64,000 nt of DNA from the NCBI RefSeq assembly GCF_017303295.1, contig NZ_JAFKOK010000005.1, positions 186,001-250,000 of the forward strand, read 5' to 3'. Shown piece by piece: positions 1 to 64,000 of this stretch. This stretch comes from Rhodobacter sp. NTK016B (GTDB lineage: Bacteria > Pseudomonadota > Alphaproteobacteria > Rhodobacterales > Rhodobacteraceae). Made by a program: the position numbers and the translations under genes. Positions within the stretch are counted from its first letter, which is position 1; each line of letters starts with the position of its first letter. The notes beneath the pieces are model-generated. The model saw nothing but the letters and a program-made list of their open reading frames with translations. It did not search any database and was not told the DNA's origin.

Positions 1-1
1 T

Positions 2-667
2 CTGGAACTGGCGCGCGAATATTACGGGCCCATCCCCGCGGTCGAGGATCTGCCCGAGCGGCACCGCCCGCAGGAACCGCCGCAACTGGCCGAACGCCGG
101 GTCATCATGGAGGACGCCCGCGTCGCACAGCCCTATGTGCACCGGCTCTACCTGACTCCGACGCGCACGCCCGACGATCAGCGACAGGCGGCGGCGTATC
201 AGGTGCTTGCGGCCCTGCTGGGCGGCAGTGCGCAGACCTCGATCCTTGAGCGGCGGCTGACCTATGACGAGGGCATCGCGATCAGCGCCTGGGCCGGGTA
301 TTCGGGCTCGGGGCTCGATAGCGGGACCTTCACGCTGGGCATCATGCCCGTGGATGGCGTCTCGCTCGACGATGCCGAGGCCGCGCTGGACCGTGTGCTG
401 GCGAACTTCCTTGAGGAAGGCGTCGATATGGAGCAGCTCGAACGCGTGCGGATGCAGATCCGGGCCGAGGCGATCTATCAGCTCGACGACACGCAGGCGC
501 GCGCGCAAAGCCTTGGCGCCGATCTGGCGCTGGGTTTCACCGTCGAACAAAGCGAGGAATGGCTCGACCTGCTCGAACAGGTCACGCCCGAGGAAATCAT
601 GGCCGCCGCGCGGCGGCTCGACCGGCATGCGTCGGTCACCGGCTGGCTGAGGGGAGTCGAAGAGTGA
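2..667 (+). CDS. M16 family zinc peptidase subunit, 5' truncated by window edge
   Basis: The frame is open from base 2 and ends with TGA at 665-667, so the start lies upstream of the window. The first visible residues (YYGPIPA) and the later RRLTYDEG and GTFTLGI segments are typical of the C-terminal half of M16 (pitrilysin/processing-peptidase-like) proteins. In bacterial M16B pairs one subunit carries the HXXEH zinc motif and the other a substrate-contacting Arg/Tyr pair. The zinc motif of this subunit would lie in the missing N-terminal half, so catalysis cannot be checked here. The next gene starts inside this stop codon, so the two are probably co-translated and form a heterodimer. Likely periplasmic. 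Confidence 0.85.
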   Translation: MELAREYYGPIPAVEDLPERHRPQEPPQLAERRVIMEDARVAQPYVHRLYLTPTRTPDDQRQAAAYQVLAALLGGSAQTSILERRLTYDEGIAISAWAGYSGSGLDSGTFTLGIMPVDGVSLDDAEAALDRVLANFLEEGVDMEQLERVRMQIRAEAIYQLDDTQARAQSLGADLALGFTVEQSEEWLDLLEQVTPEEIMAAARRLDRHASVTGWLRGVEE

Positions 668-1989
668 TACGTTTTCTGTCCGCCATCGCGCTGACGCTGG
701 GTCTGGCAATGCCGGCCGGCGCCATCGACCTGCAGGAAGTCACCTCGTCCGAAGGCCATACCGCGTGGCTGGTCGAAGAGCATTCGATCCCCTTCGTTTC
801 GATCGAGATCATCTTCACCGGCGGCGCGTCGCTGGACCCCGCCGGTCGCGCCGGTGCGGTGTCGCTGATGACCTCGCTGTTGTCCGAGGGCGCGGGCGAT
901 TACGACGCGCAGGGTTATGCTGCCGCGCTCGAGGCGACCGCCGGGAATGTCAGCTTTGAAGCCGGGCGTGATTCGGTGTCGCTGACGATCAAGGCGCTCA
1001 GCGAGAACCGCGACGACGTGATCGATCTGGCGATGCTGGCGCTGACCGAACCGCAATTCGGGCAGATGAGCCTCGACCGCGTCCGTGCGCAGACCATCGC
1101 CGCGCTTGAACGCGCGGCGCAAAACCCCAACACCATCGCCCAGCAGACCTATGCGCGGCTGGGCTATGCCGGGCATCCCTATGCGACGCCCACGGACGGG
1201 ACGCCCGCGACCGTGGGGTCCTTTACGCTCGACGACATCCTCGACGCCCATCGCGCGGCGTTCACCTCGGACCGGGTCTATGTCGGCGCTGCCGGTGACA
1301 TCACCCCCGCCGAGCTGAGCGCGATTGTCGACCGCGTCCTGAGCGCGCTGCCCGAGGCCGATCGCCCGCTGCCCGAATATCGCGCTTTCGATGCTGGACC
1401 CGGCGTGACCGTGGTGCCGTTCCCCGGCCCGCAATCGGTGATCCAGTTCGGCGTGCCCGGCATTCCCGCCGATGACGACGATTTCATGGAAGCCTATCTG
1501 CTCAACGAGATCTTCGGCGGTGGCGGTTTCACCTCGCGGCTGATGTCCGAGATCCGCGAAGAGCGCGGGCTGACCTATGGCGTTTATACCTCGCTGGCCT
1601 CGAACCAGTTCGGCGACAGTTTCGTCGGGCGTATGTCCACCGGCAACGAAAACGCCGCCGCCGCTATCGATCTGGTACGCGAGCAGTTCCAGTGGCTGGC
1701 CGATGGCGGCATCACGCAGGCCGATCTGGAGCGGATCCAGACCTATCTGACCGGCGCCTATGCCCTGCGCTTCGACGGCAACGAATCGATCGCGCGGATT
1801 CTGGCGTCGATGCAGTTTCAGGGCTTCCCGCTGGATTACATCAACATCCGCAACGACCTTGTCCGCGCAGTGACGCTTGAGGATATCCAGCGCGTGGCAC
1901 AGCGTCTGGCGCATCCCGACCAGCTTCATTTCGTGGTCGTGGGGCAGCCCGTGGGGCTTGAGCAGGACGCCGCCGCACCCGCCGAATAA
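664..1989 (+). CDS. M16 family peptidase, HXXEH-lacking partner subunit
   Basis: A 441-residue protein. I chose GTG at 664 because it overlaps the upstream TGA (GTGA) and gives a clean signal peptide ([20 protein letters not shown]) followed by mature sequence; an ATG at 559 would add an atypical extension. M16 domains run through most of the protein. Where the family normally has HXXEH, near residue 36, the sequence is [12 protein letters not shown], so it looks non-catalytic. The [12 protein letters not shown] segment carries the conserved R/Y region of the substrate-contacting subunit. Known for the family: inactive and active subunits assemble as a clam-shell dimer. Inferred: it pairs with the preceding gene. 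Confidence 0.88.
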
Positions 1990-1997
1990 CGCGGAAA

Positions 1998-2020
1998 CGC
2001 CGCCACGGCGGCGCTTTTCC
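1998..2020 (+). terminator. Hairpin with short T run after the M16 pair
   Basis: CGCCGC (1998-2003) and GGCGGCG (2007-2013) form a near-perfect GC stem with a tiny loop, followed by CTTTTCC. It begins 9 bases after the stop of the M16 gene and 19 bases before the chosen mutL start, so it may only partly separate the two transcripts. Confidence 0.5.
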
Positions 2021-2038
2021 GGGGCGGGCGGACATGCT

Positions 2039-3949
2039 ATGCCTAGTAGCATGCATGCAGCCCGCCCCAATATAAGCCAAACCCTTCCGATTATTCGTCA
2101 ACTTGACGACAGCGCCGCGAATCGCATCGCGGCGGGCGAGGTGGTCGAACGTCCGGCCTCGGCGGTGAAGGAACTGGTGGAAAACGCGCTTGATGCGGGC
2201 GCGTCGCGGGTCCGGGTCGATTACTCGGCCGGGGGCAAGACGCTGATCCGGGTCACCGATGACGGGCACGGCATGACGCCCGAGGACTTGCCGCTGGCTT
2301 TGAGCCGTCACGCGACCTCGAAGATCGATGGCAGCGACCTTCTGAACATCCACACCTTCGGTTTCCGCGGCGAGGCGCTTCCGTCGCTCGGCGCGGTCGG
2401 GCGGCTGAAGATCGCAAGCCGGGCCGAGGGCCATGACGGCGCCGAGATCACGGTGAATGGCGGCGCCATCGGGGCGGTGCGTCCCTCGGCGCTGAACCGG
2501 GGCACGCAGGTCGAATTGCGCGATCTGTTCTTCGCCACGCCCGCGCGGCTGAAGTTCCTGCGCACCGACCGCGCCGAATCGCAGGCCATCGCCGAGGTGA
2601 TGCGCAAGCTCGCCATGGCCGAGCCGTTCGTGGGCTTCACGCTGTACGACGTGGATGGCGGGCGCGAGATCCTGCGCGTCGATGCCGAGCAGGGCGAGTT
2701 GTTCGACGCGCTGGGCGCGCGGCTGACGCGGCTGATGGGGCGCGAATTCACCGAGAACGCGCTGAGGATCGATACCGAGCGCGACGGCGTGCGCCTGTCG
2801 GGTTTTGCCGCCTTGCCGACCTTTTCGCGCGGCTCGACCGTGGCGCAGCACCTGTTCGTCAACGGACGCCCGGTGCGCGACAAGCTGCTGATCGGGGCCT
2901 TGCGCGCGGCCTATATGGACGTGCTGTCGCGCGACCGGCACCCGGCGGCGGTGCTGTTCATCGATTGCGATCCCCATCATGTCGACGTTAATGTCCACCC
3001 GGCCAAGGCCGAGGTGCGGTTTCGCGATTCCGGCATCGTGCGCGGGCTGGTCGTCAGCGGGCTGCGTCATGCGCTGGCGGCGGCCGGGCATCGCGCCTCG
3101 GGCACCGTGGCGACCGAGACGCTGGGCGCCTTCCGCCCAGAAAGCGCCGGGGGCAACCCGGCGCCGCGCATCTACCAGATGGATTTCGCCAGCCGCCCTT
3201 CGACGGGCGCGCTGCGCGACAGCTATGCCGCGCAGGCCCCGGTCGCCCCTTATCCGACGGATCCGCTTCTGGGCGAGGCCCCAGCGCCCTGGCAGCCCGC
3301 TGCCGCGCCGGGCTGGGATATCGACGGCGCCACTTCGGCCCGGATCGAACCCGAGCAGGGGCCGACCGATACGCCGCTCGGGGCCGCGCGGGCCCAGTTG
3401 CACGAGAATTACATCATCGCCCAGACCCGCGACGGGCTGGTGATCGTCGATCAGCACGCGGCGCATGAGCGGCTGGTCTATGAGCGGCTGAAGGCCCAGA
3501 AAGACGCCCATGGCGTCAAAGCGCAGGCGCTCTTGATCCCCGAGATCGTGTCGCTGTCGCCGTCTGACGCGCAGCGGCTTCTCGACCACGCCGAGACCTT
3601 GGCAACGCTGGGGCTGGTGCTGGAACCCTTTGGCGGTGACGCCATCGCCGTGCGCGAAACGCCCGCCGCCTTGGGCAATTGCGATGCGCGCGGGCTGGTG
3701 CTGGATATCCTTGATGAACTGGCCGATCTGGGCCAGTCGCAGGCGCTAGGTGCGCGGATCGACGCGGTGCTGTCGCGCATGGCCTGCCATGGCTCGATCC
3801 GCTCGGGCCGGCAGATGCGCGCCGAAGAGATGAACGCGCTTCTGCGCGAGATGGAGGCGACGCCGCTCTCGGGCCAGTGCAACCATGGGCGGCCCACCTA
3901 TGTCGAGCTGAAGCTCTCCGACATCGAGAAGCTGTTCGGTCGCCGATGA
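2039..3949 (+). CDS. mutL: DNA mismatch repair protein MutL
   Basis: MutL links MutS mismatch recognition to strand incision. The protein has 636 residues from ATG 2039; ATG 2051 is an equally possible start, and no clear Shine-Dalgarno decides. The N-terminal GHKL ATPase motifs are plain: [20 protein letters not shown] with the catalytic Glu, DAGASRV, DDGHGM and the GFRGEAL motif. The C-terminal dimerisation domain has [12 protein letters not shown], which fits the DQHA(X)2E(X)4E endonuclease motif, plus ACHGSIRSG and QCNHGRP. It is therefore an endonuclease-type MutL, as expected in alphaproteobacteria without MutH. A Pro/Ala-rich linker separates the halves. Its ATGA overlap with rmuC implies co-transcription. 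Confidence 0.96.
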
Positions 3950-5094
3950 TTCTGAACCTGTCCGACCCTCTGGTGCTGGGCGCGCTTGCCGCCGGGGTGA
4001 TCGCGCTTTTGCTGCTGATCGTGCTGTTCGCCACGCTGAAAGCCGCCCGCGTCGCCGCCCCGCTGCAATGGCAGATGAGCCAGCTGGGCCAGCGGGTGCA
4101 GGCGCTGTCGGACGGTCAGCAGCATCTGGCGGGCGGTCTGCACCATGTCTCGGATGCGCAGGCCAAGGCGCAGGCGCAGATGGTGCAGCTGATGGAGCAG
4201 CGGCTGGCCGATGTGGCCGACCTGATGGGCGACGCTCTGGAAGGCTCGTCGGTGCGCACGGCGCGCAGCCTTGGCGATCTGCATGCGCGGCTCGAGGCCA
4301 TCGACAAGGCACAGGCGAATATCGAGAAGCTGTCGGGCGATGTGCTGTCGCTGCAGGATATCCTGTCCAACAAGCAGACCCGCGGCGCCTTTGGCGAGAT
4401 CCAGCTGCACGACATCGTCGTGCGCGCGCTGCCTTCGGACGCGTTCACGATGCAGGCGACGCTGTCGAACGGCAAGCGCGCGGATTGTCTTGTACACCTG
4501 CCCAAGCCGCCCGGCCCGATCGCCATCGACGCGAAATTCCCGCTCGAACCCTACGAGGCCCTGCGCGCCGCCACGAATGATGGGGAAAAGGCCGAGGCGC
4601 AACGCCAGATGCGCGCGGCGATCCGCCACCACATGCGCGCGATTGCCGAGAAATACATCCTCGACGGCGAAACCGCCGAGGGCGCGCTGATGTTCCTGCC
4701 CTCGGAGGCGGTCTATGCCGAGCTGCACGCGAATTTCCCCGATCTTGTGCGCGAGGGTTTCGCGCTGAAGGTCTGGATCGTGTCGCCCACCACCTGCATG
4801 GCCACGCTGAACACGATGCGCGCGGTGCTGAAAGACGCCCGGATGCGCGAACAGGCGGGCGCGATCCGGGGGGAATTGTCGGCTTTGTGCGCCGATATCG
4901 ACCGGCTGGGGACGCGGGTGGAAAATCTCGACCGGCATTTCGGACAGGCGGCGCGGGACGTGGCCGAGATCCGGATTTCTGCCGAGAAGGCGGGGCGGCG
5001 CGCCAAGCGGCTCGACAATTTCGACTTCGAGGAGTTGGCGGTGGAGCCGTCTGCCGACCCTTCTGTCGACCCGGCGCCGGTTCTGCGCGGCTAG
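3946..5094 (+). CDS. rmuC: DNA recombination protein RmuC
   Basis: A 382-residue protein starting at ATG 3946, overlapping the mutL stop by four bases. An N-terminal transmembrane helix (about residues 9-29, [18 protein letters not shown]) is followed by a coiled-coil stretch rich in Gln and Ala, then the RmuC core with [32 protein letters not shown] and [11 protein letters not shown]. RmuC family proteins limit inversions at short repeats and resemble restriction-type nucleases. The D-K pair in IDAKFPL fits the nuclease-like core. The pairing with mutL suggests a small genome-maintenance operon. It ends at a strong terminator. Confidence 0.93.
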
Positions 5095-5101
5095 CGGGGA
5101 A

Positions 5102-5124
5102 GGGGGCTGTCTGCCCCCTCTTTG
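5102..5124 (+). terminator. Rho-independent-type terminator after rmuC
   Basis: GGGGGC (5102-5107), loop TGTCT, GCCCCC (5113-5118), then TCTTTG. The same palindrome also lies 3' of the minus-strand hydrolase gene, so it can serve both converging transcripts. It is part of a recurring intergenic element (5102-5169). Confidence 0.65.
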
Positions 5125-5169
5125 CCTGACGGCAAATTCACCCCCGAGGATATTTCCGGATTAAAGATG
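5102..5169 (-). repeat. Recurring 3'-end element, copy A
   Basis: A G5C/GC5 hairpin followed by a conserved block (5141-5169) that reads, on the minus strand, CATCTTT-N2-TCC-N2-AAATATCC-TC-GGGGG. Two further copies occur in this window (9617-9667 and 30359-30424). All three lie downstream of a minus-strand stop codon; here the block begins about 8 bases after the hydrolase stop. Confidence 0.7.
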
Positions 5170-5176
5170 CGCGCGG

Positions 5177-5956
5177 TCAGGCGTGGATGAACTCGGTGAT
5201 GGCCCGGGCCGTGGCGTCGGAGGCTTCGAGGATCGGCGCATGGCCGCAATCGGCGAGAGTCCGGTTCCGGCCATCTGGGGCGGTGCGGGCGAGCCAGTCG
5301 CCGGTGGCTTGGGTGTAGACGCGGCTCTTCGCGCCGTGCAGGGCGAGCAGCGGCACGGGCAGCCGGACGACGGCGCCGCGCAGGTCGGTCTGCGTGAGCG
5401 AGGTCCAGAACCGCGCCATCGTGGCAGGATTCCGGGCGCGGATACGCGCTTCGGCCTGAGCGGCGGACATGGCGGCGCAGCCCTGCGGCCGGGCGAACAT
5501 CGTCTGGGCGACGGCGCGCGCGGCGCGCGGCCAGTCCTGTTCGAACCGGGTGGCGGCGCGGGCGGCCTTGGGTTCGGACTGGTTGCGCATCGGGAAATCC
5601 CAGCCGGGCGCGGGCAGGGGGCGCGGCGACATATCGACCGAAACCATCCGCGCGATCCCGGTGCCGCCCTGTTCAAGGTATTGCCAGCCGATCAGCGCGC
5701 CCAGCGACCAGCCCACCAGCGTGGCGTCGTGCAGCCCGTTCGCGGCGATCAGGGCGCCGAGCTGCGCGGCACCGCCTTCGACGGTCGCGGGATAGGCGGT
5801 GCTTGCGCCGTGGCCGGGCAGGTCGGGGGCAAAGCAGGGCGCGGCAAGATGGCGGGCGAGGGGAGCCCAGATGTCGCCGCTCATCGTCCAGCCATGCAGC
5901 AGGATCACCGGGGCGCCGGTCCGCTCCGTGCCCCAGCGGTGCAGCGCTATGGTCAC
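5177..5956 (-). CDS. Alpha/beta-fold hydrolase (BioH/esterase-like)
   Basis: A 259-residue protein. The start is GTG at 5956, overlapping the livM stop (GTGA); the first residues are VTIALHRWG. An upstream in-frame ATG would add an atypical extension inside livM. Seen: oxyanion-region HGWTMSGDIW, nucleophile elbow GWSLGAL (Ser about residue 85) and the C-terminal His in DCGHAPILE. At the usual acid position after strand beta-7 the sequence is LHGAKSRVYT, with Ser/Arg instead of Asp, so the acid may come from another strand. The fold resembles BioH and other short carboxylesterases. Its place as last gene of a Liv operon suggests it processes an imported ester or amide; the substrate is unknown. 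Confidence 0.82.
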   Translation of the reverse strand: MTIALHRWGTERTGAPVILLHGWTMSGDIWAPLARHLAAPCFAPDLPGHGASTAYPATVEGGAAQLGALIAANGLHDATLVGWSLGALIGWQYLEQGGTGIARMVSVDMSPRPLPAPGWDFPMRNQSEPKAARAATRFEQDWPRAARAVAQTMFARPQGCAAMSAAQAEARIRARNPATMARFWTSLTQTDLRGAVVRLPVPLLALHGAKSRVYTQATGDWLARTAPDGRNRTLADCGHAPILEASDATARAITEFIHA

Positions 5957-7002
5957 CGGGTGCCCCGGAGCCTGCCGACGATGCCGGTGGGGAAGAAATA
6001 GACCGACAGGATGAACAACACGCCCAGCCACAGAAGCCAGCGGTCGGGGCTGAGAAGCTCGGGCAGGACGGGCAGGGATGCGGTGGCTTCGGACAGGCCG
6101 CCCATCAGTTCCTTGAGGTAATTCTGCGCCAGCACGAAGATCGCCGTGCCGACCACCGCGCCGTACATCGTGCCCATGCCGCCGATCACCACCATCAGCA
6201 GGATGTCGAGCATAATCTCCATTCCCAGCGTGGTCGCGGGGCCGACATAGCGCAGCCAGATGGCGAAGAGCGAACCGGCAAGCGCCGCGACCATCGCGCT
6301 CAGGCAGGTGGCCAGCGCGCGGTAATAGACCACGCGGTAGCCGATCGCCTCGGCGCGGAAGGCGTTTTCGCGGATCGATTGCAGGACGCGCCCGAAGGGT
6401 GAGTTCACGATCCGCAGCATCACGAGGAACAGAAACAGGCTGCCGCCGAAGACGAGGTAATAGTTCAGCGTCTTGCCGGTGATGCGGGTGCCGAACACCT
6501 CGCCCAGCCGGTTGGCGGGGGTGAGTTCGCGCGGTATGCGGATATTCATCCCGTCCTCGCCGCCGGTGAAGCCCGACAGCTGGCTGACCAGCACCGCCAC
6601 GGCCGAGGCGATCGCGAGCGTGATCATGGCGAAGAAGATCGCCCGCACCCTGAGCGACAGTAGCGCGATAAGCAGCGCGATCACGCCCGACACGGCCAGC
6701 CCGATCAGCGCGCCCAGTGCCAGCGCGCCATAGCCGGTGCCGAGCCGGTCGATGGTGATGGCGACGCCATAGGCGCCGATGCCGAAGAACATCGTATGCG
6801 CGAAGCTGACGATGCCGCCATAGCCCAGTAGCAGGTCGTAGCTGGCCACCAGCACGATGAAGATGCAGATCCGCGCGGCGGTTTCCAGCGACCGCGAGCC
6901 GGGAAACAGGAAGGGGGCGAAGGCCAGCGCGATCACGATCACGGCCAGCAGGACCGAGAGCACGATGCTTTTCGGGGTATCGCCGGAAAGGAGACGGTTC
7001 AT
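5953..7002 (-). CDS. livM: Branched-chain amino acid-type ABC transporter permease LivM
   Basis: A 349-residue inner-membrane protein with around nine hydrophobic helices. The LLLGYGGIVSFAHTMFFGIGAYG segment (residues about 57-79) is the LivM signature. The cytoplasmic coupling loop contains SPFGRVLQSIRENAFRAEAIG. It partners LivH to form the channel for substrates delivered by the periplasmic protein encoded at 9740-10915. It starts 15 bases after the livH stop. The LivHM family transports branched-chain amino acids but also amides, urea and aromatic acids, so the substrate is not fixed by this gene. The downstream hydrolase start overlaps its stop. Confidence 0.93.
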   Translation of the reverse strand: MNRLLSGDTPKSIVLSVLLAVIVIALAFAPFLFPGSRSLETAARICIFIVLVASYDLLLGYGGIVSFAHTMFFGIGAYGVAITIDRLGTGYGALALGALIGLAVSGVIALLIALLSLRVRAIFFAMITLAIASAVAVLVSQLSGFTGGEDGMNIRIPRELTPANRLGEVFGTRITGKTLNYYLVFGGSLFLFLVMLRIVNSPFGRVLQSIRENAFRAEAIGYRVVYYRALATCLSAMVAALAGSLFAIWLRYVGPATTLGMEIMLDILLMVVIGGMGTMYGAVVGTAIFVLAQNYLKELMGGLSEATASLPVLPELLSPDRWLLWLGVLFILSVYFFPTGIVGRLRGTR

Positions 7003-7017
7003 GTCAGTCTGTCCTGC

Positions 7018-8052
7018 TCATTTCGCCTTGATGACGGGGACCATCCCCATGGGACGCCACATCAGGATCGCCACCATCAGCGCGATATTCGAGATCAGCG
7101 CCAGCTTGGGCTCGAGGAAGGCGGCATAATTCTGCACCAGCCCCACGGTCAGCGCGCCGATGAAACAGCCCTCGACCGAGCCCAGCCCGCCGATGATCAC
7201 CACGATGAAGACGAGGATCATGATCTCGTTGCCCATATGGGCGGTGATGATCTCCTGATAGAGCGCCCACATGACGCCCCCCAGCCCCGCAAGCGCGGAC
7301 CCGGCGATGAAGACGCCGACGAAGACGCGGGTGATGTTGTAGCCGAGCGCCTGCACCATTTCGGGGTTTTCGACACCCGCGCGGACGATCAGGCCGATCT
7401 TTGTCCGGCGCATCACCGCGCGGAGCGCCAGAAAGACCACAAGCCCCACGCCGACTGCCAGCAGGCGGTATTTTTCGAGCGCGGCGCCGGCGAAAGTGAT
7501 CGCGCCTTTCAGCGTTTCGGGCCGGGCTATGACGATTTCGTGCCCGCCCCAGATCACGTAGATCAGCTGTTCGGCGACGATCAGCCCGCCCATCGTGACG
7601 AGGATCTGTTTCAAGTGGCTGCCATAGACCGGGCGCACGATGACGCGCTCGAAGGCGAGGCCCATCACGCCGGTGACGATCATCGCGGCCAGCACGGCAG
7701 CAGCGATGGCCAGCAGGTTCAGCATCAGCGAGGGCGCGCCGGTCATCGTGCCAAGCGCCAGCAGAACCGAAGTGCCGACGAAAGCGCCGAACGAGATGAA
7801 GGCGCCGTGGCCGAAATTGATCACGTCCATCAGGCCGAAGACCAGCGTCATGCCCGAGGCGATGACGAAGATCATCATGCCCATAGCCAGCCCCGATACG
7901 GTCAGCGTCAGCCAGGACGAGGTGCTGTCGATGGCGAAATAGCCCAGCACGATCAACGCGGGGACCAGCAGCAGCGGCAGCCAGGGTTTCAGCCGGTCCG
8001 ACAGCGACAGGGTCGCCATCTTCGGGGCGTGGGTCGGGGCGGACTCGCTCAT
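7018..8052 (-). CDS. livH: Branched-chain amino acid-type ABC transporter permease LivH
   Basis: A 344-residue membrane protein with about eight to nine helices and an N-terminal extension of about 25 polar residues. Family motifs: FGLMDVINFGHGAFISFGAF (residues about 72-91), and the coupling segment TKIGLIVRAGVENPEMVQALG. It overlaps livF by four bases (ATGA at 8049-8052). It forms the heterodimeric permease with LivM. The polar N-terminal tail is longer than in E. coli LivH but common in alphaproteobacterial members. Confidence 0.93.
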   Translation of the reverse strand: MSESAPTHAPKMATLSLSDRLKPWLPLLLVPALIVLGYFAIDSTSSWLTLTVSGLAMGMMIFVIASGMTLVFGLMDVINFGHGAFISFGAFVGTSVLLALGTMTGAPSLMLNLLAIAAAVLAAMIVTGVMGLAFERVIVRPVYGSHLKQILVTMGGLIVAEQLIYVIWGGHEIVIARPETLKGAITFAGAALEKYRLLAVGVGLVVFLALRAVMRRTKIGLIVRAGVENPEMVQALGYNITRVFVGVFIAGSALAGLGGVMWALYQEIITAHMGNEIMILVFIVVIIGGLGSVEGCFIGALTVGLVQNYAAFLEPKLALISNIALMVAILMWRPMGMVPVIKAK

Positions 8053-8828
8053 GCGTGCTCCATCTTCAGGCCCATCAGGCGTTCTTGCAGGGCAGTATCG
8101 GCTGACAATTCGGCCATCGCGCCGGTCCAGACGATCCGGCCGTCATCCATCACCACGACATGATCGCCAAGCGCGCGGGCGAGCGAGAAATTCTGCTCGA
8201 CCATCAGGATCGTGGCGCCGCGGTTCTTGAGGTCTTTCAGGGCCTTGGCCAGCGTGGCGACGATGGCGGGGGCCAGCCCCTTGGACGGTTCGTCGATCAG
8301 GTACAGCTCGCGGTCCTCGACCACCGCGCGGGCCACCGACAGCATCTGTTTCTGTCCGCCCGACAGCGTGCCCGCGGGCGATTTCCAGAAGGTCCTGAGC
8401 GCAGGAAAGGCGCCGAAGATCCACTCAAGCCGTTCGGGGATCGGCTGGCCCGACAGCGCGGCGAGGCGGATATTTTCTTCGACCGAAAGGTCCGAGAAGA
8501 TGCCCATATCCTCGGGGACGAAACCGATGCCGCGCCGGGCGATCTGCGCCGGAGTCAGCCCGTTGATATGCGCGCCGTCCAGCAGGATCTCGCCCGCATG
8601 GGGTTTCCACAGGCCCATGATCGTGCGCAGCGTCGTGGTCTTGCCCGCGCCGTTGCGGCCCAGCAGCATGGTCACGCCACCGCGCGGCACCTCGAAACTG
8701 ACGCCGTGCAGAATGTGGTATTGGTAAATATCGGTCTTGACGTCTTTCAACTGTAGGATCGGAAGGCTTTCAGGCGCATTTCCGGACGAAAAACCGGTGC
8801 CCGCTTTTTCTGAAATTGCGTCAGACAT
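8049..8828 (-). CDS. livF: ABC transporter ATP-binding protein LivF
   Basis: A 259-residue ATPase. Walker A GRNGAGKT lies near residue 57, the signature LSGGQKQM in mid-protein, and Walker B LYLIDEPSKGLAP follows. The SKGLAP sequence after Walker B is characteristic of LivF rather than LivG. An N-terminal tail of about 22 residues precedes the core (ILQLKDVKTDIYQYHILHG). Its start overlaps the livG stop by eight bases. It powers the LivHM permease together with LivG. Confidence 0.94.
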   Translation of the reverse strand: MSDAISEKAGTGFSSGNAPESLPILQLKDVKTDIYQYHILHGVSFEVPRGGVTMLLGRNGAGKTTTLRTIMGLWKPHAGEILLDGAHINGLTPAQIARRGIGFVPEDMGIFSDLSVEENIRLAALSGQPIPERLEWIFGAFPALRTFWKSPAGTLSGGQKQMLSVARAVVEDRELYLIDEPSKGLAPAIVATLAKALKDLKNRGATILMVEQNFSLARALGDHVVVMDDGRIVWTGAMAELSADTALQERLMGLKMEHA

Positions 8829-9585
8829 CGGTCAGCTCCTTGCCCAGATATGCCTCCTGCACCACGTCCGAGGCCATTACCTCGGCCGGCGGGCCATCGG
8901 CGACGAGTGCGCCGTTGTGCAACACGATGATCCGGTCGGCGAGCGAGCGGATCACGTCCATCTTGTGCTCGACCAGCAGCACGGTGGCCTGCGGGTCGGA
9001 TTTGATCATCGCAATCAGGTCGAGGATCACCGGCGCTTCTTCGAGCGACATGCCGGCGGTCGGCTCGTCGAACATGAAAACCTTGGGCTTCAGGGCGATC
9101 ATTGCCGCGACTTCCAGCTTGCGCTGGTCGCCATGGCTGAGCGCGCTGACGGTCTGGTCGGCCAGATGAGTCAGCCGGACCTGTTCGAGCACGCGCTCGG
9201 CTTCTGCAATCAGATCGCGATGCCCCATCGCCATGGTCCACAGATTGAACCCGCGCCGCTCGCGCGCCTGCACGACGAGGCGCACATTCTCCAGAACCGT
9301 CAGGCGCGGAAACAGGTTGGTGAGCTGGAACGCGCGGCCCAGCCCGGCCTCGGTCCGGGCGGCGACCGGCAGGCGGGTCATGTCGCGGCCCATCAGTTCG
9401 ACGCGGCCCGAGGTGGCGCGGATCTGGCCCGAGATCAGATTGAAATAGGTCGTCTTGCCCGCGCCGTTCGGCCCGACGATGGCGGTCAGCTCGCCCGGCG
9501 TGAAGGCGCAGCTCACATGGTCGACGGCGACATGGCCGCCGAAGCGGACGGTCAGATCGCGGGTGACGAGGGAGGGGGAAGGCAT
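8821..9585 (-). CDS. livG: ABC transporter ATP-binding protein LivG
   Basis: A 254-residue ATPase: Walker A GPNGAGKTT near residue 38, the LivG-type signature LSHGDQRKLEVA, and Walker B VFMFDEPTAGMS. The FQLTNLFPRLTVLENVRL segment (Q-loop) is typical of LivG. It is first of the livG-livF-livH-livM-hydrolase block; its start is 154 bases from the binding-protein stop, a gap filled by a hairpin and a repeat element. This arrangement lets the binding protein be made in excess over the membrane complex. Confidence 0.94.
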   Translation of the reverse strand: MPSPSLVTRDLTVRFGGHVAVDHVSCAFTPGELTAIVGPNGAGKTTYFNLISGQIRATSGRVELMGRDMTRLPVAARTEAGLGRAFQLTNLFPRLTVLENVRLVVQARERRGFNLWTMAMGHRDLIAEAERVLEQVRLTHLADQTVSALSHGDQRKLEVAAMIALKPKVFMFDEPTAGMSLEEAPVILDLIAMIKSDPQATVLLVEHKMDVIRSLADRIIVLHNGALVADGPPAEVMASDVVQEAYLGKELTDV

Positions 9586-9616
9586 GGCGATGTCGCTCCC
9601 GGTGGCAGGGGGCGGA

Positions 9617-9667
9617 CCGGGGGGGCCAGCCCCCCGGACCCCCCGGGATATTTATGGAATAAAGATG
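9617..9667 (-). repeat. Recurring 3'-end element, copy B
   Basis: The hairpin CCGGGGGG (9617-9624) / CCCCCCGG (9630-9637) is followed by the conserved block 9641-9667. On the minus strand the block reads CATCTTT-ATTCC-AT-AAATATCC-CGGGG. It sits between the binding-protein gene and livG, inside what looks like one operon, so this copy may attenuate rather than end transcription. Confidence 0.7.
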
Positions 9668-9705
9668 AAGGCGCGGCGCCCGGCGGGGCGGAGGTCGGCG
9701 GGAAG

Positions 9706-9733
9706 GGAGAAGGCGCTGCGGGGCGCCTTCTCC
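9706..9733 (-). terminator. Strong hairpin just after the Liv binding-protein gene
   Basis: A perfect 10-bp stem, GGAGAAGGCG (9706-9715) / CGCCTTCTCC (9724-9733), with an 8-base loop. It begins 7 bases after the minus-strand stop at 9740 and has no long T run. More likely an RNA 3'-end stabiliser or partial attenuator than a full terminator. Confidence 0.55.
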
Positions 9734-9739
9734 GTCCGG

Positions 9740-10915
9740 TCACTGGTTCCGGATCGGGACGTCCATCATGTCGGGCGTGATCTCGCGGACAAGATCGGGG
9801 ATCGCCCAGTCGACATCATCTTCGACGCGGATGCGGAAGTGATACATGGATTGCATCGCCTGATGATCCTCGGGGCGGAACCACATCTCGCCCTTGGGCG
9901 TCTCGAAATGCATGCCTTCCATGGCGGCGATCAGCTCTTCGGTATCGGTCGAGCCGCCGGTCGCGCGCAGGGCTTCCACCACCGCGATGCCCGCTGCCAT
10001 GCCGCCGGCGGTGAAGAAGTCGGGCGGCGTGCCGTAGCGTTCCATATGCTGTTCGACGAACCACTGGTTCACCGGGTTCTGCGGGATCTCGTAGTAGTAA
10101 TAGGTCGCGCCTTCCATGCCGGGGAAGTCGCGATAGGCGGCCATCGCGGGCAGGATATTGCCGCCGGTCGCCATCTGGATCCCGAAGCGCGACGGGTCCA
10201 TCGCCTGAATGCGGCCCATCGGGTTGCCGCCCCCGGCCCAGATCACGAACAGGCGGCGGTCGCCCTCGTGTTCTTGCAGCGCGTTGAAGATGCGCTCGGC
10301 GGCGGCGGTGAAATCGGTGGTGTCGGTGGGGACGTATTCTTCGTGTACCAGCTCGGCGGGCGTTCCCGCGAGCGCCTCGCGGAAGGCGGCGACGCCGTCG
10401 CGGCCAAAGGCGTAATCCTGCGCCAGCGTGGCGATCACGACGCCTTCCTGACCCAGAGCGATAGCGTTCGAAATGGCGTCCTGGCTGGAATTACGGCCGG
10501 TGCGGAAGATGTAGCGGTTCCAGTCCGAGCCGGTGATCGAATCGGCCACGGCGGGCTCGACCAGCAGGATGCGTTCGTATTCCTCGGCGACCGGCAGCAT
10601 GGCCAGCGCCACACCCGACGAGGTCGGACCCACGGCGATCGCCGCATCGTCGTCGCCAAAGGCCTGGGCCAGCAGCGCGCGGCCCAGATCGGGGCGCAGC
10701 TGGCTGTCATATTCGGTCACGACAAGATCGTTGCCGTCGATCTGCATCGTGCCGTCGGTGGCGTATTCGATGCCCATCATCAGGCCGATCTGGCTTTGCT
10801 CGGCATAGGCTTCCAGCGCGCCGGTGGAATCGTGGATATGCGCGATGCGGATTTCGTCGGCCATAGCGGGCGCGGTGGCCAGCGCGACGAAGGCCGCGCT
10901 CAACAGCAGTTTCAT
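9740..10915 (-). CDS. Periplasmic substrate-binding protein of the Liv-type ABC transporter
   Basis: A 391-residue protein. ATG 10915 was chosen over an upstream ATG because it gives a classic signal peptide (MKLLLSAAFVALATAPAMA, cleavage before DEIRI) and has AGGGAGG about 8 bases upstream. It belongs to the periplasmic binding fold type I (Peripla_BP_6) family: IRIAHIHDSTGALEAYAEQ at the start, GVALAMLPVAEEY in the middle. Members bind branched-chain amino acids, amides, urea or aromatic acids. The neighbouring aromatic genes hint at an aromatic ligand, which is inference. A 24-bp palindrome lies 19 bases upstream of the ATG. Confidence 0.9.
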   Translation of the reverse strand: MKLLLSAAFVALATAPAMADEIRIAHIHDSTGALEAYAEQSQIGLMMGIEYATDGTMQIDGNDLVVTEYDSQLRPDLGRALLAQAFGDDDAAIAVGPTSSGVALAMLPVAEEYERILLVEPAVADSITGSDWNRYIFRTGRNSSQDAISNAIALGQEGVVIATLAQDYAFGRDGVAAFREALAGTPAELVHEEYVPTDTTDFTAAAERIFNALQEHEGDRRLFVIWAGGGNPMGRIQAMDPSRFGIQMATGGNILPAMAAYRDFPGMEGATYYYYEIPQNPVNQWFVEQHMERYGTPPDFFTAGGMAAGIAVVEALRATGGSTDTEELIAAMEGMHFETPKGEMWFRPEDHQAMQSMYHFRIRVEDDVDWAIPDLVREITPDMMDVPIRNQ

Positions 10916-10933
10916 GGAACCCTCCCTGTTTTT

Positions 10934-10957
10934 AAACATGAACGATGATTCATGTTT
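10934..10957 (-). promoter_or_regulatory. 24-bp palindrome upstream of the Liv operon, probable operator
   Basis: AAACATGAA (10934-10942), six-base spacer, TTCATGTTT (10949-10957): perfect 9-base arms. It lies at about the predicted transcription start of the minus-strand Liv operon, where a bound repressor would block polymerase. Arm and spacer length suit a TetR, GntR or MarR dimer. The regulator is not identified. Confidence 0.6.
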
Positions 10958-10963
10958 CATTTA

Positions 10964-10992
10964 GAGATGCCCGTCAGGCGTGAGTCTGTCAA
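10964..10992 (-). promoter_or_regulatory. Candidate promoter of the Liv operon
   Basis: On the minus strand a perfect TTGACA (-35) occupies 10992-10987. Seventeen bases on, CATCTC (10969-10964) is a poor -10. Its distance to the palindrome at 10934-10957 and to the start codon is sensible. Only the -35 is convincing. Confidence 0.35.
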
Positions 10993-11075
10993 GACAACTT
11001 TCTTGCGTGGGCGTCCGCATCTGCGATCTATTCGTAGGAAGCGCCCGCCGCCCATCGGCCAAACGCCCCGAGAAC

Positions 11076-11103
11076 TTGACCCGGCCGCCCCGATCCCTAT
11101 CTC
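11076..11103 (+). promoter_or_regulatory. Candidate promoter of the ABC-F gene
   Basis: TTGACC (11076-11081), 16-base spacer, TATCTC (11098-11103). Transcription would start near 11110, just ahead of the AAGGAG and ATG of the short reading frame at 11129. Confidence 0.4.
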
Positions 11104-11128
11104 TGGGTCGAGAACAAGGAGCTCTGAC

Positions 11129-11233
11129 ATGGATTTCACCACCGCTGCCCGCACGCCCTTCGCGCCGCAACGAGTGATGATGACCCATGCCCGCCACGAT
11201 TTCGCTGACCTCCCTGTTCTGGACGCTGCCTGA
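11129..11233 (+). CDS. Possible 34-residue leader peptide overlapping the ABC-F start
   Basis: ATG 11129 is preceded by AAGGAG with an 8-base gap, the best Shine-Dalgarno in the area. The frame encodes 34 residues (beginning MDFTTAARTPFAP) and ends with TGA at 11231-11233, inside the ABC-F coding region, which starts at 11187 in another frame and has no evident ribosome-binding site. Three consecutive in-frame TGA codons at 11175-11183 rule out a longer ABC-F N-terminus. The short frame may therefore be a leader whose translation delivers ribosomes to the ABC-F start. I recognise no family. It could also be chance. Confidence 0.4.
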   Translation: MDFTTAARTPFAPQRVMMTHARHDFADLPVLDAA

Positions 11234-12761
11234 CGGCACGCCGCTTTTCTCTGACCTCAATCTTGTCTTCGGGCCGCGCCGCACCGGCATTGTCGGGCGC
11301 AACGGCACCGGCAAATCCGCGCTGCTACGGCTGATCGCCGGGGCGCTGACGCCGCAGCAGGGCGAGCGTCGCGTCTCCGGGCGCGTGTCGATGCTGCGTC
11401 AGGTCTTTGACCCCGGTGAAACCGTTGCCGATCTGTTCGGCGCGCGTGACGCGCTGGCGGTGCTGGCGCGGGCCGATGCCGGAGAGGCGACGCTTGACGA
11501 GCTGTCGCGCGCCGACTGGACGCTGGCCGCACGGATCGATGCCGCGCTGGGACAGGCGGGCGTTGCCTGTACACCGCAGACGCCGTTGGATCATCTCAGC
11601 GGCGGGCAGGCGACCCGCGTGGCGCTGGCGGCGGCGATGTTCGACGGGCCCGATTTCCTGTTGCTGGACGAGCCGACGAACAATCTGGATCGCGACGGGC
11701 GCGCGGCGGTGGCGCAGATGCTGCGCGACTGGCAGGGCGGCGCGCTGGTCGTCAGCCATGACCGCGAATTGCTCGAGGATATGGACGAGATCGTCGAGCT
11801 GACCACTTTGGGGGCGCAGCGCTATGGCGGTGGCTATTCGGATTACGCGGTGCGCAAGGCGGTCGAACTGGACGCCGCGCGGCATGATCTGGCGACGGCG
11901 CAGCAGCAGCAGGCCGATATCGCCCGGCAGGCGCAGCAGGCGGCCGAGCGCAAGGCGCGCAGCGACCGCGCGGGGCGGCGGCTCAGGGTGTCGGGCAGTC
12001 AGGGCAAGATGTTGATGGACAAGGCTAAGGAGCGCTCGGAGGCCAGCGGCGGCGCCAATGCCCGGCTGCGCGAGGCCCGTGCCGCGCAGGCCGACGCCGC
12101 GCTGAGCGACGCCAGCAGCCGGATCGAGGTGGTGGAACCCGTGCGGATGGATCTGCCGCAAAGTGGCTTGGCGCGCGACCGCCGCGTGCTGACACTGACG
12201 AGCGTGACGGGCGGGTATGATTCCGATCATCCGGTGATCCGCGATTTCAGCCTTGCCCTTGTCGGGCCCGAGAGGGTGGCGCTGACCGGGCCGAACGGTT
12301 CCGGCAAATCCACGCTGCTCGCCCTGATCACCGGCGCCCTGCCGCCGCTTTCGGGCCGGGTCGAACGACACCTGCCGCCGGTTTTGCTGGATCAGGCGAT
12401 CAGCCTGCTCGATCCGGGCGAGACGCTGGTCGAGGCGTTTCGTCGGCTCAATCCCGGCGCGGATGACCAGAAATGTCGCGCGACGCTGGCGCGGTTTTTG
12501 TTCCGGGCGGACGATGCGCTGAAACTCGTCGGCACGCTGAGCGGCGGACAAAGGCTGCGCGCGGCGCTGGCCTGTACGTTGGGCGGACCGACGCCGCCCG
12601 GCCTGCTGATCCTCGATGAGCCGACGAACCATCTGGATCTCGATGCGACGCAGGCGCTGGAATCGGCGCTGGCCGGATACGACGGTGCGCTTCTGGTCGT
12701 CAGCCACGATGCCCGGTTTCTCGATGCGCTGGGCCTGACACGGCGGATTGCGCTGGATTAG
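11187..12761 (+). CDS. ABC-F family ATPase (ribosome-associated, two ABC domains)
   Basis: A 524-residue soluble protein with two ABC modules and no membrane segments. First module: Walker A GRNGTGKS near residue 35, signature LSGGQATRVALA, Walker B LLLDEPTNNLDRDGR. A charged linker follows, rich in Arg, Lys, Gln and Ala (about residues 225-310). Second module: Walker A GPNGSGKST, signature LSGGQRLRAALA, Walker B LLILDEPTNHLDLDAT. The duplicated architecture and NLD/HLD after the Walker B identify ABC-F. Such proteins bind the ribosomal E site and relieve stalling or give antibiotic resistance; which role applies is open. The stop overlaps that of the convergent MarR gene. Confidence 0.9.
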   Translation: MPATISLTSLFWTLPDGTPLFSDLNLVFGPRRTGIVGRNGTGKSALLRLIAGALTPQQGERRVSGRVSMLRQVFDPGETVADLFGARDALAVLARADAGEATLDELSRADWTLAARIDAALGQAGVACTPQTPLDHLSGGQATRVALAAAMFDGPDFLLLDEPTNNLDRDGRAAVAQMLRDWQGGALVVSHDRELLEDMDEIVELTTLGAQRYGGGYSDYAVRKAVELDAARHDLATAQQQQADIARQAQQAAERKARSDRAGRRLRVSGSQGKMLMDKAKERSEASGGANARLREARAAQADAALSDASSRIEVVEPVRMDLPQSGLARDRRVLTLTSVTGGYDSDHPVIRDFSLALVGPERVALTGPNGSGKSTLLALITGALPPLSGRVERHLPPVLLDQAISLLDPGETLVEAFRRLNPGADDQKCRATLARFLFRADDALKLVGTLSGGQRLRAALACTLGGPTPPGLLILDEPTNHLDLDATQALESALAGYDGALLVVSHDARFLDALGLTRRIALD

Positions 12762-13219
12762 GCTTTGACCTTGAGCGGCGCGCGGCTGCGGTCATTCGCA
12801 GCCTCGGTCGCTTTCGAGGCCAGCGCGATGAAGGCGCTGCGCTCGTCCGGGGCCAGACCGCAGAGGATTTCGTCCTGCAGGTCCGACACAACGGGGACGA
12901 TGCGGGCAAGCAGGGCTGCGCCCGCATCGGTCAGGACCAACCGGCGCGCGCGGCGGTCGTTTTCGTTAACGCTTCGGGTGACAAGCCCCTTGGATTGCAG
13001 GCGATCGACCACGCCGCCGATCGTCACGCGGTCATGCGCGATCAGCCCCGCCAGCGTCGCCTGATCGATGCCGGGATTGTCGCTGAGCGCGTCGAGCGCC
13101 GCGAATTGTACGGGCGTCAGATCCAGCCCCAGCCCCTGCATTCGGTCCTGGAAGATCGAGACGGCAATCTGGTTGAGCCGCCGGATCAGGTGGCCCGGCA
13201 TCGCGTGGAAAATCGTCAT
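12758..13219 (-). CDS. MarR family transcriptional regulator (probable gentisate-operon regulator)
   Basis: A 153-residue winged-helix protein: MPGHLIRRLNQIAVSIFQDR at the dimerisation end, LTPVQFAALDALSDNPGIDQ in the recognition domain, and the wing sequence SVNENDRRARRLVLT (DxRxxR signature). It is divergently transcribed from gentisate dioxygenase, 88 bases away, and that gap contains a 23-bp palindrome overlapping a promoter. The classic MarR arrangement implies repression of the aromatic operon, relieved by a substrate or intermediate. Confidence 0.88.
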   Translation of the reverse strand: MTIFHAMPGHLIRRLNQIAVSIFQDRMQGLGLDLTPVQFAALDALSDNPGIDQATLAGLIAHDRVTIGGVVDRLQSKGLVTRSVNENDRRARRLVLTDAGAALLARIVPVVSDLQDEILCGLAPDERSAFIALASKATEAANDRSRAPLKVKA

Positions 13220-13246
13220 GGGAAAAGAATATCCGAGACACGGGAT

Positions 13247-13275
13247 TTGACAAGTATGCGTATTGTAAGCATACT
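13247..13275 (+). promoter_or_regulatory. Gentisate operon promoter with embedded MarR-type operator
   Basis: TTGACA (13247-13252), 17-base spacer, CATACT (13270-13275). The spacer and -10 are covered by an inverted repeat AGTATGC (13253-13259), nine bases, GCATACT (13269-13275). A repressor there would compete directly with polymerase. The site lies between the MarR gene and gentisate dioxygenase and may also act in autoregulation. Confidence 0.65.
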
Positions 13276-13307
13276 ACCTTTAACGATGCGAAAGGGAGGC
13301 GACTCGC

Positions 13308-14339
13308 ATGGCCCAACTGGGGACGCTGGAGGAATTGCCGCAGGATTACCGCGATGCCATGGCTGAGGCCGGGGTCGCGCCGCTTTGGCCGATGATGCGC
13401 AACGTGCTGCCGCATGGACAGCCCAAGCCTCAGACGAGGACGGGTTTCTGGAAATACGACGACGTTCGCCCGTTGCTGTTGCGCGCCGGTGAGCTGACGC
13501 CGGTCGAGAAAGCCGAGCGTCGCGTTCTGGTCCTGTCCGATCCGGGCCGGGGCAACGGCGCAATGCAGGCGACCGCGTCGATCTATCTGGGCATGCAGCT
13601 TTTGCTGCCCGGCGAAACCGCGCCCGCGCATGTGCACACGCCCTCCGCCACGCGGATCATTGTCGAAGGCAAGGGTGGCTACACCGTTGTCGATGGTGAG
13701 AAACTGCCGATGGAAGACGGCGATCTGGTGCTGACGCCGGGCGGCGACTGGCACGATCACGGCCATGAGGGGACCGAACCGGTGGTCTGGCTCGATGCGC
13801 TCGACCTGCCGCTGTTCGTCTATCTCGAAGGGTCCTACGCCAAAGAAGGCCCGCTTCAGGCACAGCGCAACCGGCCCGATGCGTCCTTGGTCGAATACCG
13901 CTCGGCCGGGCTGGTCCCCAGCCGGTCGCGCAACACCGCCCGCAAATATCCGATGACCCGTTTCCCCTGGGCCCGCACCGAAGAAGCGCTTCGGGAAATC
14001 GCGAAATATGGGGATGGCGGCGTGGCCGAGGTCGATTTCATCAATCCGGAAACCGGCATGGACGTGTTGCCGACGATGGGCTTTACGGCGATGATGCTGG
14101 CCAAGGGGCAGGCGGATCATCCGCCGATCCGGTCGTGTTCGTCCGCGTTCCATGTCGTGAAAGGCAGCGGGACGTCGGTCATCGACGGAAAGGAAGTCGC
14201 CTGGGGTCCGAAGGATACCTTCACCGCGGCGCCCTTTGCCACGATTGACCACGAAGCCGGTGAGGAAGCCTTCCTCATTCGCGTGCACGACCGTCCCCTG
14301 CAGGACAAACTGGGTTACTACGAGGAACGCGCCCGATGA
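13308..14339 (+). CDS. gtdA: Gentisate 1,2-dioxygenase
   Basis: A 343-residue bicupin that opens the ring of gentisate (2,5-dihydroxybenzoate) to maleylpyruvate using Fe(II) and O2. The first cupin has the metal motif APAHVHTP near residues 105-112 and GDWHDHGHEG further on; the second cupin (VDFINPETGMDV onward) has kept the fold but fewer His, as usual. N-terminal FWKYDDVRPLLLRAGELTP is characteristic of the family. AAGGGAGG precedes the ATG. It is the first gene of a three-gene operon with the next two enzymes of the pathway; the stop overlaps the next ATG (ATGA). Confidence 0.94.
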   Translation: MAQLGTLEELPQDYRDAMAEAGVAPLWPMMRNVLPHGQPKPQTRTGFWKYDDVRPLLLRAGELTPVEKAERRVLVLSDPGRGNGAMQATASIYLGMQLLLPGETAPAHVHTPSATRIIVEGKGGYTVVDGEKLPMEDGDLVLTPGGDWHDHGHEGTEPVVWLDALDLPLFVYLEGSYAKEGPLQAQRNRPDASLVEYRSAGLVPSRSRNTARKYPMTRFPWARTEEALREIAKYGDGGVAEVDFINPETGMDVLPTMGFTAMMLAKGQADHPPIRSCSSAFHVVKGSGTSVIDGKEVAWGPKDTFTAAPFATIDHEAGEEAFLIRVHDRPLQDKLGYYEERAR

Positions 14340-15031
14340 CAACTCTTTTCCCGACGCCCGACTTCCCGACCATTCCGGTCAAAGGGGAGTCCGCCGGCTA
14401 TCCCGTCATGCGCATCTTCTGCGTCGGTCGCAACTATGCCGCCCATGCCGCTGAAATGGGGGTCGAGGTGGACCGCGAAGCGCCGTTCTACTTCACCAAG
14501 AACCCGCTGCACACGCTGGCCTCGGGGCAGACGATTCCCTATCCGCCGAGCACCGAGAATTACCATTACGAAATGGAACTCGCGCTGGTGATCGGCAAGC
14601 CGGTGTTCCGCGCCTCGAAAGACGAAGCGGCGGCGGCGATCTATGCCTATGGCTGCGCGCTGGACATGACGCGTCGCGACCTGCAGCTTGTCGCGCGCTC
14701 GAAGCAGCGCCCGTGGGATCTGGGCAAGGATGTCGAGCAATCGGCGGTCTTTGCCGAACTGACCAAGGCCGAGGATTTCGGCGCCGTGGACGAGCAGGCG
14801 ATCCATCTGGAAGTGAACGGCGAGAGCAAGCAATCGTCGACGCTGAACCTGCTGATCCATAGCTGTGTCGACGTGGTGGCGGATCTGTCGAAATTCTACC
14901 ATCTGCAGCCCGGCGACGTGATCATGACCGGCACGCCCGAAGGTGTCGGCGCGGTGGTGGCCGGCGATCGCATCACGGGCGGTATCGACGGTCTCGCGCC
15001 GATCGAACTGACGATTGGTGCGCCGGAATGA
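14336..15031 (+). CDS. nagK: Fumarylpyruvate hydrolase (FAH family)
   Basis: A 231-residue member of the fumarylacetoacetate hydrolase family. Seen: RIFCVGRNYAAHAAEMG near residue 22, the metal-binding Glu pair in NYHYEMELALVIGKP, DMTRRDLQ, and GDVIMTGTPEGVGAV near the C terminus. In the gentisate pathway it splits fumarylpyruvate into fumarate and pyruvate. The single-domain length suits fumarylpyruvate hydrolase, and the neighbours fix the role. It overlaps gtdA and the isomerase gene by four bases each. Confidence 0.92.
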   Translation: MTTLFPTPDFPTIPVKGESAGYPVMRIFCVGRNYAAHAAEMGVEVDREAPFYFTKNPLHTLASGQTIPYPPSTENYHYEMELALVIGKPVFRASKDEAAAAIYAYGCALDMTRRDLQLVARSKQRPWDLGKDVEQSAVFAELTKAEDFGAVDEQAIHLEVNGESKQSSTLNLLIHSCVDVVADLSKFYHLQPGDVIMTGTPEGVGAVVAGDRITGGIDGLAPIELTIGAPE

Positions 15032-15672
15032 TGCGCTTTCACGGTTATTTCCGGTCCTCAAGCAGCTATCGCTGCCGGATTGCCTTTAACCTCAAGGGGA
15101 TCGAGACGGAATTTGTCTCGGTCCACCTGACGAAGGATGGCGGTCAACAGAAGTCCGACGCTTACAAGGCGCTGAACCCACAGGGGCTGGTGCCGACGCT
15201 GGAAGTGGACGACCTGGTTCTGACGCAAAGCCCGGCGATTCTGGAATGGCTGGACGAGACCCATCCCGAACCCCGGCTTTTGCCGCAGGATCCGGCCGAA
15301 CGGGTGGCGGTGCGCGCTTTCTGCGCGGTGATCGCCTGCGAGATCCATCCGCTGCAGAACCTGCGCACGCTGCAATACCTTGAGCAGAATTACGGCCAGC
15401 AGCTTGCGGGCAAAGAAGCGTGGTGCCAGCGCTGGATCGGCGACGGGCTTTCGACCTGCGAAGCGTTGCTCGCCAAGCGGCCGAAAACCCGCTTTGCCTT
15501 TGGCGACGAGCCGGGGATGGCCGAGGTCTATCTGGTGCCGCAGATGTTCTCGGCCAAGCGGTTCAAGGTCGATCTGTCGGCCATGCCGCGCCTTTGCGAG
15601 ATTCATGCGGCCTGCGAAGAGATGGCTGCCTTCGCGCAGGCCCATCCGTCGGTACAACCGGACGCGTCCTGA
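15028..15672 (+). CDS. nagL: Maleylpyruvate/maleylacetoacetate isomerase (zeta-class GST)
   Basis: A 214-residue glutathione transferase. The N-terminal thioredoxin-like domain carries SSSSYRCRIAFNLKG (the zeta-class SSxSxRVRIAL motif with the catalytic Ser region) and NPQGLVPTLEVDD with the cis-Pro. The C-terminal helical domain has HPLQNLRTLQYL. It isomerises maleylpyruvate to fumarylpyruvate with glutathione. In isolation it could act on maleylacetoacetate (tyrosine pathway), but coupling to gtdA and the hydrolase argues for the gentisate pathway. Confidence 0.9.
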   Translation: MMRFHGYFRSSSSYRCRIAFNLKGIETEFVSVHLTKDGGQQKSDAYKALNPQGLVPTLEVDDLVLTQSPAILEWLDETHPEPRLLPQDPAERVAVRAFCAVIACEIHPLQNLRTLQYLEQNYGQQLAGKEAWCQRWIGDGLSTCEALLAKRPKTRFAFGDEPGMAEVYLVPQMFSAKRFKVDLSAMPRLCEIHAACEEMAAFAQAHPSVQPDAS

Positions 15673-15818
15673 GGGGCGCGTTCTTCAATTTAGGTGGCGA
15701 ATGAGTGGTCGCCGCAACGGTTGTGGTGGCAAAGAGTGACCGAACGGTCGATAAATTTTACTTGCGGAAATAGTGCCCGCGTGGAACCTTGCGACCGCAA
15801 CGAAAAGTTGGTGTGGGC

Positions 15819-15846
15819 TGTGACGAAATAATGTTAGCAATATAAT
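15819..15846 (+). promoter_or_regulatory. Candidate promoter of the TRAP transporter operon
   Basis: A perfect TATAAT at 15841-15846 lies in a locally AT-rich part of the 237-base gap after the gentisate operon. The best -35 is the weak TGTGAC at 15819-15824 (16-base spacing). Three ATAATG repeats (about 15828, 15842 and 15872) surround the site. The remainder of the gap shows nothing else I can name. Confidence 0.45.
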
Positions 15847-15909
15847 GCGACATGTGCCATCACTTGCAACATAATGCCAGCTTTGTGTTTTTTTGGGAGG
15901 AGCAACACA

Positions 15910-16947
15910 ATGAACAATCGGAAATCGGCTTTGGGACTCTTGGGTGCGGCGGCGGCTCTGGCTTTGACCGCCGGGACCGCCTCGGCGCAGGAATATACCC
16001 TGCGCATGCACCAGTTCCTGCCGCCGCAGGCGAATGTGCCGCGTGACGTCCTCGACGTCTGGGCGGACAATGTCGAAGAAGCGTCGGGCGGTCGCATCGA
16101 GATCGAACGCTACGCCTCGATGGCGCTGGGCGGCACCCCGCCCGAGCTGATGGACCAGGCCATGGACGGCGTCGCCGACATCATCTGGACCGTCAACGGC
16201 TACACCCCCGGTCGCTTCCCGCGCACCGAAGTGTTCGAACTGCCGTTCTTTGTCGAAGATGCGCGCGCCGCGTCGTCGGCCCTGTGGCAGATGTATGACG
16301 AACATATGCGCGACGATTTCGCGGGCGTTCACATGCTGGGCATGTGGGTCCACGGCCCCGGCATGTTCCACACCAACACCCCGGTTCAGCATCCCTCGGA
16401 TCTGCAGGGCATGAAGATCCGCGGCGGTTCGCGCGGCGTGAACGACCTGCTGGCGCTGGTCGGGGCCGAGGCTGTCGGCCTGCCGGTCTCGGGCGTGCCC
16501 GAAGCGCTGTCGCGCGGCGTCATCGACGGCACCACGATTCCGTGGGAAGTCACCACCGCGCTGCGTGTGTCCGAACTGGTCGACAACCACACCGAGTTCG
16601 AGGGCCCGGCGCTGTACGTGCTGACCTTCTCGTTCGCGATGAACCAGGACGTCTACGATTCGCTGCCCGAGGACCTGCAGCAGGTCATCGACGACAATTC
16701 GGGTCTCGAATTCTCGATCTTCGCGGGCGGCGTTCAGTCGGATGCCGATGGCCCGGCGCGCCAGATCGCGGTCGATCGCGGCAACAACATCGTCACCGTC
16801 TCGGAAGAGGACGCGCAGGAATGGCGCGAGGTGGTCGAGCCGCTTTATGCCAACTGGGTTGCCGACATGGAAAGCCAGGGCATTGACGGTCAGGCGCTGA
16901 TCGATGAAGCCCGCGAATTGATGGCGGAATACGAGGCGTCGCACTGA
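15910..16947 (+). CDS. TRAP transporter substrate-binding protein DctP-type, paralogue 1
   Basis: A 345-residue periplasmic protein. ATG 15910 follows GGGAGGAG and gives a good signal peptide (MNNRKSALGLLGAAAALALT..., cleavage after SAQ/ASA). DctP-family features: YTLRMHQFLPPQANVPRDV, GGTPPELMDQAMDG, and the conserved Arg of PSDLQGMKIRGGSR that normally binds the ligand carboxylate. It has a tandem paralogue immediately downstream and shares the single DctQM membrane complex with it. Ligand: an organic acid, possibly aromatic given the gentisate operon upstream (inference). Confidence 0.92.
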   Translation: MNNRKSALGLLGAAAALALTAGTASAQEYTLRMHQFLPPQANVPRDVLDVWADNVEEASGGRIEIERYASMALGGTPPELMDQAMDGVADIIWTVNGYTPGRFPRTEVFELPFFVEDARAASSALWQMYDEHMRDDFAGVHMLGMWVHGPGMFHTNTPVQHPSDLQGMKIRGGSRGVNDLLALVGAEAVGLPVSGVPEALSRGVIDGTTIPWEVTTALRVSELVDNHTEFEGPALYVLTFSFAMNQDVYDSLPEDLQQVIDDNSGLEFSIFAGGVQSDADGPARQIAVDRGNNIVTVSEEDAQEWREVVEPLYANWVADMESQGIDGQALIDEARELMAEYEASH

Positions 16948-16976
16948 CATCTGTCAGGACGCCCGATTCCTTTCGG

Positions 16977-16999
16977 GGGCGTGGCCGCAAGCCGCGCCC
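16977..16999 (+). terminator. Hairpin between the two TRAP binding-protein genes
   Basis: GGGCGTGGC (16977-16985) / GCCGCGCCC (16991-16999) forms a 9-bp stem with one G-U pair, followed by TCATTTCC. An overlapping alternative stem starts at 16960. Probably an attenuator or 3'-end stabiliser, since the following gene looks to be in the same operon. Confidence 0.4.
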
Positions 17000-17039
17000 T
17001 CATTTCCCGGATAAACATACTGACATGAGAGAGGATCCC

Positions 17040-18080
17040 ATGTTCACGAAGACCAACGCTCTTAGCCTTCTGGCTACCCTTGCGCTGTCGACCACGGTTG
17101 CGGGCAGCGCAATGGCGCAGGAAGTGACCCTGCGCCTGCACCAGTTCCTGCCGCCGCAGGCGAACGTCCCCGCGCTTGTGCTCGACGTCTGGGCCGACCG
17201 GATCGAGGAAGAATCCGAAGGCCGGATCGAAATCGAACGCTTCCCGGCCATGGCGCTCGGCGGGACCCCGCCCGAGCTGATGGACCAGGTGCTTGACGGC
17301 ATCACCGATCTGGCCTGGACGGTGAACGGCTTCACGCCGGGTCGCTTCCCGCGTTCGGAAGTGTTCGAACTGCCGTTCTTCGTGCAGGATGCCCGCGCCG
17401 CCTCGGCGGCCTATTGGCAGATGTTCGAAGAGCACATGGCGGACACCGATTATCAGGACGTCCACCTGATCGGCACCTGGGTCCACGGCCCCGGCGTGCT
17501 GCACACCAACACCCCGGTCGAGCAGATCTCGGACATGCAGGGCCTGAAACTGCGCACCCCGTCGCGGATGGTCGGTCAGCTGCTGGAGATCCTCGGCGCC
17601 GAGCCCATCGGCATGCCGGTCACCGCGATCCCGGAAAGCCTGTCGCGCGGCGTGATCGACGGCGCGGTGATCCCGTGGGAAGTGACCGAGGCGCTGCGCG
17701 TCCCCGAACTGGTCGAGAACCACACCGAGTTCGAAAACTCGTATCCCTACACGGTGACCTTCACGCTGGCGATGAACCGCGAAGTGTATGAAGATATGCC
17801 CGAGGATCTGCGCGCCATCATCGACGCGAATTCGGGTCTCGAATTCTCGGTCTTCGCCGGTGGCACGCAGGCGGATTCGGATATCCCGGCCCGCCAGCTT
17901 GCGGTCGATCGCGGCAACAACATCATCACGATCCCCGAGGCCGATGTCGCCGAGTGGCGCGCAGCCGCGCAGCCGGTCTATGAAGCCTGGATCGCCGATA
18001 TGGAAAGCCAGGGCATCGATGGTCAGGCGCTGATCGACGAGGCGCGCGAACTGATGGACGCGTACCAGCCGGCCGAGTAA
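17040..18080 (+). CDS. TRAP transporter substrate-binding protein DctP-type, paralogue 2
   Basis: A 346-residue periplasmic protein from ATG 17040, with AGAGAGGA upstream and a signal peptide (MFTKTNALSLLATLALSTTV..., cleavage near SAMAQ). It aligns end to end with the preceding gene, about two thirds identical by eye; MESQGIDGQALIDEARELM at the C terminus is identical in both. The ligand-contact region differs (LKLRTPSRMVGQ here, MKIRGGSRGVND there), which suggests related but different ligands or affinities. A strong hairpin follows before the membrane genes. Confidence 0.92.
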   Translation: MFTKTNALSLLATLALSTTVAGSAMAQEVTLRLHQFLPPQANVPALVLDVWADRIEEESEGRIEIERFPAMALGGTPPELMDQVLDGITDLAWTVNGFTPGRFPRSEVFELPFFVQDARAASAAYWQMFEEHMADTDYQDVHLIGTWVHGPGVLHTNTPVEQISDMQGLKLRTPSRMVGQLLEILGAEPIGMPVTAIPESLSRGVIDGAVIPWEVTEALRVPELVENHTEFENSYPYTVTFTLAMNREVYEDMPEDLRAIIDANSGLEFSVFAGGTQADSDIPARQLAVDRGNNIITIPEADVAEWRAAAQPVYEAWIADMESQGIDGQALIDEARELMDAYQPAE

Positions 18081-18093
18081 CGCCACCTGTCCC

Positions 18094-18120
18094 GTCCCGC
18101 CCGGTGCGTCCGGGCGGGAC
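18094..18120 (+). terminator. Strong hairpin between TRAP binding-protein and membrane genes
   Basis: A perfect 11-bp stem, GTCCCGCCCGG (18094-18104) / CCGGGCGGGAC (18110-18120), with loop TGCGT. No T run follows. It probably protects the upstream mRNA or attenuates read-through, keeping binding protein in excess over DctQM. Confidence 0.55.
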
Positions 18121-18170
18121 GCGGCCCCAGACAAGCGCCGGACCAACCGGCCGTTGACGGGAACGGAACG

Positions 18171-18764
18171 ATGTTCACAACCATACACAAGGTCTTCCAT
18201 GCAGTCGCCTGGCTGATGGCCGTCATCGGCGGCATCGTTCTGGCACTGATGGTTCTGATGATTTGCCTGTCGATCCTTGGTCGCGAGGCATCGGATATCC
18301 TGCATTCCGCGTGGATGCAGAGCAACGCGCCCGATCTGGCGCAAAGCCTTCTCGATGCCGGTATCGGCCCGATCTACGGCGATTACGAACTGGTCGTCGC
18401 GGGCATGGCGTTTTCGATCTTCTGTTTCCTTGGCTGGTGCCAGCTCACCGCCGGACACGCGACGGTGGATATCTTCACCTCGGGTCTGAGCGACCGCTCG
18501 CGTCGCTGGCTTCAGGCGGCGATTGAAATCCTGTTCGCTGCCGCGCTGGTGCTGATCGCGATCCAGCTCTACGACGGCATGAACACCCTCGCGCGGCGCC
18601 GGTCGACGACCTTCCTGCTGCAATATCCGCTGTGGTGGAACTATGCGCTGTCGCTCGCCCCTGCCATCGCCACGGCCGTGATCGCCGTCTACATGGCGCT
18701 GGTCCGCATTGCCGAAGCCGTTGGCAACCGTACTCTTGTCGTTACCGCCGGAGCAGACCATTGA
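18171..18764 (+). CDS. TRAP transporter small permease (DctQ-type)
   Basis: A 197-residue inner-membrane protein with four hydrophobic helices, the usual DctQ topology. FLGWCQLTAGHATVDIFTSGLSDRSRRW near the middle matches the DctQ core (helix 2 to the cytoplasmic loop). It contains an extra segment of about 30 residues between helices 1 and 2 (around residues 45-75), making it longer than a minimal DctQ of about 160-170. It forms the membrane complex with the next gene, whose start overlaps this stop. Confidence 0.88.
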   Translation: MFTTIHKVFHAVAWLMAVIGGIVLALMVLMICLSILGREASDILHSAWMQSNAPDLAQSLLDAGIGPIYGDYELVVAGMAFSIFCFLGWCQLTAGHATVDIFTSGLSDRSRRWLQAAIEILFAAALVLIAIQLYDGMNTLARRRSTTFLLQYPLWWNYALSLAPAIATAVIAVYMALVRIAEAVGNRTLVVTAGADH

Positions 18765-20074
18765 GCAACCTCGTGATCGGACTTCTGTCCTTCCCTGTCC
18801 TGCTGGGCCTGATCTTCGTGCGCGTGCCGATTGGTCTGTCGATGTTCGTCACCGGTTTCGGGGGCTATTTGCTGATCGAGGGCTCGACCCGCGTGCCGCT
18901 GGCGCAGCTGAAGAACGCGGCCTATTCGACCTTTGCCAGCGAATCGCTCGCCATCGTGCCGATGTTCCTGCTGATGGGGTATTTCGCCACGATCGGCGGC
19001 ATGTCCAAGGCGCTGTTCAAGGCGGCCGAGGCCTTTGTCGGCCACCGCAAGGGAGGGGTCGGCATCGCCGCCATCGCCTCGTGCGCGGGGTTCGGCGCGA
19101 TCTGCGGTTCGTCGCTGGCCACGGCGGCGACGATGGGCCGCGTCGCGCTGCCCGAATTGCGGCGCTTCGGCTATGACGGCGGCATCTCGACCGCGCTTCT
19201 GGCTGCGGGCGGCACCCTGGGCATCCTGATCCCGCCCTCGGTCGTGCTGGTGATTTACGCGATCCTTGCGGAACAGAATATCGCCAAGCTGTTTCTGGCC
19301 GCCTTCGCGCCGGGTATCCTTGCCGCCATCGGCTATATGATCGCCATCTCGATCTATGTCCGCCTGTACCCCGAGCGCGCGGGCACGGCCGAGCGCGTGC
19401 CGATGGCCGAGCGCATGAAGCGGCTCTTCGGCGTGTGGCCCGTGCTTCTGGTCTTTTTCGCCGTGGTCGGCGGCATCTATGGCGGTGTCTTCACGCCCAC
19501 CGAAGGCGCGGCTGTCGGCGCATTGGGAACCGGTCTGATCGCGCTTGCCAATCGCGGGCTGAACTTCCGCACCCTGCTGGAAAGCTTCACCTCGACGGCG
19601 CGCTCGACCGCGATGATCTTCTTCATTGTCTTCGGCGCGGCCTTCTATAACGGCTTTCTGGCCCGCACGCAGGTTCCCAACGCGCTGAGCGAATGGGTGG
19701 TCAGCCTTGGCCTTGCGCCGGTCGCGGTGCTGGTGCTGATCCTTGTGATCTACCTGCTGCTGGGCTGCGTCATGGACAGCCTGTCGATGATCCTGTTGAC
19801 CATCCCGATCTTCTTCCCGATGATCATGGCGCTCGATTTCGGCATGCCGTCCGAGCATGTGGCGATCTGGTTCGGGATCCTTGTGCTGATCGTCGTGGAA
19901 ACCGGGCTGATCACGCCGCCGGTGGGGATGAACCTGTTCATCATCAACGCGATGGACCGGATGACGCCGATGACCCACACCTACAAGGCGGTGGCGTGGT
20001 TCGTGCTGTCGGACCTGATCCGCGTGGGCATCCTGATCGCCTTCCCGGCCATCACGCTGTTCCTCATATCCTGA
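18761..20074 (+). CDS. TRAP transporter large permease (DctM-type)
   Basis: A 437-residue membrane protein. I chose TTG 18761, which overlaps the DctQ stop (TTGA) and yields LSNLVIGLLSFPVLLGL; GTG 18773 is an alternative. About twelve hydrophobic helices. DctM motifs: VPMFLLMGYFATIGGMSKALF, GFGAICGSSLATAATMGRVALPE, and GGTLGILIPPSVVLVIYAIL (the conserved IPPS). It is the sodium-coupled channel subunit used by both binding proteins. A perfect terminator follows. Confidence 0.92.
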   Translation: MSNLVIGLLSFPVLLGLIFVRVPIGLSMFVTGFGGYLLIEGSTRVPLAQLKNAAYSTFASESLAIVPMFLLMGYFATIGGMSKALFKAAEAFVGHRKGGVGIAAIASCAGFGAICGSSLATAATMGRVALPELRRFGYDGGISTALLAAGGTLGILIPPSVVLVIYAILAEQNIAKLFLAAFAPGILAAIGYMIAISIYVRLYPERAGTAERVPMAERMKRLFGVWPVLLVFFAVVGGIYGGVFTPTEGAAVGALGTGLIALANRGLNFRTLLESFTSTARSTAMIFFIVFGAAFYNGFLARTQVPNALSEWVVSLGLAPVAVLVLILVIYLLLGCVMDSLSMILLTIPIFFPMIMALDFGMPSEHVAIWFGILVLIVVETGLITPPVGMNLFIINAMDRMTPMTHTYKAVAWFVLSDLIRVGILIAFPAITLFLIS

Positions 20075-20096
20075 ACACGGCGACATGCAGTCTTGG

Positions 20097-20122
20097 ACGG
20101 GGGCCTTCGGGCCCCCGTTTTT
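20097..20122 (+). terminator. Rho-independent terminator of the TRAP operon
   Basis: ACGGGGGCC (20097-20105), tetraloop TTCG, GGCCCCCGT (20110-20118), then TTTTC. A textbook terminator 22 bases after the DctM stop. Confidence 0.9.
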
Positions 20123-20145
20123 CATGGGCCGGACCCTGCGCGGGA

Positions 20146-20172
20146 TTGACCAAGATCGTTATGATCTATAAC
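20146..20172 (+). promoter_or_regulatory. Promoter with palindrome upstream of the SDR-marR-ligase-thiolase genes
   Basis: TTGACC (20146-20151) and TATAAC (20167-20172) are spaced 15 bases apart. An inverted repeat GTTAT-GATCT-ATAAC (20158-20172) covers the -10, a plausible site for the MarR protein encoded in the same operon. Confidence 0.45.
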
Positions 20173-20204
20173 CAGTACACAGGATAATCTTGGGAGGGGT
20201 TTCC

Positions 20205-20969
20205 ATGCAAATCGACGGACAGATCGCCCTTGTCACCGGCGGCGGCAGCGGGCTGGGCGAAGCGACCGCGCGGCTGCTGGCCAGGCGCGGTGCGAAAGTT
20301 GCGGTGCTCGATTACGACGGCGCCAAGGCCGATGCGGTCGCGGCCGATATCGGCGGGCTGGGCGTGCAGGCCGATGTCGGCGACGAGGCCGCCGTGGCCG
20401 CCGCCTTTGACAAGGTGCAGGACGGGCTGGGCGCGATGCCGAGGGTCGCCGTGAACTGCGCGGGCATCGGTGTCGCCGCGCGGATCGTCGGGCGCGAGGG
20501 CAAGATGTCCATCGACCTGTTCGAGCGCGTGATCCGCGTCAACCTGATCGGCAGCTATATCGTGATGTCCTATGCCGTGAAGGGCATGCAGGCGCAGGAT
20601 CCGCTGGACGGCGGCGAGCGGGGCGTGGTGATCAACACCGCTTCGGCGGCGTGGCAGGACGGGCAGGTGGGTCAGGCGGCCTATTCGGCCTCGAAGGGCG
20701 GCATCGCCTCGATGAGCCTGCCGGCCGCACGTGAACTGGCGCGCTCGGGCATCCGGGTGATGGCGATCGCGCCGGGGCTGTTCAACACGCCGATGATGGA
20801 AAGCCTGCCCGAGGAAACGACGCGGCAGATCGTAGCCAATATCCCGTTCCCCGACCGGCTGGGCGCGCCCGAGGAATACGGGCTGATGGTCGCGCAGATC
20901 GTCGAGAACGCCTATCTCAACGGCACGACGATCCGTCTGGACGGTGCCACGCGCCTGCCGCCGCGCTGA
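20205..20969 (+). CDS. SDR family dehydrogenase, 3-hydroxyacyl-CoA dehydrogenase-like
   Basis: A 254-residue short-chain dehydrogenase starting at ATG 20205 behind GGGAGGGG. Seen: TGGGSGLGEATARLL (nucleotide loop, residues about 11-25), NCAGIG, catalytic Ser in NTASAAWQDGQVGQ, and YSASKGG with the Tyr/Lys pair. Overall pattern, including PFPDRLGAPEEYG, resembles the HSD17B10 type that oxidises 3-hydroxyacyl-CoA. It is grouped with an aryl-CoA ligase and a thiolase, consistent with a beta-oxidation-like side-chain shortening route. No enoyl-CoA hydratase is adjacent. Confidence 0.85.
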   Translation: MQIDGQIALVTGGGSGLGEATARLLARRGAKVAVLDYDGAKADAVAADIGGLGVQADVGDEAAVAAAFDKVQDGLGAMPRVAVNCAGIGVAARIVGREGKMSIDLFERVIRVNLIGSYIVMSYAVKGMQAQDPLDGGERGVVINTASAAWQDGQVGQAAYSASKGGIASMSLPAARELARSGIRVMAIAPGLFNTPMMESLPEETTRQIVANIPFPDRLGAPEEYGLMVAQIVENAYLNGTTIRLDGATRLPPR

Positions 20970-20973
20970 GCGG

Positions 20974-21510
20974 ATGACCGGCCCCGCCGATCCCGTGGGC
21001 GTGCCGCTTTCGTCCCCCGACGACGAAGGCGGCACGGGCCCGGATGCGATCCTGCGTAACAATATCGGCTATGACATGAAGCGCGCCTTCAACGCGATTC
21101 AGGCCGATGTGAACGCCACGCTGCAGCCTTTCGGGCTGCGGATGCTGACCTATTCGGTGCTGGCGGTGATCCGCGACAATAACGGCCTGCGTCAGTCGCG
21201 GCTGGCCGAGATCCTGCTGATCGAACGCCCGAACCTTGTGCTGATCCTTGACGAGCTTGAGGGGCTCGATCTGGTGACGCGGACGCGCGCGCCCGATGAC
21301 CGGCGCGCCTATGAGTTGACGGTCACGCTGAAGGGGCGGCGCCTGTGCGACCGGGCCTTCAGGGCGGTGGCCGAGCATGACAATCGCATGGCAAGGGGGC
21401 TTGGCGCGGAGGAGCGCGCCGCCCTGCACAAGGCCCTGCGTCTGATCGAATCGAACGGGAGGAGCCCGGATGACTCAAGAGACACAAGGCGGGAAATACC
21501 GCGCCCATAA
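20974..21510 (+). CDS. MarR family transcriptional regulator
   Basis: A 178-residue regulator. ATG 20974, four bases after the SDR stop, is the first sensible start. The wHTH core runs through LRMLTYSVLAVIRDNNGLRQ and LLIERPNLVLILDELEGLDLV, and the wing carries RAPDDRRAYELTVTLKG. The N-terminal 25 residues are Pro/Asp/Gly-rich and probably disordered. Its last 41 bases overlap the start of the ligase gene, an unusually long overlap. It probably senses an aromatic acid or its CoA thioester, as FerR/CouR-type MarR proteins do; this is inference from context. Confidence 0.85.
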   Translation: MTGPADPVGVPLSSPDDEGGTGPDAILRNNIGYDMKRAFNAIQADVNATLQPFGLRMLTYSVLAVIRDNNGLRQSRLAEILLIERPNLVLILDELEGLDLVTRTRAPDDRRAYELTVTLKGRRLCDRAFRAVAEHDNRMARGLGAEERAALHKALRLIESNGRSPDDSRDTRREIPRP

Positions 21511-23269
21511 CGCGCGGCGCGAAGACCTCGCCGATGGCACCATCCTGCTGACCAGCGGCCTGAGCCTTGGCCCGGTTGCGCGCTGCGCGACCGACTGGCT
21601 GGTCGACTGGGCCGCCCGGGTGCCCGGGCGCACCTTTGTCGCCGAACGCTCGGGCCCGGGCTGGCGCGAGGTGAGCTACGCGCAGGCGCTCGACATGGTG
21701 CGCGCCATCGCCGCCGCGCTGGCCGAACGCGGCCTGAACGCCGAGACGCCGATCCTGATCGTCAGCGGCAACGGCGTGGATCACGCGCTGCTGACGCTGG
21801 CCGCGCAATATATCGGCGTGCCGACGGTCCCGGTGGCCGAGCAATATGCGCTGATCGAGGGCGCGCATCCGGTACTCGAGCGCATCGCCGGGATGATCCG
21901 TCCGGCGATGGTCTTTGCCGATGACGCCGCCCGCTATGGCAAGGCGCTGTCGCTGCCGGTCTTCGACGGGGTGGAGAAGGTGGTGAGCCAGAGCGCGGGC
22001 GACGGCATGACCGATTTCGCCGCGTTGCTGAAAGGGCAGGGCGATGTGAGCGCGCTCAACGCCAAGGTCGGCCCCGATACGGTGGCGAAATATCTTCTGA
22101 CCTCGGGCTCGACCTCGCATCCCAAGGGGGTGCTGACGACGCAGCGGATGATGACCACGAATCAGGCCCAGCTGAAGGAATGCCTGCCCTTCGTGGCCGA
22201 GAAGCCGCTTGTGCTGCTGGACTGGCTGCCGTGGAACCATGTCTTCGGCGGCTCGCATAACTTCAATCTGGTGCTGTCGAATGGCGGCACGCTGTATGTC
22301 GACAACGGCAAGCCCACGCCCGCCTTGGCGCATCACACTATCGAGAACCTGCGCATGGTCTCGCCCACCATCGCTTTCAACGTGCCCGTGGGCTTCGGCG
22401 TGCTGCGCGATGCGATGAAGAACGACGACGCGCTCAAGCAGCAGTATTTCCGCAATCTCGACATGCTGTTCTATGCCGGGGCCTCTCTGCCGCAGGATAT
22501 CTGGGCCGATCTGGAAGCCATCGCGCACGAAGTCCGGGGCGACATGCCGCTGTTCAACTCAAGCTGGGGCCTGACCGAAACCGCCCCCGCCGCGCTGATC
22601 CAGCACGAATTCACCGATCAGTCGGGCATCATCGGCGTGCCGTTGCCGGGGGTGACCATCAAGCTGGTGCCGGCCGATGACGACAACCGCTTCGAGGTCC
22701 GCGTCAAGGGCGACACGATCACGCCGGGCTATCTGCACGATCCCGAAAAGACCGCCGAGGCTTTCGACGACGAAGGGTATTTCATCACCGGCGACGCGAT
22801 GAAATTCGTCGATCCTGCCGACATGAACAAGGGCATGAAGTTCGACGGCCGCATCGCTGAAGAGTTCAAGCTCAATACCGGTACATGGGTCCGCGCGGCG
22901 GGGCTGCGGCTGGAAATTCTGGGCAAGCTCAAGGGGCTGGCCGCCGATGTCGTGCTGACGGGCGCCGACCGGGCCGAGATCGGCGTGATGATCGTGCCGA
23001 CCGACGCCCTGCGCGCGGGTGCCATGGATCACGACGGGGCGCTGGCGGTCACGCAGGCCGCCGAGATCGCCGAACGGCTCAAACCCGCGCCGAATGAAGG
23101 TTCGGCCCATGCCGTGCGCCGAGTGCAGGTGCTGGCCGAGCCGCCCTCGATGGCCGAGGGCGAGATCACGGCGAAGGGCAATCTCAACTTCCGCAAGATC
23201 CTGATGACCCGCAAGGCGCTGCTCGACAGGCTTTACGACGATTCCGATCCCGCGACGATCAAGGTTTGA
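21470..23269 (+). CDS. fcs: Feruloyl-CoA synthetase-like acyl-CoA ligase
   Basis: A 599-residue AMP-forming ligase. The P-loop-like motif is LLTSGSTSHPKGVLTTQRMM (residues about 204-223); DWLPWNHVFGGSHNFNLVL and SSWGLTETAP (A5-type motif) follow, then GYFITGDAM. The DWLPWNHxFGG sequence is characteristic of the feruloyl-CoA synthetase branch rather than fatty-acid or acetate ligases. It would activate a hydroxycinnamate or related aryl acid to its CoA ester. GGGAGGAG precedes the ATG, which lies inside the marR gene. The precise substrate is not determined. Confidence 0.85.
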   Translation: MTQETQGGKYRAHNARREDLADGTILLTSGLSLGPVARCATDWLVDWAARVPGRTFVAERSGPGWREVSYAQALDMVRAIAAALAERGLNAETPILIVSGNGVDHALLTLAAQYIGVPTVPVAEQYALIEGAHPVLERIAGMIRPAMVFADDAARYGKALSLPVFDGVEKVVSQSAGDGMTDFAALLKGQGDVSALNAKVGPDTVAKYLLTSGSTSHPKGVLTTQRMMTTNQAQLKECLPFVAEKPLVLLDWLPWNHVFGGSHNFNLVLSNGGTLYVDNGKPTPALAHHTIENLRMVSPTIAFNVPVGFGVLRDAMKNDDALKQQYFRNLDMLFYAGASLPQDIWADLEAIAHEVRGDMPLFNSSWGLTETAPAALIQHEFTDQSGIIGVPLPGVTIKLVPADDDNRFEVRVKGDTITPGYLHDPEKTAEAFDDEGYFITGDAMKFVDPADMNKGMKFDGRIAEEFKLNTGTWVRAAGLRLEILGKLKGLAADVVLTGADRAEIGVMIVPTDALRAGAMDHDGALAVTQAAEIAERLKPAPNEGSAHAVRRVQVLAEPPSMAEGEITAKGNLNFRKILMTRKALLDRLYDDSDPATIKV

Positions 23270-23272
23270 ACC

Positions 23273-24469
23273 ATGGCAATCGCCTATATTCCCTATGGCG
23301 CCTATTGGTGCTCGCCCTTCGCGCGCTGGCAGGGGGCCTTCGCGCATCTGCATTCGGTGAAGTTCGCGGCCCATGTCACACGCGACGCGATGGCCGCGCG
23401 CGGGCTGACGACGGACATGCTGGATTACTGCGCCTATGGCTACACCGTGATCCAGCCCAACATCTTCTACGGCGCGCCGTGGTTCTCGGCCCTGATCGGC
23501 GCCGAAAACCTGCCCGGACCGACCGTCAATCAGGCCTGCGCCACGGGACCGCGCCTGATCGCCACGGCGGCGGGCGAGATGGCCTTGGGCAATGCGGGCG
23601 TGGCGCTGGTGGCGGCGGGTGACCGGCTGTCGAACGGTGCGCATGTCTATTACCCTGCGCCCGGCGGGCCGGGCGGCACCGGCAGCAGCGAAGACTGGGT
23701 GCTCGACAGCTTCAACCATGATCCCTTCGCCAAGAACGCAATGGTCGATACTGCCGAGAATGTCGCCCGGCGCGACGGTATCGACACCGCCGAGCAGGAT
23801 GAGCTGGTGCTCTATCGTCACGACCAGTACCAGCAGGCGCTGGCGGGTGAGCGGGCGTTCCAGAAGCGCTTCATGGCCGATCTCGACATCCCCGATGCGA
23901 GCTTCCGCAAGACCCGGGGCATGGCGGCGGGCGATCAGGGCATCCAGCCGGTCGATGCCGAAAAGATGGCGCGGCTGAAGCCAGTGCGCGAAGGCGGAAG
24001 CGTCACCTTTGCCGGGCAGACGCATCCTGCCGATGGCAATGCGGGCATGGTGCTGTGCGCCGATGCCGGTCGCGCGACCGAGCTGGGCAAGGCCGGAGGT
24101 CCGCGCATCGCCGTGCTGGCGGTCACTCAGGCGCGCGAGGACAAGGGCTTTATGCCTGCTGCGCCGATCAAGGCAACGCAGCGGGCGCTGGATGCGCTGG
24201 GTCTGAGCATCGGCGATATCGACGCGATCAAGGCGCATAACCCCTTTGCCGTGAACGATATCGCCTTCGCGCGGGCTTTCGGGCTGGACTGGCGGATGAT
24301 GAACAATTTCGGCTCGTCGCTGATCTGGGGGCATCCGCAGGGTCCGACCGGCCTGCGCGGGATCATGGAACTGGTGGAAGAGCTGGAAATGCGCGGCGGG
24401 GGAATCGGCCTGTTTCAGGGCTGCGCGGCGGGCGATTCGGCGATGGCGGTGGTGATCCGGGTTTCCTGA
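23273..24469 (+). CDS. Thiolase family protein (acyl-CoA acetyltransferase-like)
   Basis: A 398-residue thiolase-fold protein, four bases after the ligase stop. The nucleophile Cys lies in TVNQACATGPRLIATAAGEMALG (residues about 81-103). The N terminus (IPYGAYWCSPFARWQGAFAHLH) is adapted from the usual thiolase start. Near the C terminus IWGHPQGPTGLRGIMELVE stands where thiolases have GHPxGxTG, and ends with FQGCAAGDSAMAVV replacing the usual CxGxG. It would cleave a 3-ketoacyl-CoA to acetyl-CoA and a shortened aryl-CoA. A strong terminator follows. Confidence 0.85.
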   Translation: MAIAYIPYGAYWCSPFARWQGAFAHLHSVKFAAHVTRDAMAARGLTTDMLDYCAYGYTVIQPNIFYGAPWFSALIGAENLPGPTVNQACATGPRLIATAAGEMALGNAGVALVAAGDRLSNGAHVYYPAPGGPGGTGSSEDWVLDSFNHDPFAKNAMVDTAENVARRDGIDTAEQDELVLYRHDQYQQALAGERAFQKRFMADLDIPDASFRKTRGMAAGDQGIQPVDAEKMARLKPVREGGSVTFAGQTHPADGNAGMVLCADAGRATELGKAGGPRIAVLAVTQAREDKGFMPAAPIKATQRALDALGLSIGDIDAIKAHNPFAVNDIAFARAFGLDWRMMNNFGSSLIWGHPQGPTGLRGIMELVEELEMRGGGIGLFQGCAAGDSAMAVVIRVS

Positions 24470-24483
24470 GCTCCGCCGCCCGG

Positions 24484-24520
24484 CTCGGCACGCTGTGACC
24501 GCGTGCCGGGTTTTCTTTCG
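24484..24520 (+). terminator. Rho-independent terminator after the thiolase
   Basis: CTCGGCACGC (24484-24493), seven-base loop, GCGTGCCGGG (24501-24510), then TTTTCTTTC. It separates the ligase/thiolase operon from pmbA. Confidence 0.85.
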
Positions 24521-24570
24521 TCCGTCATGACGGTAATCCTGCACGAACCTCTTCCTGCACAGGCTTATCC

Positions 24571-25908
24571 ATGACGCATGACATCGCCCAAGCCCTTCTC
24601 GACGCCGCCCGCAAGGCCGGTGCCGATGCCGCCGACGCGATGGTGATCGACGGCACCGCGGTCTCGATCGATGTGCGCGAGGGGCGGCTTGAACAGGCCG
24701 AACGCGCCGAAGGGCTGGATCTGGGCCTGCGCGTGCTGATCGGCAAGCGGCAGGCCTGCGTGTCGTCCTCGGACGCCAAGCCCGAGGCGCTGGCCGAAAT
24801 GGCCGCGCGCGCCGTCGCGATGGCCCGCGAAGCCCCCGAAGACCCCTATATCGGTCTTGCCGACGCCGCGCAGCTTGGCGCACGCCGCGATGCCGAGGGG
24901 CTGGAGCTTGTCGATCCCTCGGCCGAGCCCGATCCCGAAGCCCTGCTCGACGATGCCTGCCGCGCCGAGGCTGCCGCGCGTGCGGTCGCGGGTATCAGCC
25001 AGATCGATCAGGCCGGCGCCAGCTATGCGCGCCGTACGATCCATCTTGCGGCCTCGAACGGGTTCGAAGGCGGCTATGCCCGGTCGTCGCGCAGCACGTT
25101 CTGCGTCGCGATCACCGGCGAAGGCACGGCGATGGAGCGCGACTGGGCCAGCGAAAGCCGCATCTTTCAGGCCGATCTGCCCGATGCCGAGACGATCGGC
25201 ACCGAAGCGGGGATCCGCGCCAGCGCGCGTTTCGGCAGCCGCAAGCCGCCCTCGGGGCAGTTCCCGGTGCTTTATGACGAGCGGGTCTCGTCGTCGCTGA
25301 TCGGGCATCTGACCAGCGCGATCAACGGTGTCAGCATCACGCGCGGCAGCAGCTGGCTGATGGACGCGATGGGGCAGGCGGTCCTTCCCGAAGGCTTCGA
25401 TCTGATCGAGGACCCGCTGCGCGCGCGCATTCCGGGCACCCGCCCGTTCGATGCCGAGGGACTGCAGACCGCGCGCAACCCGCTGATCACCGACGGCGTG
25501 CTGCAGCGCTGGGTGCTGGATCTGGCCACTGCGCGCAAGCTGGGGCTTGAAAGCACCGCCAATGCCTCGCGCGGGCCGACCGCGCCGCCCTCGCCCAGCC
25601 TGTCGAATCTGGCGCTGACGCCCGGCACGGCCAGCCGCGAAGACCTGATCCGCGATATGGGCACCGGGCTTCTGGTGACCTCGCTGATCGGCTCGACCAT
25701 CAATCCGACCACCGGGGATTATTCGCGCGGTGCCTCGGGCTTCTGGATCGAGAATGGCGAAATCGCCTATCCGGTCAACGAATGCACCATCGCGGGCAAC
25801 CTGCGCGACATGCTGATGCGGATGACCCGCGCCAATGACGCGCGGCCGCATCTGTCCACTCTGGTGCCGTCGCTGCTTGTCGAAGGGCTCACGATTGCCG
25901 GCGCGTGA
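24571..25908 (+). CDS. pmbA: TldD/PmbA family protein PmbA (TldE)
   Basis: A 445-residue member of the TldD/PmbA peptidase family, which with TldD forms a heterodimeric protease acting on modified peptides and unfolded substrates. The PmbA subunit lacks the catalytic HExxxH found in TldD, and I see none here. Family features: GLDLGLRVLIGKRQACVSSSD near residues 48-68, ENGEIAYPVNECTIAGNLRDML near the C terminus. It heads a run of overlapping genes leading to lpxK. Clustering with lipid A genes is probably positional rather than functional. Confidence 0.92.
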   Translation: MTHDIAQALLDAARKAGADAADAMVIDGTAVSIDVREGRLEQAERAEGLDLGLRVLIGKRQACVSSSDAKPEALAEMAARAVAMAREAPEDPYIGLADAAQLGARRDAEGLELVDPSAEPDPEALLDDACRAEAAARAVAGISQIDQAGASYARRTIHLAASNGFEGGYARSSRSTFCVAITGEGTAMERDWASESRIFQADLPDAETIGTEAGIRASARFGSRKPPSGQFPVLYDERVSSSLIGHLTSAINGVSITRGSSWLMDAMGQAVLPEGFDLIEDPLRARIPGTRPFDAEGLQTARNPLITDGVLQRWVLDLATARKLGLESTANASRGPTAPPSPSLSNLALTPGTASREDLIRDMGTGLLVTSLIGSTINPTTGDYSRGASGFWIENGEIAYPVNECTIAGNLRDMLMRMTRANDARPHLSTLVPSLLVEGLTIAGA

Positions 25909-26716
25909 GGCGGATCTCGCCGATCTGGCACTTCTGCGCGAGGTCGCGCTCGAAGCGGGGGAGATCGCCCACCGCTATTTCCGCGCGCAGCCCGAGGTCT
26001 GGGACAAAGGCGACGGCCAAGGTCCGGTGACCGAGGCCGATCTGGCCGTCAACACACATCTGCACGACCGTCTGCGCAAGGCGCGGCCCGATTACGGCTG
26101 GCTGAGCGAGGAAAGCGATCCGCTGGGCGATCTGTCGCGGCTGGAACGGGACACGACCTTTGTCGTCGATCCGATCGACGGCACCCGCGCCTTTATCGAC
26201 GGCCAGCCCGGTTTCGCCCATGCACTGGCCGTGGTGCGCGCGGGCGTGCCCGTCGCGGCGCTGGTCCATCTGCCCGAGCTGTCGCTGACCTATGGCGCGG
26301 CGCAGGGCGCGGGCGCGACGCTGAACGGCGAGCCCATCACCGCCACCACCCGGCGTGATCCCGAAGGCGCGACGATCCTTTGCGCGCGTCCGGCGCTCGA
26401 CCCCGAGCATTGGCCCGGCGGTCTGCCGCCGGTGAAACGCCAGTTCCGCCCGTCGCTGGCCTGGCGGCTGGCGCTGGTGGGCGAAGGGCGGTTCGATTCG
26501 ATGCTGACGATCCGCGATGCCTGGGACTGGGACATCGCCGGTGCCGCGCTGATCGCGACCGAGGCGGGTGCAACGGTCACCGACCGCCATGGCCGCGCGC
26601 TGACCTTCAACCGGCCCGAAGCCCGCAGCGCGGGCGTTGTCGCCGCCGGTCAGGCGCTGCACGGCATCCTGATCGCCGGTCTCGGGGGCGCAGGAGGCCG
26701 GGTCGATGGCGGATAG
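25895..26716 (+). CDS. Inositol monophosphatase family protein (CysQ/3'(2'),5'-bisphosphate nucleotidase-like)
   Basis: A 273-residue metal-dependent phosphatase. I chose TTG 25895 (LPAREADLADL), which overlaps the pmbA stop by 14 bases; ATG 25835 would add a Cys/Arg-rich extension read from the pmbA 3' end. Motifs: WLSEES with metal-binding Glu, VDPIDGTRAFIDG (DPIDGT core), and WDWDIAGAALIATEAGA near the C terminus. The motif set does not separate PAP nucleotidase, histidinol phosphatase and inositol phosphatase activities. Confidence 0.85.
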   Translation: MPAREADLADLALLREVALEAGEIAHRYFRAQPEVWDKGDGQGPVTEADLAVNTHLHDRLRKARPDYGWLSEESDPLGDLSRLERDTTFVVDPIDGTRAFIDGQPGFAHALAVVRAGVPVAALVHLPELSLTYGAAQGAGATLNGEPITATTRRDPEGATILCARPALDPEHWPGGLPPVKRQFRPSLAWRLALVGEGRFDSMLTIRDAWDWDIAGAALIATEAGATVTDRHGRALTFNRPEARSAGVVAAGQALHGILIAGLGGAGGRVDGG

Positions 26717-27815
26717 CGCGGTGACATCGGGGGTCTGGTTCCACGCCAGCGAAGCCGCGTCGTTCGAGCCGCTGTCGGTTCTTGCCGCGCAGACGCTCGA
26801 GCACAAGGAATGCGACGGTATCCACCTGACGGGCGGTCCCGGCGCGCCGGGGCCGGGCGACGATCTTCGCAGCATCGACGCGGTGCTTGACCATTTCCCC
26901 GCGAGGCTACTGGTTCTGGCCGGGGACCTTCTGCCGATGCCGATCATCGACCGCGCGCGGGCGCGGGGCGTGCGGATGATGCTGGTGGATACGGCCAATC
27001 CGATGGTCTCAGGCGGCTGGCGGCTGCTGCGCGGGCCGTTGCGCAGCACGCTCGCGCGGTTCGAGGTGATCCATGCGCGCGACGCGGCCTCGGCGGCGTC
27101 GATCGGGCGCGACCTGCGCGGGCGCTCGACGGTTTTGCCGACGGGACGCCCCGCGCGGTTCGGTGCCACGCCGGGCTGCAACATGGCCGAGCTCGATTCG
27201 CTGCGCGATACGATCGGCGCACGTCCCGTCTGGCTGGCGCAGGGCCTGCCGCTGTCCGAGCTCGACGGTGCCTTTCTGGCGCAGATCCACGCGCTTCGCC
27301 GCGCGCATCGGCTGCTGATGATCGTCATGCCCTGCAGCAACGACGACGAAGCGGCCATCGCGCAGCGCGCGGGCGAGGTGGGCATCACCTGCGCGCGGCG
27401 TCTTCTGGATGAAGAGATCGACGAGACGACGCAGGTCTATATCACCGATGCCGAGGACGATCCGGGGCTGTTCCTGCGGCTGGCCTCGGTCACCTATCTG
27501 GGCGGAACGCTCAGCAGCGACGCCGCGATCCCGCCCGCTTTGCTGCCCGCCTCGCTGGGATCGGCGCTGGTATTCGGCCCGGAGGGCAAGGGCGAGCAAC
27601 GTGATCTGCTGGGCAAACTGCGCGCGATTGCAGCCGGGCGGCAGATCCCGGCGATGACCGATCTGGGCCCCGCGATCAGCGCGCTTTTGTCGCCCGATAT
27701 CGGCGCGGAACAGGCGTTGCGGGCATGGTCGCTTGCCACCGACGGGGCCGAGGCGACCGAACGGCTGGTGGCGTCGATCTGCGAGTGTCTCAAGACAGGG
27801 GAGATCACGGCATGA
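26706..27815 (+). CDS. 3-deoxy-D-manno-octulosonic acid transferase-like protein (divergent WaaA)
   Basis: A 369-residue protein of GT-B type, recognised mainly by context immediately before lpxK and by weak WaaA-like segments: [20 protein letters not shown] near the N terminus (WaaA has HxxSxGE), [16 protein letters not shown] (like the NARMS/S..R region), and [20 protein letters not shown] (like GGSF...HNxLEPA). It is shorter than the usual 420-430 residues and lacks the N-terminal membrane anchor, so either it is an alphaproteobacterial variant or has a different role. It overlaps both neighbours. Confidence 0.65.
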
Positions 27816-28795
27816 AGGCTCCGGGCTTCTGGTCGAACCCACCCGCGCGGCCCGGCTGGCAGGCGCGGCTGCTGGCGCCGCTGGGCGCGCTCTATGCCTA
27901 TGCCACGGCCCGGCGCATGACGCAGCCGGGCCATCGCGCCACGGTTCCGGTGATCTGCATCGGCAACCTCAATGCCGGGGGGACAGGCAAGACGCCCACC
28001 ACGCTGGCGCTGATGCAGAGCCTCGGCGCGCAGGGGAAGAACGTGCATATCGTCTCGCGCGGCTATGGCGGAACGCTGAGCGGGCCCGTTCGGGTCAGCG
28101 AGCGCGAGCACAGCGCGGCGCAGACCGGGGACGAGCCTCTCCTGATGGCGGCTTTTGGCCCGGTCTGGGTGGCCAAGGACCGCGCCGCTGGCGTCGCCGC
28201 CGCGCAGGCGGCGGGGGCCGAGGTGATCCTGCTCGATGACGGATTTCAGAACCCGTCGGTGGAAAAGACCGCGTCGCTTGTCGTCGTCGATGCGGCGACG
28301 GGCTTCGGCAACGGGCGCTGTATCCCGGCGGGGCCGCTGCGCGAGCCCGTCGCGGCGGGGCTGGCCCGCGCCGATGCCGTTCTGGCGATCGGTTCCGATA
28401 GCGCGGTCGCGCGGTTTCGCCACGACTGGGCGTCGCAGCTTGCCGGCACGCCCCTATTCAGCGCGACGATCGAACCCCTGCAAACGGGGATGCACTGGAC
28501 CGGGCTGCGCGTTCTCGCCTTTGCCGGGATCGGACGGCCGGGCAAGTTTTTCGAGACGCTTCGGCAGGTGGGCGCGAATGTCGTGCGCACGCAGGCGCTG
28601 AGCGATCACCAGCCGCTGACGCATGCGCTGTTCTTGCGGCTGGAAGCCGAGGCGCGGCGCGAGAAGGCGCAGTTGGTCACGACCGAGAAGGACGCCGTGC
28701 GCCTGCCGATGGAGCAGCGGCGCAAGGTGCTGACGCTGCCGGTGCGGTTGCAGATCGCCGACGAGACGGGGCTTGTGGCGGCGCTGAAGTTGTAA
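27812..28795 (+). CDS. lpxK: Tetraacyldisaccharide 4'-kinase LpxK
   Basis: A 327-residue inner-membrane-associated kinase that phosphorylates the lipid A disaccharide. ATG 27812 overlaps the upstream stop (ATGA); an earlier in-frame ATG lies within the upstream gene. Seen: N-terminal [20 protein letters not shown] with a short hydrophobic segment, P-loop [19 protein letters not shown] (residues about 50-68), VSRGYGG, and [13 protein letters not shown] with the catalytic Asp pair. Late lipid A synthesis gene at the end of the pmbA run. Confidence 0.95.
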
Positions 28796-28797
28796 GG

Positions 28798-28846
28798 CCG
28801 GGCGTGACACGCCGGCTTTGCGCAGTGGTGCGTGCAAGCACGCACC
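28798..28846. terminator. Two palindromes between convergent lpxK and cobQ
   Basis: First, GCCGG-G-CG and CGCCGGC (28798-28817) followed by TTTG. Second, the perfect inverted repeat GGTGCGTGC-AA-GCACGCACC (28827-28846), ending next to the cobQ stop and followed by CTAC. Together they fill the 51-base gap and could end transcription in both directions. Confidence 0.55.
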
Positions 28847-30304
28847 CTACAGCGGCGCGCGGGCGATCCGCAGCAGCGCGTCACAATCGGCGTGTTCTTC
28901 CAGATGGTCGGCCAGCGCCTCGAGCGCGGATTCGACCCCGGCGCCATAGGCATGGCCCTCGGATGCCGCGCCCAGCCCGCGCAGAAAGGCGGCGCGAAAG
29001 CTGTCGGCGGTGAACAGGCCGTGCAGATAGCTGCCCATCACCTGACCGTCGGCGCTGATCGCGCCTTCGGGCTGACCGGCCACGCGAAAGAGCGGGCGCG
29101 CACGGTCGGCGCCCTCGGTCACGCCGATATGGATCTCGTAGCCCTGCGCGGCCTCGCCCGAGGCGTCGTGCACAGCGTCGGTGAGCGTCACGCGCTTGTC
29201 GCCGCGCATGATCGTCTCGACCTCCAGAAGGCCCAGCCCCTCGACACTGCTGGCCGGTCCTTCGATCCCGTCGGGGTCGGAAATCCGGCGGCCCAGCATC
29301 TGATAGCCGCCGCATAGCCCCAGCACCCGCGCGCCCCGGCGCAGGGCGGCGCGGATGTCGATATCCCAGCCCTGCGCGCGCAGATGGGCCAGATCGGCGA
29401 TGGTGGATTTCGAGCCGGGGATCAGGATCAGATCGGCCTCGACCGGCAGGGGATGGCCCGGTGCGATGACCTCGACCGAGACGCCGGGCTCGGCCATCAG
29501 CGGGTCGAGATCGTCGAAATTGGCGATCCGGTTGAGTTGCGGCACGACGATGCGGAACGCGCCCGCACCTCCCTTGCGGCGCAGGTCGGCGGCATCCTCG
29601 GCGGGCAGGCGGTGGGCTTGGGTGAACCATGGCAGCACGCCCAGCCCGGTCCAGCCGGTGCGCGCGGCGATCAGGTCGTAGCCATCGTCGAAAAGCCGGG
29701 GATCGCCGCGAAACTTGTTGATCAGGAAGCCCTTGATCAGCGCGTTGTCTTCGGGATCGAGCACCGCCTGCGTGCCGACGATCTGTGCGATCACCCCGCC
29801 CCGGTCGATATCGCCTGCCAGCACCACGGGCACCCGCGCGGCCTGCGCGAAGCCCATATTGGCGATGTCGCCCGCACGCAGATTGACCTCGGCGGGCGAA
29901 CCCGCGCCTTCGACGATCACCAGATCGGCCTCAGCTTTCAGGCGCGCGAAACTGTCGAGCACGGCGCCCATGAGCTGCGGCTTCAGCGCGGCGTAATCGC
30001 GGGCCTTGGCGGTGGTCAGGCGCTTGCCCTGCACCACGACCTGCGCGCCGGTCTCGGATTCGGGTTTCAGCAGGATCGGGTTCATATGCACCGATGGCGG
30101 GACCCCGCAGGCCATCGCCTGAAGCGCCTGCGCGCGGCCGATCTCGGCGCCATCGGGGGTCACGGCGGCGTTGTTGGACATGTTCTGCGGCTTGAACGGG
30201 CGCACGGTCAGGCCACGCCGCGCAAAGACCCGGCAGAAGCCCGCGACGAGCAGCGACTTGCCGACATTCGAGCCCGCGCCCTGGATCATCACTGTTGCGG
30301 TCAT
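28847..30304 (-). CDS. cobQ: Cobyric acid synthase CobQ
   Basis: A 485-residue glutamine-dependent amidase of cobalamin synthesis that amidates four carboxylates of the corrin ring. The ATG at 30304 begins [17 protein letters not shown], placing the P-loop at residues 8-16; a start 51 bases upstream would add an atypical tail. [10 protein letters not shown] follows. The C-terminal glutamine amidotransferase domain has the nucleophile Cys in [12 protein letters not shown] and the His in GSYLHGLF. No other cobalamin gene and no B12 riboswitch is visible nearby. Confidence 0.95.
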
Positions 30305-30358
30305 CGCGTCACCCCGGTGGTTTTGCGGTGGTTTTGCCCGTGTTAGCCGGGCCAAAGA

Positions 30359-30424
30359 AGGGGGGCTAGCCCCCCTCGGCGCCTGCGCGCCTCACCCCCC
30401 CAGGATATTCGCGGAACAAAGATG
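30359..30424 (-). repeat. Recurring 3'-end element, copy C
   Basis: The palindrome AGGGGGGC-TA-GCCCCCCT (30359-30376) and the conserved block up to 30424, which reads on the minus strand CATCTTT-GTTCC-GC-GAATATCC-T-GGGGG. The block begins two bases after the minus-strand stop at 30427. It lies between the hydratase-like gene and cobQ, both on the minus strand, and probably ends the former's transcript. Confidence 0.7.
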
Positions 30425-30426
30425 GG

Positions 30427-31194
30427 TCAGGTGACGCGCAGGGTCAGCGGCGGCAGGTTGATCCCGTCGATCCGGGTCGTCCATGTCTCGCCGCCCGCGA
30501 CAGGCAGCGCGTCGGTCAGGGTTCCGGTCGAGACGATCCAGCCCGGCGCCAGCCGGTCGTCGCCAAGCTGGGCGACGAGGTAGCGCAGGGCGGCGAGCGG
30601 GCCGGTGCCCAGCACGTTCGCGCCCCGCCCTTGTGCCACTACTTGGTCGTCACGGATCAGCCGGATGTTGATCTGCGCGAGCGCGGCCAGAACGTCGGGG
30701 GTGGCCGGGACGAAGTCGCCGGTGACCAGCGCGCCGTGCAGGGCGCCCGCCGCGACGGTATCGGCGGCGCGAAAGCGCCAGCCGGGAAAGGGGCTGTCGA
30801 CGATCTCGAACCCGCGCGCGACCCCGTCCACGCAGGCGGCGAGCTGGCTGTCGTCCATGTCGGGCGCGGGCGCGGCCGAAAGGCGCAGGACGATCTCGGG
30901 CTCGATCCGGGGTTCGACGAAGTCCGCGGCGGCGATGGGCCCCTGCCGCCAAGTCGTGTCGAAAACCGGGCCATGGATCGGTGCATGGACGTTATAGGCG
31001 TCCCAGATCGTGGTATTGGTGAAGCCCGTTTTCATACCGACCACCCGAGCGCCCCGGCGCAGGCGGGTTTTCGTCAGCTCGGCCTGTGCGGCATAGGCGC
31101 GGGGCAGGTCGAAATCCGGGTCGCTGTCGGTGATGGGGGCCATCGGCTGGCGATGGTCGAGCGCGTGCAGGATGGCGTCGGCGATGGTGATCAT
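30427..31194 (-). CDS. 2-keto-4-pentenoate hydratase-like protein (FAH superfamily)
   Basis: A 255-residue protein from ATG 31194, which overlaps the upstream GAPDH-family stop (ATGA). The sequence VGMKTGFTNTTIWDAYNVHAPIHGPV (residues about 51-76) matches the hydratase family of MhpD/decarboxylase type, and EPRIEPEIVLRL carries the metal-binding Glu residues. Family members hydrate 2-hydroxypentadienoate in meta-cleavage pathways or decarboxylate 4-oxalocrotonate. No other meta-cleavage gene is near, so substrate and pathway are unknown. A role tied to its GAPDH-like partner is possible. Confidence 0.8.
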   Translation of the reverse strand: MITIADAILHALDHRQPMAPITDSDPDFDLPRAYAAQAELTKTRLRRGARVVGMKTGFTNTTIWDAYNVHAPIHGPVFDTTWRQGPIAAADFVEPRIEPEIVLRLSAAPAPDMDDSQLAACVDGVARGFEIVDSPFPGWRFRAADTVAAGALHGALVTGDFVPATPDVLAALAQINIRLIRDDQVVAQGRGANVLGTGPLAALRYLVAQLGDDRLAPGWIVSTGTLTDALPVAGGETWTTRIDGINLPPLTLRVT

Positions 31195-32174
31195 GCGCGA
31201 CGCTCGCCCATTCGCAGGGCCATGTCCAGCATCCGGCACGAGAAGCCCCATTCATTGTCGTACCAGCCGAAGACTCGGATCAGCCCGACGCCGGTGACGC
31301 GGGTTTCGGGCAGGGCCATGACGATGGATTCGGGCCGCGCGCGCAGATCCGAGGACACGAGGGGTTTCTCGACCCAGCCCAGCACGCCGCCCGCATGACG
31401 CAGGACCTCGTTCACCGCCTCGACGCCCACGCGGCGCTCGGGGACGATGCACAGATCGACCGCCGAGACGCTGGCGGTGGGGACGCGGACCGCCGCGCAT
31501 TCGATCACGCCTGCCAGTTCGGGCAGAACCCGGTCCAGCAGCCGGCCCGCGCTGGTCGTGGTGGGGACCATGGACAGCGCGGCGGCGCGGTTGCGCGCCA
31601 TGTCGGAGGACCGGGGCGCGTCGATCGTCGGTTGCGAGCCGGTATAGCAATGGATGGTGGTCATCCAGCCCGCCTCGATCCCGAAGGCTTCGTTGAGCAC
31701 GCGCGCCAGCGGAGCGAGCGCGTTGGTGGTGCAGGAGGCATTCGAGACGACACGCATCCCGGGCGTCAGAAGCCCGTCATTGGCCCCCAGAACCAGCGTC
31801 GCATCCGCGCTGTCCGAGGGCCCCGAGATCAGCACCCTTTGCGCCCCCGCCGCAAGGCCCCGCTCGGCGAAATCGCGGTTGTCGGCCTTGCCGGTGCATT
31901 CGAGCACGAGGTCGATCCCCGACAGGTCCAGCGTCGAGATGTCGGTCTGCTGCGTCAGCGCAAGGCGATGGCCCTGCACGTTCAGCGCGCCATCTTGCAG
32001 CTCGACCCCACTCAGCGGGCCGAAAACGCTGTCGAATTCCAGCAGATAGGCGCAGGTTTCCGGCGGGGCGATATCGTTGATCGCCACGATCTCGAGCCCG
32101 GGCCAGCGCCCCGAGAGCCAGGCGCGCAGCACTGTGCGGCCGATGCGTCCGAAACCGTTGATCATCACGCGCAT
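31191..32174 (-). CDS. Glyceraldehyde-3-phosphate dehydrogenase family protein
   Basis: A 327-residue NAD-dependent dehydrogenase starting at ATG 32174 (MRVMINGFGRIGRTV) behind AGGGGG. Catalytic Cys in VSNASCTTNALAPL, His in TTIHCYTGSQ, then RVPTASVSAVDL and WYDNEWGFS. The second Cys of the usual SCTTNC is Ala, and some substrate-pocket segments (ISGPSDSAD, TTIHCYTGSQPTIDAP) depart from glycolytic GapA. It may be a second Gap, an erythrose-4-phosphate dehydrogenase or a relative with a special role. It is the first gene of a two-gene operon with the hydratase-like gene. Confidence 0.85.
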   Translation of the reverse strand: MRVMINGFGRIGRTVLRAWLSGRWPGLEIVAINDIAPPETCAYLLEFDSVFGPLSGVELQDGALNVQGHRLALTQQTDISTLDLSGIDLVLECTGKADNRDFAERGLAAGAQRVLISGPSDSADATLVLGANDGLLTPGMRVVSNASCTTNALAPLARVLNEAFGIEAGWMTTIHCYTGSQPTIDAPRSSDMARNRAAALSMVPTTTSAGRLLDRVLPELAGVIECAAVRVPTASVSAVDLCIVPERRVGVEAVNEVLRHAGGVLGWVEKPLVSSDLRARPESIVMALPETRVTGVGLIRVFGWYDNEWGFSCRMLDMALRMGERRA

Positions 32175-32340
32175 GAAAGCCCCCTGCGACATTGAGCCCT
32201 TTGGCACCGGGTCCGGTGATCGTCTGACCCCGTGCTAGGCCTCTTTTGATCAAATCTCAACCGCTCGCGGGGGGCTGCGGGATTTCACCTGCAAAACGGT
32301 GCTGTCAGAAAAGCCGACCAAAAGAATCGGGATTGACTCG

Positions 32341-32359
32341 CCTGAGTGATTTTGTCAGG
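32341..32359 (+). promoter_or_regulatory. IRO-box-like palindrome upstream of hemP
   Basis: CCTGA (32341-32345), nine bases, TCAGG (32355-32359). The core fits TGA-N9-TCA, the iron-responsive (RirA/IRO) motif described in rhizobia. It is 28 bases upstream of the chosen hemP ATG, with TTGACT (32333-32338) as a candidate -35 just before it. Iron control of a heme-uptake gene would be expected. The motif is short, so chance occurrence is possible. Confidence 0.4.
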
Positions 32360-32387
32360 AAATGAAGGCATGGAACAGGAGCCCGAT

Positions 32388-32564
32388 ATGTCGCTTTATT
32401 CACAGCCCGATTTCACCCGCTCGACCCCGGTTGCCCGCAACGATCTGCCGCTGCATTCGGCCCGCGCGCTGACGCAAGGCGGCACGCAGGCGCAGATCGA
32501 ACTGGATGGCAAGGTCTATGATCTGCGCATCACCCGCGCGGGCAAGCTGATCCTGACCAAGTAA
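32388..32564 (+). CDS. hemP: Hemin uptake protein HemP
   Basis: A 58-residue protein. ATG 32388 follows AGGAG with a 7-base gap; ATG 32370 is an alternative. The C-terminal half, IELDGKVYDLRITRAGKLIL followed by TK, matches the HemP/HmuP family (YxLRxTRxGKLILTK). Family members are needed for, or regulate, heme uptake receptor expression. No heme transport genes are adjacent in the window, so this copy is an orphan here. Confidence 0.88.
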   Translation: MSLYSQPDFTRSTPVARNDLPLHSARALTQGGTQAQIELDGKVYDLRITRAGKLILTK

Positions 32565-32566
32565 GG

Positions 32567-33643
32567 TCAGAGCTTCACCCAGCGCTGCCCGAGCCTGGCC
32601 ATCAGCACGGCCAGAATGATCCGGGCGAGGTGGTGCAGGGTGACGTAGACGGCGCTGACCTGCAGCGACAGGGCGACAAGGGCCATCTCGGTGACCCCGC
32701 CCGGCGCGAAAGCCAGGATCACCGCCGAGATCGGTTCATCGACCGAGCCCGCGGCCAAAACGGCGATGCCGGCGGCGATCAGCAGCATCGTGCCGACATG
32801 GACCAGCGAGAGCCGCAGGGCCAGCCCCACCTGACCGCGCGTGAACCCGGCAAGGCGCGCGCCCAGCGATGTCCCCATGATCCATTGCGTGACCAGCACC
32901 GCCCAGATCGGCGGTGCGGCATGCGTCAGTTCCATGGCATGGGCAATGCCGCTCAGCAGCAGCGGGCCCGACAGCATCGCGGCGGGGAAGCGCAGCACAT
33001 GCGCAATGCCCCAGCCGCCCAGCCCCAGTGCGAACAAAACCGCCACATCCACCGTATCCAGAGGCGCACGGGCGCCCAGCGTGACGCCGGTCGACGAGCC
33101 GACGGCATGGCCTTCGATGATGGAAAAGGCGATGGGGATCAGCACGATGCACAGGATCAGGCGCAGGAATTGCAGCATGATCAGCATCTGCATGTCGGCG
33201 CCCGATTTCTCGCCCATATCGAGCGATTCGATGAACCCGCCCGGCATCGCCGCGAAATAAGCCGTCGGGGGCGTCAGCCCGCCCAGCTTGACGAAGATGG
33301 CATAGCCCAGAAGCTGCACCACCGGGATGAACACCACCAGCGCCGCCAGCGTAATCCACCAATGCAGCGCCTGCGTGGCGAAATCGGGCGGGAAACCCGC
33401 GCCGATCGACACGCCGATGATCGGGACGAAGGCGGTGCGCCATTTCTGAGGCACCGCCAGCGTGTGATTGGACACCTGAAGCCCCAGCGCCGTGGCCCCC
33501 GTCACCGCGACCATCGCCCCCAGCAGCATTGCCAGAGGCAGGCCGAAGGACTTCGCCAGAAGACCGCCGATACCGCTGAGGGCAAAGGTGACAACGATGG
33601 TGGGTAGCGGGATGCCGGAAAGCAGGCGGCTGAGATTGGGCAT
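32567..33643 (-). CDS. AbrB family (PF05145-type) integral membrane protein
   Basis: A 358-residue protein with about ten hydrophobic helices arranged as two similar halves, each with a conserved Gly/Pro-rich hairpin (LPLAMLLGAMVAVTGATALG and FPAAMLSGPLLLSGIAHAME). PTAYFAAMPGGFIESLDMG and AFAPGGVTEMALVALSL are the duplicated AbrB signature segments. Despite the name it is a membrane protein, not the DNA-binding AbrB; some members are called ammonia monooxygenase by misannotation. The function is unknown, probably transport. Its stop lies two bases from the hemP stop (convergent). Confidence 0.85.
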   Translation of the reverse strand: MPNLSRLLSGIPLPTIVVTFALSGIGGLLAKSFGLPLAMLLGAMVAVTGATALGLQVSNHTLAVPQKWRTAFVPIIGVSIGAGFPPDFATQALHWWITLAALVVFIPVVQLLGYAIFVKLGGLTPPTAYFAAMPGGFIESLDMGEKSGADMQMLIMLQFLRLILCIVLIPIAFSIIEGHAVGSSTGVTLGARAPLDTVDVAVLFALGLGGWGIAHVLRFPAAMLSGPLLLSGIAHAMELTHAAPPIWAVLVTQWIMGTSLGARLAGFTRGQVGLALRLSLVHVGTMLLIAAGIAVLAAGSVDEPISAVILAFAPGGVTEMALVALSLQVSAVYVTLHHLARIILAVLMARLGQRWVKL

Positions 33644-33673
33644 TCGGTCCTGTTCAGGTGCAGAGGCGGGGGT

Positions 33674-34438
33674 TCACATCTGTCCCCCCGCGATTTCAAG
33701 CGTCTGGCCGTTGATGCTGCCCGAATTGGGGCCGACCATCCATTCCGCCGCCGCCGCGACCTCGACCGGCGAGATCAGGCGCTTGTGGCGGTTGGTCTTG
33801 ACCATCATCGCGCGCGCCTGATCGGTGTCGATCCCGGCGCGGGCGGCGATGGACTCGGTATTGCGCGCGACGATATCGGTGTCGACATAGCCGGGGCAGA
33901 TCGCGTTGAAGGTCAGGTCCGAGCCCAGATAATCCTCGGACAGGCCGCGCATGAGGCCGATCATGCCGTGTTTCGACGCGGTATAGGCAGGCGCGCCCTT
34001 CAGCCCCTTGAGACCCGCAATGGACGAGATGAAGAGGGTGCGGCCCCAGCCCTCGGACAGCATCCCGCTCAGGCATTCGCGCACGGTGACATAGGCGCCG
34101 TCGAGGTTGATCGCCATCATGTTGCGCCAGAAGGTCATGTCCATCTTCGCCATCGACTTGCCCTCGGCGATGCCCGCATTGGCAACGCAGATGGTAATCG
34201 GGCCGCGCGCGGCGATGGCATCGGCGATGCCCTGCACGACGCTCTCTTCCTGCGCCACGTCCATGACCAGCGGATGCAGGCCGCTGGTTGCGGCGGCAGC
34301 CTCTTCCAGAACGCCGCTGCGGCGACCGGTGATGGTGACCTGCGCGCCGTTCGCGGCCAGCATCTGCGCGATGGCCAGCCCGATGCCGGTTCCCCCGCCG
34401 GTGACGAGCGCGTGGCGGCCCTTGAGATCTGTGGTCAT
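33674..34438 (-). CDS. SDR family oxidoreductase (3-hydroxybutyrate/3-oxoacyl reductase-like)
   Basis: A 254-residue short-chain dehydrogenase. Nucleotide loop VTGGGTGIGLAIAQML (residues about 11-26), NAGIAEG, catalytic Ser in ISSIAGLKG, and YTASKHGMIGLMRG with the Tyr/Lys pair. NGQTLEIAGGQM closes the protein. The FNAICPGYVDTDIV segment resembles 3-hydroxybutyrate dehydrogenases, but SDR substrate assignment by eye is unreliable. It is 30 bases upstream of the AbrB-family gene on the same strand, so the two are probably co-transcribed. Confidence 0.82.
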   Translation of the reverse strand: MTTDLKGRHALVTGGGTGIGLAIAQMLAANGAQVTITGRRSGVLEEAAAATSGLHPLVMDVAQEESVVQGIADAIAARGPITICVANAGIAEGKSMAKMDMTFWRNMMAINLDGAYVTVRECLSGMLSEGWGRTLFISSIAGLKGLKGAPAYTASKHGMIGLMRGLSEDYLGSDLTFNAICPGYVDTDIVARNTESIAARAGIDTDQARAMMVKTNRHKRLISPVEVAAAAEWMVGPNSGSINGQTLEIAGGQM

Positions 34439-34518
34439 GGTTTCCTCCCTCTGATCGCGGCGAGACTAGACTGCGCCCGGTAAGAGGAAAAGTGCCACGC
34501 CGTCTGACGTTACGGCTT

Positions 34519-35352
34519 TCAGCCGCGCTGTTGCGATGCGGGGTAGGTGCCCAGAATATGCAAACGCGTTGTGAAATATTTCAGCTCATCCAGTGCGAGC
34601 TGGACATTGGGGTCGTCGGGATGGCCCTCGATATCGGCGTAGAACTGCGTCGCGGTGAACGAGCCGTCGACCATGTAGCTTTCCAGCTTGGTCATGTTGA
34701 CGCCGTTCGTGGCGAAACCGCCCATCGCCTTGTACAGCGCCGCGGGGATGTTGCGGACCTGAAACACGAAGGTCGTGACCATGCCGTGATCGCCGCGACG
34801 GGTCAGATCGGGTTCGGGCGACATCACAAGGAAGCGGGTCGTGTTGTGGTGGTTGTCCTCGATATCTGTGGCGAGCACATCGAGCCCGTAGATCTGCGCG
34901 GCAAGTTCGCTGGCCAGCACGCCTTCGTGCGGGCTGCGCTCTTTGGCCAGTTCCGCAGCCGCGCCAGCGCTGTCGGCGGCGGCATCGGCGCTGATGCCGT
35001 GGCGCTTGAGGAACCCGCGCGCCTGGGGAATCAGCACCAGATGGGCGCGGACATGGCGGATGTCTTCCAGCTTGGTGCCCGGCAGGCCCATCAGCGCGAT
35101 GCGCACACGCACGAAAGCCTCATCGACGATATGCAGCCCGCTCTCGGGCAGCAGGCGGTGGATATCGGCCACCCGCCCATAGGTCGAGTTCTCGACCGGG
35201 ACCATCGCCAGATCGGCGCGGCCGTCGCGGACAGAGTCAATGACCTCTTCGAAGGTGCGGCAGGGAACGGCCTCGAAATCGGGACGCGAGGCCGCGCAGG
35301 CCTCGTGCGAATAGGCGCCCGGTTCGCCCTGAAAAGCGATACGTTTGGTCAT
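34519..35352 (-). CDS. pheA: Prephenate dehydratase
   Basis: A 277-residue monofunctional enzyme converting prephenate to phenylpyruvate for phenylalanine synthesis. The catalytic domain starts RIAFQGEPGAYSHEA and includes VPVENSTYGRVADIHRLL and NTTRFLVMS with the conserved Thr-Arg-Phe. The C-terminal ACT regulatory domain carries FQVRNIPAALYKAMGGFATNGVNMTKLES, the phenylalanine-binding GALV/ESRP-type region. No chorismate mutase domain is present. It is divergent from the cytochrome gene. Confidence 0.94.
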   Translation of the reverse strand: MTKRIAFQGEPGAYSHEACAASRPDFEAVPCRTFEEVIDSVRDGRADLAMVPVENSTYGRVADIHRLLPESGLHIVDEAFVRVRIALMGLPGTKLEDIRHVRAHLVLIPQARGFLKRHGISADAAADSAGAAAELAKERSPHEGVLASELAAQIYGLDVLATDIEDNHHNTTRFLVMSPEPDLTRRGDHGMVTTFVFQVRNIPAALYKAMGGFATNGVNMTKLESYMVDGSFTATQFYADIEGHPDDPNVQLALDELKYFTTRLHILGTYPASQQRG

Positions 35353-35471
35353 CGTGGCCTCCTGCCGAAAAATACGGCCCCTGCAGTGAATTGTCGCGGT
35401 AAGTAGCGCTTGAATTGGGCGATGGGAAGCGGGTAGAAGGGCGCGACTTCTCTGCAGGAACGGGATGCGAC

Positions 35472-35990
35472 ATGTTCGATACCATGGTTCTTACGAAGGC
35501 GGTCGGGGCGATCTGCGCCACGTTCCTGTTCTTCCTTGTCGGCAAATGGATTGCCGAAACTGTTTACATGCCGGGCCATGACGAAGCCCATGCGCATGCG
35601 GTTTACCCGCTGCCTCCCGAAGAGGGCGCAGAACCGGCCACCGAAGAACCGGCCGAAGAAATCGACGTCATGGCGCTTTACGCCGAGGCTGATGCCAGCG
35701 CTGGTGAAGGCCTGTGGCGCAACTGCCGCTCTTGCCACTCGCTGGAAGGCGCCAACGGCACCGGTCCGCATCTGGACGGCGTCGTCGGTCGCCAGATCGA
35801 CGCGGTCGAAGGCTTCAACTATTCGGGCGCTCTGGAACAGCTGGGCACGACCTGGGATGTCGAGACCCTGTTCACCTTCCTCGCCGATCCGCGTGGCGCT
35901 GCCCCGGGCACCCGCATGTCGTTCCGTGGTCTGCCGGACCCGGAAGACCGCGTGAACCTGATCAAGTATCTGGAAGAGCACCCCGCCTGA
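35472..35990 (+). CDS. cycM: Membrane-anchored cytochrome c552 (CycM-type)
   Basis: A 172-residue class I c-type cytochrome. ATG 35472 begins an uncleaved N-terminal membrane anchor (about residues 6-28, VLTKAVGAICATFLFFLVG). An acidic Pro/Glu-rich linker (EEGAEPATEEPAEE) leads to the heme domain with CRSCH (heme attachment), and Met of GTRMSFRGL as probable sixth ligand. The family (Paracoccus c552, Rhodobacter cytochrome cy) carries electrons from the bc1 complex to terminal oxidases. Being divergent from pheA recalls the Paracoccus arrangement. Confidence 0.93.
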   Translation: MFDTMVLTKAVGAICATFLFFLVGKWIAETVYMPGHDEAHAHAVYPLPPEEGAEPATEEPAEEIDVMALYAEADASAGEGLWRNCRSCHSLEGANGTGPHLDGVVGRQIDAVEGFNYSGALEQLGTTWDVETLFTFLADPRGAAPGTRMSFRGLPDPEDRVNLIKYLEEHPA

Positions 35991-36034
35991 TCCACGCCGA
36001 TCCCGGACGGGGCGCCGACCGCGCCAGGACAACA

Positions 36035-36066
36035 GGGCCGCCGCATTCGCGCGCGGCCCTTTCCCT
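36035..36066 (+). terminator. Terminator after the cytochrome gene
   Basis: GGGCCGC (36035-36041), 11-base loop, GCGGCCC (36053-36059), then TTTCCCTT. It lies 45 bases after the cycM stop. Confidence 0.65.
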
Positions 36067-36186
36067 TGCGCATTTCTCTGACCCTGCGGGGGGTTGCACA
36101 CGATGTTTTGCAGGCCCGCGACGCGATACTCACGCAATCGCCACTTGCAACCGCTGCCCTGGCTGGATTTAGCTGGGGAGAGCCTA

Positions 36187-36207
36187 TCTGACCCACGAGA
36201 AGTCAGA
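36187..36207 (+). promoter_or_regulatory. Inverted repeat just upstream of yejA
   Basis: TCTGAC (36187-36192), nine bases, GTCAGA (36202-36207); the right arm ends 18 bases before the ATG and 7 bases before AGGAG. It may be an operator or a small mRNA hairpin near the ribosome-binding site. Confidence 0.3.
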
Positions 36208-36225
36208 CGCAAGCAGGAGAGCCGC

Positions 36226-38169
36226 ATGACCCGACCCGCCGCCCGCGCCCGGAATCTTGATCCTATGCCCCTGATCCGCAGCCTGATCGGCGGCGCGGTT
36301 CTCGCCCTCGGGGGGATGGTGGTCGCAGGGCAAGCCGGGGGGCAAGAGGCGCGGCAGCCCGACCTTATCCAGACCTATGCTTATTCGTTTTACGGCGATC
36401 TCAGCTATCCGGCGGATTTCCCGCATTTCTCTTACGTGAACCCCGATGCGCCGGTGGGCGGCGAGTATTCCGAACACGCCTCGGGCACGTTTGATTCGAT
36501 GAATCCCTATAGCCGCCGGGGTCGGGCGGGGCGCTATAGCCAGTCGATCTACGAAAGCCTGCTGGAAACCGGCGGCCCGTTCGGCGATGGCGCGCCGGCA
36601 GATGCCTATGGCGAGTATTACTGCCTGCTGTGCGAAAGCCTCGAATATCCCGAGACGATGGATTGGGTGATCTTCCATCTGCGACCCGAGGCGCGGTTTT
36701 CCGACGGCACGCCGGTCACGGCCGAAGACGTGGTCTTCACGCATAACCTGTTTCTCGAACAGGGGCTGCCCTCTTACGCCGAAGCTGTGCGCCAGCGCGT
36801 CGTCTCGGCCGAGGTGATCGACGAGTACACCGTGCGGTTCGACTTCGCCGAAGGGATCTCGCGCCGGTCGCTCATCGATCAGGTGGGCTCGACCCCGGTC
36901 TTCTCGAAAGCGTGGTTCGAAGAGAACAACGCCCGGCTCGATGAGCCGCGGCTGGAAACTTCGCCGGGGTCGGGGCCCTATATGCTCGACGAATACGAGA
37001 TCAACCGCCACATCACCTATCGTCGCAATCCGGACTATTGGGGCTGGGACCTGCCGCAAAATCAGGGCCGCCACAATTTCGAGACGATCCGGGTCGAGTA
37101 TTTTTCGGATGACGCCGCCGCGTTCGAGGCGTTCAAGACCGGCGAATACCTGTTCCGGACCGAGGGCAATTCGCGCCAATGGGCGATTTCCTATGATTTC
37201 CCGGCGGTCGATCGCGGCTGGGTCACGCGTGAAGAGGTGCCCGACGGCACGCCCCCCACGCCGACCGGGTTCGTGTTCAACCTTGCCCGCCCGCAGCTTC
37301 AGGACCCGCGCGTGCGCGAGGCGATCACGCTCGCCTATAATTTCGAGTGGTCGAACCAGCAGCTGCAATACGGGCTGATGGCGCGGCGCTATTCGTTCAG
37401 CCAGGGCACCAATCTGGAAGCCTCCGGCGTCCCCGAGGGCGATGAACTGGCGCTGCTGGAATCGCTGGGCGATCTGGTGCCGCCCGATCTGCTGACCGAG
37501 GAAGCCTATATCCCGCCGGAATCCTCGGCCGATGCGTTGCAGGACCGCCGCAACATGCGCCGCGCCAACCGGCTGCTGCAGGAAGCGGGCTGGATCGTCG
37601 GCGAGGACGGGGTGCGCCGGAACGAAGCGGGCCAGCCCATGCGTATCGAATTCCCGTATTCGACCGCCGGTTCGGCCACCGGCGAGGCGATCATCGAGAG
37701 CTTTCTCGAGAATCTGCGCGCGATGGGGATCGAGGCCGTGGGTCAGCGCATCGACCCGTCGCAATACACGCTGCGCCAGCGCGACCGCGACTATGACATG
37801 ATCTTCGACGCTTATGTCGCGTTCCTCGATACCGGCACCGGCCTGCATCAGCGCTTCGGCTCGGAAGCGGCCGAATATTCGCTGTTCAACCCCGCCGGGT
37901 TGGCCAGCCCGCTGGTCGACCGGATCATCGACATCTCGCTCATGGCCGAGACGCCGGAAGAGCGTGACACCGCGCTCAGGGCGCTGGACCGCGTGCTGCG
38001 CTATGAGCGTTTCATGGTCCCGCTGTGGTACAGCCCCAACCAGTGGTTCGCCTACTGGGATGTCTATCGTCACCCCGAGGAATTCCCCTTCCTGTCGGCC
38101 GGTGTGATGGACTGGTGGTGGTTCGATGCCGACCGCATGGCCGAACTGCGCGCCGAAGGCGCCTTGTAA
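36226..38169 (+). CDS. yejA: Peptide ABC transporter substrate-binding protein YejA
   Basis: A 647-residue periplasmic binding protein (SBP_bac_5 family). ATG 36226 follows AGGAG; the hydrophobic region of the signal peptide (about residues 18-35, SLIGGAVLALGGMVVAGQ) is preceded by a longer-than-usual Arg-rich n-region, so ATG 36265 (MPLIRSL) is possible. Family features: GDLSYPADFPHFSYVNPDAP, ARFSDGTPVTAEDVVFT, and WSNQQLQYGLMARRYSF. Yej systems import peptides, including microcin C in enterobacteria. First gene of yejA-yejB-yejE-yejF-glycosyltransferase. Confidence 0.92.
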   Translation: MTRPAARARNLDPMPLIRSLIGGAVLALGGMVVAGQAGGQEARQPDLIQTYAYSFYGDLSYPADFPHFSYVNPDAPVGGEYSEHASGTFDSMNPYSRRGRAGRYSQSIYESLLETGGPFGDGAPADAYGEYYCLLCESLEYPETMDWVIFHLRPEARFSDGTPVTAEDVVFTHNLFLEQGLPSYAEAVRQRVVSAEVIDEYTVRFDFAEGISRRSLIDQVGSTPVFSKAWFEENNARLDEPRLETSPGSGPYMLDEYEINRHITYRRNPDYWGWDLPQNQGRHNFETIRVEYFSDDAAAFEAFKTGEYLFRTEGNSRQWAISYDFPAVDRGWVTREEVPDGTPPTPTGFVFNLARPQLQDPRVREAITLAYNFEWSNQQLQYGLMARRYSFSQGTNLEASGVPEGDELALLESLGDLVPPDLLTEEAYIPPESSADALQDRRNMRRANRLLQEAGWIVGEDGVRRNEAGQPMRIEFPYSTAGSATGEAIIESFLENLRAMGIEAVGQRIDPSQYTLRQRDRDYDMIFDAYVAFLDTGTGLHQRFGSEAAEYSLFNPAGLASPLVDRIIDISLMAETPEERDTALRALDRVLRYERFMVPLWYSPNQWFAYWDVYRHPEEFPFLSAGVMDWWWFDADRMAELRAEGAL

Positions 38170-38184
38170 GGGCCGCCATACATC

Positions 38185-39276
38185 ATGGGCGCCTATATTC
38201 TTCGACGGCTTCTCCTGGTGATCCCGACGCTGATCGGCGTGATGGTCATCAACTTCGTTCTGGTGCAATTCGTCCCCGGTGGCCCGATCGAGCAGGTCAT
38301 CGCCACCATGCAGGGCGAAGGCGACGTGACGCGCGGCTTTTCGGGCGCCGGCGACGATGTGGCGCGATCAGGGGGCGGGGCGAGCGACCGCTATATCGGT
38401 GCGCGCGGCCTGCCGCCCGAATTCATCGCGCAGCTCGAGCGGGAATTCGGCTTCGACAAACCGCCCTTCGAGCGGTTCATCGACATGATGGTGAATTACT
38501 TCCAGTTCGATTTCGGCACCAGTTACTTCACCTCGAAAACGGTGATCGAACTGGTGATCGAGCGCATGCCGGTCTCGATCTCGCTGGGGCTCTGGTCCAC
38601 GTTGATCGCCTATATCGTCTCGATCCCGCTGGGGGTGCGCAAGGCGGTCAAGGACGGCACGCCCTTCGACACATGGACCTCGGGCGTCATCATCGTTGGC
38701 TACGCGATCCCGGCATTCCTGTTCGCGATCCTGTTGCTGGTGATTTTTGCGGGCGGCTCGTATTTCCAGTGGTTCCCGTCGCGCGGCATTCATTCCGAGC
38801 GCGAGGTATGGGAGCAGCTGAGTTTTGGCGGCAAGATCCTAGATTACGCGTATCACATGGTGCTGCCGACGCTGGCGCTGACGATTTCCAGCTTCGCCAC
38901 GCTGACCCTGCTGACCAAGAACTCGTTCCTTGACGAATTGCGCAAGCAATACGTGATGACCGCCCGCGCCAAGGGGCTGGTCGAACGCAAGGTGCTGTAC
39001 GGCCATGTCTTCCGCAACGCGATGCTGATCGTGATCGCGGGCTTTCCGGCGGTGTTCATCGGTGCCTTCTTCGGCGGGTCGCTGATCATCGAGCAGGTCT
39101 TCTCGCTCGACGGGCTGGGGCGGCTGTTCTTCGAAGCGGCGCTGCAGCGCGATTACCCGGTGATCTTCGGCACGCTGTTCATCTTCACGCTGATGGGGCT
39201 GATCGTCGGCATCATCTCGGACCTGATGTATGTCTGGATCGACCCGCGTATCGATTTCGAAACGCGAGAGACCTGA
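38185..39276 (+). CDS. yejB: Peptide ABC transporter permease YejB
   Basis: A 363-residue permease with about six helices. The N terminus ([19 protein letters not shown]) is typical of the DppB/YejB class. A long periplasmic insert follows helix 1 (about residues 35-100), as in YejB. The EAA-type coupling loop is [20 protein letters not shown]. It starts 15 bases after yejA. It pairs with YejE. Confidence 0.93.
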
Positions 39277-39279
39277 CCG

Positions 39280-40386
39280 ATGGCCCTGTCCCCGCTCAAC
39301 CAGCGTCGCTGGCGGAACTTCAAATCCAATCGGCGTGCCTATTGGTCGTTGTGGATTTTTCTGATCCTGTACGGAATCACCCTGTTTTCCGAGTTTCTGG
39401 CCAATGACGTCCCCGTCGCCGTCAGCTATCGCGGCGAGATCCAGTTTCCGATCTTCCAGTTCTATCCCGAAACCGCCTATGGCGGCGAGTTCCGCACGCA
39501 GGCCGATTACCGTATCCCCGAGGTACAATGCCTGATCGAAACCGGCGGCGTCGAATGGTGTCTCGACGATCCCGAGGACGCGATGGAGCAGGCCACGACC
39601 GGCATGGTCGAAGGGGAAGAGGTCTATGAGGGCTGGCTGCTCTGGCCGCTGATTCCCTATTCCTATGATACGATCAACAATATCGGCGGCCCCGCGCCTT
39701 CGGCCCCCGATGCCGATCACTGGCTGGGCACCGATGCCGCCGCGCGCGACGTGCTGGCGCGGGTGATCTACGGCTTCCGCCTGTCGGTGACCTTCGCTTT
39801 CATTGTCGTCGCCATCTCGTCGGTGATCGGCATCGTGGCGGGCGCGGTGCAGGGCTTTTTCGGCGGCCTGACGGACCTGATCGCGCAGCGCCTGATCGAG
39901 CTGTGGGGCTCGGTCCCGTCGCTCTATGTCATCATCATCGTCGCGGCGATCATACCGATGAATTTCTGGTTGCTGGTGGTGTTGATGGTGCTGTTCTCAT
40001 GGACGGCGCTGGTGGGGGTGGTCCGGGCCGAGTTCCTGCGGGCACGCAATTTCGAATATGTCCGCGCCGCCCGTGCGCTGGGCGTGTCGAATGCCCGCAT
40101 CATGTTCCGCCACCTGCTGCCCAATGCCATGGTCGCGACCGTCACCATGCTGCCCTTCATCGTCACCGGCGCGATCGGCACGCTGGCGACGCTGGACTTT
40201 CTGGGCTTCGGCCTGCCCGCCTCGGCCCCGTCGCTGGGCAACCTGACGCTTCAGGCGCGCCAGAACCTGCAGGCGCCGTGGTTGGGCTTTACCGCCTTCC
40301 TGACCTTCGCGCTGATGCTGAGCCTTCTGGTCTTCGTCTTCGAAGGCATCCGCGACGCCTTTGATCCACGAAAGACGTTCCGATGA
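39280..40386 (+). CDS. yejE: Peptide ABC transporter permease YejE
   Basis: A 368-residue permease. The N terminus SPLNQRRWRNFKSNRRAYWS is the YejE/DppC-class signature, followed by a helix and a large periplasmic loop of about 110 residues before LGTDAAARDVLARVIYGFR. The coupling loop is YVRAARALGVSNARIMFRHL. The last bases overlap the yejF start (ATGA). Three bases separate it from yejB. Confidence 0.93.
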   Translation: MALSPLNQRRWRNFKSNRRAYWSLWIFLILYGITLFSEFLANDVPVAVSYRGEIQFPIFQFYPETAYGGEFRTQADYRIPEVQCLIETGGVEWCLDDPEDAMEQATTGMVEGEEVYEGWLLWPLIPYSYDTINNIGGPAPSAPDADHWLGTDAAARDVLARVIYGFRLSVTFAFIVVAISSVIGIVAGAVQGFFGGLTDLIAQRLIELWGSVPSLYVIIIVAAIIPMNFWLLVVLMVLFSWTALVGVVRAEFLRARNFEYVRAARALGVSNARIMFRHLLPNAMVATVTMLPFIVTGAIGTLATLDFLGFGLPASAPSLGNLTLQARQNLQAPWLGFTAFLTFALMLSLLVFVFEGIRDAFDPRKTFR

Positions 40387-42014
40387 CCCTGCTCAAAGTG
40401 ACCGACCTCGGTGTCGCCTTTCGGCAGGGCGGCAAGGAAACCCGCGCGGTGCGCGGCGTGTCGTTCGAGATCGCCGAGGGCGAGACCGTCGCGCTGGTGG
40501 GCGAATCGGGCTCGGGCAAATCGGTGACCGCGCTCAGCACCGTCGGCCTGCTGGGGGATGCCGCGCATCTGAGCGGCTCGATCACCTTCGAAGGGGCCGA
40601 GATGGTCGGCGCCCCCGCGGCCGAGCTGCGGCGCGTGCGCGGCAACGATATCAGCTTCATTTTCCAAGAGCCGATGACCTCGCTCAATCCGCTGCACACG
40701 ATTGAGAAGCAGATCACCGAAGCGCTCGAACTGCATCAGGCGGTCAGCGGCGACGATGCCCGCGCCCGCGCGCTCGAGCTTCTGGACAAGGTCGGCATTC
40801 GTGACGCCGAGACCCGGATGAAAAGCTATCCGCACCAGCTTTCGGGCGGGCAGCGTCAGCGGGCGATGATCGCGATGGCTCTGGCCAACGGTCCGAAGCT
40901 TCTGGTGGCCGATGAACCGACCACCGCGCTGGACGTGACGATTCAGGCGCAGATCCTTGAACTGCTCGCCGATCTGAAGCGGACCGAGCGGATGTCGATG
41001 CTGTTCATCACCCACGATCTGAACATCGTCCGCCGGGTCGCCGACCGGGTCTGCGTCATGCAGAACGGCGAGATCGTCGAACATGGCCCGACCGAGCAGG
41101 TCTTCACCGCCCCCGCGCATCCCTATACGCGCAAGCTGCTGGAAGCCGAGCCGTCGGGCGCGCCCCTGCCGGTGCCAGAGGGCGCGTCGGAAATCCTGCG
41201 GACCGAGGATCTGCGCATCTGGTTCCCGATCCAGTGCGGCTTCCTGCGGCGCACCGTCGGTTACGTCAAGGCGGTGAACGAGGCCTCGCTCAGCCTGCGA
41301 GAGGGCGAGACGCTGGGCATCGTCGGGGAATCGGGCTCGGGCAAGACGACGCTGGCTTTGGCCATCGCGCGGCTCACCCGGTCCGAAGGCAAGATCGTGT
41401 TCATGGGTCGCGATATCTCGTCCTCGGGCGAGAAAGGGTCGGGGCGCGCAGCGCTGCGCGGGCTGCGGCGCGAAATGCAGATCGTGTTTCAGGACCCGTT
41501 CGGCAGTCTGTCGCCGCGCATGACGATCGAAGAGATCATCGCTGAAGGGCTGGGTGTGCACGGCGTGCCCACCGGCGGTACCGAACGCGAGGCGGTCGCG
41601 GCGATCATGACCGAGGTCGGGCTGGATCCGTCGATGATGGATCGCTATCCGCACGAGTTCTCGGGCGGGCAGCGGCAGCGGATCGCCATCGCTCGCGCGA
41701 TGATCCTGCAGCCCAAGCTGGTGATTCTGGACGAGCCGACCTCGGCGCTGGACATGACCGTGCAGGTGCAGATCGTCGAGCTTCTTCGGGAATTGCAGAA
41801 AAAGCACCATCTGGCCTATCTGTTCATCAGCCACGACCTGCGCGTGGTGCGGGCGATGTCGCATCAGATCCTTGTGCTGAAGCAGGGCGACGTGCTGGAA
41901 TACGGGCCGGCGGCGCAGGTGTTCGATGCGCCGCGCAGCGACTATACGCGCGCATTGCTCGCGGCGGCGTTCGATCTCAAGACCATTGGGCGGTCCGATA
42001 CGGAGGACGCGTGA
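40383..42014 (+). CDS. yejF: Peptide ABC transporter ATP-binding protein YejF (fused double ATPase)
   Basis: A 543-residue protein with two fused ABC ATPases, the usual YejF layout. First domain: Walker A GESGSGKSV near residue 39, signature LSGGQRQRAMIA, Walker B LLVADEPTTALDVT. Second domain: Walker A GESGSGKTT near residue 315, signature FSGGQRQRIAIA, Walker B LVILDEPTSALDMT. The linker (residues about 255-285) includes AHPYTRKLLEAEPSG, the oligopeptide-ATPase C-terminal motif. It overlaps the glycosyltransferase gene by four bases. Confidence 0.94.
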   Translation: MTLLKVTDLGVAFRQGGKETRAVRGVSFEIAEGETVALVGESGSGKSVTALSTVGLLGDAAHLSGSITFEGAEMVGAPAAELRRVRGNDISFIFQEPMTSLNPLHTIEKQITEALELHQAVSGDDARARALELLDKVGIRDAETRMKSYPHQLSGGQRQRAMIAMALANGPKLLVADEPTTALDVTIQAQILELLADLKRTERMSMLFITHDLNIVRRVADRVCVMQNGEIVEHGPTEQVFTAPAHPYTRKLLEAEPSGAPLPVPEGASEILRTEDLRIWFPIQCGFLRRTVGYVKAVNEASLSLREGETLGIVGESGSGKTTLALAIARLTRSEGKIVFMGRDISSSGEKGSGRAALRGLRREMQIVFQDPFGSLSPRMTIEEIIAEGLGVHGVPTGGTEREAVAAIMTEVGLDPSMMDRYPHEFSGGQRQRIAIARAMILQPKLVILDEPTSALDMTVQVQIVELLRELQKKHHLAYLFISHDLRVVRAMSHQILVLKQGDVLEYGPAAQVFDAPRSDYTRALLAAAFDLKTIGRSDTEDA

Positions 42015-43228
42015 AGATCCTGTTCGTCCACCAGAATTTTCCGGGCCAGTTCCTGCATCTGGCGCCGGCTCTGGTGGAGCGCGGGCACGATGTCACCGCC
42101 CTGACCGACGAGACGAACGCGCGCCAATCCTCGATCACCACCTTTCGCTACCGCAAGCCGGACCCGCGCCCCGATCCCAAGGTCACGCAGCTTGGCACCA
42201 CCTATTGCGAGATGACGAACCGCGCCTATCGCGTGTCGCGGGCCGCGCGGGTGCTGCGCGATCAGCATGGATATGTGCCCGACGTGATTTTCGGCCATGG
42301 CGGCTGGGGCGAGACGCTATTCCTGAAAGAAATCTGGCCCGAGGCGCGGCTTCTGGTCTATGCCGAGCTGTATTACGCGCCGCACGGGCTGGATGTGGGC
42401 TTTGACCCCGAGTTTGCTTCGGATAATCCCGAAAAAGCGTTGTCCGTCATCGCCCGGCAGGGCCATCAGGCGCTGATGATGACGCAGGCCGATGGCGCGT
42501 TGTCACCGACCGAGTTTCAGGCCGACACGTTTCCCGCCGCTTTCCGCGACAAGATCACCATCATCCATGACGGCGTCGATACCGACCGCGTCAGTCCGGA
42601 TCGCGACGCGCAGGTGACCTTGCCCTCGGGCGTGCGGTTTCGCGCGGGCGACGAGGTTCTGACCTTCATCAATCGCAATCTCGAACCCTATCGCGGCTAT
42701 CACTCGTTCATCCGCGCGCTGCCCGAGATCCTGCGCGCGCGTCCGAATGCGCAGGTGGTGATCATCGGCGGCGACGATGTCAGCTACGGAGCGCGTCCGC
42801 CGGCGGGCCAAAGCTGGAAAGAACTGTTTCTTGACGAGGTTCGCGACCGGCTCGACATGAGCCGGGTCCATTTCACCGGCAAGGTGCCCTATGCCAGCTT
42901 CCTGTCGCTGATGCAGTGCACGCGGGCGCATTGCTATCTGACGGTTCCTTTCGTGCTGTCGTGGTCGATGCTGGAAGCGATGAGCGCGGGTGCTCTGGTC
43001 GTCGGGTCGCGCACCGCGCCGGTGGAAGAGGTCGTCGAGGACGGCGTGACGGGGCGGCTGGTCGATTTCTTCGATACCGACGACATCGCCGCCACGCTGA
43101 TCGACGCGCTGGCCCGGCCGGATGCGCATCGGTCGATGCGCGCGGCGGCGCGGGCCCATATCGTCGAGAATTACGACCTGCGGCGCGTCTGCCTTCCGCG
43201 CCTGATCGACTTCGTCGAATCCGCCTGA
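42011..43228 (+). CDS. Glycosyltransferase family 4-type protein
   Basis: A 405-residue GT-B glycosyltransferase. The N terminus MKILFVHQNFPGQFLHLAPAL is typical of a subgroup of GT4-like enzymes. TFINRNLEPYRGYHSFIRAL in the second Rossmann domain, VHFTGKVPYASFLSLMQ, and PFVLSWSMLEAMSAGALVVGSRTAPVEEVVEDG (the E-x7-E region) support catalysis with a nucleotide sugar. No signal or membrane segment. Its ATGA overlap with yejF is odd for a sugar transferase; a surface polysaccharide or envelope role is possible but not shown. Confidence 0.85.
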   Translation: MKILFVHQNFPGQFLHLAPALVERGHDVTALTDETNARQSSITTFRYRKPDPRPDPKVTQLGTTYCEMTNRAYRVSRAARVLRDQHGYVPDVIFGHGGWGETLFLKEIWPEARLLVYAELYYAPHGLDVGFDPEFASDNPEKALSVIARQGHQALMMTQADGALSPTEFQADTFPAAFRDKITIIHDGVDTDRVSPDRDAQVTLPSGVRFRAGDEVLTFINRNLEPYRGYHSFIRALPEILRARPNAQVVIIGGDDVSYGARPPAGQSWKELFLDEVRDRLDMSRVHFTGKVPYASFLSLMQCTRAHCYLTVPFVLSWSMLEAMSAGALVVGSRTAPVEEVVEDGVTGRLVDFFDTDDIAATLIDALARPDAHRSMRAAARAHIVENYDLRRVCLPRLIDFVESA

Positions 43229-43676
43229 GCGCTTGCGCTTTGCCCCCAGGAGGGAGGGTTTAAGTCGGGCCTGACTACGGGCTGCTTATTCTTTTATGTG
43301 TTAAGTTATTCACCCTGCGCTGTCGGTTTTCCATGTCCGATCCAAAGCGTATTCAGGCCGGCCCGGCATTCCCTGATGCGGGGTCCGCAGCGTTTTAGGC
43401 GCAATGGTGCGCTGCGCAAGAATTTCAAGAATACCTTGCCGTTCTCAACGCCTAAAGATCATCAAAGTCGTTTAATAACAATGCTTTGACTAAAGAAAAA
43501 TATTTCGCACCCGATCGTTCGTCAGCCTCGCGCGCGGGAAGCGAACTTGCCCTTGCGGCATTCTTGTCGGAAAGTCACTTTTGATTGGCGAGGCTGAATT
43601 GACTTCATGATCAAATCTGTATCTCTTCGTCTATTGCCTGCCTTCTTCAGGCATCTGACCTAATAGGGAGACGACC
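43229..43676 (+). other. 448-base AT-rich non-coding region upstream of peptide transporter 2
   Basis: Clearly lower GC than its surroundings, especially 43440-43520 and 43580-43630. Contains an inverted repeat TCAAAG-N16-CTTTGA (43462-43489), TTGACT at 43486 and at 43599, and a hairpin GCCTG-N7-CAGGC (43637-43653) in the probable leader of the next gene, whose ATG is preceded by AGGGAGACGACC. The one open frame (43298-43489) has no Shine-Dalgarno and unusual codon use. A regulated promoter region is likely; a small RNA is possible. Confidence 0.5.
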
Positions 43677-45254
43677 ATGACCAAGCTTGCACGTGCGCTG
43701 ACCCTTTCGGTTTCAGCCGCCGCGCTGGCCCTGGCCGCCGGGGCCGCACAGGCCGAAACCGTCCGCTGGGCCCGCGTCGCCGATGCGCTGACCCTTGATC
43801 CGCACAGCCAGAACGAAGGGCCCACGCTGGCCCTGCTGCGCCACGTTTACGACACGCTGGTGTCGCGCGACGTCGACGGCACGCTGGCGCCGGGCCTTGC
43901 CACCGACTGGCAGATCCACCCCGACGATCCCACGATCTGGGTGCTGACGCTGCGCGAAGGCGTGACGTTCCAGGACGGTTCACCCTTCACCGCCGAGGAC
44001 GTCGTGTTCTCGTATGAGCGGGTCTTGCACGAAGACTCGGGCTTCCGCGCGATTCACGCCGATGTTGTCGGCGCCGAGGCGGTGGACGATTACACCGTGC
44101 ACGTGCAGATGAGCGGCCCGTCGCCGCTGTATCCCAACAACCTGACCAACTTCTTCATCGTCGACAAGGACTGGGCCGAGGCGAACGACGTCGTCACGCC
44201 GCAGAACTACGCCGCCGGCGACGAAAACTACGCGGTGCGTAATACCAACGGCACCGGGCCTTACCAGCTTGTGTCGCGCGATCCCGAGGTGCGCACCGTG
44301 CTCGAGGTCAATGACACGTATTGGGGCGACGCGCCGCAGGTCACCGAGGTGATCTATCAGCCGATCCCGGAAGCCGCGACGCGCATCGCCGCGCTGTTGT
44401 CGGGCGAGGTCGATTTCGTGCAGGACGTGCCGGTGCAGGATATCGCCCGGCTCGAGCAGACCGAGGGCGTGAATGTCGTCACCGGCCCGGAAAACCGCAA
44501 CATCTTCTTCGCCTATGACGCAAGCTCGGACACGCTGCAATCGAGCAACGTGGACGACAACCCGTTCTCGCATCCCGAGATCCGCGAAGCCATGGCGCTG
44601 GCGCTGGACCGTGACGCGATCCGGCAGGTCGTGATGCGCGGCCAGTCGCAGCCGTCGGCCGCGCCGCTGCCGCCCTTCGTCAATGGCTGGACGGAAGAGA
44701 TGAACGAGTACGGCGCGCCCGATTACGAGCGCGCGGCCGAGCTGGTCTCGTCGGTTTATCCCGATGGCTTCTCGGTGCAGCTCGACTGCCCGAACGACCG
44801 CTACCTGAACGACGAGGCGATCTGCCAGGCGATGGTGGGGATGCTGGGCCGTATCGGCATCGACGTGTCGCTGAACTCGCAGACGCGCTCGCTGCACTTC
44901 CCGCTGATCGAGAATTGGGAAACCGATTTCTACATGCTGGGCTGGGGCGTGCCGACCTTCGATTCGGCCTATATCTTCAACTTCCTCGTGCATACGCGCG
45001 AAGGGTCGTACGGCGCCTATAACGGTGGCCGCTATTCGAACCCGGAAGTCGATGCGATGATCGAATCGATTGCCACGATGACCGATCTGGACGAGCGCAA
45101 CGCAGTGATCGCGCAGATCTGGGATCAGGTGATGGAAGACCGCGTCTTCCTGAACGTGCATAACCAGCTTCTGGCCTATGCGGTGCGCGACGGTCTGAAT
45201 ATCGAGGTGCATCCCGAGAACTCGCCGACGCTCTGGACCGTCACCGTCGACTGA
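43677..45254 (+). CDS. Oligopeptide/dipeptide-type ABC transporter substrate-binding protein
   Basis: A 525-residue periplasmic protein of the SBP_bac_5 family. Signal peptide MTKLARALTLSVSAAALALA, cleavage near AQAE. The family signature is WVLTLREGVTFQDGSPFTAEDVVFSYERV (residues about 88-116). GTGPYQLVSRD and FSHPEIREAMALALDRDAIRQ follow. Ligand unknown: members bind peptides, nickel, opines or sugars. It heads the operon with two permeases and two ATPases. Confidence 0.9.
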   Translation: MTKLARALTLSVSAAALALAAGAAQAETVRWARVADALTLDPHSQNEGPTLALLRHVYDTLVSRDVDGTLAPGLATDWQIHPDDPTIWVLTLREGVTFQDGSPFTAEDVVFSYERVLHEDSGFRAIHADVVGAEAVDDYTVHVQMSGPSPLYPNNLTNFFIVDKDWAEANDVVTPQNYAAGDENYAVRNTNGTGPYQLVSRDPEVRTVLEVNDTYWGDAPQVTEVIYQPIPEAATRIAALLSGEVDFVQDVPVQDIARLEQTEGVNVVTGPENRNIFFAYDASSDTLQSSNVDDNPFSHPEIREAMALALDRDAIRQVVMRGQSQPSAAPLPPFVNGWTEEMNEYGAPDYERAAELVSSVYPDGFSVQLDCPNDRYLNDEAICQAMVGMLGRIGIDVSLNSQTRSLHFPLIENWETDFYMLGWGVPTFDSAYIFNFLVHTREGSYGAYNGGRYSNPEVDAMIESIATMTDLDERNAVIAQIWDQVMEDRVFLNVHNQLLAYAVRDGLNIEVHPENSPTLWTVTVD

Positions 45255-45272
45255 CCTCGGCTCTGAGCCATG

Positions 45273-45305
45273 CGCCCGGCCGGCCCCGTGCCCGGCCGGG
45301 CGTTT
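45273..45305 (+). terminator. Strong hairpin after the second peptide-binding-protein gene
   Basis: A perfect 11-bp stem, CGCCCGGCCGG (45273-45283) / CCGGCCGGGCG (45292-45302), 8-base loop, then TTTG. It lies between the binding-protein and permease genes and probably reduces read-through to the membrane components. Confidence 0.7.
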
Positions 45306-45429
45306 GCCATCGCGCCCGCCTGTCGTCTAGGCTGGGCGCGGCGCTATCCAAGCCGACCATCCCGATGCCCGGCGCCGCCGCGGTGTCATCGCCAGCCCCG
45401 CCACGCGCGAACCATGACGGGACACGCCC

Positions 45430-46416
45430 ATGATCGCCTTCATCATCCGACGTCTGCTGCAATCCATCATCGTCATGGTGGCGGTTGCGGCGGTCTCATT
45501 CACCCTGTTTCGCTTCGTCGGCGACCCGGTCAACTCGATGGTCGGGCAGGAAGCCTCGATCGCGGATCGTCAGGCGCTTCGCGACAGCCTTGGGCTGAAC
45601 GATCCGATCCTTCTGCAATTCGCCCGTTTCATGGGCAATGCCGCGCAGGGCGAGTTCGGGATTTCCTATCGCCTGCAGATGCCGGTGACCGAGCTGATCC
45701 TGCAGCGCCTGCCTGCGACGATCGAACTGGCGCTGGTCTCGGGCTTTCTGGCCTTTGTCGTCGGGCTGTCGCTGGGGGTCTATACCGCGCTCAGGCGACG
45801 GGGCGTGATGTCGAATATCATCATGACCGGCTCGCTGATCGGCGTGTCGCTGCCTACCTTCCTGATCGGCGTCCTGCTGATCTGGGTTTTTGCCGTCGAG
45901 CTGCGCTGGCTGCCCTCGAACGGGCGGGGCGAGGTCGTGGCGCTGGGTGACTGGTGGTCGACCGGGCTGCTCACGCATTCCGGGCGGCTGGCGCTGATCC
46001 TGCCGGCGATCACGCTGGGTCTGTACCAGATGACGCTGATCATGCGGCTGGTGCGTGCCGAGATGCTGGAAGTCCTGCGCACCGATTATATCAAGTTTGC
46101 CCGCGCCCGTGGCCTGTCGGCCCGCGCGATCAATTTCGGCCATGCGCTGAAGAACACGCTGGTGCCGGTGATCACCATTACCGGCTTGCAGCTGGGTTCG
46201 ATCATCGCCTTCGCCATCATCACCGAGACGGTGTTCAACTGGCCCGGCGTCGGCGCGCTGTTCATCAACTCGGTCCGCTTCGTCGATGTGCCGGTGATGG
46301 CCGCGTATCTGATGATGATCGCGCTGGTCTTCGTCGTGATCAACCTGATCGTCGATCTGCTTTATTACGCGGTCGATCCGCGCCTGCGCGTGGATCGCGC
46401 CGGCAAAGCCCATTGA
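45430..46416 (+). CDS. Peptide-type ABC transporter permease (DppB/OppB class)
   Basis: A 328-residue inner-membrane protein with six helices. N terminus MIAFIIRRLLQSIIVMVAVA is typical of DppB-class permeases, followed by DPVNSMVGQEAS and RQALRDSLGLNDPILLQF. Coupling loop YIKFARARGLSARAINFGHAL. It is separated by 175 bases (including a hairpin) from the binding-protein gene and 13 bases from the next permease gene. Confidence 0.92.
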   Translation: MIAFIIRRLLQSIIVMVAVAAVSFTLFRFVGDPVNSMVGQEASIADRQALRDSLGLNDPILLQFARFMGNAAQGEFGISYRLQMPVTELILQRLPATIELALVSGFLAFVVGLSLGVYTALRRRGVMSNIIMTGSLIGVSLPTFLIGVLLIWVFAVELRWLPSNGRGEVVALGDWWSTGLLTHSGRLALILPAITLGLYQMTLIMRLVRAEMLEVLRTDYIKFARARGLSARAINFGHALKNTLVPVITITGLQLGSIIAFAIITETVFNWPGVGALFINSVRFVDVPVMAAYLMMIALVFVVINLIVDLLYYAVDPRLRVDRAGKAH

Positions 46417-46429
46417 CGGGAGCCACGCC

Positions 46430-47383
46430 ATGACCCCTGAGAGCAAAACCCCCGTTCCGTCCAAGCCCCCCGGTCGCCTGTACCGCGCCTGGGACAGCGA
46501 TCTGGCCTATGCCTTTCGTACCTCGCCGGTGGCCGTTGTCGCGACGCTCGTCGCGCTGGTGATCATTTTCTGCGCCGTCTTAGCGCCGTGGCTGGCGCCG
46601 ATGAACCCCTATAACCCCGCCGGGCTGAACCTGATGAACGGTTTCACCCCGCCGATGGAGCCCAACGCCTTTACCGGCGAAACCTTCGTGATGGGCGCCG
46701 ACAATCAGGGCCGCGACATGTTGTCGACCATCATGTATGGCACCCGGACCTCGCTGTTTGTGGGCGCGATGGCTGTCGTGTTCGCCATGGTGCTGGGCAT
46801 TTCCATCGGGCTGTTCGCGGGCTGGCGCGGCGGCTGGGTCGACAGCGCGCTGATGCGCGTCGCGGATGTGCAGCTGGCCTTCCCGGCGATCCTGATCGCG
46901 CTGCTGATCTTCGGCATCGCGCGCGGCTTCATCCCCGACAACCTGCGCGACCAGATGGCGATCTGGGTGCTGATCGTCGCCATCGGCCTGTCGGACTGGG
47001 TGCAGTTCGCCCGCGTCGTTCGCGGCGCCGCGATGGTCGAGAAGAACAAGGAATACGTGCAGGCCGCCCGCGTTATCGGCGCGCATCCGGCCAAGATCAT
47101 GTTCCGCCATATCCTGCCCAACGTGATGGGGCCGGTGCTGGTCATCGCGACGATCTCGCTGGCGCTGGCGATCATTGCCGAGGCGACGCTGTCGTTCCTT
47201 GGCGTGGGCGTGCCGCCGACGCAGCCCAGCCTGGGCACGCTGATCCGCATCGGGCAGTCGTTCCTGATCTCGGGCGAATGGTGGATCCTGCTGTTCCCCG
47301 CCCTCACCCTTCTGGCGCTTGCGCTGTCGGTCAACCTGCTGGGTGACTGGCTGCGCGACGCGCTGAACCCTCGTCTTCGTTAA
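46430..47383 (+). CDS. Peptide-type ABC transporter permease (DppC/OppC class)
   Basis: A 317-residue permease with six helices and a cytoplasmic N terminus of about 45 residues. FVMGADNQGRDMLSTIMYGTRTSL (residues about 84-107) is the DppC signature. Coupling loop YVQAARVIGAHPAKIMFRHILPN. It forms the heterodimeric channel with the preceding gene product and is 12 bases from the first ATPase gene. Confidence 0.92.
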   Translation: MTPESKTPVPSKPPGRLYRAWDSDLAYAFRTSPVAVVATLVALVIIFCAVLAPWLAPMNPYNPAGLNLMNGFTPPMEPNAFTGETFVMGADNQGRDMLSTIMYGTRTSLFVGAMAVVFAMVLGISIGLFAGWRGGWVDSALMRVADVQLAFPAILIALLIFGIARGFIPDNLRDQMAIWVLIVAIGLSDWVQFARVVRGAAMVEKNKEYVQAARVIGAHPAKIMFRHILPNVMGPVLVIATISLALAIIAEATLSFLGVGVPPTQPSLGTLIRIGQSFLISGEWWILLFPALTLLALALSVNLLGDWLRDALNPRLR

Positions 47384-47395
47384 GGGAGGCCCGCA

Positions 47396-48391
47396 ATGGC
47401 AGACCCCCTGCTTTCCGTCCGCGATCTGGTGGTGGAGTTCCCCACCCGCCGCGGCACGCTTCGCGCGCTGGATCGCGTCAGCTTCGACATCATGCCGGGC
47501 GAGGTGCTGGGCATGGTCGGTGAATCCGGCGCCGGGAAATCCATCACCGGCGCCGCCATCATCGGCCTGATCGAGCCGCCCGGCCGCATCGCTGGCGGCG
47601 AGATCCGGCTCAAGGGCGAGCGGATTGACAACCTGCGCCCCTACGCCCTGCGCAAGATCCGGGGCAAGCGGATCGGCATGGTGTTTCAGGACCCGCTGAC
47701 CTCGCTCAACCCGCTCTATACCGTCGCCCAGCAGCTGATCGAAACGATCCGCACGCATATCGACTGTTCCGAGGCCGAGGCGCGCAAACGGGCCGTCGCG
47801 CTTCTGGACCGCGTGGGTATCCCCGCCGCCGAAAGACGGATCGACGACTATCCCCACCATTTCTCGGGCGGGATGCGGCAGCGCGTGGTGATCGCGCTGG
47901 CGCTTTGCGCCGAGCCGGAACTGGTGATCGCCGATGAGCCGACAACGGCGCTCGACGTGTCGGTGCAGTCGCAGATCATCGAGGTGCTCAAGGACATCTG
48001 CGCCGAACGCGGCGCCGCCGTGATGCTGATCACCCACGATATGGGCGTGATCGCCGAAACCGCCGACCGCGTGGCCGTGCTCTATGCCGGACGCATGGCC
48101 GAGGTGGGCCCGGTGCGCGAAGTGATCACCGAGGCGTTGCATCCCTATACGCAGGGCCTGATGGGCTCGATTCCGACGCTGACGCAGGAAAGCGACCGGC
48201 TGGTGCAGATCCCCGGCTCGATGCCCCGTCTCAACGCGATCCCGCAGGGCTGCGCCTTCAATCCGCGCTGCGACCGGGCCTTTGCCCCCTGTTTCACCGA
48301 CCGCCCCGACTTGCTGTCGCCCGAAGCGGGGCGGCAGGTGGCCTGCTGGCTGCATGATCCGGCCAAAGCGCAAGAGGTGCCTCATGGCTGA
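47396..48391 (+). CDS. Peptide-type ABC transporter ATP-binding protein (DppD/OppD class)
   Basis: A 331-residue ATPase. Walker A GESGAGKSI near residue 40, signature FSGGMRQRVVIA, Walker B LVIADEPTTALDVS. The C-terminal oligopeptide-transporter extension contains HPYTQGLMGSIPTL and a Cys-rich motif, GCAFNPRCDRAFAPC, that binds an iron-sulfur cluster in characterised relatives. GGGAGG precedes the ATG. It pairs with the next ATPase. Confidence 0.93.
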   Translation: MADPLLSVRDLVVEFPTRRGTLRALDRVSFDIMPGEVLGMVGESGAGKSITGAAIIGLIEPPGRIAGGEIRLKGERIDNLRPYALRKIRGKRIGMVFQDPLTSLNPLYTVAQQLIETIRTHIDCSEAEARKRAVALLDRVGIPAAERRIDDYPHHFSGGMRQRVVIALALCAEPELVIADEPTTALDVSVQSQIIEVLKDICAERGAAVMLITHDMGVIAETADRVAVLYAGRMAEVGPVREVITEALHPYTQGLMGSIPTLTQESDRLVQIPGSMPRLNAIPQGCAFNPRCDRAFAPCFTDRPDLLSPEAGRQVACWLHDPAKAQEVPHG

Positions 48392-49373
48392 GCCGCTGCT
48401 GAAGATAGACGGGCTGACGCGCCGGTTCGACGTCTCGAAACCCTGGCTCAACCGGGTGATCGAGCGCGAGGAAAAGCAATTCCTCACCGCCAACGCGGAT
48501 GTCAGTTTCGAAATCGCACGGGGCGAGACCTTTGCACTGGTGGGCGAATCCGGGTCGGGCAAGTCGACGATTGCCAAGATGGTGGTGGGCCTGCTGCCGC
48601 CGTCGGCGGGCACGATCACCTTCGACGGACAGAGGATCGACACCAGCGCAGGCATCCCCCGCAGCCTGCGCCGCCGGTTCCAGATGATCTTTCAGGATCC
48701 GTTCGCCAGCCTCAATCCGCGCTGGCGGGTGGGCGAGATCATTGCAGAGCCGATCCGCACCTTTGGCCTGATGAACCCGACCGACGCCCGCAAAGAGGCC
48801 GCGCGGCTGCTCGAAGTCGTCGGTCTGTCGGCGGGGGATGTGAACAAGTTTCCGCATGAATTCTCGGGCGGTCAGCGTCAGCGGATCGCCATCGCGCGGG
48901 CGCTTTCGTCAAAGCCGGAATTCATCGTCTGTGACGAGCCGACCTCGGCGCTGGACGTGTCGGTGCAGGCGCAGATCCTGAATCTGATGCGCGACCTGCA
49001 GGACGAATTCGGCCTGACCTATCTGCTGATCAGTCACGACCTGTCGGTGGTCCGGCACATGGCGAACCGGATCGGCGTGCTTTATCTGGGGCGGCTGGTC
49101 GAGGTGGCGCAGGGCAAGAAGCTGTTCACCGAGCCGCAGCATCCCTATACGCGCATGCTGCTGGACGCGGTGCCGGATCTGGCGCTGTCGGGGCGCAGGC
49201 GGCGTCCGGTCGAAGGCGAGATCCCCAATCCGATCTCGCCGCCGCCGGGTTGCGCCTTCCATCCGCGCTGCCCGCTGGTCCATGACCGCTGCCGCCACGA
49301 AGTGCCGCAGCCGCAGCCGACACCGATCGGACAGGCGGCGTGCCACGCGCTGGACCGCGTCGATACGGCCTGA
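48384..49373 (+). CDS. Peptide-type ABC transporter ATP-binding protein (DppF/OppF class)
   Basis: A 329-residue ATPase from ATG 48384, overlapping the previous gene by eight bases. Walker A GESGSGKST near residue 53, signature FSGGQRQRIAIA, Walker B FIVCDEPTSALDVS. C-terminal extension with HPYTRMLLDAVPDL and GCAFHPRCPLVHDRC (Cys motif). An insertion between the N-terminal strands (KPWLNRVIEREEKQF) is typical of OppF-class proteins. Last gene of the operon. Confidence 0.93.
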   Translation: MAEPLLKIDGLTRRFDVSKPWLNRVIEREEKQFLTANADVSFEIARGETFALVGESGSGKSTIAKMVVGLLPPSAGTITFDGQRIDTSAGIPRSLRRRFQMIFQDPFASLNPRWRVGEIIAEPIRTFGLMNPTDARKEAARLLEVVGLSAGDVNKFPHEFSGGQRQRIAIARALSSKPEFIVCDEPTSALDVSVQAQILNLMRDLQDEFGLTYLLISHDLSVVRHMANRIGVLYLGRLVEVAQGKKLFTEPQHPYTRMLLDAVPDLALSGRRRRPVEGEIPNPISPPPGCAFHPRCPLVHDRCRHEVPQPQPTPIGQAACHALDRVDTA

Positions 49374-49409
49374 ACCCGGGCCGGAGCCACGTCGGAGCGG
49401 GCCGTCGGC

Positions 49410-50303
49410 TCAATCCGTTTCACGGCTTGTCCGGGCGTCGAAAGCCCGGACAACCGCGATCATGTCTTCGTCTTGCAGCCCCAATTCTTCGGTCTGGGCG
49501 TAAAGCGTGGTGCAGGCCGTCATCAGCGGATGCGCGGTGCCCGCCGCCTGCGCGGCTTCTACCACCAGACGGCTGTTCTTGAGCACATCCGAAATCGCCG
49601 CCTGCCGCGAAAAATCATCGCGCAGAAGCTTGTCCAGCTTCACGCGCGAGACGTCGCTGGCCATCGGCCCGGCGTTCAGGATCTCGACGAAGCGTGCCAT
49701 ATCCAGCCCATGCTGCGCCGCGAAATGCGCCGATTCAGCAAGGCCGGTCACCATGGTGATCAGGAACACGTTGACCGCGAGCTTCATTTGCAACGCGCCG
49801 GGAACCTTGCCGCAGAGGAAGATCTGTTTGCACACAGGGGCGAGCAGCGCCTCAAGCCCGTCCAGATCGCCCGGATCACCGGCCAGCATTCCCACAAGCT
49901 GTCCCGCTTCCGCCGGCGCGCGCGAGCCGGAAACAGGCGCTTCGACATAGCGGCCCCCGGCGGCGCGGATATCCTCGGCCAGCGCTTTGGAATACGCCGC
50001 GGCGGTCGTCCCCATCGACACGATCCGCCGTCCCGCAACGCGATGGGCGAAGGCTTCGGTGCTGCGGCCCAGTACCGCATCGGTGGCGACATCATTTTCC
50101 AGCATCAGCAACACCGTCTCGCAGCGGGCGAACACGGCGTCGATATCGGGCGCGACCTCGGCCCCGGCTTGGGCGAGAGGGGTGCTGCGTTCAGGGGTCC
50201 GGTTCCAGACCGTCAGTGGCGTGCCAGCGCGGACGAGGTTCAGCGCCATCGGCGCGCCCATCGTGCCAAGGCCGATGAAGCCGGTGGATGCGGTGGTTGG
50301 CAT
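49410..50303 (-). CDS. 3-hydroxyisobutyrate dehydrogenase family NAD(P)-dependent oxidoreductase
   Basis: A 297-residue beta-hydroxyacid dehydrogenase. ATG 50303 follows AGGAGG and begins MPTTASTGFIGLGTMGAPMA, giving the Rossmann GxGxxG at the very start. Substrate-binding APVSGSRAPAEAGQL and the catalytic Lys in GALQMKLAVNVFL are present. Family substrates include 3-hydroxyisobutyrate, tartronate semialdehyde, succinic semialdehyde and gamma-hydroxybutyrate. It is divergent from thiC, with 373 bases between the starts. No thiamine link is apparent. Confidence 0.87.
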   Translation of the reverse strand: MPTTASTGFIGLGTMGAPMALNLVRAGTPLTVWNRTPERSTPLAQAGAEVAPDIDAVFARCETVLLMLENDVATDAVLGRSTEAFAHRVAGRRIVSMGTTAAAYSKALAEDIRAAGGRYVEAPVSGSRAPAEAGQLVGMLAGDPGDLDGLEALLAPVCKQIFLCGKVPGALQMKLAVNVFLITMVTGLAESAHFAAQHGLDMARFVEILNAGPMASDVSRVKLDKLLRDDFSRQAAISDVLKNSRLVVEAAQAAGTAHPLMTACTTLYAQTEELGLQDEDMIAVVRAFDARTSRETD

Positions 50304-50419
50304 GGGCGAGCCCTCCTTGTCTGTCGCGCAGGTTAGGGGGGCGTTCATGTTAGGAAAAACGAATTTATGGAAAGTCACGCTTTCGAATTTCCGGTAAATG
50401 GATGGCCGCCAGCGACGCA

Positions 50420-50448
50420 TTGACAAGGCGCGTCCCGCTCGGCAGGTT
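50420..50448 (+). promoter_or_regulatory. Candidate thiC promoter
   Basis: TTGACA (50420-50425), 17-base spacer, CAGGTT (50443-50448). The predicted start near 50455 coincides with the beginning of the TPP aptamer, which supports it despite the weak -10. Confidence 0.45.
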
Positions 50449-50456
50449 GGCCGCAC

Positions 50457-53281
<2,825 letters not shown>

Positions 53282-53285
<4 letters not shown>

Positions 53286-53920
53286 AGCCGTCTTTCGACC
53301 TGTCGCTGTACCTCGTGCTCGATCCCGGCCTTTGCGCCGGGATCGGGATGGTGGAAACCGCGCGCCGGGCGGTCGCGGGCGGCGCGACGATGGTCCAGCT
53401 GCGCGACAAGACGGGCGGCACGGCGGCAATGATCGAAACCGGCCGAGCCCTGAAACGCGCGCTTGCGGGAAGCGGGGCGCGGCTGATCGTCAACGACGAT
53501 GTCGAGGCTGCGGTCGCGATCGGCGCGGATGGCCTGCATATCGGGCAGGGCGATATGGCCGTGGCCGAGGCCCGCGCGCGGATCGGGAAGGCGATGCTTC
53601 TGGGCCTGTCGGTGGAAAGCCCCGCGCTGGCTGCGGCGGTCGATCCGCATCTGATCGATTACATCGGCGCCGGGCCGGTCTTTGCCACGCCCACCAAACA
53701 GGACCACAAGCGCCCGGTCGGCTTTGACGGATTGGCGGCGCAGGTCGCGGCCAGCCCGGTCCCGGCGGTCGCCATCGGCGGGATGAAACGCCAACATATC
53801 GCACAGGCCTTCGCCGCCGGTGCGCGGGGCATCGCGGTGGTGTCGGCGATCTGCGGCCAGCCCGATCCGCAAACCGCGGCGCAGGCGATGCGCGAGGAGA
53901 TCGACGCTTTATCCCGCTGA
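53282..53920 (+). CDS. thiE: Thiamine-phosphate synthase ThiE
   Basis: A 212-residue TIM-barrel enzyme joining HMP-PP and thiazole phosphate to give thiamine phosphate. Seen: MVQLRDKTGG near residue 38, LIVNDDVEAAVAIGADGLHIGQGD (residues about 68-91) and GAGPVFATPTKQDHKRPVG for the pyrophosphate-binding loop. It ends the riboswitch-controlled operon and its last 12 bases overlap the convergent thiD gene. Confidence 0.94.
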
Positions 53921-54718
53921 CCGCCAGAGCGCGTGGAAATGATGCACCGGCCCATGGCCTCGGCCGACATCGAGCGCGTCGCTGGCCGCAAGCGCGCCGC
54001 TCAGATAGGCCTTGGCCTGCGCAACCGCCTCGGGCACCGCCATCCGGGGAAGCAGCGCGGCAAGGGCTGAAGACAGCGTGCAGCCGGTGCCGTGGTCGTT
54101 GGTCGTGGCGATGCGTGGCGCGGGAAAAGCGGTGACGCCACTGGGCCCGGCCAGCAGGTCGGTGCTGTCGGCGCTCTCGGTCAGATGACCGCCCTTCAGC
54201 AGCACCCAGTCCGCCCCCAGCGCCTGCAGCGCGGGCAGGGCCGCGCGCATTGACCCGGTATCCCAATCGTCGGGGCGGCCCAGCAGCACGGCGGCCTCGG
54301 GCAGGTTCGGCGTGATGATTGTGGATAATGGCGCCAGCAGGTCGCGCACTGCGGCGACCGCCTCGGGCGCCAGCAGGGCATGGCCGCTTTTCGCCACCAT
54401 CACCGGGTCGAGCACCACATTGCGCGCACTATGGTGCCGCAGCCGGTCCGCCACGGCCTCGGCAATCGCGGCATTCGCGATCATGCCGATCTTGACCGCG
54501 TCGATCCGCACATCGTCGAAGACCGCATCGATCTGATCCACGACGAAGGCGGGTTCAAGCGCCACGAAGGACCGCACCCCTTGGGTATTCTGCGCGACCA
54601 CGGCGGTGATCGCCGAACAGGCATAGCCGCCAAGCGCCGAGATCGCCTTGATATCGGCCTGAATCCCGGCCCCGCCCGACGGATCGGTGCCCGCGATGCT
54701 GAGGATATTGGCGATCAT
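53909..54718 (-). CDS. thiD: Hydroxymethylpyrimidine/phosphomethylpyrimidine kinase ThiD
   Basis: A 269-residue ribokinase-fold enzyme that phosphorylates HMP and HMP-P. Motifs: IAGTDPSGGAGIQADIKAIS (residues about 7-26), LDPVMVAKSGHALL, and the anion-hole DHGTGCTLSSALAA. Its start overlaps the Nudix gene stop by four bases, so both belong to one transcript headed by the second TPP riboswitch. It converges on thiE. Confidence 0.95.
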   Translation of the reverse strand: MIANILSIAGTDPSGGAGIQADIKAISALGGYACSAITAVVAQNTQGVRSFVALEPAFVVDQIDAVFDDVRIDAVKIGMIANAAIAEAVADRLRHHSARNVVLDPVMVAKSGHALLAPEAVAAVRDLLAPLSTIITPNLPEAAVLLGRPDDWDTGSMRAALPALQALGADWVLLKGGHLTESADSTDLLAGPSGVTAFPAPRIATTNDHGTGCTLSSALAALLPRMAVPEAVAQAKAYLSGALAASDALDVGRGHGPVHHFHALWRSAG

Positions 54719-55164
54719 GCCCCGCCCTCCGCCAGCAGCGCGGCGGCTTGCGCGGCGACATCGGCCACGTCTCGGCTGAGCGGCAGGCCCGAGTTCGGAA
54801 GCCCCGCCAGATCGACCCAGCGCGCCTCGAGCGCGTCATCGCCCGCGACCGGCTCGCCCCCGGTCCATTCGCACAAAACGGCGATCAGGATGAAATGGCG
54901 CCGTAGCATCCCGGCCGCGTCCCGGTCGAACGCATCGAGCGCGGTGAAGACCTGCAGCGCCTTGGCGGTGACGCCGGTTTCTTCGTGCAATTCGCGCAGG
55001 GCGGCGGTTTGAAGCGTCTCGCCTTTGTCGATCTTGCCGCCGGGAAAGCCCCACAGGCCCGCATCGGGCGGATTGGCGCGGCGCACCAGCAAAATGTCAT
55101 CCCCCCGGATGACGACGGCCAGCACGGCGGGGATCGGGTGGTCGGGTGTCTGTGGGTTTGGCAT
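54715..55164 (-). CDS. Nudix hydrolase in the TPP-regulated operon
   Basis: A 149-residue Nudix protein. ATG 55164 (MPNPQTPDHPIPAVLAVVIR) is chosen over one 66 bases upstream, because a GAGG site and an SD-masking hairpin sit right before it. The Nudix box GGKIDKGETLQTAALRELHE followed by ETGV is complete. General annotation would be NUDIX/MutT-type NTP pyrophosphohydrolase, but its position as first gene after a TPP riboswitch and coupling to thiD suggest a thiamine-related pyrophosphate substrate (HMP-PP, TPP or damaged forms). This role is inference. Confidence 0.88.
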   Translation of the reverse strand: MPNPQTPDHPIPAVLAVVIRGDDILLVRRANPPDAGLWGFPGGKIDKGETLQTAALRELHEETGVTAKALQVFTALDAFDRDAAGMLRRHFILIAVLCEWTGGEPVAGDDALEARWVDLAGLPNSGLPLSRDVADVAAQAAALLAEGGA

Positions 55165-55166
55165 GG

Positions 55167-55187
55167 CGGCCTCGGGCAATGAGGCCG
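55167..55187 (-). promoter_or_regulatory. Shine-Dalgarno-sequestering hairpin of the Nudix gene
   Basis: On the minus strand CGGCCTC-ATTGCCC-GAGGCCG forms a perfect 7-bp stem whose 3' arm contains the GAGG ribosome-binding site, ending two bases before the ATG. It lies 21 bases past the TPP aptamer and probably is its output. Confidence 0.65.
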
Positions 55188-55208
55188 GCAAGGGCAAGAA
55201 AGCGCTGC

Positions 55209-55324
55209 GGTCCTGTCCCTTCGCCGGCATGATCCGGATCAGGTTCTAAGGGTCACTGCGCTGCGCGGTCGTGGTGTCCGGCCAGCAATATCTCAGCCCC
55301 TTGTCGGGACCCCCCTCGGTGTGT
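55209..55324 (-). ncRNA. TPP riboswitch upstream of the Nudix-thiD operon
   Basis: On the minus strand: GAGGGGGGTCCCGACAAGG, GGCTGAGATATTGC, GTGACCCTTAGAACCTGATC, then CATGCCGGCGAAGGGACAGG. The order and consensus elements match the TPP aptamer, and the sequence closely resembles the thiC riboswitch (including GCGCAGTGACCC). It begins just after a candidate promoter and ends about 45 bases before the Nudix ATG. Confidence 0.95.
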
Positions 55325-55327
55325 CTC

Positions 55328-55355
55328 ATCCTACCAAGATACGCTGCGGGTTCAA
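55328..55355 (-). promoter_or_regulatory. Candidate promoter of the Nudix-thiD transcript
   Basis: Minus strand TTGAAC (55355-55350), 16-base spacer, TAGGAT (55333-55328). The predicted start near 55321 coincides with the aptamer's 5' end. It overlaps the last codons of the LysR gene. Confidence 0.5.
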
Positions 55356-56242
55356 CAGGTCTCGCGCGGCGCCGCACCGGGGGCGACATGCGTCAGCGTT
55401 TCGGCGCGCAGGGTATCGGCCAGCCTTTCGGCTATGCGCGAAAGGTCCGGAGCGCGCAGCAGCCGCACCTCGATATTTGGCAGGGCGGGCAAGTTGGGGT
55501 GATCGGTCAGCGCCACGATATCCTCGGGCTTGCCGTGATCGGTGCGGACCGCAATCCCCAGCCCCGAGCGCAGCGCCCCCCAGATCGCGGGCAGGCTGGG
55601 CGTGGTCAGCGCCGCGCGCCATCGGATCCGGCTTTGATCCAGCGCGGCGAGGGTCGCCTGCCGGAACAGGCAGGGATGGTCGAACAGCACAAGCGGGAGT
55701 GGCTGGGGCCAAGACCGCCCGGCCCGGTCGCGGTGGGCGAACCAGCGCATCGGCAATTCGCAGAGCGTTTCGCCCTCGGCGGCGCTGCCGGGACGGAAAA
55801 AGGCAATCGCCGCATCGAGGCGCCCGGCGCGGACCTCGTCGGCAAGCCGGTGGTTGTCGCCCGCGCGGATGTCGACATGAACGTCGTCATTCTCGCGCGT
55901 GAACTGCGTCAGCGTCGCGGGCATGACGTCGTCGAAGAAATCCTGCGGCAGGCCAAGACGGACCGTTGCCGCCGGGCTTGCGGCACCCAATTGCTGCGCT
56001 GCCTCGTCATTCAGGGCGATGATTCGGCGCGCATAGGCAATCAGCGCTTCGCCCGCCTCGGTCGGAACAAGCCCGCGTCCCTTGCGCAGGAACAGCGGCG
56101 CGCCGGCCTGATGTTCCAGCTTTTTCAGCTGCATGCTGACCGCCGATTGCGACCGCCCAAGCTGCACCGCCGCGCGCGCAAAGCTGCCCAGATCGGTCCC
56201 GACCACGATCGTGCGCAGGGCGTCCATGTCAAAGCTCGGCAT
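55352..56242 (-). CDS. LysR family transcriptional regulator
   Basis: A 296-residue LysR-type regulator. The winged HTH is at the N terminus: FDMDALRTIVVGTDLGSFARAA, then GRSQSAVSMQLKKLEHQAG (residues about 29-47). The periplasmic-binding-like effector domain follows (VRLGLPQDFFDDVMPATL onward). Its target is unclear: it is on the opposite strand from the oxygenase operon with an IMPACT-family gene between them, and is upstream of the Nudix-thiD transcript on the same strand. Neither link is demonstrated. Confidence 0.88.
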   Translation of the reverse strand: MPSFDMDALRTIVVGTDLGSFARAAVQLGRSQSAVSMQLKKLEHQAGAPLFLRKGRGLVPTEAGEALIAYARRIIALNDEAAQQLGAASPAATVRLGLPQDFFDDVMPATLTQFTRENDDVHVDIRAGDNHRLADEVRAGRLDAAIAFFRPGSAAEGETLCELPMRWFAHRDRAGRSWPQPLPLVLFDHPCLFRQATLAALDQSRIRWRAALTTPSLPAIWGALRSGLGIAVRTDHGKPEDIVALTDHPNLPALPNIEVRLLRAPDLSRIAERLADTLRAETLTHVAPGAAPRETC

Positions 56243-56369
56243 TGTTTGCGATCCTGTGAAGTCTTGGGTGGCTCGTATTCGGGATGCGAAAGTCTTATCC
56301 CGCGCGTGCTGGCAGGCAAGGGGATGCGGGCCGCGTCCCCGGTCCGTCAGCGTTTCCTAATGGGGGTCT

Positions 56370-56726
56370 TCAGGACGACCGCAGATCGTCGAGATACATC
56401 CGCACCGCGTCCTGAACGTGGCGGAATCGGTCGCCGCCCAGATGCTTGCCGCCGAACCAGCGCGTCACGACGATGATGTGATCACGCAGCTCTTCGCGTT
56501 CGAGCATCCGCAGGATCACCATGCCCGCCCCGGCTTCACCATCGTCGTTCTTGATCGGTGCCTCATCGGTCAGAAGCGCCCATGTGTTGTGCGTGGCCTT
56601 GGCGAATTTCTTCTTGCGGCACAGCGTCTTGATGAAGGTTTTCGCCTCGTCCTCGGACGCGCAGGGGCCGCCGGAAACGGCGTATTTCGACCCTCGGTCC
56701 GAGATCACGTTGTCCAGAATGCGCAT
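56370..56726 (-). CDS. IMPACT/YigZ family protein (UPF0029-type, single domain)
   Basis: A 118-residue protein matching the IMPACT N-terminal domain: SKYAVSGGPCASEDEAKTFI, NTWALLTDEAPIKNDDGEAGAG and VVTRWFGGKHLGGDRF with the family-defining W/F-GG-x-LG pattern. YigZ proteins of about 200 residues carry a second ferredoxin-like domain, which is absent here. Eukaryotic IMPACT modulates Gcn2 translation control; bacterial roles are unclear. The two flanking gaps (127 and 171 bases) hold no further gene. Confidence 0.82.
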   Translation of the reverse strand: MRILDNVISDRGSKYAVSGGPCASEDEAKTFIKTLCRKKKFAKATHNTWALLTDEAPIKNDDGEAGAGMVILRMLEREELRDHIIVVTRWFGGKHLGGDRFRHVQDAVRMYLDDLRSS

Positions 56727-56820
56727 GAAGCAGGCTTACCGCCCGGACCGGGCCGGGGCAAGAAGCGCGGCCCATGCGGGGCCGGGCGGGTGCTGTCGAA
56801 ACCGCGTCGCGGAAAAGTTG

Positions 56821-56858
56821 TTGACAGAGTCATGTTTTGTCGGAATCAATAGTACAAT
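56821..56858 (+). promoter_or_regulatory. Candidate promoter of the oxygenase operon
   Basis: A perfect TTGACA at 56821-56826 in an AT-rich patch. AATCAA (56844-56849, 17-base spacing) and TACAAT (56853-56858, better sequence but too far) are the possible -10 elements. The first oxygenase ATG at 56898 has GGGAGGAG upstream. Confidence 0.4.
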
Positions 56859-56897
56859 AACGTAAGTGAAGTTTCCTGATGCTACGGGAGGAGTGTC

Positions 56898-58391
56898 ATG
56901 AGCCACGACGTGGTCAAAGAATACTCCGGCACGATCGAGCCGGGAGATCACCCCTATCTGCAAGGTCCCTGGGCTCCGCTGCATCAAGAGGTCAACGCTG
57001 ATGACCTAATTTTGCTGGAAGGCGAGGTCCCGACCGATATCGACGGGGTCTACCTGCGCAACACGCAGAATCCGTTGCATCAATCCATGGATCGGTACCA
57101 TCCGTTCGACGGGGACGGGATGATCCATCTGGCGGCCTTTCGCGAAGGAAAGGTGCAGTATCGTAATCGTTTCGTGCAAACCAAGGGCTTGCAGGCCGAA
57201 ATCGAAAGCGGCGGGCGGCTTTGGGCCGGGCTGATGGAAGACCCGGCTTTGTCCAAACGCCCCGGCTGGGGCGCGCATGGCGCGCTGAAGGATGCCAGCA
57301 GCACGGATGTGGTTGTTCATGCCGGCAAGGCGCTATCGACCTATTTCCAATGCGGCGAAGGCTACCGCATGGACCCGCTGACGCTGGATCAGCAGGGTGT
57401 GCCCGACTGGTCGCCCGAACACGGCATCTCGGCCCATACCAAGGTGGATGAAGAAACTGGCGAATTGCTGTTCTTCAACTATTCGAAGACGCCGCCCTAC
57501 ATGCATTACGGCGTCGTCGATCGCAGCGACCGGCTGGTGCATTACACGCCGGTGCCGCTGCCGGGGCCACGCCTACCGCATGACATGGCCTTCACCAAGA
57601 ATTACGCGATCCTCAACGATTTCCCGCTGCACTGGGACCCCGAGCTACTGAAGCGCGACAAGCATGTGGTGCGGTTCTTTAAGGACCAGCCTTCGCGCTT
57701 CGCGGTGATCCCGCGCCGGGGCGGGGCCGAGGATGTCCAGTGGTTCGAGGCCGCGCCGACCTTCGTGCTGCACTGGCTCAACGCCTATGAAGACGGCGAC
57801 GAGATCGTGCTCGACGGGTATTTTCAGGAAGACCCGATGCCCACGAATTACGAGGGGGCGAAGCCGGGCTACGAGCGGATGATGTCCTATCTCGACCAGC
57901 ACAAGATGGGCACCAAGCTGCATCGCTGGCGCTTTAACTTGAAGACCGGCGAGACGCGCGAAGAGCGGCTGGACGACCGGGTGCTGGAATTCGGCATGAT
58001 CAACCAGAAATACGCGGGCAAGCCCTATCGCTACGCCTATTCGGCGGTGCAGGTGCCCGGCTGGTTCATCTTCAACGGCTATGTGAAGCACGACCTCGAA
58101 ACGGGCGAAAGCTGGCAGCTGACCCTGCCCGAGGGGCTCTACGCCAGCGAGGCGCCCTTTGCACCGCGCGTCGGCGCCACGTCCGAGGATGACGGCTATC
58201 TGGTGACCTTCGTGATCAACGAAAAGACCGGCAAGTCCGAAGTCTGGCTGATCGACGCGAAGGATTTCGACAAGGGGGCGGTCTGCAAGCTGCAGCTTCC
58301 GCACCAGCTGGCGAGCGGGACGCATTCATGCTGGGCCAACGGTGCCGATTTCCGCGATGGCGGGATTCTGGCGCGCGCGGCCATGGGCTGA
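56898..58391 (+). CDS. Carotenoid/stilbene cleavage oxygenase family protein 1
   Basis: A 497-residue member of the RPE65/carotenoid cleavage oxygenase family, non-heme iron enzymes that split a C=C bond oxidatively into two carbonyls. The four iron-ligand His appear present: His180 (GISAHTKVDEETGEL), His228 (GPRLPHDMAF), His292 (FVLHWLNAYEDGD) and His476 (ASGTHSCWA). YHPFDGDGMIHLAAF near residue 75 is the family N-terminal motif. Bacterial relatives cut lignostilbenes, isoeugenol or apocarotenoids. Start ATG follows GGGAGGAG. First gene of a six-gene operon; the next starts 12 bases on. Confidence 0.92.
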   Translation: MSHDVVKEYSGTIEPGDHPYLQGPWAPLHQEVNADDLILLEGEVPTDIDGVYLRNTQNPLHQSMDRYHPFDGDGMIHLAAFREGKVQYRNRFVQTKGLQAEIESGGRLWAGLMEDPALSKRPGWGAHGALKDASSTDVVVHAGKALSTYFQCGEGYRMDPLTLDQQGVPDWSPEHGISAHTKVDEETGELLFFNYSKTPPYMHYGVVDRSDRLVHYTPVPLPGPRLPHDMAFTKNYAILNDFPLHWDPELLKRDKHVVRFFKDQPSRFAVIPRRGGAEDVQWFEAAPTFVLHWLNAYEDGDEIVLDGYFQEDPMPTNYEGAKPGYERMMSYLDQHKMGTKLHRWRFNLKTGETREERLDDRVLEFGMINQKYAGKPYRYAYSAVQVPGWFIFNGYVKHDLETGESWQLTLPEGLYASEAPFAPRVGATSEDDGYLVTFVINEKTGKSEVWLIDAKDFDKGAVCKLQLPHQLASGTHSCWANGADFRDGGILARAAMG

Positions 58392-58403
58392 GGGAGGAAA
58401 ACC

Positions 58404-59888
58404 ATGGGACTCGAGACGATACCCGCCGAACAGGATTGGCTGGTCGAGAATGCCTCGATGCAAGGGGCCTTCGCGCCGATCCATAGCGAGATCGAAGCGC
58501 AGGATCTGGAAGTGATCGGCGAACTGCCCGAGGATCTGAACGGTCTTTATGTGCGCAACGGGCCCTCGCCCGCTCATGCGCCGCACGGGAAGTATCACTG
58601 GTTCGACGGCGACGGGATGCTGCACGCGGTGCGCTTTCAGGGGGGCCGCGCCACCTATCGCAACCGGATGGTGGAAACCGACGGTCTGAAAGCCGAACGC
58701 GAGGCCGGGCGCGCGCTGTGGCCGGGGCTCAAGGACCGGATGCCCGATGGCACGCTGCCCGATGACGCGCTGAAGAACACCGCGAATACCGATGTGAAGT
58801 TCCACAACGGCAAGCTCTATTCGATGTGGTACCGGGGCGGCGCGGTCTATACCGTCGATCCCGGCAGCCTGCAGACGCTGGGCAAGCTGGAACAGGACCC
58901 CCGGCTGGTGGGATTGCAGATCTCGGCCCACAGCCGGATCGACGAGGCGACGGGCGAATTCGTGTTCTTCGCCTATGGCAACCGCCATCCCTACATGCAT
59001 TACGGGGTGATCGGGCCGGATGGCGCGCTGAAAACCTTCATGCCGGTCGAGCTGCCGGGGCCGCGCCTGCCGCATGATTGCGCGATCACGCCGAATTTCA
59101 CGATCCTGCACGACTTCCCGCTGGTCAATAACCGCGAGGCGCTGCAACGGGGCCGCTATTCGCTGGAATTCCATCAGGACTGGCCGACCCGTTTTGCCGT
59201 CATCCCCCGGCACGGCACGCCCGATCAGATCCGCTGGTTCGAGTTCAGCCCGCGCTACATGCTGCATGTCTCGAATGCGTGGGAGGAAACCAACGCGCAG
59301 GGCGAACGCGAGCTGGTCATGCTCGGCACGCCCTATGCCATGCCGCGCGGCTACGATGGCGGGCTGGATGTGCAGCGGCTGCTGTTTACCATCGGCACAC
59401 AGGGCACGGATTACGAGCTGTATCAGTGGCGCATGAACCTCGATACCGGGGCCACGCGCGAAGGGGTTGTTGACGACATCCTCAACACCGAATTCCCGAT
59501 GATCAACACCCGCTTTCAGGGGGTGAAGAACCGCTACACCTATAACGTTCTGATGGGGCGTCCGCGCACGCTTGAACAGCCGCATTTCGCCGGGCTGGTG
59601 AAATACGACCTGCAGACCGGCGCTGCCGTCGCCTATCACCCGGGCGAGGGCTATTGGTTCTCGGAAGCGCCCTTCGCGCCGCGCGACGGGGCGGTCGAAG
59701 AAGATGACGGCTATGTCGTGGGCTTCGTGTGGAACGGGCTGGCCAACAGATCGGAAGTCTGGGTCACCGATGCGCGCGACATCTCGAAAGGTCCCATCGC
59801 GCGGGTGATCGTGCCGCAGCGGGTGCCGCATGGCTTCCATTCCTGCTGGGTGCGCGAAGATCAGCTGAGTGCGGCGCAGGTGGCCTGA
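58404..59888 (+). CDS. Carotenoid/stilbene cleavage oxygenase family protein 2
   Basis: A 494-residue paralogue of the preceding gene with the same architecture. The probable iron His are His176 (QISAHSRIDEATGEF), His224 (GPRLPHDCAI), His288 (YMLHVSNAWEE) and His479 (PHGFHSCW). WFDGDGMLHAVRF matches the family N-terminal motif. Identity between the two is partial, so this is old duplication or separate recruitment, and the substrate or cleavage site may differ. AGGGAGG precedes the ATG. Its stop shares one base with the next start (TGATG). Confidence 0.92.
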   Translation: MGLETIPAEQDWLVENASMQGAFAPIHSEIEAQDLEVIGELPEDLNGLYVRNGPSPAHAPHGKYHWFDGDGMLHAVRFQGGRATYRNRMVETDGLKAEREAGRALWPGLKDRMPDGTLPDDALKNTANTDVKFHNGKLYSMWYRGGAVYTVDPGSLQTLGKLEQDPRLVGLQISAHSRIDEATGEFVFFAYGNRHPYMHYGVIGPDGALKTFMPVELPGPRLPHDCAITPNFTILHDFPLVNNREALQRGRYSLEFHQDWPTRFAVIPRHGTPDQIRWFEFSPRYMLHVSNAWEETNAQGERELVMLGTPYAMPRGYDGGLDVQRLLFTIGTQGTDYELYQWRMNLDTGATREGVVDDILNTEFPMINTRFQGVKNRYTYNVLMGRPRTLEQPHFAGLVKYDLQTGAAVAYHPGEGYWFSEAPFAPRDGAVEEDDGYVVGFVWNGLANRSEVWVTDARDISKGPIARVIVPQRVPHGFHSCWVREDQLSAAQVA

Positions 59889-60298
59889 TGCCGGATCTGG
59901 GAGGAACCTGGCATCTGGTCGGTTGGGAGATCGAAACGGAGGGGCGCGTCACGCATCCCTTCGGCGAGTCCCCGACCGGGATGATCTGCTATACCGACGA
60001 TGGCTTCATGTCGGCCTGCATCGCCCGCGCGGATCGTCCGCGCTGGTCGACCGGCAATCCGCGCAAGGCGCCCGATGCCGAGCGGATCGCCGCCTTTGAG
60101 AGCTATTTTCACTACGCGGGCACGTGGCGGATCGAAGAGCGCGAGGGCATTCCCCATGTCGTCCATGCCGTCACCCACAGCCTGAATCCCGACTTTCCCG
60201 GCACCGAACAGGTGCGCCGCATCGACCTTGAGGGCGGCGCGCTGACCCTGTCGGCGCAGGAAGGTCCCCGTCATCATCGCCTGCGCTGGAGACGCTGA
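59888..60298 (+). CDS. Lipocalin-like domain protein
   Basis: A 136-residue protein starting at ATG 59888 in the TGATG overlap with the oxygenase gene. LGGTWHLVGWEIETEGRVTHPF at the start and GMICYTDDGFMSACIARADRP match the lipocalin-like_5 (PF13924-type) family. No signal peptide, so cytoplasmic. A beta-barrel carrier or small binding protein for a hydrophobic substrate or product of the oxygenases is plausible. It overlaps the next gene by one base (TGATG). Confidence 0.82.
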   Translation: MPDLGGTWHLVGWEIETEGRVTHPFGESPTGMICYTDDGFMSACIARADRPRWSTGNPRKAPDAERIAAFESYFHYAGTWRIEEREGIPHVVHAVTHSLNPDFPGTEQVRRIDLEGGALTLSAQEGPRHHRLRWRR

Positions 60299-61980
60299 TG
60301 TTCGATCACGCCGCCACACTCGACCGCGCGCGTCAGGCCTGTGCCGAGCGCGCCTGCTGGTCGCCCTATCCCGAAATGCCCAAGCTCTACCCCGATGCAG
60401 AAAGCGCCGCCCCCGCGGGGCAGGCCGCGTTCGAGGCGATGCTGGGCAAGCCCTTCGCGCTGGATCTGCCGGGCGTAACCGGGCAGGCGGGCGAAGAGCT
60501 GTCGCCTTATACGCAAGAGCCCCTTGGCATCACCTATCCGCAGGCCGACTCCGACGCGCTGTTTGCCGCCGCCAAGGCCGCGATGCCGGGCTGGGCCGCC
60601 GCCGGGGTCGACACCCGCCTCATGCTGTTGATGGAGGGGCTCGACCGGCTCTACCGCGACCATCTGTTCACGCTGGTCCATTCGGTCATGCATACGGCGG
60701 GCCAGAGCTATAACATGGCCTATGCCGGGTCGGGGGTGAACGCGCTCGATCGCGGGATCGAGGCGCTGGTCTATGCCGAACAGGCGATGCGCGCGGTCAC
60801 GCCGCAGGCGCATTGGGCGCGGCGGTTCGGTCGTGATGAGATTTCGTTGGAAAAGACCTATCGGCTGGTGCCGCGCGGCGTCGCGGTCTGCTTCACCTGC
60901 GCAAGCTTTCCGACATGGAACGCGTGGCCGTCGATGCTTGCCAGCCTTGCCACCGGCAACGCGGTGATCGTCAAGCCGCATCCCGCCAGCGTCTTGCCGA
61001 TGGCGATCACCGTTCGCGTTTTTCGTGACCTGCTGGACGAGCAGGGCTTCGATCCAAACCTTGTGACGCTGTGTCTCGATACGCTCGACGCGCCCTTGGG
61101 CAAGGTGCTGATCAAGCATCCCGATTGCGCCATCGTCGATTTCACCGGCTCGGCCCGTTTCGGTCAGTGGGTCGAGGCCAACGCCCATCCCGCCATCGCT
61201 TTCACCGAAACCTCGGGCTGCAACACCGTGGTGCTGGCCGGGGCCGAGGATCTGGACGCGGCGATCCGCTCGCTGGCGACGACCATGTGCATGTTCTCGG
61301 CGCAGATGTGCACGAGCCCGCAGAATGTCTATCTGCCGCCGCAGATCGACACGTCCGATGGCCCGGTTGCACGCGAAGAGGTCGCTACGCGGCTGGCTGC
61401 CGCCATCGCCCGCCTGACAGAGGATCCGCGCCGCGCGTCGATGATCCTTGCCACAGTGCAGGGGGCGGGAACGCTGGACCTGATCGCGCGGATGCGCGAC
61501 GAGGGACGCGCGCGGGGCAAGGTGCTGCTCGATAGCCGCCGCTATGAGCATCCCGATTTCCCCGGCGCCCGCACCGCGACGCCGCTTCTGGTGCAGCTGG
61601 GCAAAGAGGCGCGCGATCTCTATGCCGAGGAACGCTTCGGCCCGATCGGCTTCGTCATTGACTGCGACTCGGCCGAGGATGCGCTGGAACAGGCCACGAC
61701 GGATGCGGCGCAGAAAGGCGGGATCACCGGCTTTCTCTATGCCCGGGACGAGGATCTGATTGCCCGCGCCGAAGACGCCTATTCCCGCGCCGGTGCGCAG
61801 CTGACCATCAACCTGACCGGCGCCATGCCGCTCAATTTCGCTGCCGCCTATAGCGATTACCACGTCACCGGGCTGAACGGCGCGGGCAATGCGGCGCTGA
61901 CCACGCTGGCTTTCGTCGCCTCGCGCTTTGCCGTCACTCAATCCCGCCGTCCTGTTCCGCCGTCCCGAGAGGTCCGATAA
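60298..61980 (+). CDS. paaN: PaaN-type aldehyde dehydrogenase
   Basis: A 560-residue aldehyde dehydrogenase family protein of the PaaN type (long N-terminal region, no hydratase domain). Seen: VMHTAGQSYNMAYAGSGVNALDRGIEAL, CFTCASFPTWNAWPSMLASLATGNAVIVKPHPAS (cofactor binding), the Glu of IAFTETSGCN, and the catalytic Cys in MFSAQMCTSPQNV. Without the rest of the paa cluster here, its likely job is to oxidise an aldehyde made by the oxygenases. The start and stop overlap both neighbours by one base. Confidence 0.85.
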   Translation: MFDHAATLDRARQACAERACWSPYPEMPKLYPDAESAAPAGQAAFEAMLGKPFALDLPGVTGQAGEELSPYTQEPLGITYPQADSDALFAAAKAAMPGWAAAGVDTRLMLLMEGLDRLYRDHLFTLVHSVMHTAGQSYNMAYAGSGVNALDRGIEALVYAEQAMRAVTPQAHWARRFGRDEISLEKTYRLVPRGVAVCFTCASFPTWNAWPSMLASLATGNAVIVKPHPASVLPMAITVRVFRDLLDEQGFDPNLVTLCLDTLDAPLGKVLIKHPDCAIVDFTGSARFGQWVEANAHPAIAFTETSGCNTVVLAGAEDLDAAIRSLATTMCMFSAQMCTSPQNVYLPPQIDTSDGPVAREEVATRLAAAIARLTEDPRRASMILATVQGAGTLDLIARMRDEGRARGKVLLDSRRYEHPDFPGARTATPLLVQLGKEARDLYAEERFGPIGFVIDCDSAEDALEQATTDAAQKGGITGFLYARDEDLIARAEDAYSRAGAQLTINLTGAMPLNFAAAYSDYHVTGLNGAGNAALTTLAFVASRFAVTQSRRPVPPSREVR

Positions 61981-62909
61981 TGGCTGATCCGCTTCGCCTG
62001 CCGGTATTCGCCGCGCCCATGTTCCTCGTCTCGGGTCCCGAACTGGTGATCGCCGCCTGCAAAGCCGGGATTGTCGGTGCCTTTCCGACGCCCAATTGCC
62101 GCAGCATCGAACAGCTCGACGACTGGATGACCCGGATCCGGGCCGAGGTCGGCGAGGCCCCATGGTGCGCCAATCTGGTGACGCATTCCTCGAATGCGCG
62201 GTTGCCGCAGGATCTCGAGATGATCGACAAGCACAAGCCGCCCTTCGTCGTGACCGCGCTGGGATCGCCGAAACCGGCCATCGAGACGGTGCATGCCTAT
62301 GGCGGCAAGGTGATCGCCGATGTGACGAGCGTTGCGCTGGCGCGCAAGGCGGTCGCGGCGGGGGCGGACGGGCTGGCCTGTATCTGCGCCGGGGCGGGCG
62401 GTCATACCGGGATGCTGTCGCCCTTTGCCTTTGTCAGCGCGGTGCGCGCCTTTTTCGACGGTCTGGTCATCGTCGGCGGCGGTATTACCGATGGCGCGGG
62501 CATTGCCGGGGCGATCGCGGCGGGAGCGGATTATGTCTATATGGGCACGCGCTTCATCGCCGCCGAGGAAAGCATGGCGCCCGCAGCCTACAAGGACATG
62601 CTGGCCGCCGCCCAGATCGAGGATCTGCTGATTAGCGCCGGGATCACCGGCACCCCGGCAAGCTGGCTGAAGCCGTCGCTGCGCGACAACGGGATGGACC
62701 CCGACGACATGCCCGACGCGCCGGGCCGCGCCTATGACAGCAGCCAGAGCCTGAAAGGCAAGCGCTGGGCCGATGTCTGGTCGGCGGGGCAGGGCGTCGG
62801 CGCGGTAACCGGGACGGAACCAGCCTCGGCCATCGTCGCGCGGCTGGAAGCGGAATATGACGCCGCGCGCGGACGCCTGTCGTCGCGGCTGGACCGGAGC
62901 GTCGCATGA
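61980..62909 (+). CDS. Nitronate monooxygenase family flavoprotein
   Basis: A 309-residue FMN-dependent TIM-barrel protein (2-nitropropane dioxygenase/FabK-like family). LPVFAAPMFLVSGPELVIAACKAG at the start, VIADVTSVALARKAVAAGADGL, CAGAGGHTGMLSPFAF (the phosphate/His region) and GGGITDGAGIAGAIAAGADYVYMGTRFIA are the family core. Relatives include nitronate monooxygenases, quinone reductases and enoyl reductases, so the chemistry here is open. Starts at TAATG with paaN and overlaps the thiolase by four bases. Confidence 0.86.
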   Translation: MADPLRLPVFAAPMFLVSGPELVIAACKAGIVGAFPTPNCRSIEQLDDWMTRIRAEVGEAPWCANLVTHSSNARLPQDLEMIDKHKPPFVVTALGSPKPAIETVHAYGGKVIADVTSVALARKAVAAGADGLACICAGAGGHTGMLSPFAFVSAVRAFFDGLVIVGGGITDGAGIAGAIAAGADYVYMGTRFIAAEESMAPAAYKDMLAAAQIEDLLISAGITGTPASWLKPSLRDNGMDPDDMPDAPGRAYDSSQSLKGKRWADVWSAGQGVGAVTGTEPASAIVARLEAEYDAARGRLSSRLDRSVA

Positions 62910-64000
62910 CTTTCATCCTTGGCACCGCGCAAAGTGATTTCGCCCGCGCCTGGTCGCGCGAGGGGCTGGATATCTCGGACATGATCCGGGACTCGGTTCT
63001 GGACGTTCTGGAAGACGCGCAGGTCACGCCCGATCAGGTCGAGAGCATCCATGTCGGCAACGCATTCGGCGAGATGCAGCGTCAGCAGGCGCATCTGGGC
63101 GCCATGGTCGCGCAGGTGGTGCCCGAGCTTTGGGGTGTTCCGGCGATGCGTCACGAAGGGGCCTGCGCCAGTGCCTCGCTCGCCGTGCTGGCGGCGATGG
63201 CCGAGATCGAGGCGGGGCGCTACGATTGCGTGCTGGTCGTCGGTGCCGAGGAGTTCAAGAACACCAAGGGGGACGCCGCCTCGGTCAACCAGAACGCCGC
63301 CGGCTGGCAGGGGCACGAGGATATTGACTGCCGCTTCCTGTGGCCCGCCGTGTTCGGGCTGGCCGCGCAGGAATACGACGCGCGCTATGGGCTGGACCGG
63401 CGCCATCTCAACCGGATCGCCGAATTGAATTACGGGAATGCCCGAAATAATCCGCTGGCGCAGACACGCGGCTGGGCTTTCAACGCGCTCAGCTTCACCG
63501 ATGACGACAACGCCAACCCGGTGATCGAGCCGGGCACGCGGCGGCAGGATTGCGGGCAGATCACCGATGGTGCGGCCTCGCTGGTTCTGGCCTCGCCCGC
63601 CTTCGCGGCGGAATGGTCGCGCCGCACCGGCAAGCGCGCGGCGCGGATCGCGGGCTGGGGCCATCGCAATGCCGGGCTGCGCTTTCGCGACAAGCTTGAA
63701 CGGCAGGGCGACTACGTCTTTCCGCATGTGCGCCAGACCATCGAGGATGCATGGCGCCGCGCCGGGATCGCCGGGATCGAGGCGGTGAGCGGGGTCGAGA
63801 CGCATGATTGTTTCACCACCACCGAATACATCGCCATCGACCATCTGGGGCTGACCCCGCCGGGGCAAAGCTGGCAGGCAGTCGAGGATGGCAGCATCGA
63901 GGCGGGGGGCCGCTGCCCGGTGAACATGTCGGGCGGGCTGATCGGCTGCGGCCATCCGGTCGGCGCGACGGGTACGCGGATGCTGCGCGACGCGGCGCGG
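62906..64000 (+). CDS. Thiolase family protein (acetyl-CoA acetyltransferase/SCPx-like), 3' truncated by window edge
   Basis: Open from ATG 62906 to the window end (365 residues visible). Nucleophile Cys in MRHEGACASASLAVLAAMAE (residues about 82-101), ETHDCFTTTEYIAID, and GLIGCGHPVGATGTRML carrying the catalytic His of GHPxGxTG. SCPx-type thiolases often work with a DUF35/OB-fold partner and act on branched, steroid or aromatic side chains. It would shorten the acid made by the aldehyde dehydrogenase after CoA activation. No ligase is visible before the edge; it may lie downstream. Confidence 0.87.
   Translation, partial: MTFILGTAQSDFARAWSREGLDISDMIRDSVLDVLEDAQVTPDQVESIHVGNAFGEMQRQQAHLGAMVAQVVPELWGVPAMRHEGACASASLAVLAAMAEIEAGRYDCVLVVGAEEFKNTKGDAASVNQNAAGWQGHEDIDCRFLWPAVFGLAAQEYDARYGLDRRHLNRIAELNYGNARNNPLAQTRGWAFNALSFTDDDNANPVIEPGTRRQDCGQITDGAASLVLASPAFAAEWSRRTGKRAARIAGWGHRNAGLRFRDKLERQGDYVFPHVRQTIEDAWRRAGIAGIEAVSGVETHDCFTTTEYIAIDHLGLTPPGQSWQAVEDGSIEAGGRCPVNMSGGLIGCGHPVGATGTRMLRDAAR

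Follow-up and report, generated by a model that had tools for sequence, protein, structure and literature searches.

A 14-gene operon built on a distinct branch of carotenoid cleavage oxygenases that probably splits C=C bonds of a non-phenolic organic acid

The window analysed here, a stretch of 64,000 nucleotides from Rhodobacter sp. NTK016B, ends in a run of genes headed by two oxygenases of the carotenoid cleavage oxygenase (CCO) superfamily. The gene content, gene order, conservation, and active-site residues described below are direct observations. The features are as follows, all in window numbering:

56821-56867, + strand: promoter/operator-like element, TTGACAGA ... CGGAATCAATAGTACAATAACGTA
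56898-58391, + strand: CCO1 (PF03055, 415.2 bits), Gln in place of Glu-135, motif GPRLPHD with R225
58404-59888, + strand: CCO2 (PF03055, 421 bits), Arg in place of Glu-135, motif GPRLPHD with R221
59888-60298, + strand: lipocalin-like protein (PF13924, 104.5 bits)
60298-61980, + strand: PaaN_2-type aldehyde dehydrogenase, ALDH (TIGR02288, 583.1 bits)
61980-62909, + strand: FabK/NMO-family flavoprotein (PF03060, 87.5 bits)
62906-64114, + strand: thiolase-1, SCP-x-like (NF004936, 511.6 bits)
64162-65346, + strand: thiolase-2
65343-66278, + strand: tandem HxlR protein
66275-67159, + strand: livH
67163-68239, + strand: livM
68236-69000, + strand: livG
68997-69773, + strand: livF
69781-71616, + strand: CoA ligase
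71688-72860, + strand: livK

A sequence-only reading had described a nearly gapless operon of six genes, from CCO1 to thiolase-1. All six open frames lie where it placed them and match the families it named in profile searches; the spacings are 12, -1, -1, -1, and -4 bases, and the junctions (12 bases, TGATG, TGATG, TAATG, and ATGA) are letter for letter as given. The idea of one operon is supported, although its extent had been underestimated: the run on the + strand counts 14 genes from 56898 to 72860 with gaps of -4 to 71 bases, which supports a single operon larger than the window shows. Position 64000 is only the window edge, and thiolase-1 ends at 64114. Past it, the + strand continues with thiolase-2, a regulator of tandem HxlR type, an ABC importer of the LIV type, and a CoA ligase, so that the transporter and the ligase anticipated for the flanking DNA were both found just beyond position 64000. 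Our literature search, made mostly without subscription papers and therefore no proof of absence, turned up no account that describes the operon or the oxygenase clade defined below.

Position 56821 is not a gene start but belongs to the TTGACA of the promoter-like element, which is kept in Pararhodobacter relatives; the footprint is conserved among seven Pararhodobacter-type loci, and we infer that 56821-56867 acts as a promoter/operator. Its 24-base core (56841-56864) is unique in the window's own genome even when up to three mismatches are allowed, and a second copy as a regulon marker was rejected, none being present in that genome.

CCO1 and CCO2 score far above the PF03055 cut-off of 27 bits. 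The predicted model of CCO1 (pLDDT 87.6) has the beta-propeller fold of the superfamily and matches solved CCOs with Z-scores of 32.7-42.8 among the 50 matches listed. As the sequence-only reading had noticed, both oxygenases keep the four iron-binding His residues (H180, H228, H292, and H476 in CCO1; H176, H224, H288, and H479 in CCO2), and these columns are His throughout an alignment of 95 oxygenases that combines 92 from the loci with three references. Judged by their sequences, CCO1 and CCO2 probably split alkenes, and the gene content supports the pairing of this oxygenase type with an aldehyde dehydrogenase and thiolases.

The second coordination sphere sets these proteins apart. In canonical CCDs, three acidic residues (Glu-135, Glu-353, and Glu-418 in LSD4) support three of the four His residues. 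Glu-353 and Glu-418 are kept in 92/92 oxygenases, and Glu-135 is present in two only (L078 and the second gene of L071); elsewhere the position holds Gln (68), Met (11), Arg (9), Leu (1), or Val (1). In these 90, where the Glu partner of the second iron His is missing, a GPRxPHD motif occupies the site, and they group in a single clade that belongs to none of the named families of carotenoid- and stilbene-cleaving enzymes. Without Glu-135, their activity may be weak or altered. A changed second sphere, with its clade-specific Arg, could even have turned the enzymes into isomerases, RPE65 being a known isomerase of the superfamily, or into oxygenases that attack a different group, for example an enol or a diketone. 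We regard this as improbable, as the four His, Glu-353, and Glu-418 are invariant, the occluding Thr (T136) is kept in all 14 aligned oxygenases, and an ALDH near 16 of 76 loci (tblastn) fits an aldehyde product, though 60 loci are without one. Three second-sphere carboxylates have been described as conserved across the superfamily, and the replacement of one of them offers a natural experiment on the tuning of O2 activation.

What these oxygenases cleave is constrained by the phenol clamp. According to the accessible text of PMC8191317, Tyr-101 and Lys-134 hold the 4-hydroxyl of the substrate, and that of PMC12308385 calls the equivalent pair Y136/K169 essential in MapADO. The clamp is present in LsdA, LSD4, NOV1, and three of 12 fetched control oxygenases (L091-L093), and in none of the 92 oxygenases, CCO1 and CCO2 included; the corresponding positions are hydrophobic or aromatic. 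Lignostilbene or isoeugenol, which the sequence-only reading had entertained, is therefore an unlikely substrate, and we rejected stilbenes and phenylpropenes on these residues. LIV importers often serve aromatic acids, and the superfamily and fold are shared, so that ordinary LSD-type cleavage of lignostilbene, isoeugenol, or 4-vinylguaiacol has some appeal; bacterial enzymes of such a kind have been characterised, as the accessible part of PMC6700365 describes. With the clamp missing throughout and scores of 186-258 bits where the cut-offs lie at 650 and 800, this reading is very unlikely.

Carotenoid-derived long polyenes (apocarotenals, apocarotenoic acids, or retinoids) have a better, yet still low, chance of being the substrate. 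The oxygenases would then shorten the chain, the ALDH would deliver apocarotenoic acids, and the ligase and thiolases would finish the degradation. The best solved-sequence match of both oxygenases is a plant carotenoid 9,10-dioxygenase (220 and 261.4 bits), the clamp positions are nonpolar or aromatic, and the small protein has a lipocalin fold, all of which suit such substrates. However, lignostilbene enzymes rank slightly above CCD1 in the structural comparison of the CCO1 model (Z 42.8 vs 39.1), and CCO1 and CCO2 reach only 215.1 and 246.3 bits, and the loci L050 and L081 217.3 and 222.7 bits, against the cut-off of 675 for apo-carotenoid 13,14-dioxygenase (NF052295). Related genomes encode proteins above this cut-off (L085, L088, and L090), and proteins above those for lignostilbene dioxygenase (L092) and NOV2 (L093), as separate genes without the operon neighbours. 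In Sphingopyxis alaskensis only one of two oxygenases cleaved carotenoids, according to the accessible text of a review (PMC5133782), and the clade member could be either. Abscisic acid was also considered and rejected: bacteria are known to degrade it, but by our reasoning the published intermediates need no such oxygenase, and no gene evidence turned up.

The gene set is not private to one genome; it recurs in other genera and classes, which is more than chance would give, and the objection that the order occurs nowhere else does not apply, since a search of other genomes turned up related gene orders. Thiolase-1, the flavoprotein, or the regulator lies within 5 kb in 42 of 52 clade loci, counting those whose oxygenase is flanked by 5 kb or more in both directions and excluding the window, versus 0 of 11 other oxygenases (Fisher p=5.7e-7). 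The controls were judged by the same rule at the same E of 1e-8, and a stricter E of 1e-15 for them also gave 0/11; 12 had been fetched (L082-L093), L082 was removed as a clade member, and L088 has only ~2.1 kb on one side of the gene. In ten of the 52 clade loci, and likewise in L082, all three neighbours are absent from the surrounding 5 kb, so some clade members may have another role. Among 60 Sphingopyxis genomes, the oxygenase occurs in 43, thiolase-1 in 41, and both in 40, with thiolase-1 always 1709-1874 bases downstream on the same contig and strand (40/40). In the class sample without the own genome (n=189), seven genomes have the oxygenase, five thiolase-1, and four share them (p=3.4e-6); the two are on one contig only in the own genome and G157, and on different contigs of fragmented assemblies in G001, G065, and G099. 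Among 100 genomes sampled from the window's family, the oxygenase is confined to the own genome. Many bacteria of water and soil share the operon, which is near-core among the sampled Sphingopyxis and scattered elsewhere.

The loci also contribute TonB receptors (at least 15 of 76), beta-lactamase-family proteins (at least 7), and tannase-family proteins (at least 3), the receptors and hydrolases being found in Sphingomonadales; these would suit an extracellular compound that is set free and then taken up. The gene calling behind the neighbour counts was heuristic and overlooked two genes of this very operon, those of the lipocalin and thiolase-2, which makes its counts lower bounds; the main counts were redone by tblastn.

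Among the partner proteins, the lipocalin-like protein (model pLDDT 90.7) belongs to Lipocalin_5 and resembles a bacterial lipocalin (Z 12.6, rmsd 3.3 over 99 residues), which makes it a candidate carrier of a hydrophobic intermediate. The ALDH narrowly passes the PaaN_2 cut-off of 578.75 bits and has the Cys motif at 336 and the Glu motif at 302. The flavoprotein, with GGHTG at 140, had been called nitronate-monooxygenase-like. Its PF03060 match agrees with that, but its nearest solved structures include FabK enoyl reductases besides a putative nitroalkane dioxygenase. It scores 110.2 bits against the 453 required by the FabK enoyl-ACP reductase model TIGR03151, and we consider it a candidate acyl-CoA double-bond oxidoreductase. 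A better model may be IpdC, an enzyme of steroid breakdown that PMC5380842 describes as FabK-like and active on a CoA thioester; the likeness is drawn from published descriptions. Thiolase-1 exceeds the SCP-x-like cut-off of 375 bits and shares C87, H300, C302, and H350 with 49/49 others. A DUF35/OB-fold partner (PF01796), expected in the flank by the sequence-only reading, had no match in the own genome and matches in 6 of 14 control genomes. Despite the two thiolases, classical beta-oxidation genes are mostly missing among the 109 neighbour genes scanned (of 261 usable non-core genes, 270 in total), where only the 25 commonest families were listed and families of one or two members could be hidden; locus L036 has an acyl-CoA dehydrogenase. 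The absent steps may be encoded elsewhere.

Taken together, the operon probably splits C=C bonds of a non-phenolic organic acid with a distinct oxygenase branch. We give roughly even credence to a substrate-inducible operon that imports and breaks down an organic acid with a C=C bond but no phenol group, perhaps of isoprenoid or apocarotenoid type; the importer, ligase, and regulator, and the 14-gene run behind an element unique in the genome, support the inducible catabolism. With reactions taken from what is known of each family, and with substrate class and step order as guesses, the LIV-type importer would take up the acid and the AMP-forming ligase would convert it into its CoA ester. CCO1 and CCO2 would use O2 to cleave a C=C bond into two carbonyls, the PaaN-type dehydrogenase would oxidise the aldehyde product, the flavoprotein would adjust the double bond beside the CoA ester, and the two thiolases would split 3-oxoacyl-CoA products. 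The lipocalin would hold an intermediate of low solubility, with the tandem HxlR protein as the sensor of the substrate. A more speculative proposal, to which we assign a small chance, is an oxygenolytic shortcut, in which oxygenases of the GPRxPHD branch, whose second iron His has rebuilt surroundings (Glu replaced, Arg in the motif), would act on a methyl-branched alkenoic acid, free or as its CoA ester, cleave its beta,gamma double bond, and hand 3-oxoacyl-CoA straight to the thiolases. Acyl-CoA dehydrogenase, hydratase, and hydroxyacyl dehydrogenase would then be unneeded, and the methyl-branch block of isoprenoid acids would be bypassed. The opposite direction, a biosynthetic or signalling operon in which thiolases build and oxygenases trim a product, could draw on the reversibility of thiolases and on SCP-x-like relatives such as PhlC, which act in biosynthesis; PhlC was among the matches. 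The importer genes, CoA ligase, and ALDH in one run, and the TonB receptors and hydrolases in Sphingomonadales, speak against it and make it highly improbable. If the catabolic reading is true, a widely shared operon becomes directly testable for its substrate, and a large branch leaves the carotenoid- and stilbene-cleaving groups where simple annotation would put it.

Compared with known systems, the operon oxygenases share with LsdA, LSD4, and NOV1 the fold, the four iron His, Phe-59 (F in 88/92), Glu-353, and Glu-418, but they differ in lacking the Tyr-101/Lys-134 clamp, in scoring far below the family cut-offs, in the replaced Glu-135 with one extra residue in the same loop, and in GPRxPHD at the second His. 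With the NACOX1-type apo-carotenoid 13,14-dioxygenase (NF052295) they have the superfamily and iron ligands in common, whereas the above-cut-off proteins in related genomes are other genes that keep the Glu. The ALDH resembles PaaN_2 of phenylacetate degradation (TIGR02288) in its score and catalytic Cys and Glu motifs, but the other 13 genes of the run all belong to families outside that pathway. The steroid C/D-ring pathway (FadD3, IpdC, and FadA6), as far as the accessible text of PMC5380842 covers it, likewise combines an acyl-CoA ligase, a FabK-like flavoprotein acting on a CoA ester, and a thiolase; IpdAB and crotonase genes have no counterpart among the 14 genes of the run, which has an oxygenase of the CCO type in their stead. 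Rubber (polyisoprene) catabolism relies on Lcp proteins and ordinary beta-oxidation genes, neither of which is found in this operon, where the oxygenase is of the CCO type; nevertheless, as described in the accessible part of PMC8538451, it would share with the proposed pathway the oxygenolytic cleavage of C=C bonds, aldehyde oxidation, CoA activation, and thiolysis.

We read the region as a catabolic operon, in itself a common type of locus, whose core is unusual and widely conserved. The six genes described in the sequence-only reading, encoding two CCO-type oxygenases (CCO1 and CCO2), a lipocalin-like protein, a PaaN-type aldehyde dehydrogenase, a FabK/NMO-family flavoprotein and thiolase-1, are all present, with intact frames and nearly without gaps. 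The CoA ligase and the transporter that it sought past position 64000 are both there on the same strand, as a PF00501 ligase and LIV-type importer genes. On contig C55 of the 4.84-Mb genome, which contains the window, the operon extends beyond the window edge to 72860 with every gene on the plus strand, giving 14 genes in total. From the last of the six window genes onward, the order is:

thiolase-1, ending at 64114, plus strand, running past the window
thiolase-2, after thiolase-1, plus strand (NF006090 at 455 bits, near but below the cut-off of 514; TIGR01930 at 312 bits, cut-off 240.55)
tandem HxlR regulator, after thiolase-2, plus strand (PF01638 in two stretches)
livH, livM, livG and livF, after the HxlR gene, plus strand (PF02653 twice, PF00005 twice)
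AMP-forming CoA ligase, after the liv genes, plus strand (PF00501)
periplasmic binding protein, last gene, operon end at 72860, plus strand (PF13458)

The G+C content of the operon is 65.6% versus 65.8% for the window, and the base composition therefore gives no sign of recent import. Among the relatives found, Pararhodobacter marinus is the closest, at 96% identity in CCO1, and the organism is therefore probably a Pararhodobacter. An element upstream of CCO1 is conserved in seven Pararhodobacter-type loci and occurs once in its own genome. Directly 3' of the operon, another set of LIV-type importer genes is encoded on the opposite strand (L079:17701-19710, L080:1-2202). Upstream, thiamine genes (ThiC, TMP synthase, HMP-phosphate kinase and a NUDIX protein) occupy window positions 50677-55230, with no connection to the operon seen.

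The oxygenases match PF03055 and represent an unnamed branch: three NCBIfam equivalogs give only 186-258 bits (cut-offs 650-800), while other genes in relatives exceed such cut-offs as apo-carotenoid 13,14-dioxygenase (L085, L088, L090), lignostilbene dioxygenase (L092) and NOV2 (L093). They make up a distinct clade in which the iron surrounding is altered. Among 92 oxygenases (LSD4 numbering), Glu-353 and Glu-418 are always retained; Glu-135 is absent in 90 (Gln 68, Met 11, Arg 9, Leu 1, Val 1). Each of these 90 also has an Arg three residues ahead of the second iron His, in a GPRxPHD context. Both oxygenases retaining Glu-135 lack this Arg. One of the loci fetched as controls, L082, conforms to the clade (Ile at the Glu-135 position, Arg present); the 11 remaining controls retain Glu-135 without the Arg, and position 353 is Gln in L089 and Asp in L093. 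A 59-row tree built without the signature columns, by a quick method and with several long branches, showed one change of the trait (SH-aLRT 99). Judging from structure titles, Synechocystis ACO mutants with Glu 150 replaced by Gln and by Asp have been solved; we take Glu 150 to be equivalent to the Glu-135 position. Glu-135, Glu-353 and Glu-418 are the three second-sphere carboxylates, on three of the four iron His, that are described as conserved in the superfamily; PMC12051055 makes the same point in general terms.

The same genome has a second, related cluster (L081, contig C22:47001-66000) with a third clade oxygenase, bearing Met at the Glu-135 position, together with an alpha/beta hydrolase, a flavoprotein, a CoA ligase, an SCP-x-like thiolase, an HxlR-type regulator and a TRAP importer. 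P. aggregans (L008) and the RHODO2 assembly (L005) both carry relatives of this cluster, placed a few kb 5' of the CCO1-CCO2 operon, and this proximity suggests that the two clusters function jointly.

The gene set recurs elsewhere, a point raised by the sequence-only reading. The protein search yielded 75 loci. With the window included (76 loci), tblastn with fixed identity limits detected HxlR in 48, thiolase-1 in 47, the flavoprotein in 33, the CoA ligase in 29, thiolase-2 in 23, PaaN in 16 and the lipocalin in 15, all 15 of which fall within the 16 PaaN loci; 22 loci, several of them on short contigs, had none of the seven. Linkage was assessed in the 52 loci whose clade oxygenase is flanked by 5 kb or more on both sides. 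Within 5 kb, thiolase-1 occurred in 38, HxlR in 29 and the flavoprotein in 26; at least one of the three was found in 42 and none in 10, whereas none accompanied the 11 other oxygenases from genomes of the same set (0/11; Fisher p=5.7e-7).

Less biased samples agree, with limits. Across 190 genomes of the class, the oxygenase is found in 8, thiolase-1 in 6 and both in 5 (7, 5 and 4 of 189 once the own genome is left out; p=3.4e-6); the two share a contig only in the own genome and G157, and lie on separate contigs in G001, G065 and G099. The oxygenase occurs in one of 100 sampled genomes of the family, namely the own genome. Of 60 genomes from the genus to which Sphingopyxis sp. H053 belongs, 43 have an oxygenase orthologue (88-100% identity), 41 thiolase-1 and 40 both, in all 40 on the same strand with thiolase-1 1709-1874 bases downstream.

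Some Sphingomonadales loci have a beta-lactamase-family protein (L020, L024, L025, L027, L029, L035, L040) or a tannase-family protein (L032, L036, L037) close to the oxygenase cluster, a hint that the precursor is an ester. Extended neighbourhoods (L012, L015, L018, L024, L039, L040, L041, L052, L068) add several SnoaL/NTF2-like proteins, short-chain dehydrogenases, a DapB-like oxidoreductase and DUF1295 membrane proteins, and three gammaproteobacterial loci (L028, L042, L074) have a Macro-domain protein inside the oxygenase-thiolase neighbourhood.

In the partner enzymes, the following residues and motifs are kept: Cys87, His300, Cys302 and His350 of thiolase-1 in 49/49 others, Cys91 and His349 of thiolase-2 in 36/36 (Asn317 is Met in 23/36), the PaaN Cys and Glu motifs in 16/16 and 14/16, and the flavoprotein GGH in 35/35. 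For the lipocalin model (pLDDT 90.7), the highest Z is with bacterial lipocalins (12.6; Foldseek E 1.8e-3), and the match to retinol-binding protein is weaker (Z up to 9.4). FabK enzymes, together with a putative nitroalkane dioxygenase, are the nearest solved structures to the flavoprotein. IpdC, a flavin-carrying protein with 30% identity to a FabK, works alongside a thiolase and acts on the CoA ester of a steroid (PMC5380842).

Neither acyl-CoA dehydrogenase, enoyl-CoA hydratase nor hydroxyacyl-CoA dehydrogenase is among the 14 genes, or among the 25 commonest families of 109 sampled non-core neighbours at other loci; those families include short-chain dehydrogenases (9/109), and there are rare exceptions, such as the acyl-CoA dehydrogenase of locus L036. 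Because the thiolases stand without these usual partners, it is thinkable that a CCO cut at the beta,gamma double bond of an alkenoic acid or CoA ester would yield the beta-keto product directly, handing 3-oxoacyl-CoA straight to the thiolases. Equally possible, the absent steps are carried out by enzymes encoded elsewhere.

Our best guess for the substrate is a non-phenolic, perhaps isoprenoid-like alkenoic acid. The residue comparison speaks against 4-hydroxystilbenes and isoeugenol, proving no other substrate thereby, because the clamp pair of known enzymes is absent in 92/92. Tyr-101 and Lys-134 of LSD4 hold the 4-hydroxyl of the substrate (PMC8191317), and MapADO requires the same pair (PMC12308385). 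In the alignment of the 92 oxygenases with LsdA, LSD4 and NOV1, the Tyr-101 of LSD4 is replaced by Leu in 68, Ile in 19 and other residues in 5, and its Lys-134 by Tyr in 73, Trp in 12, Phe in 5 and other residues in 2.
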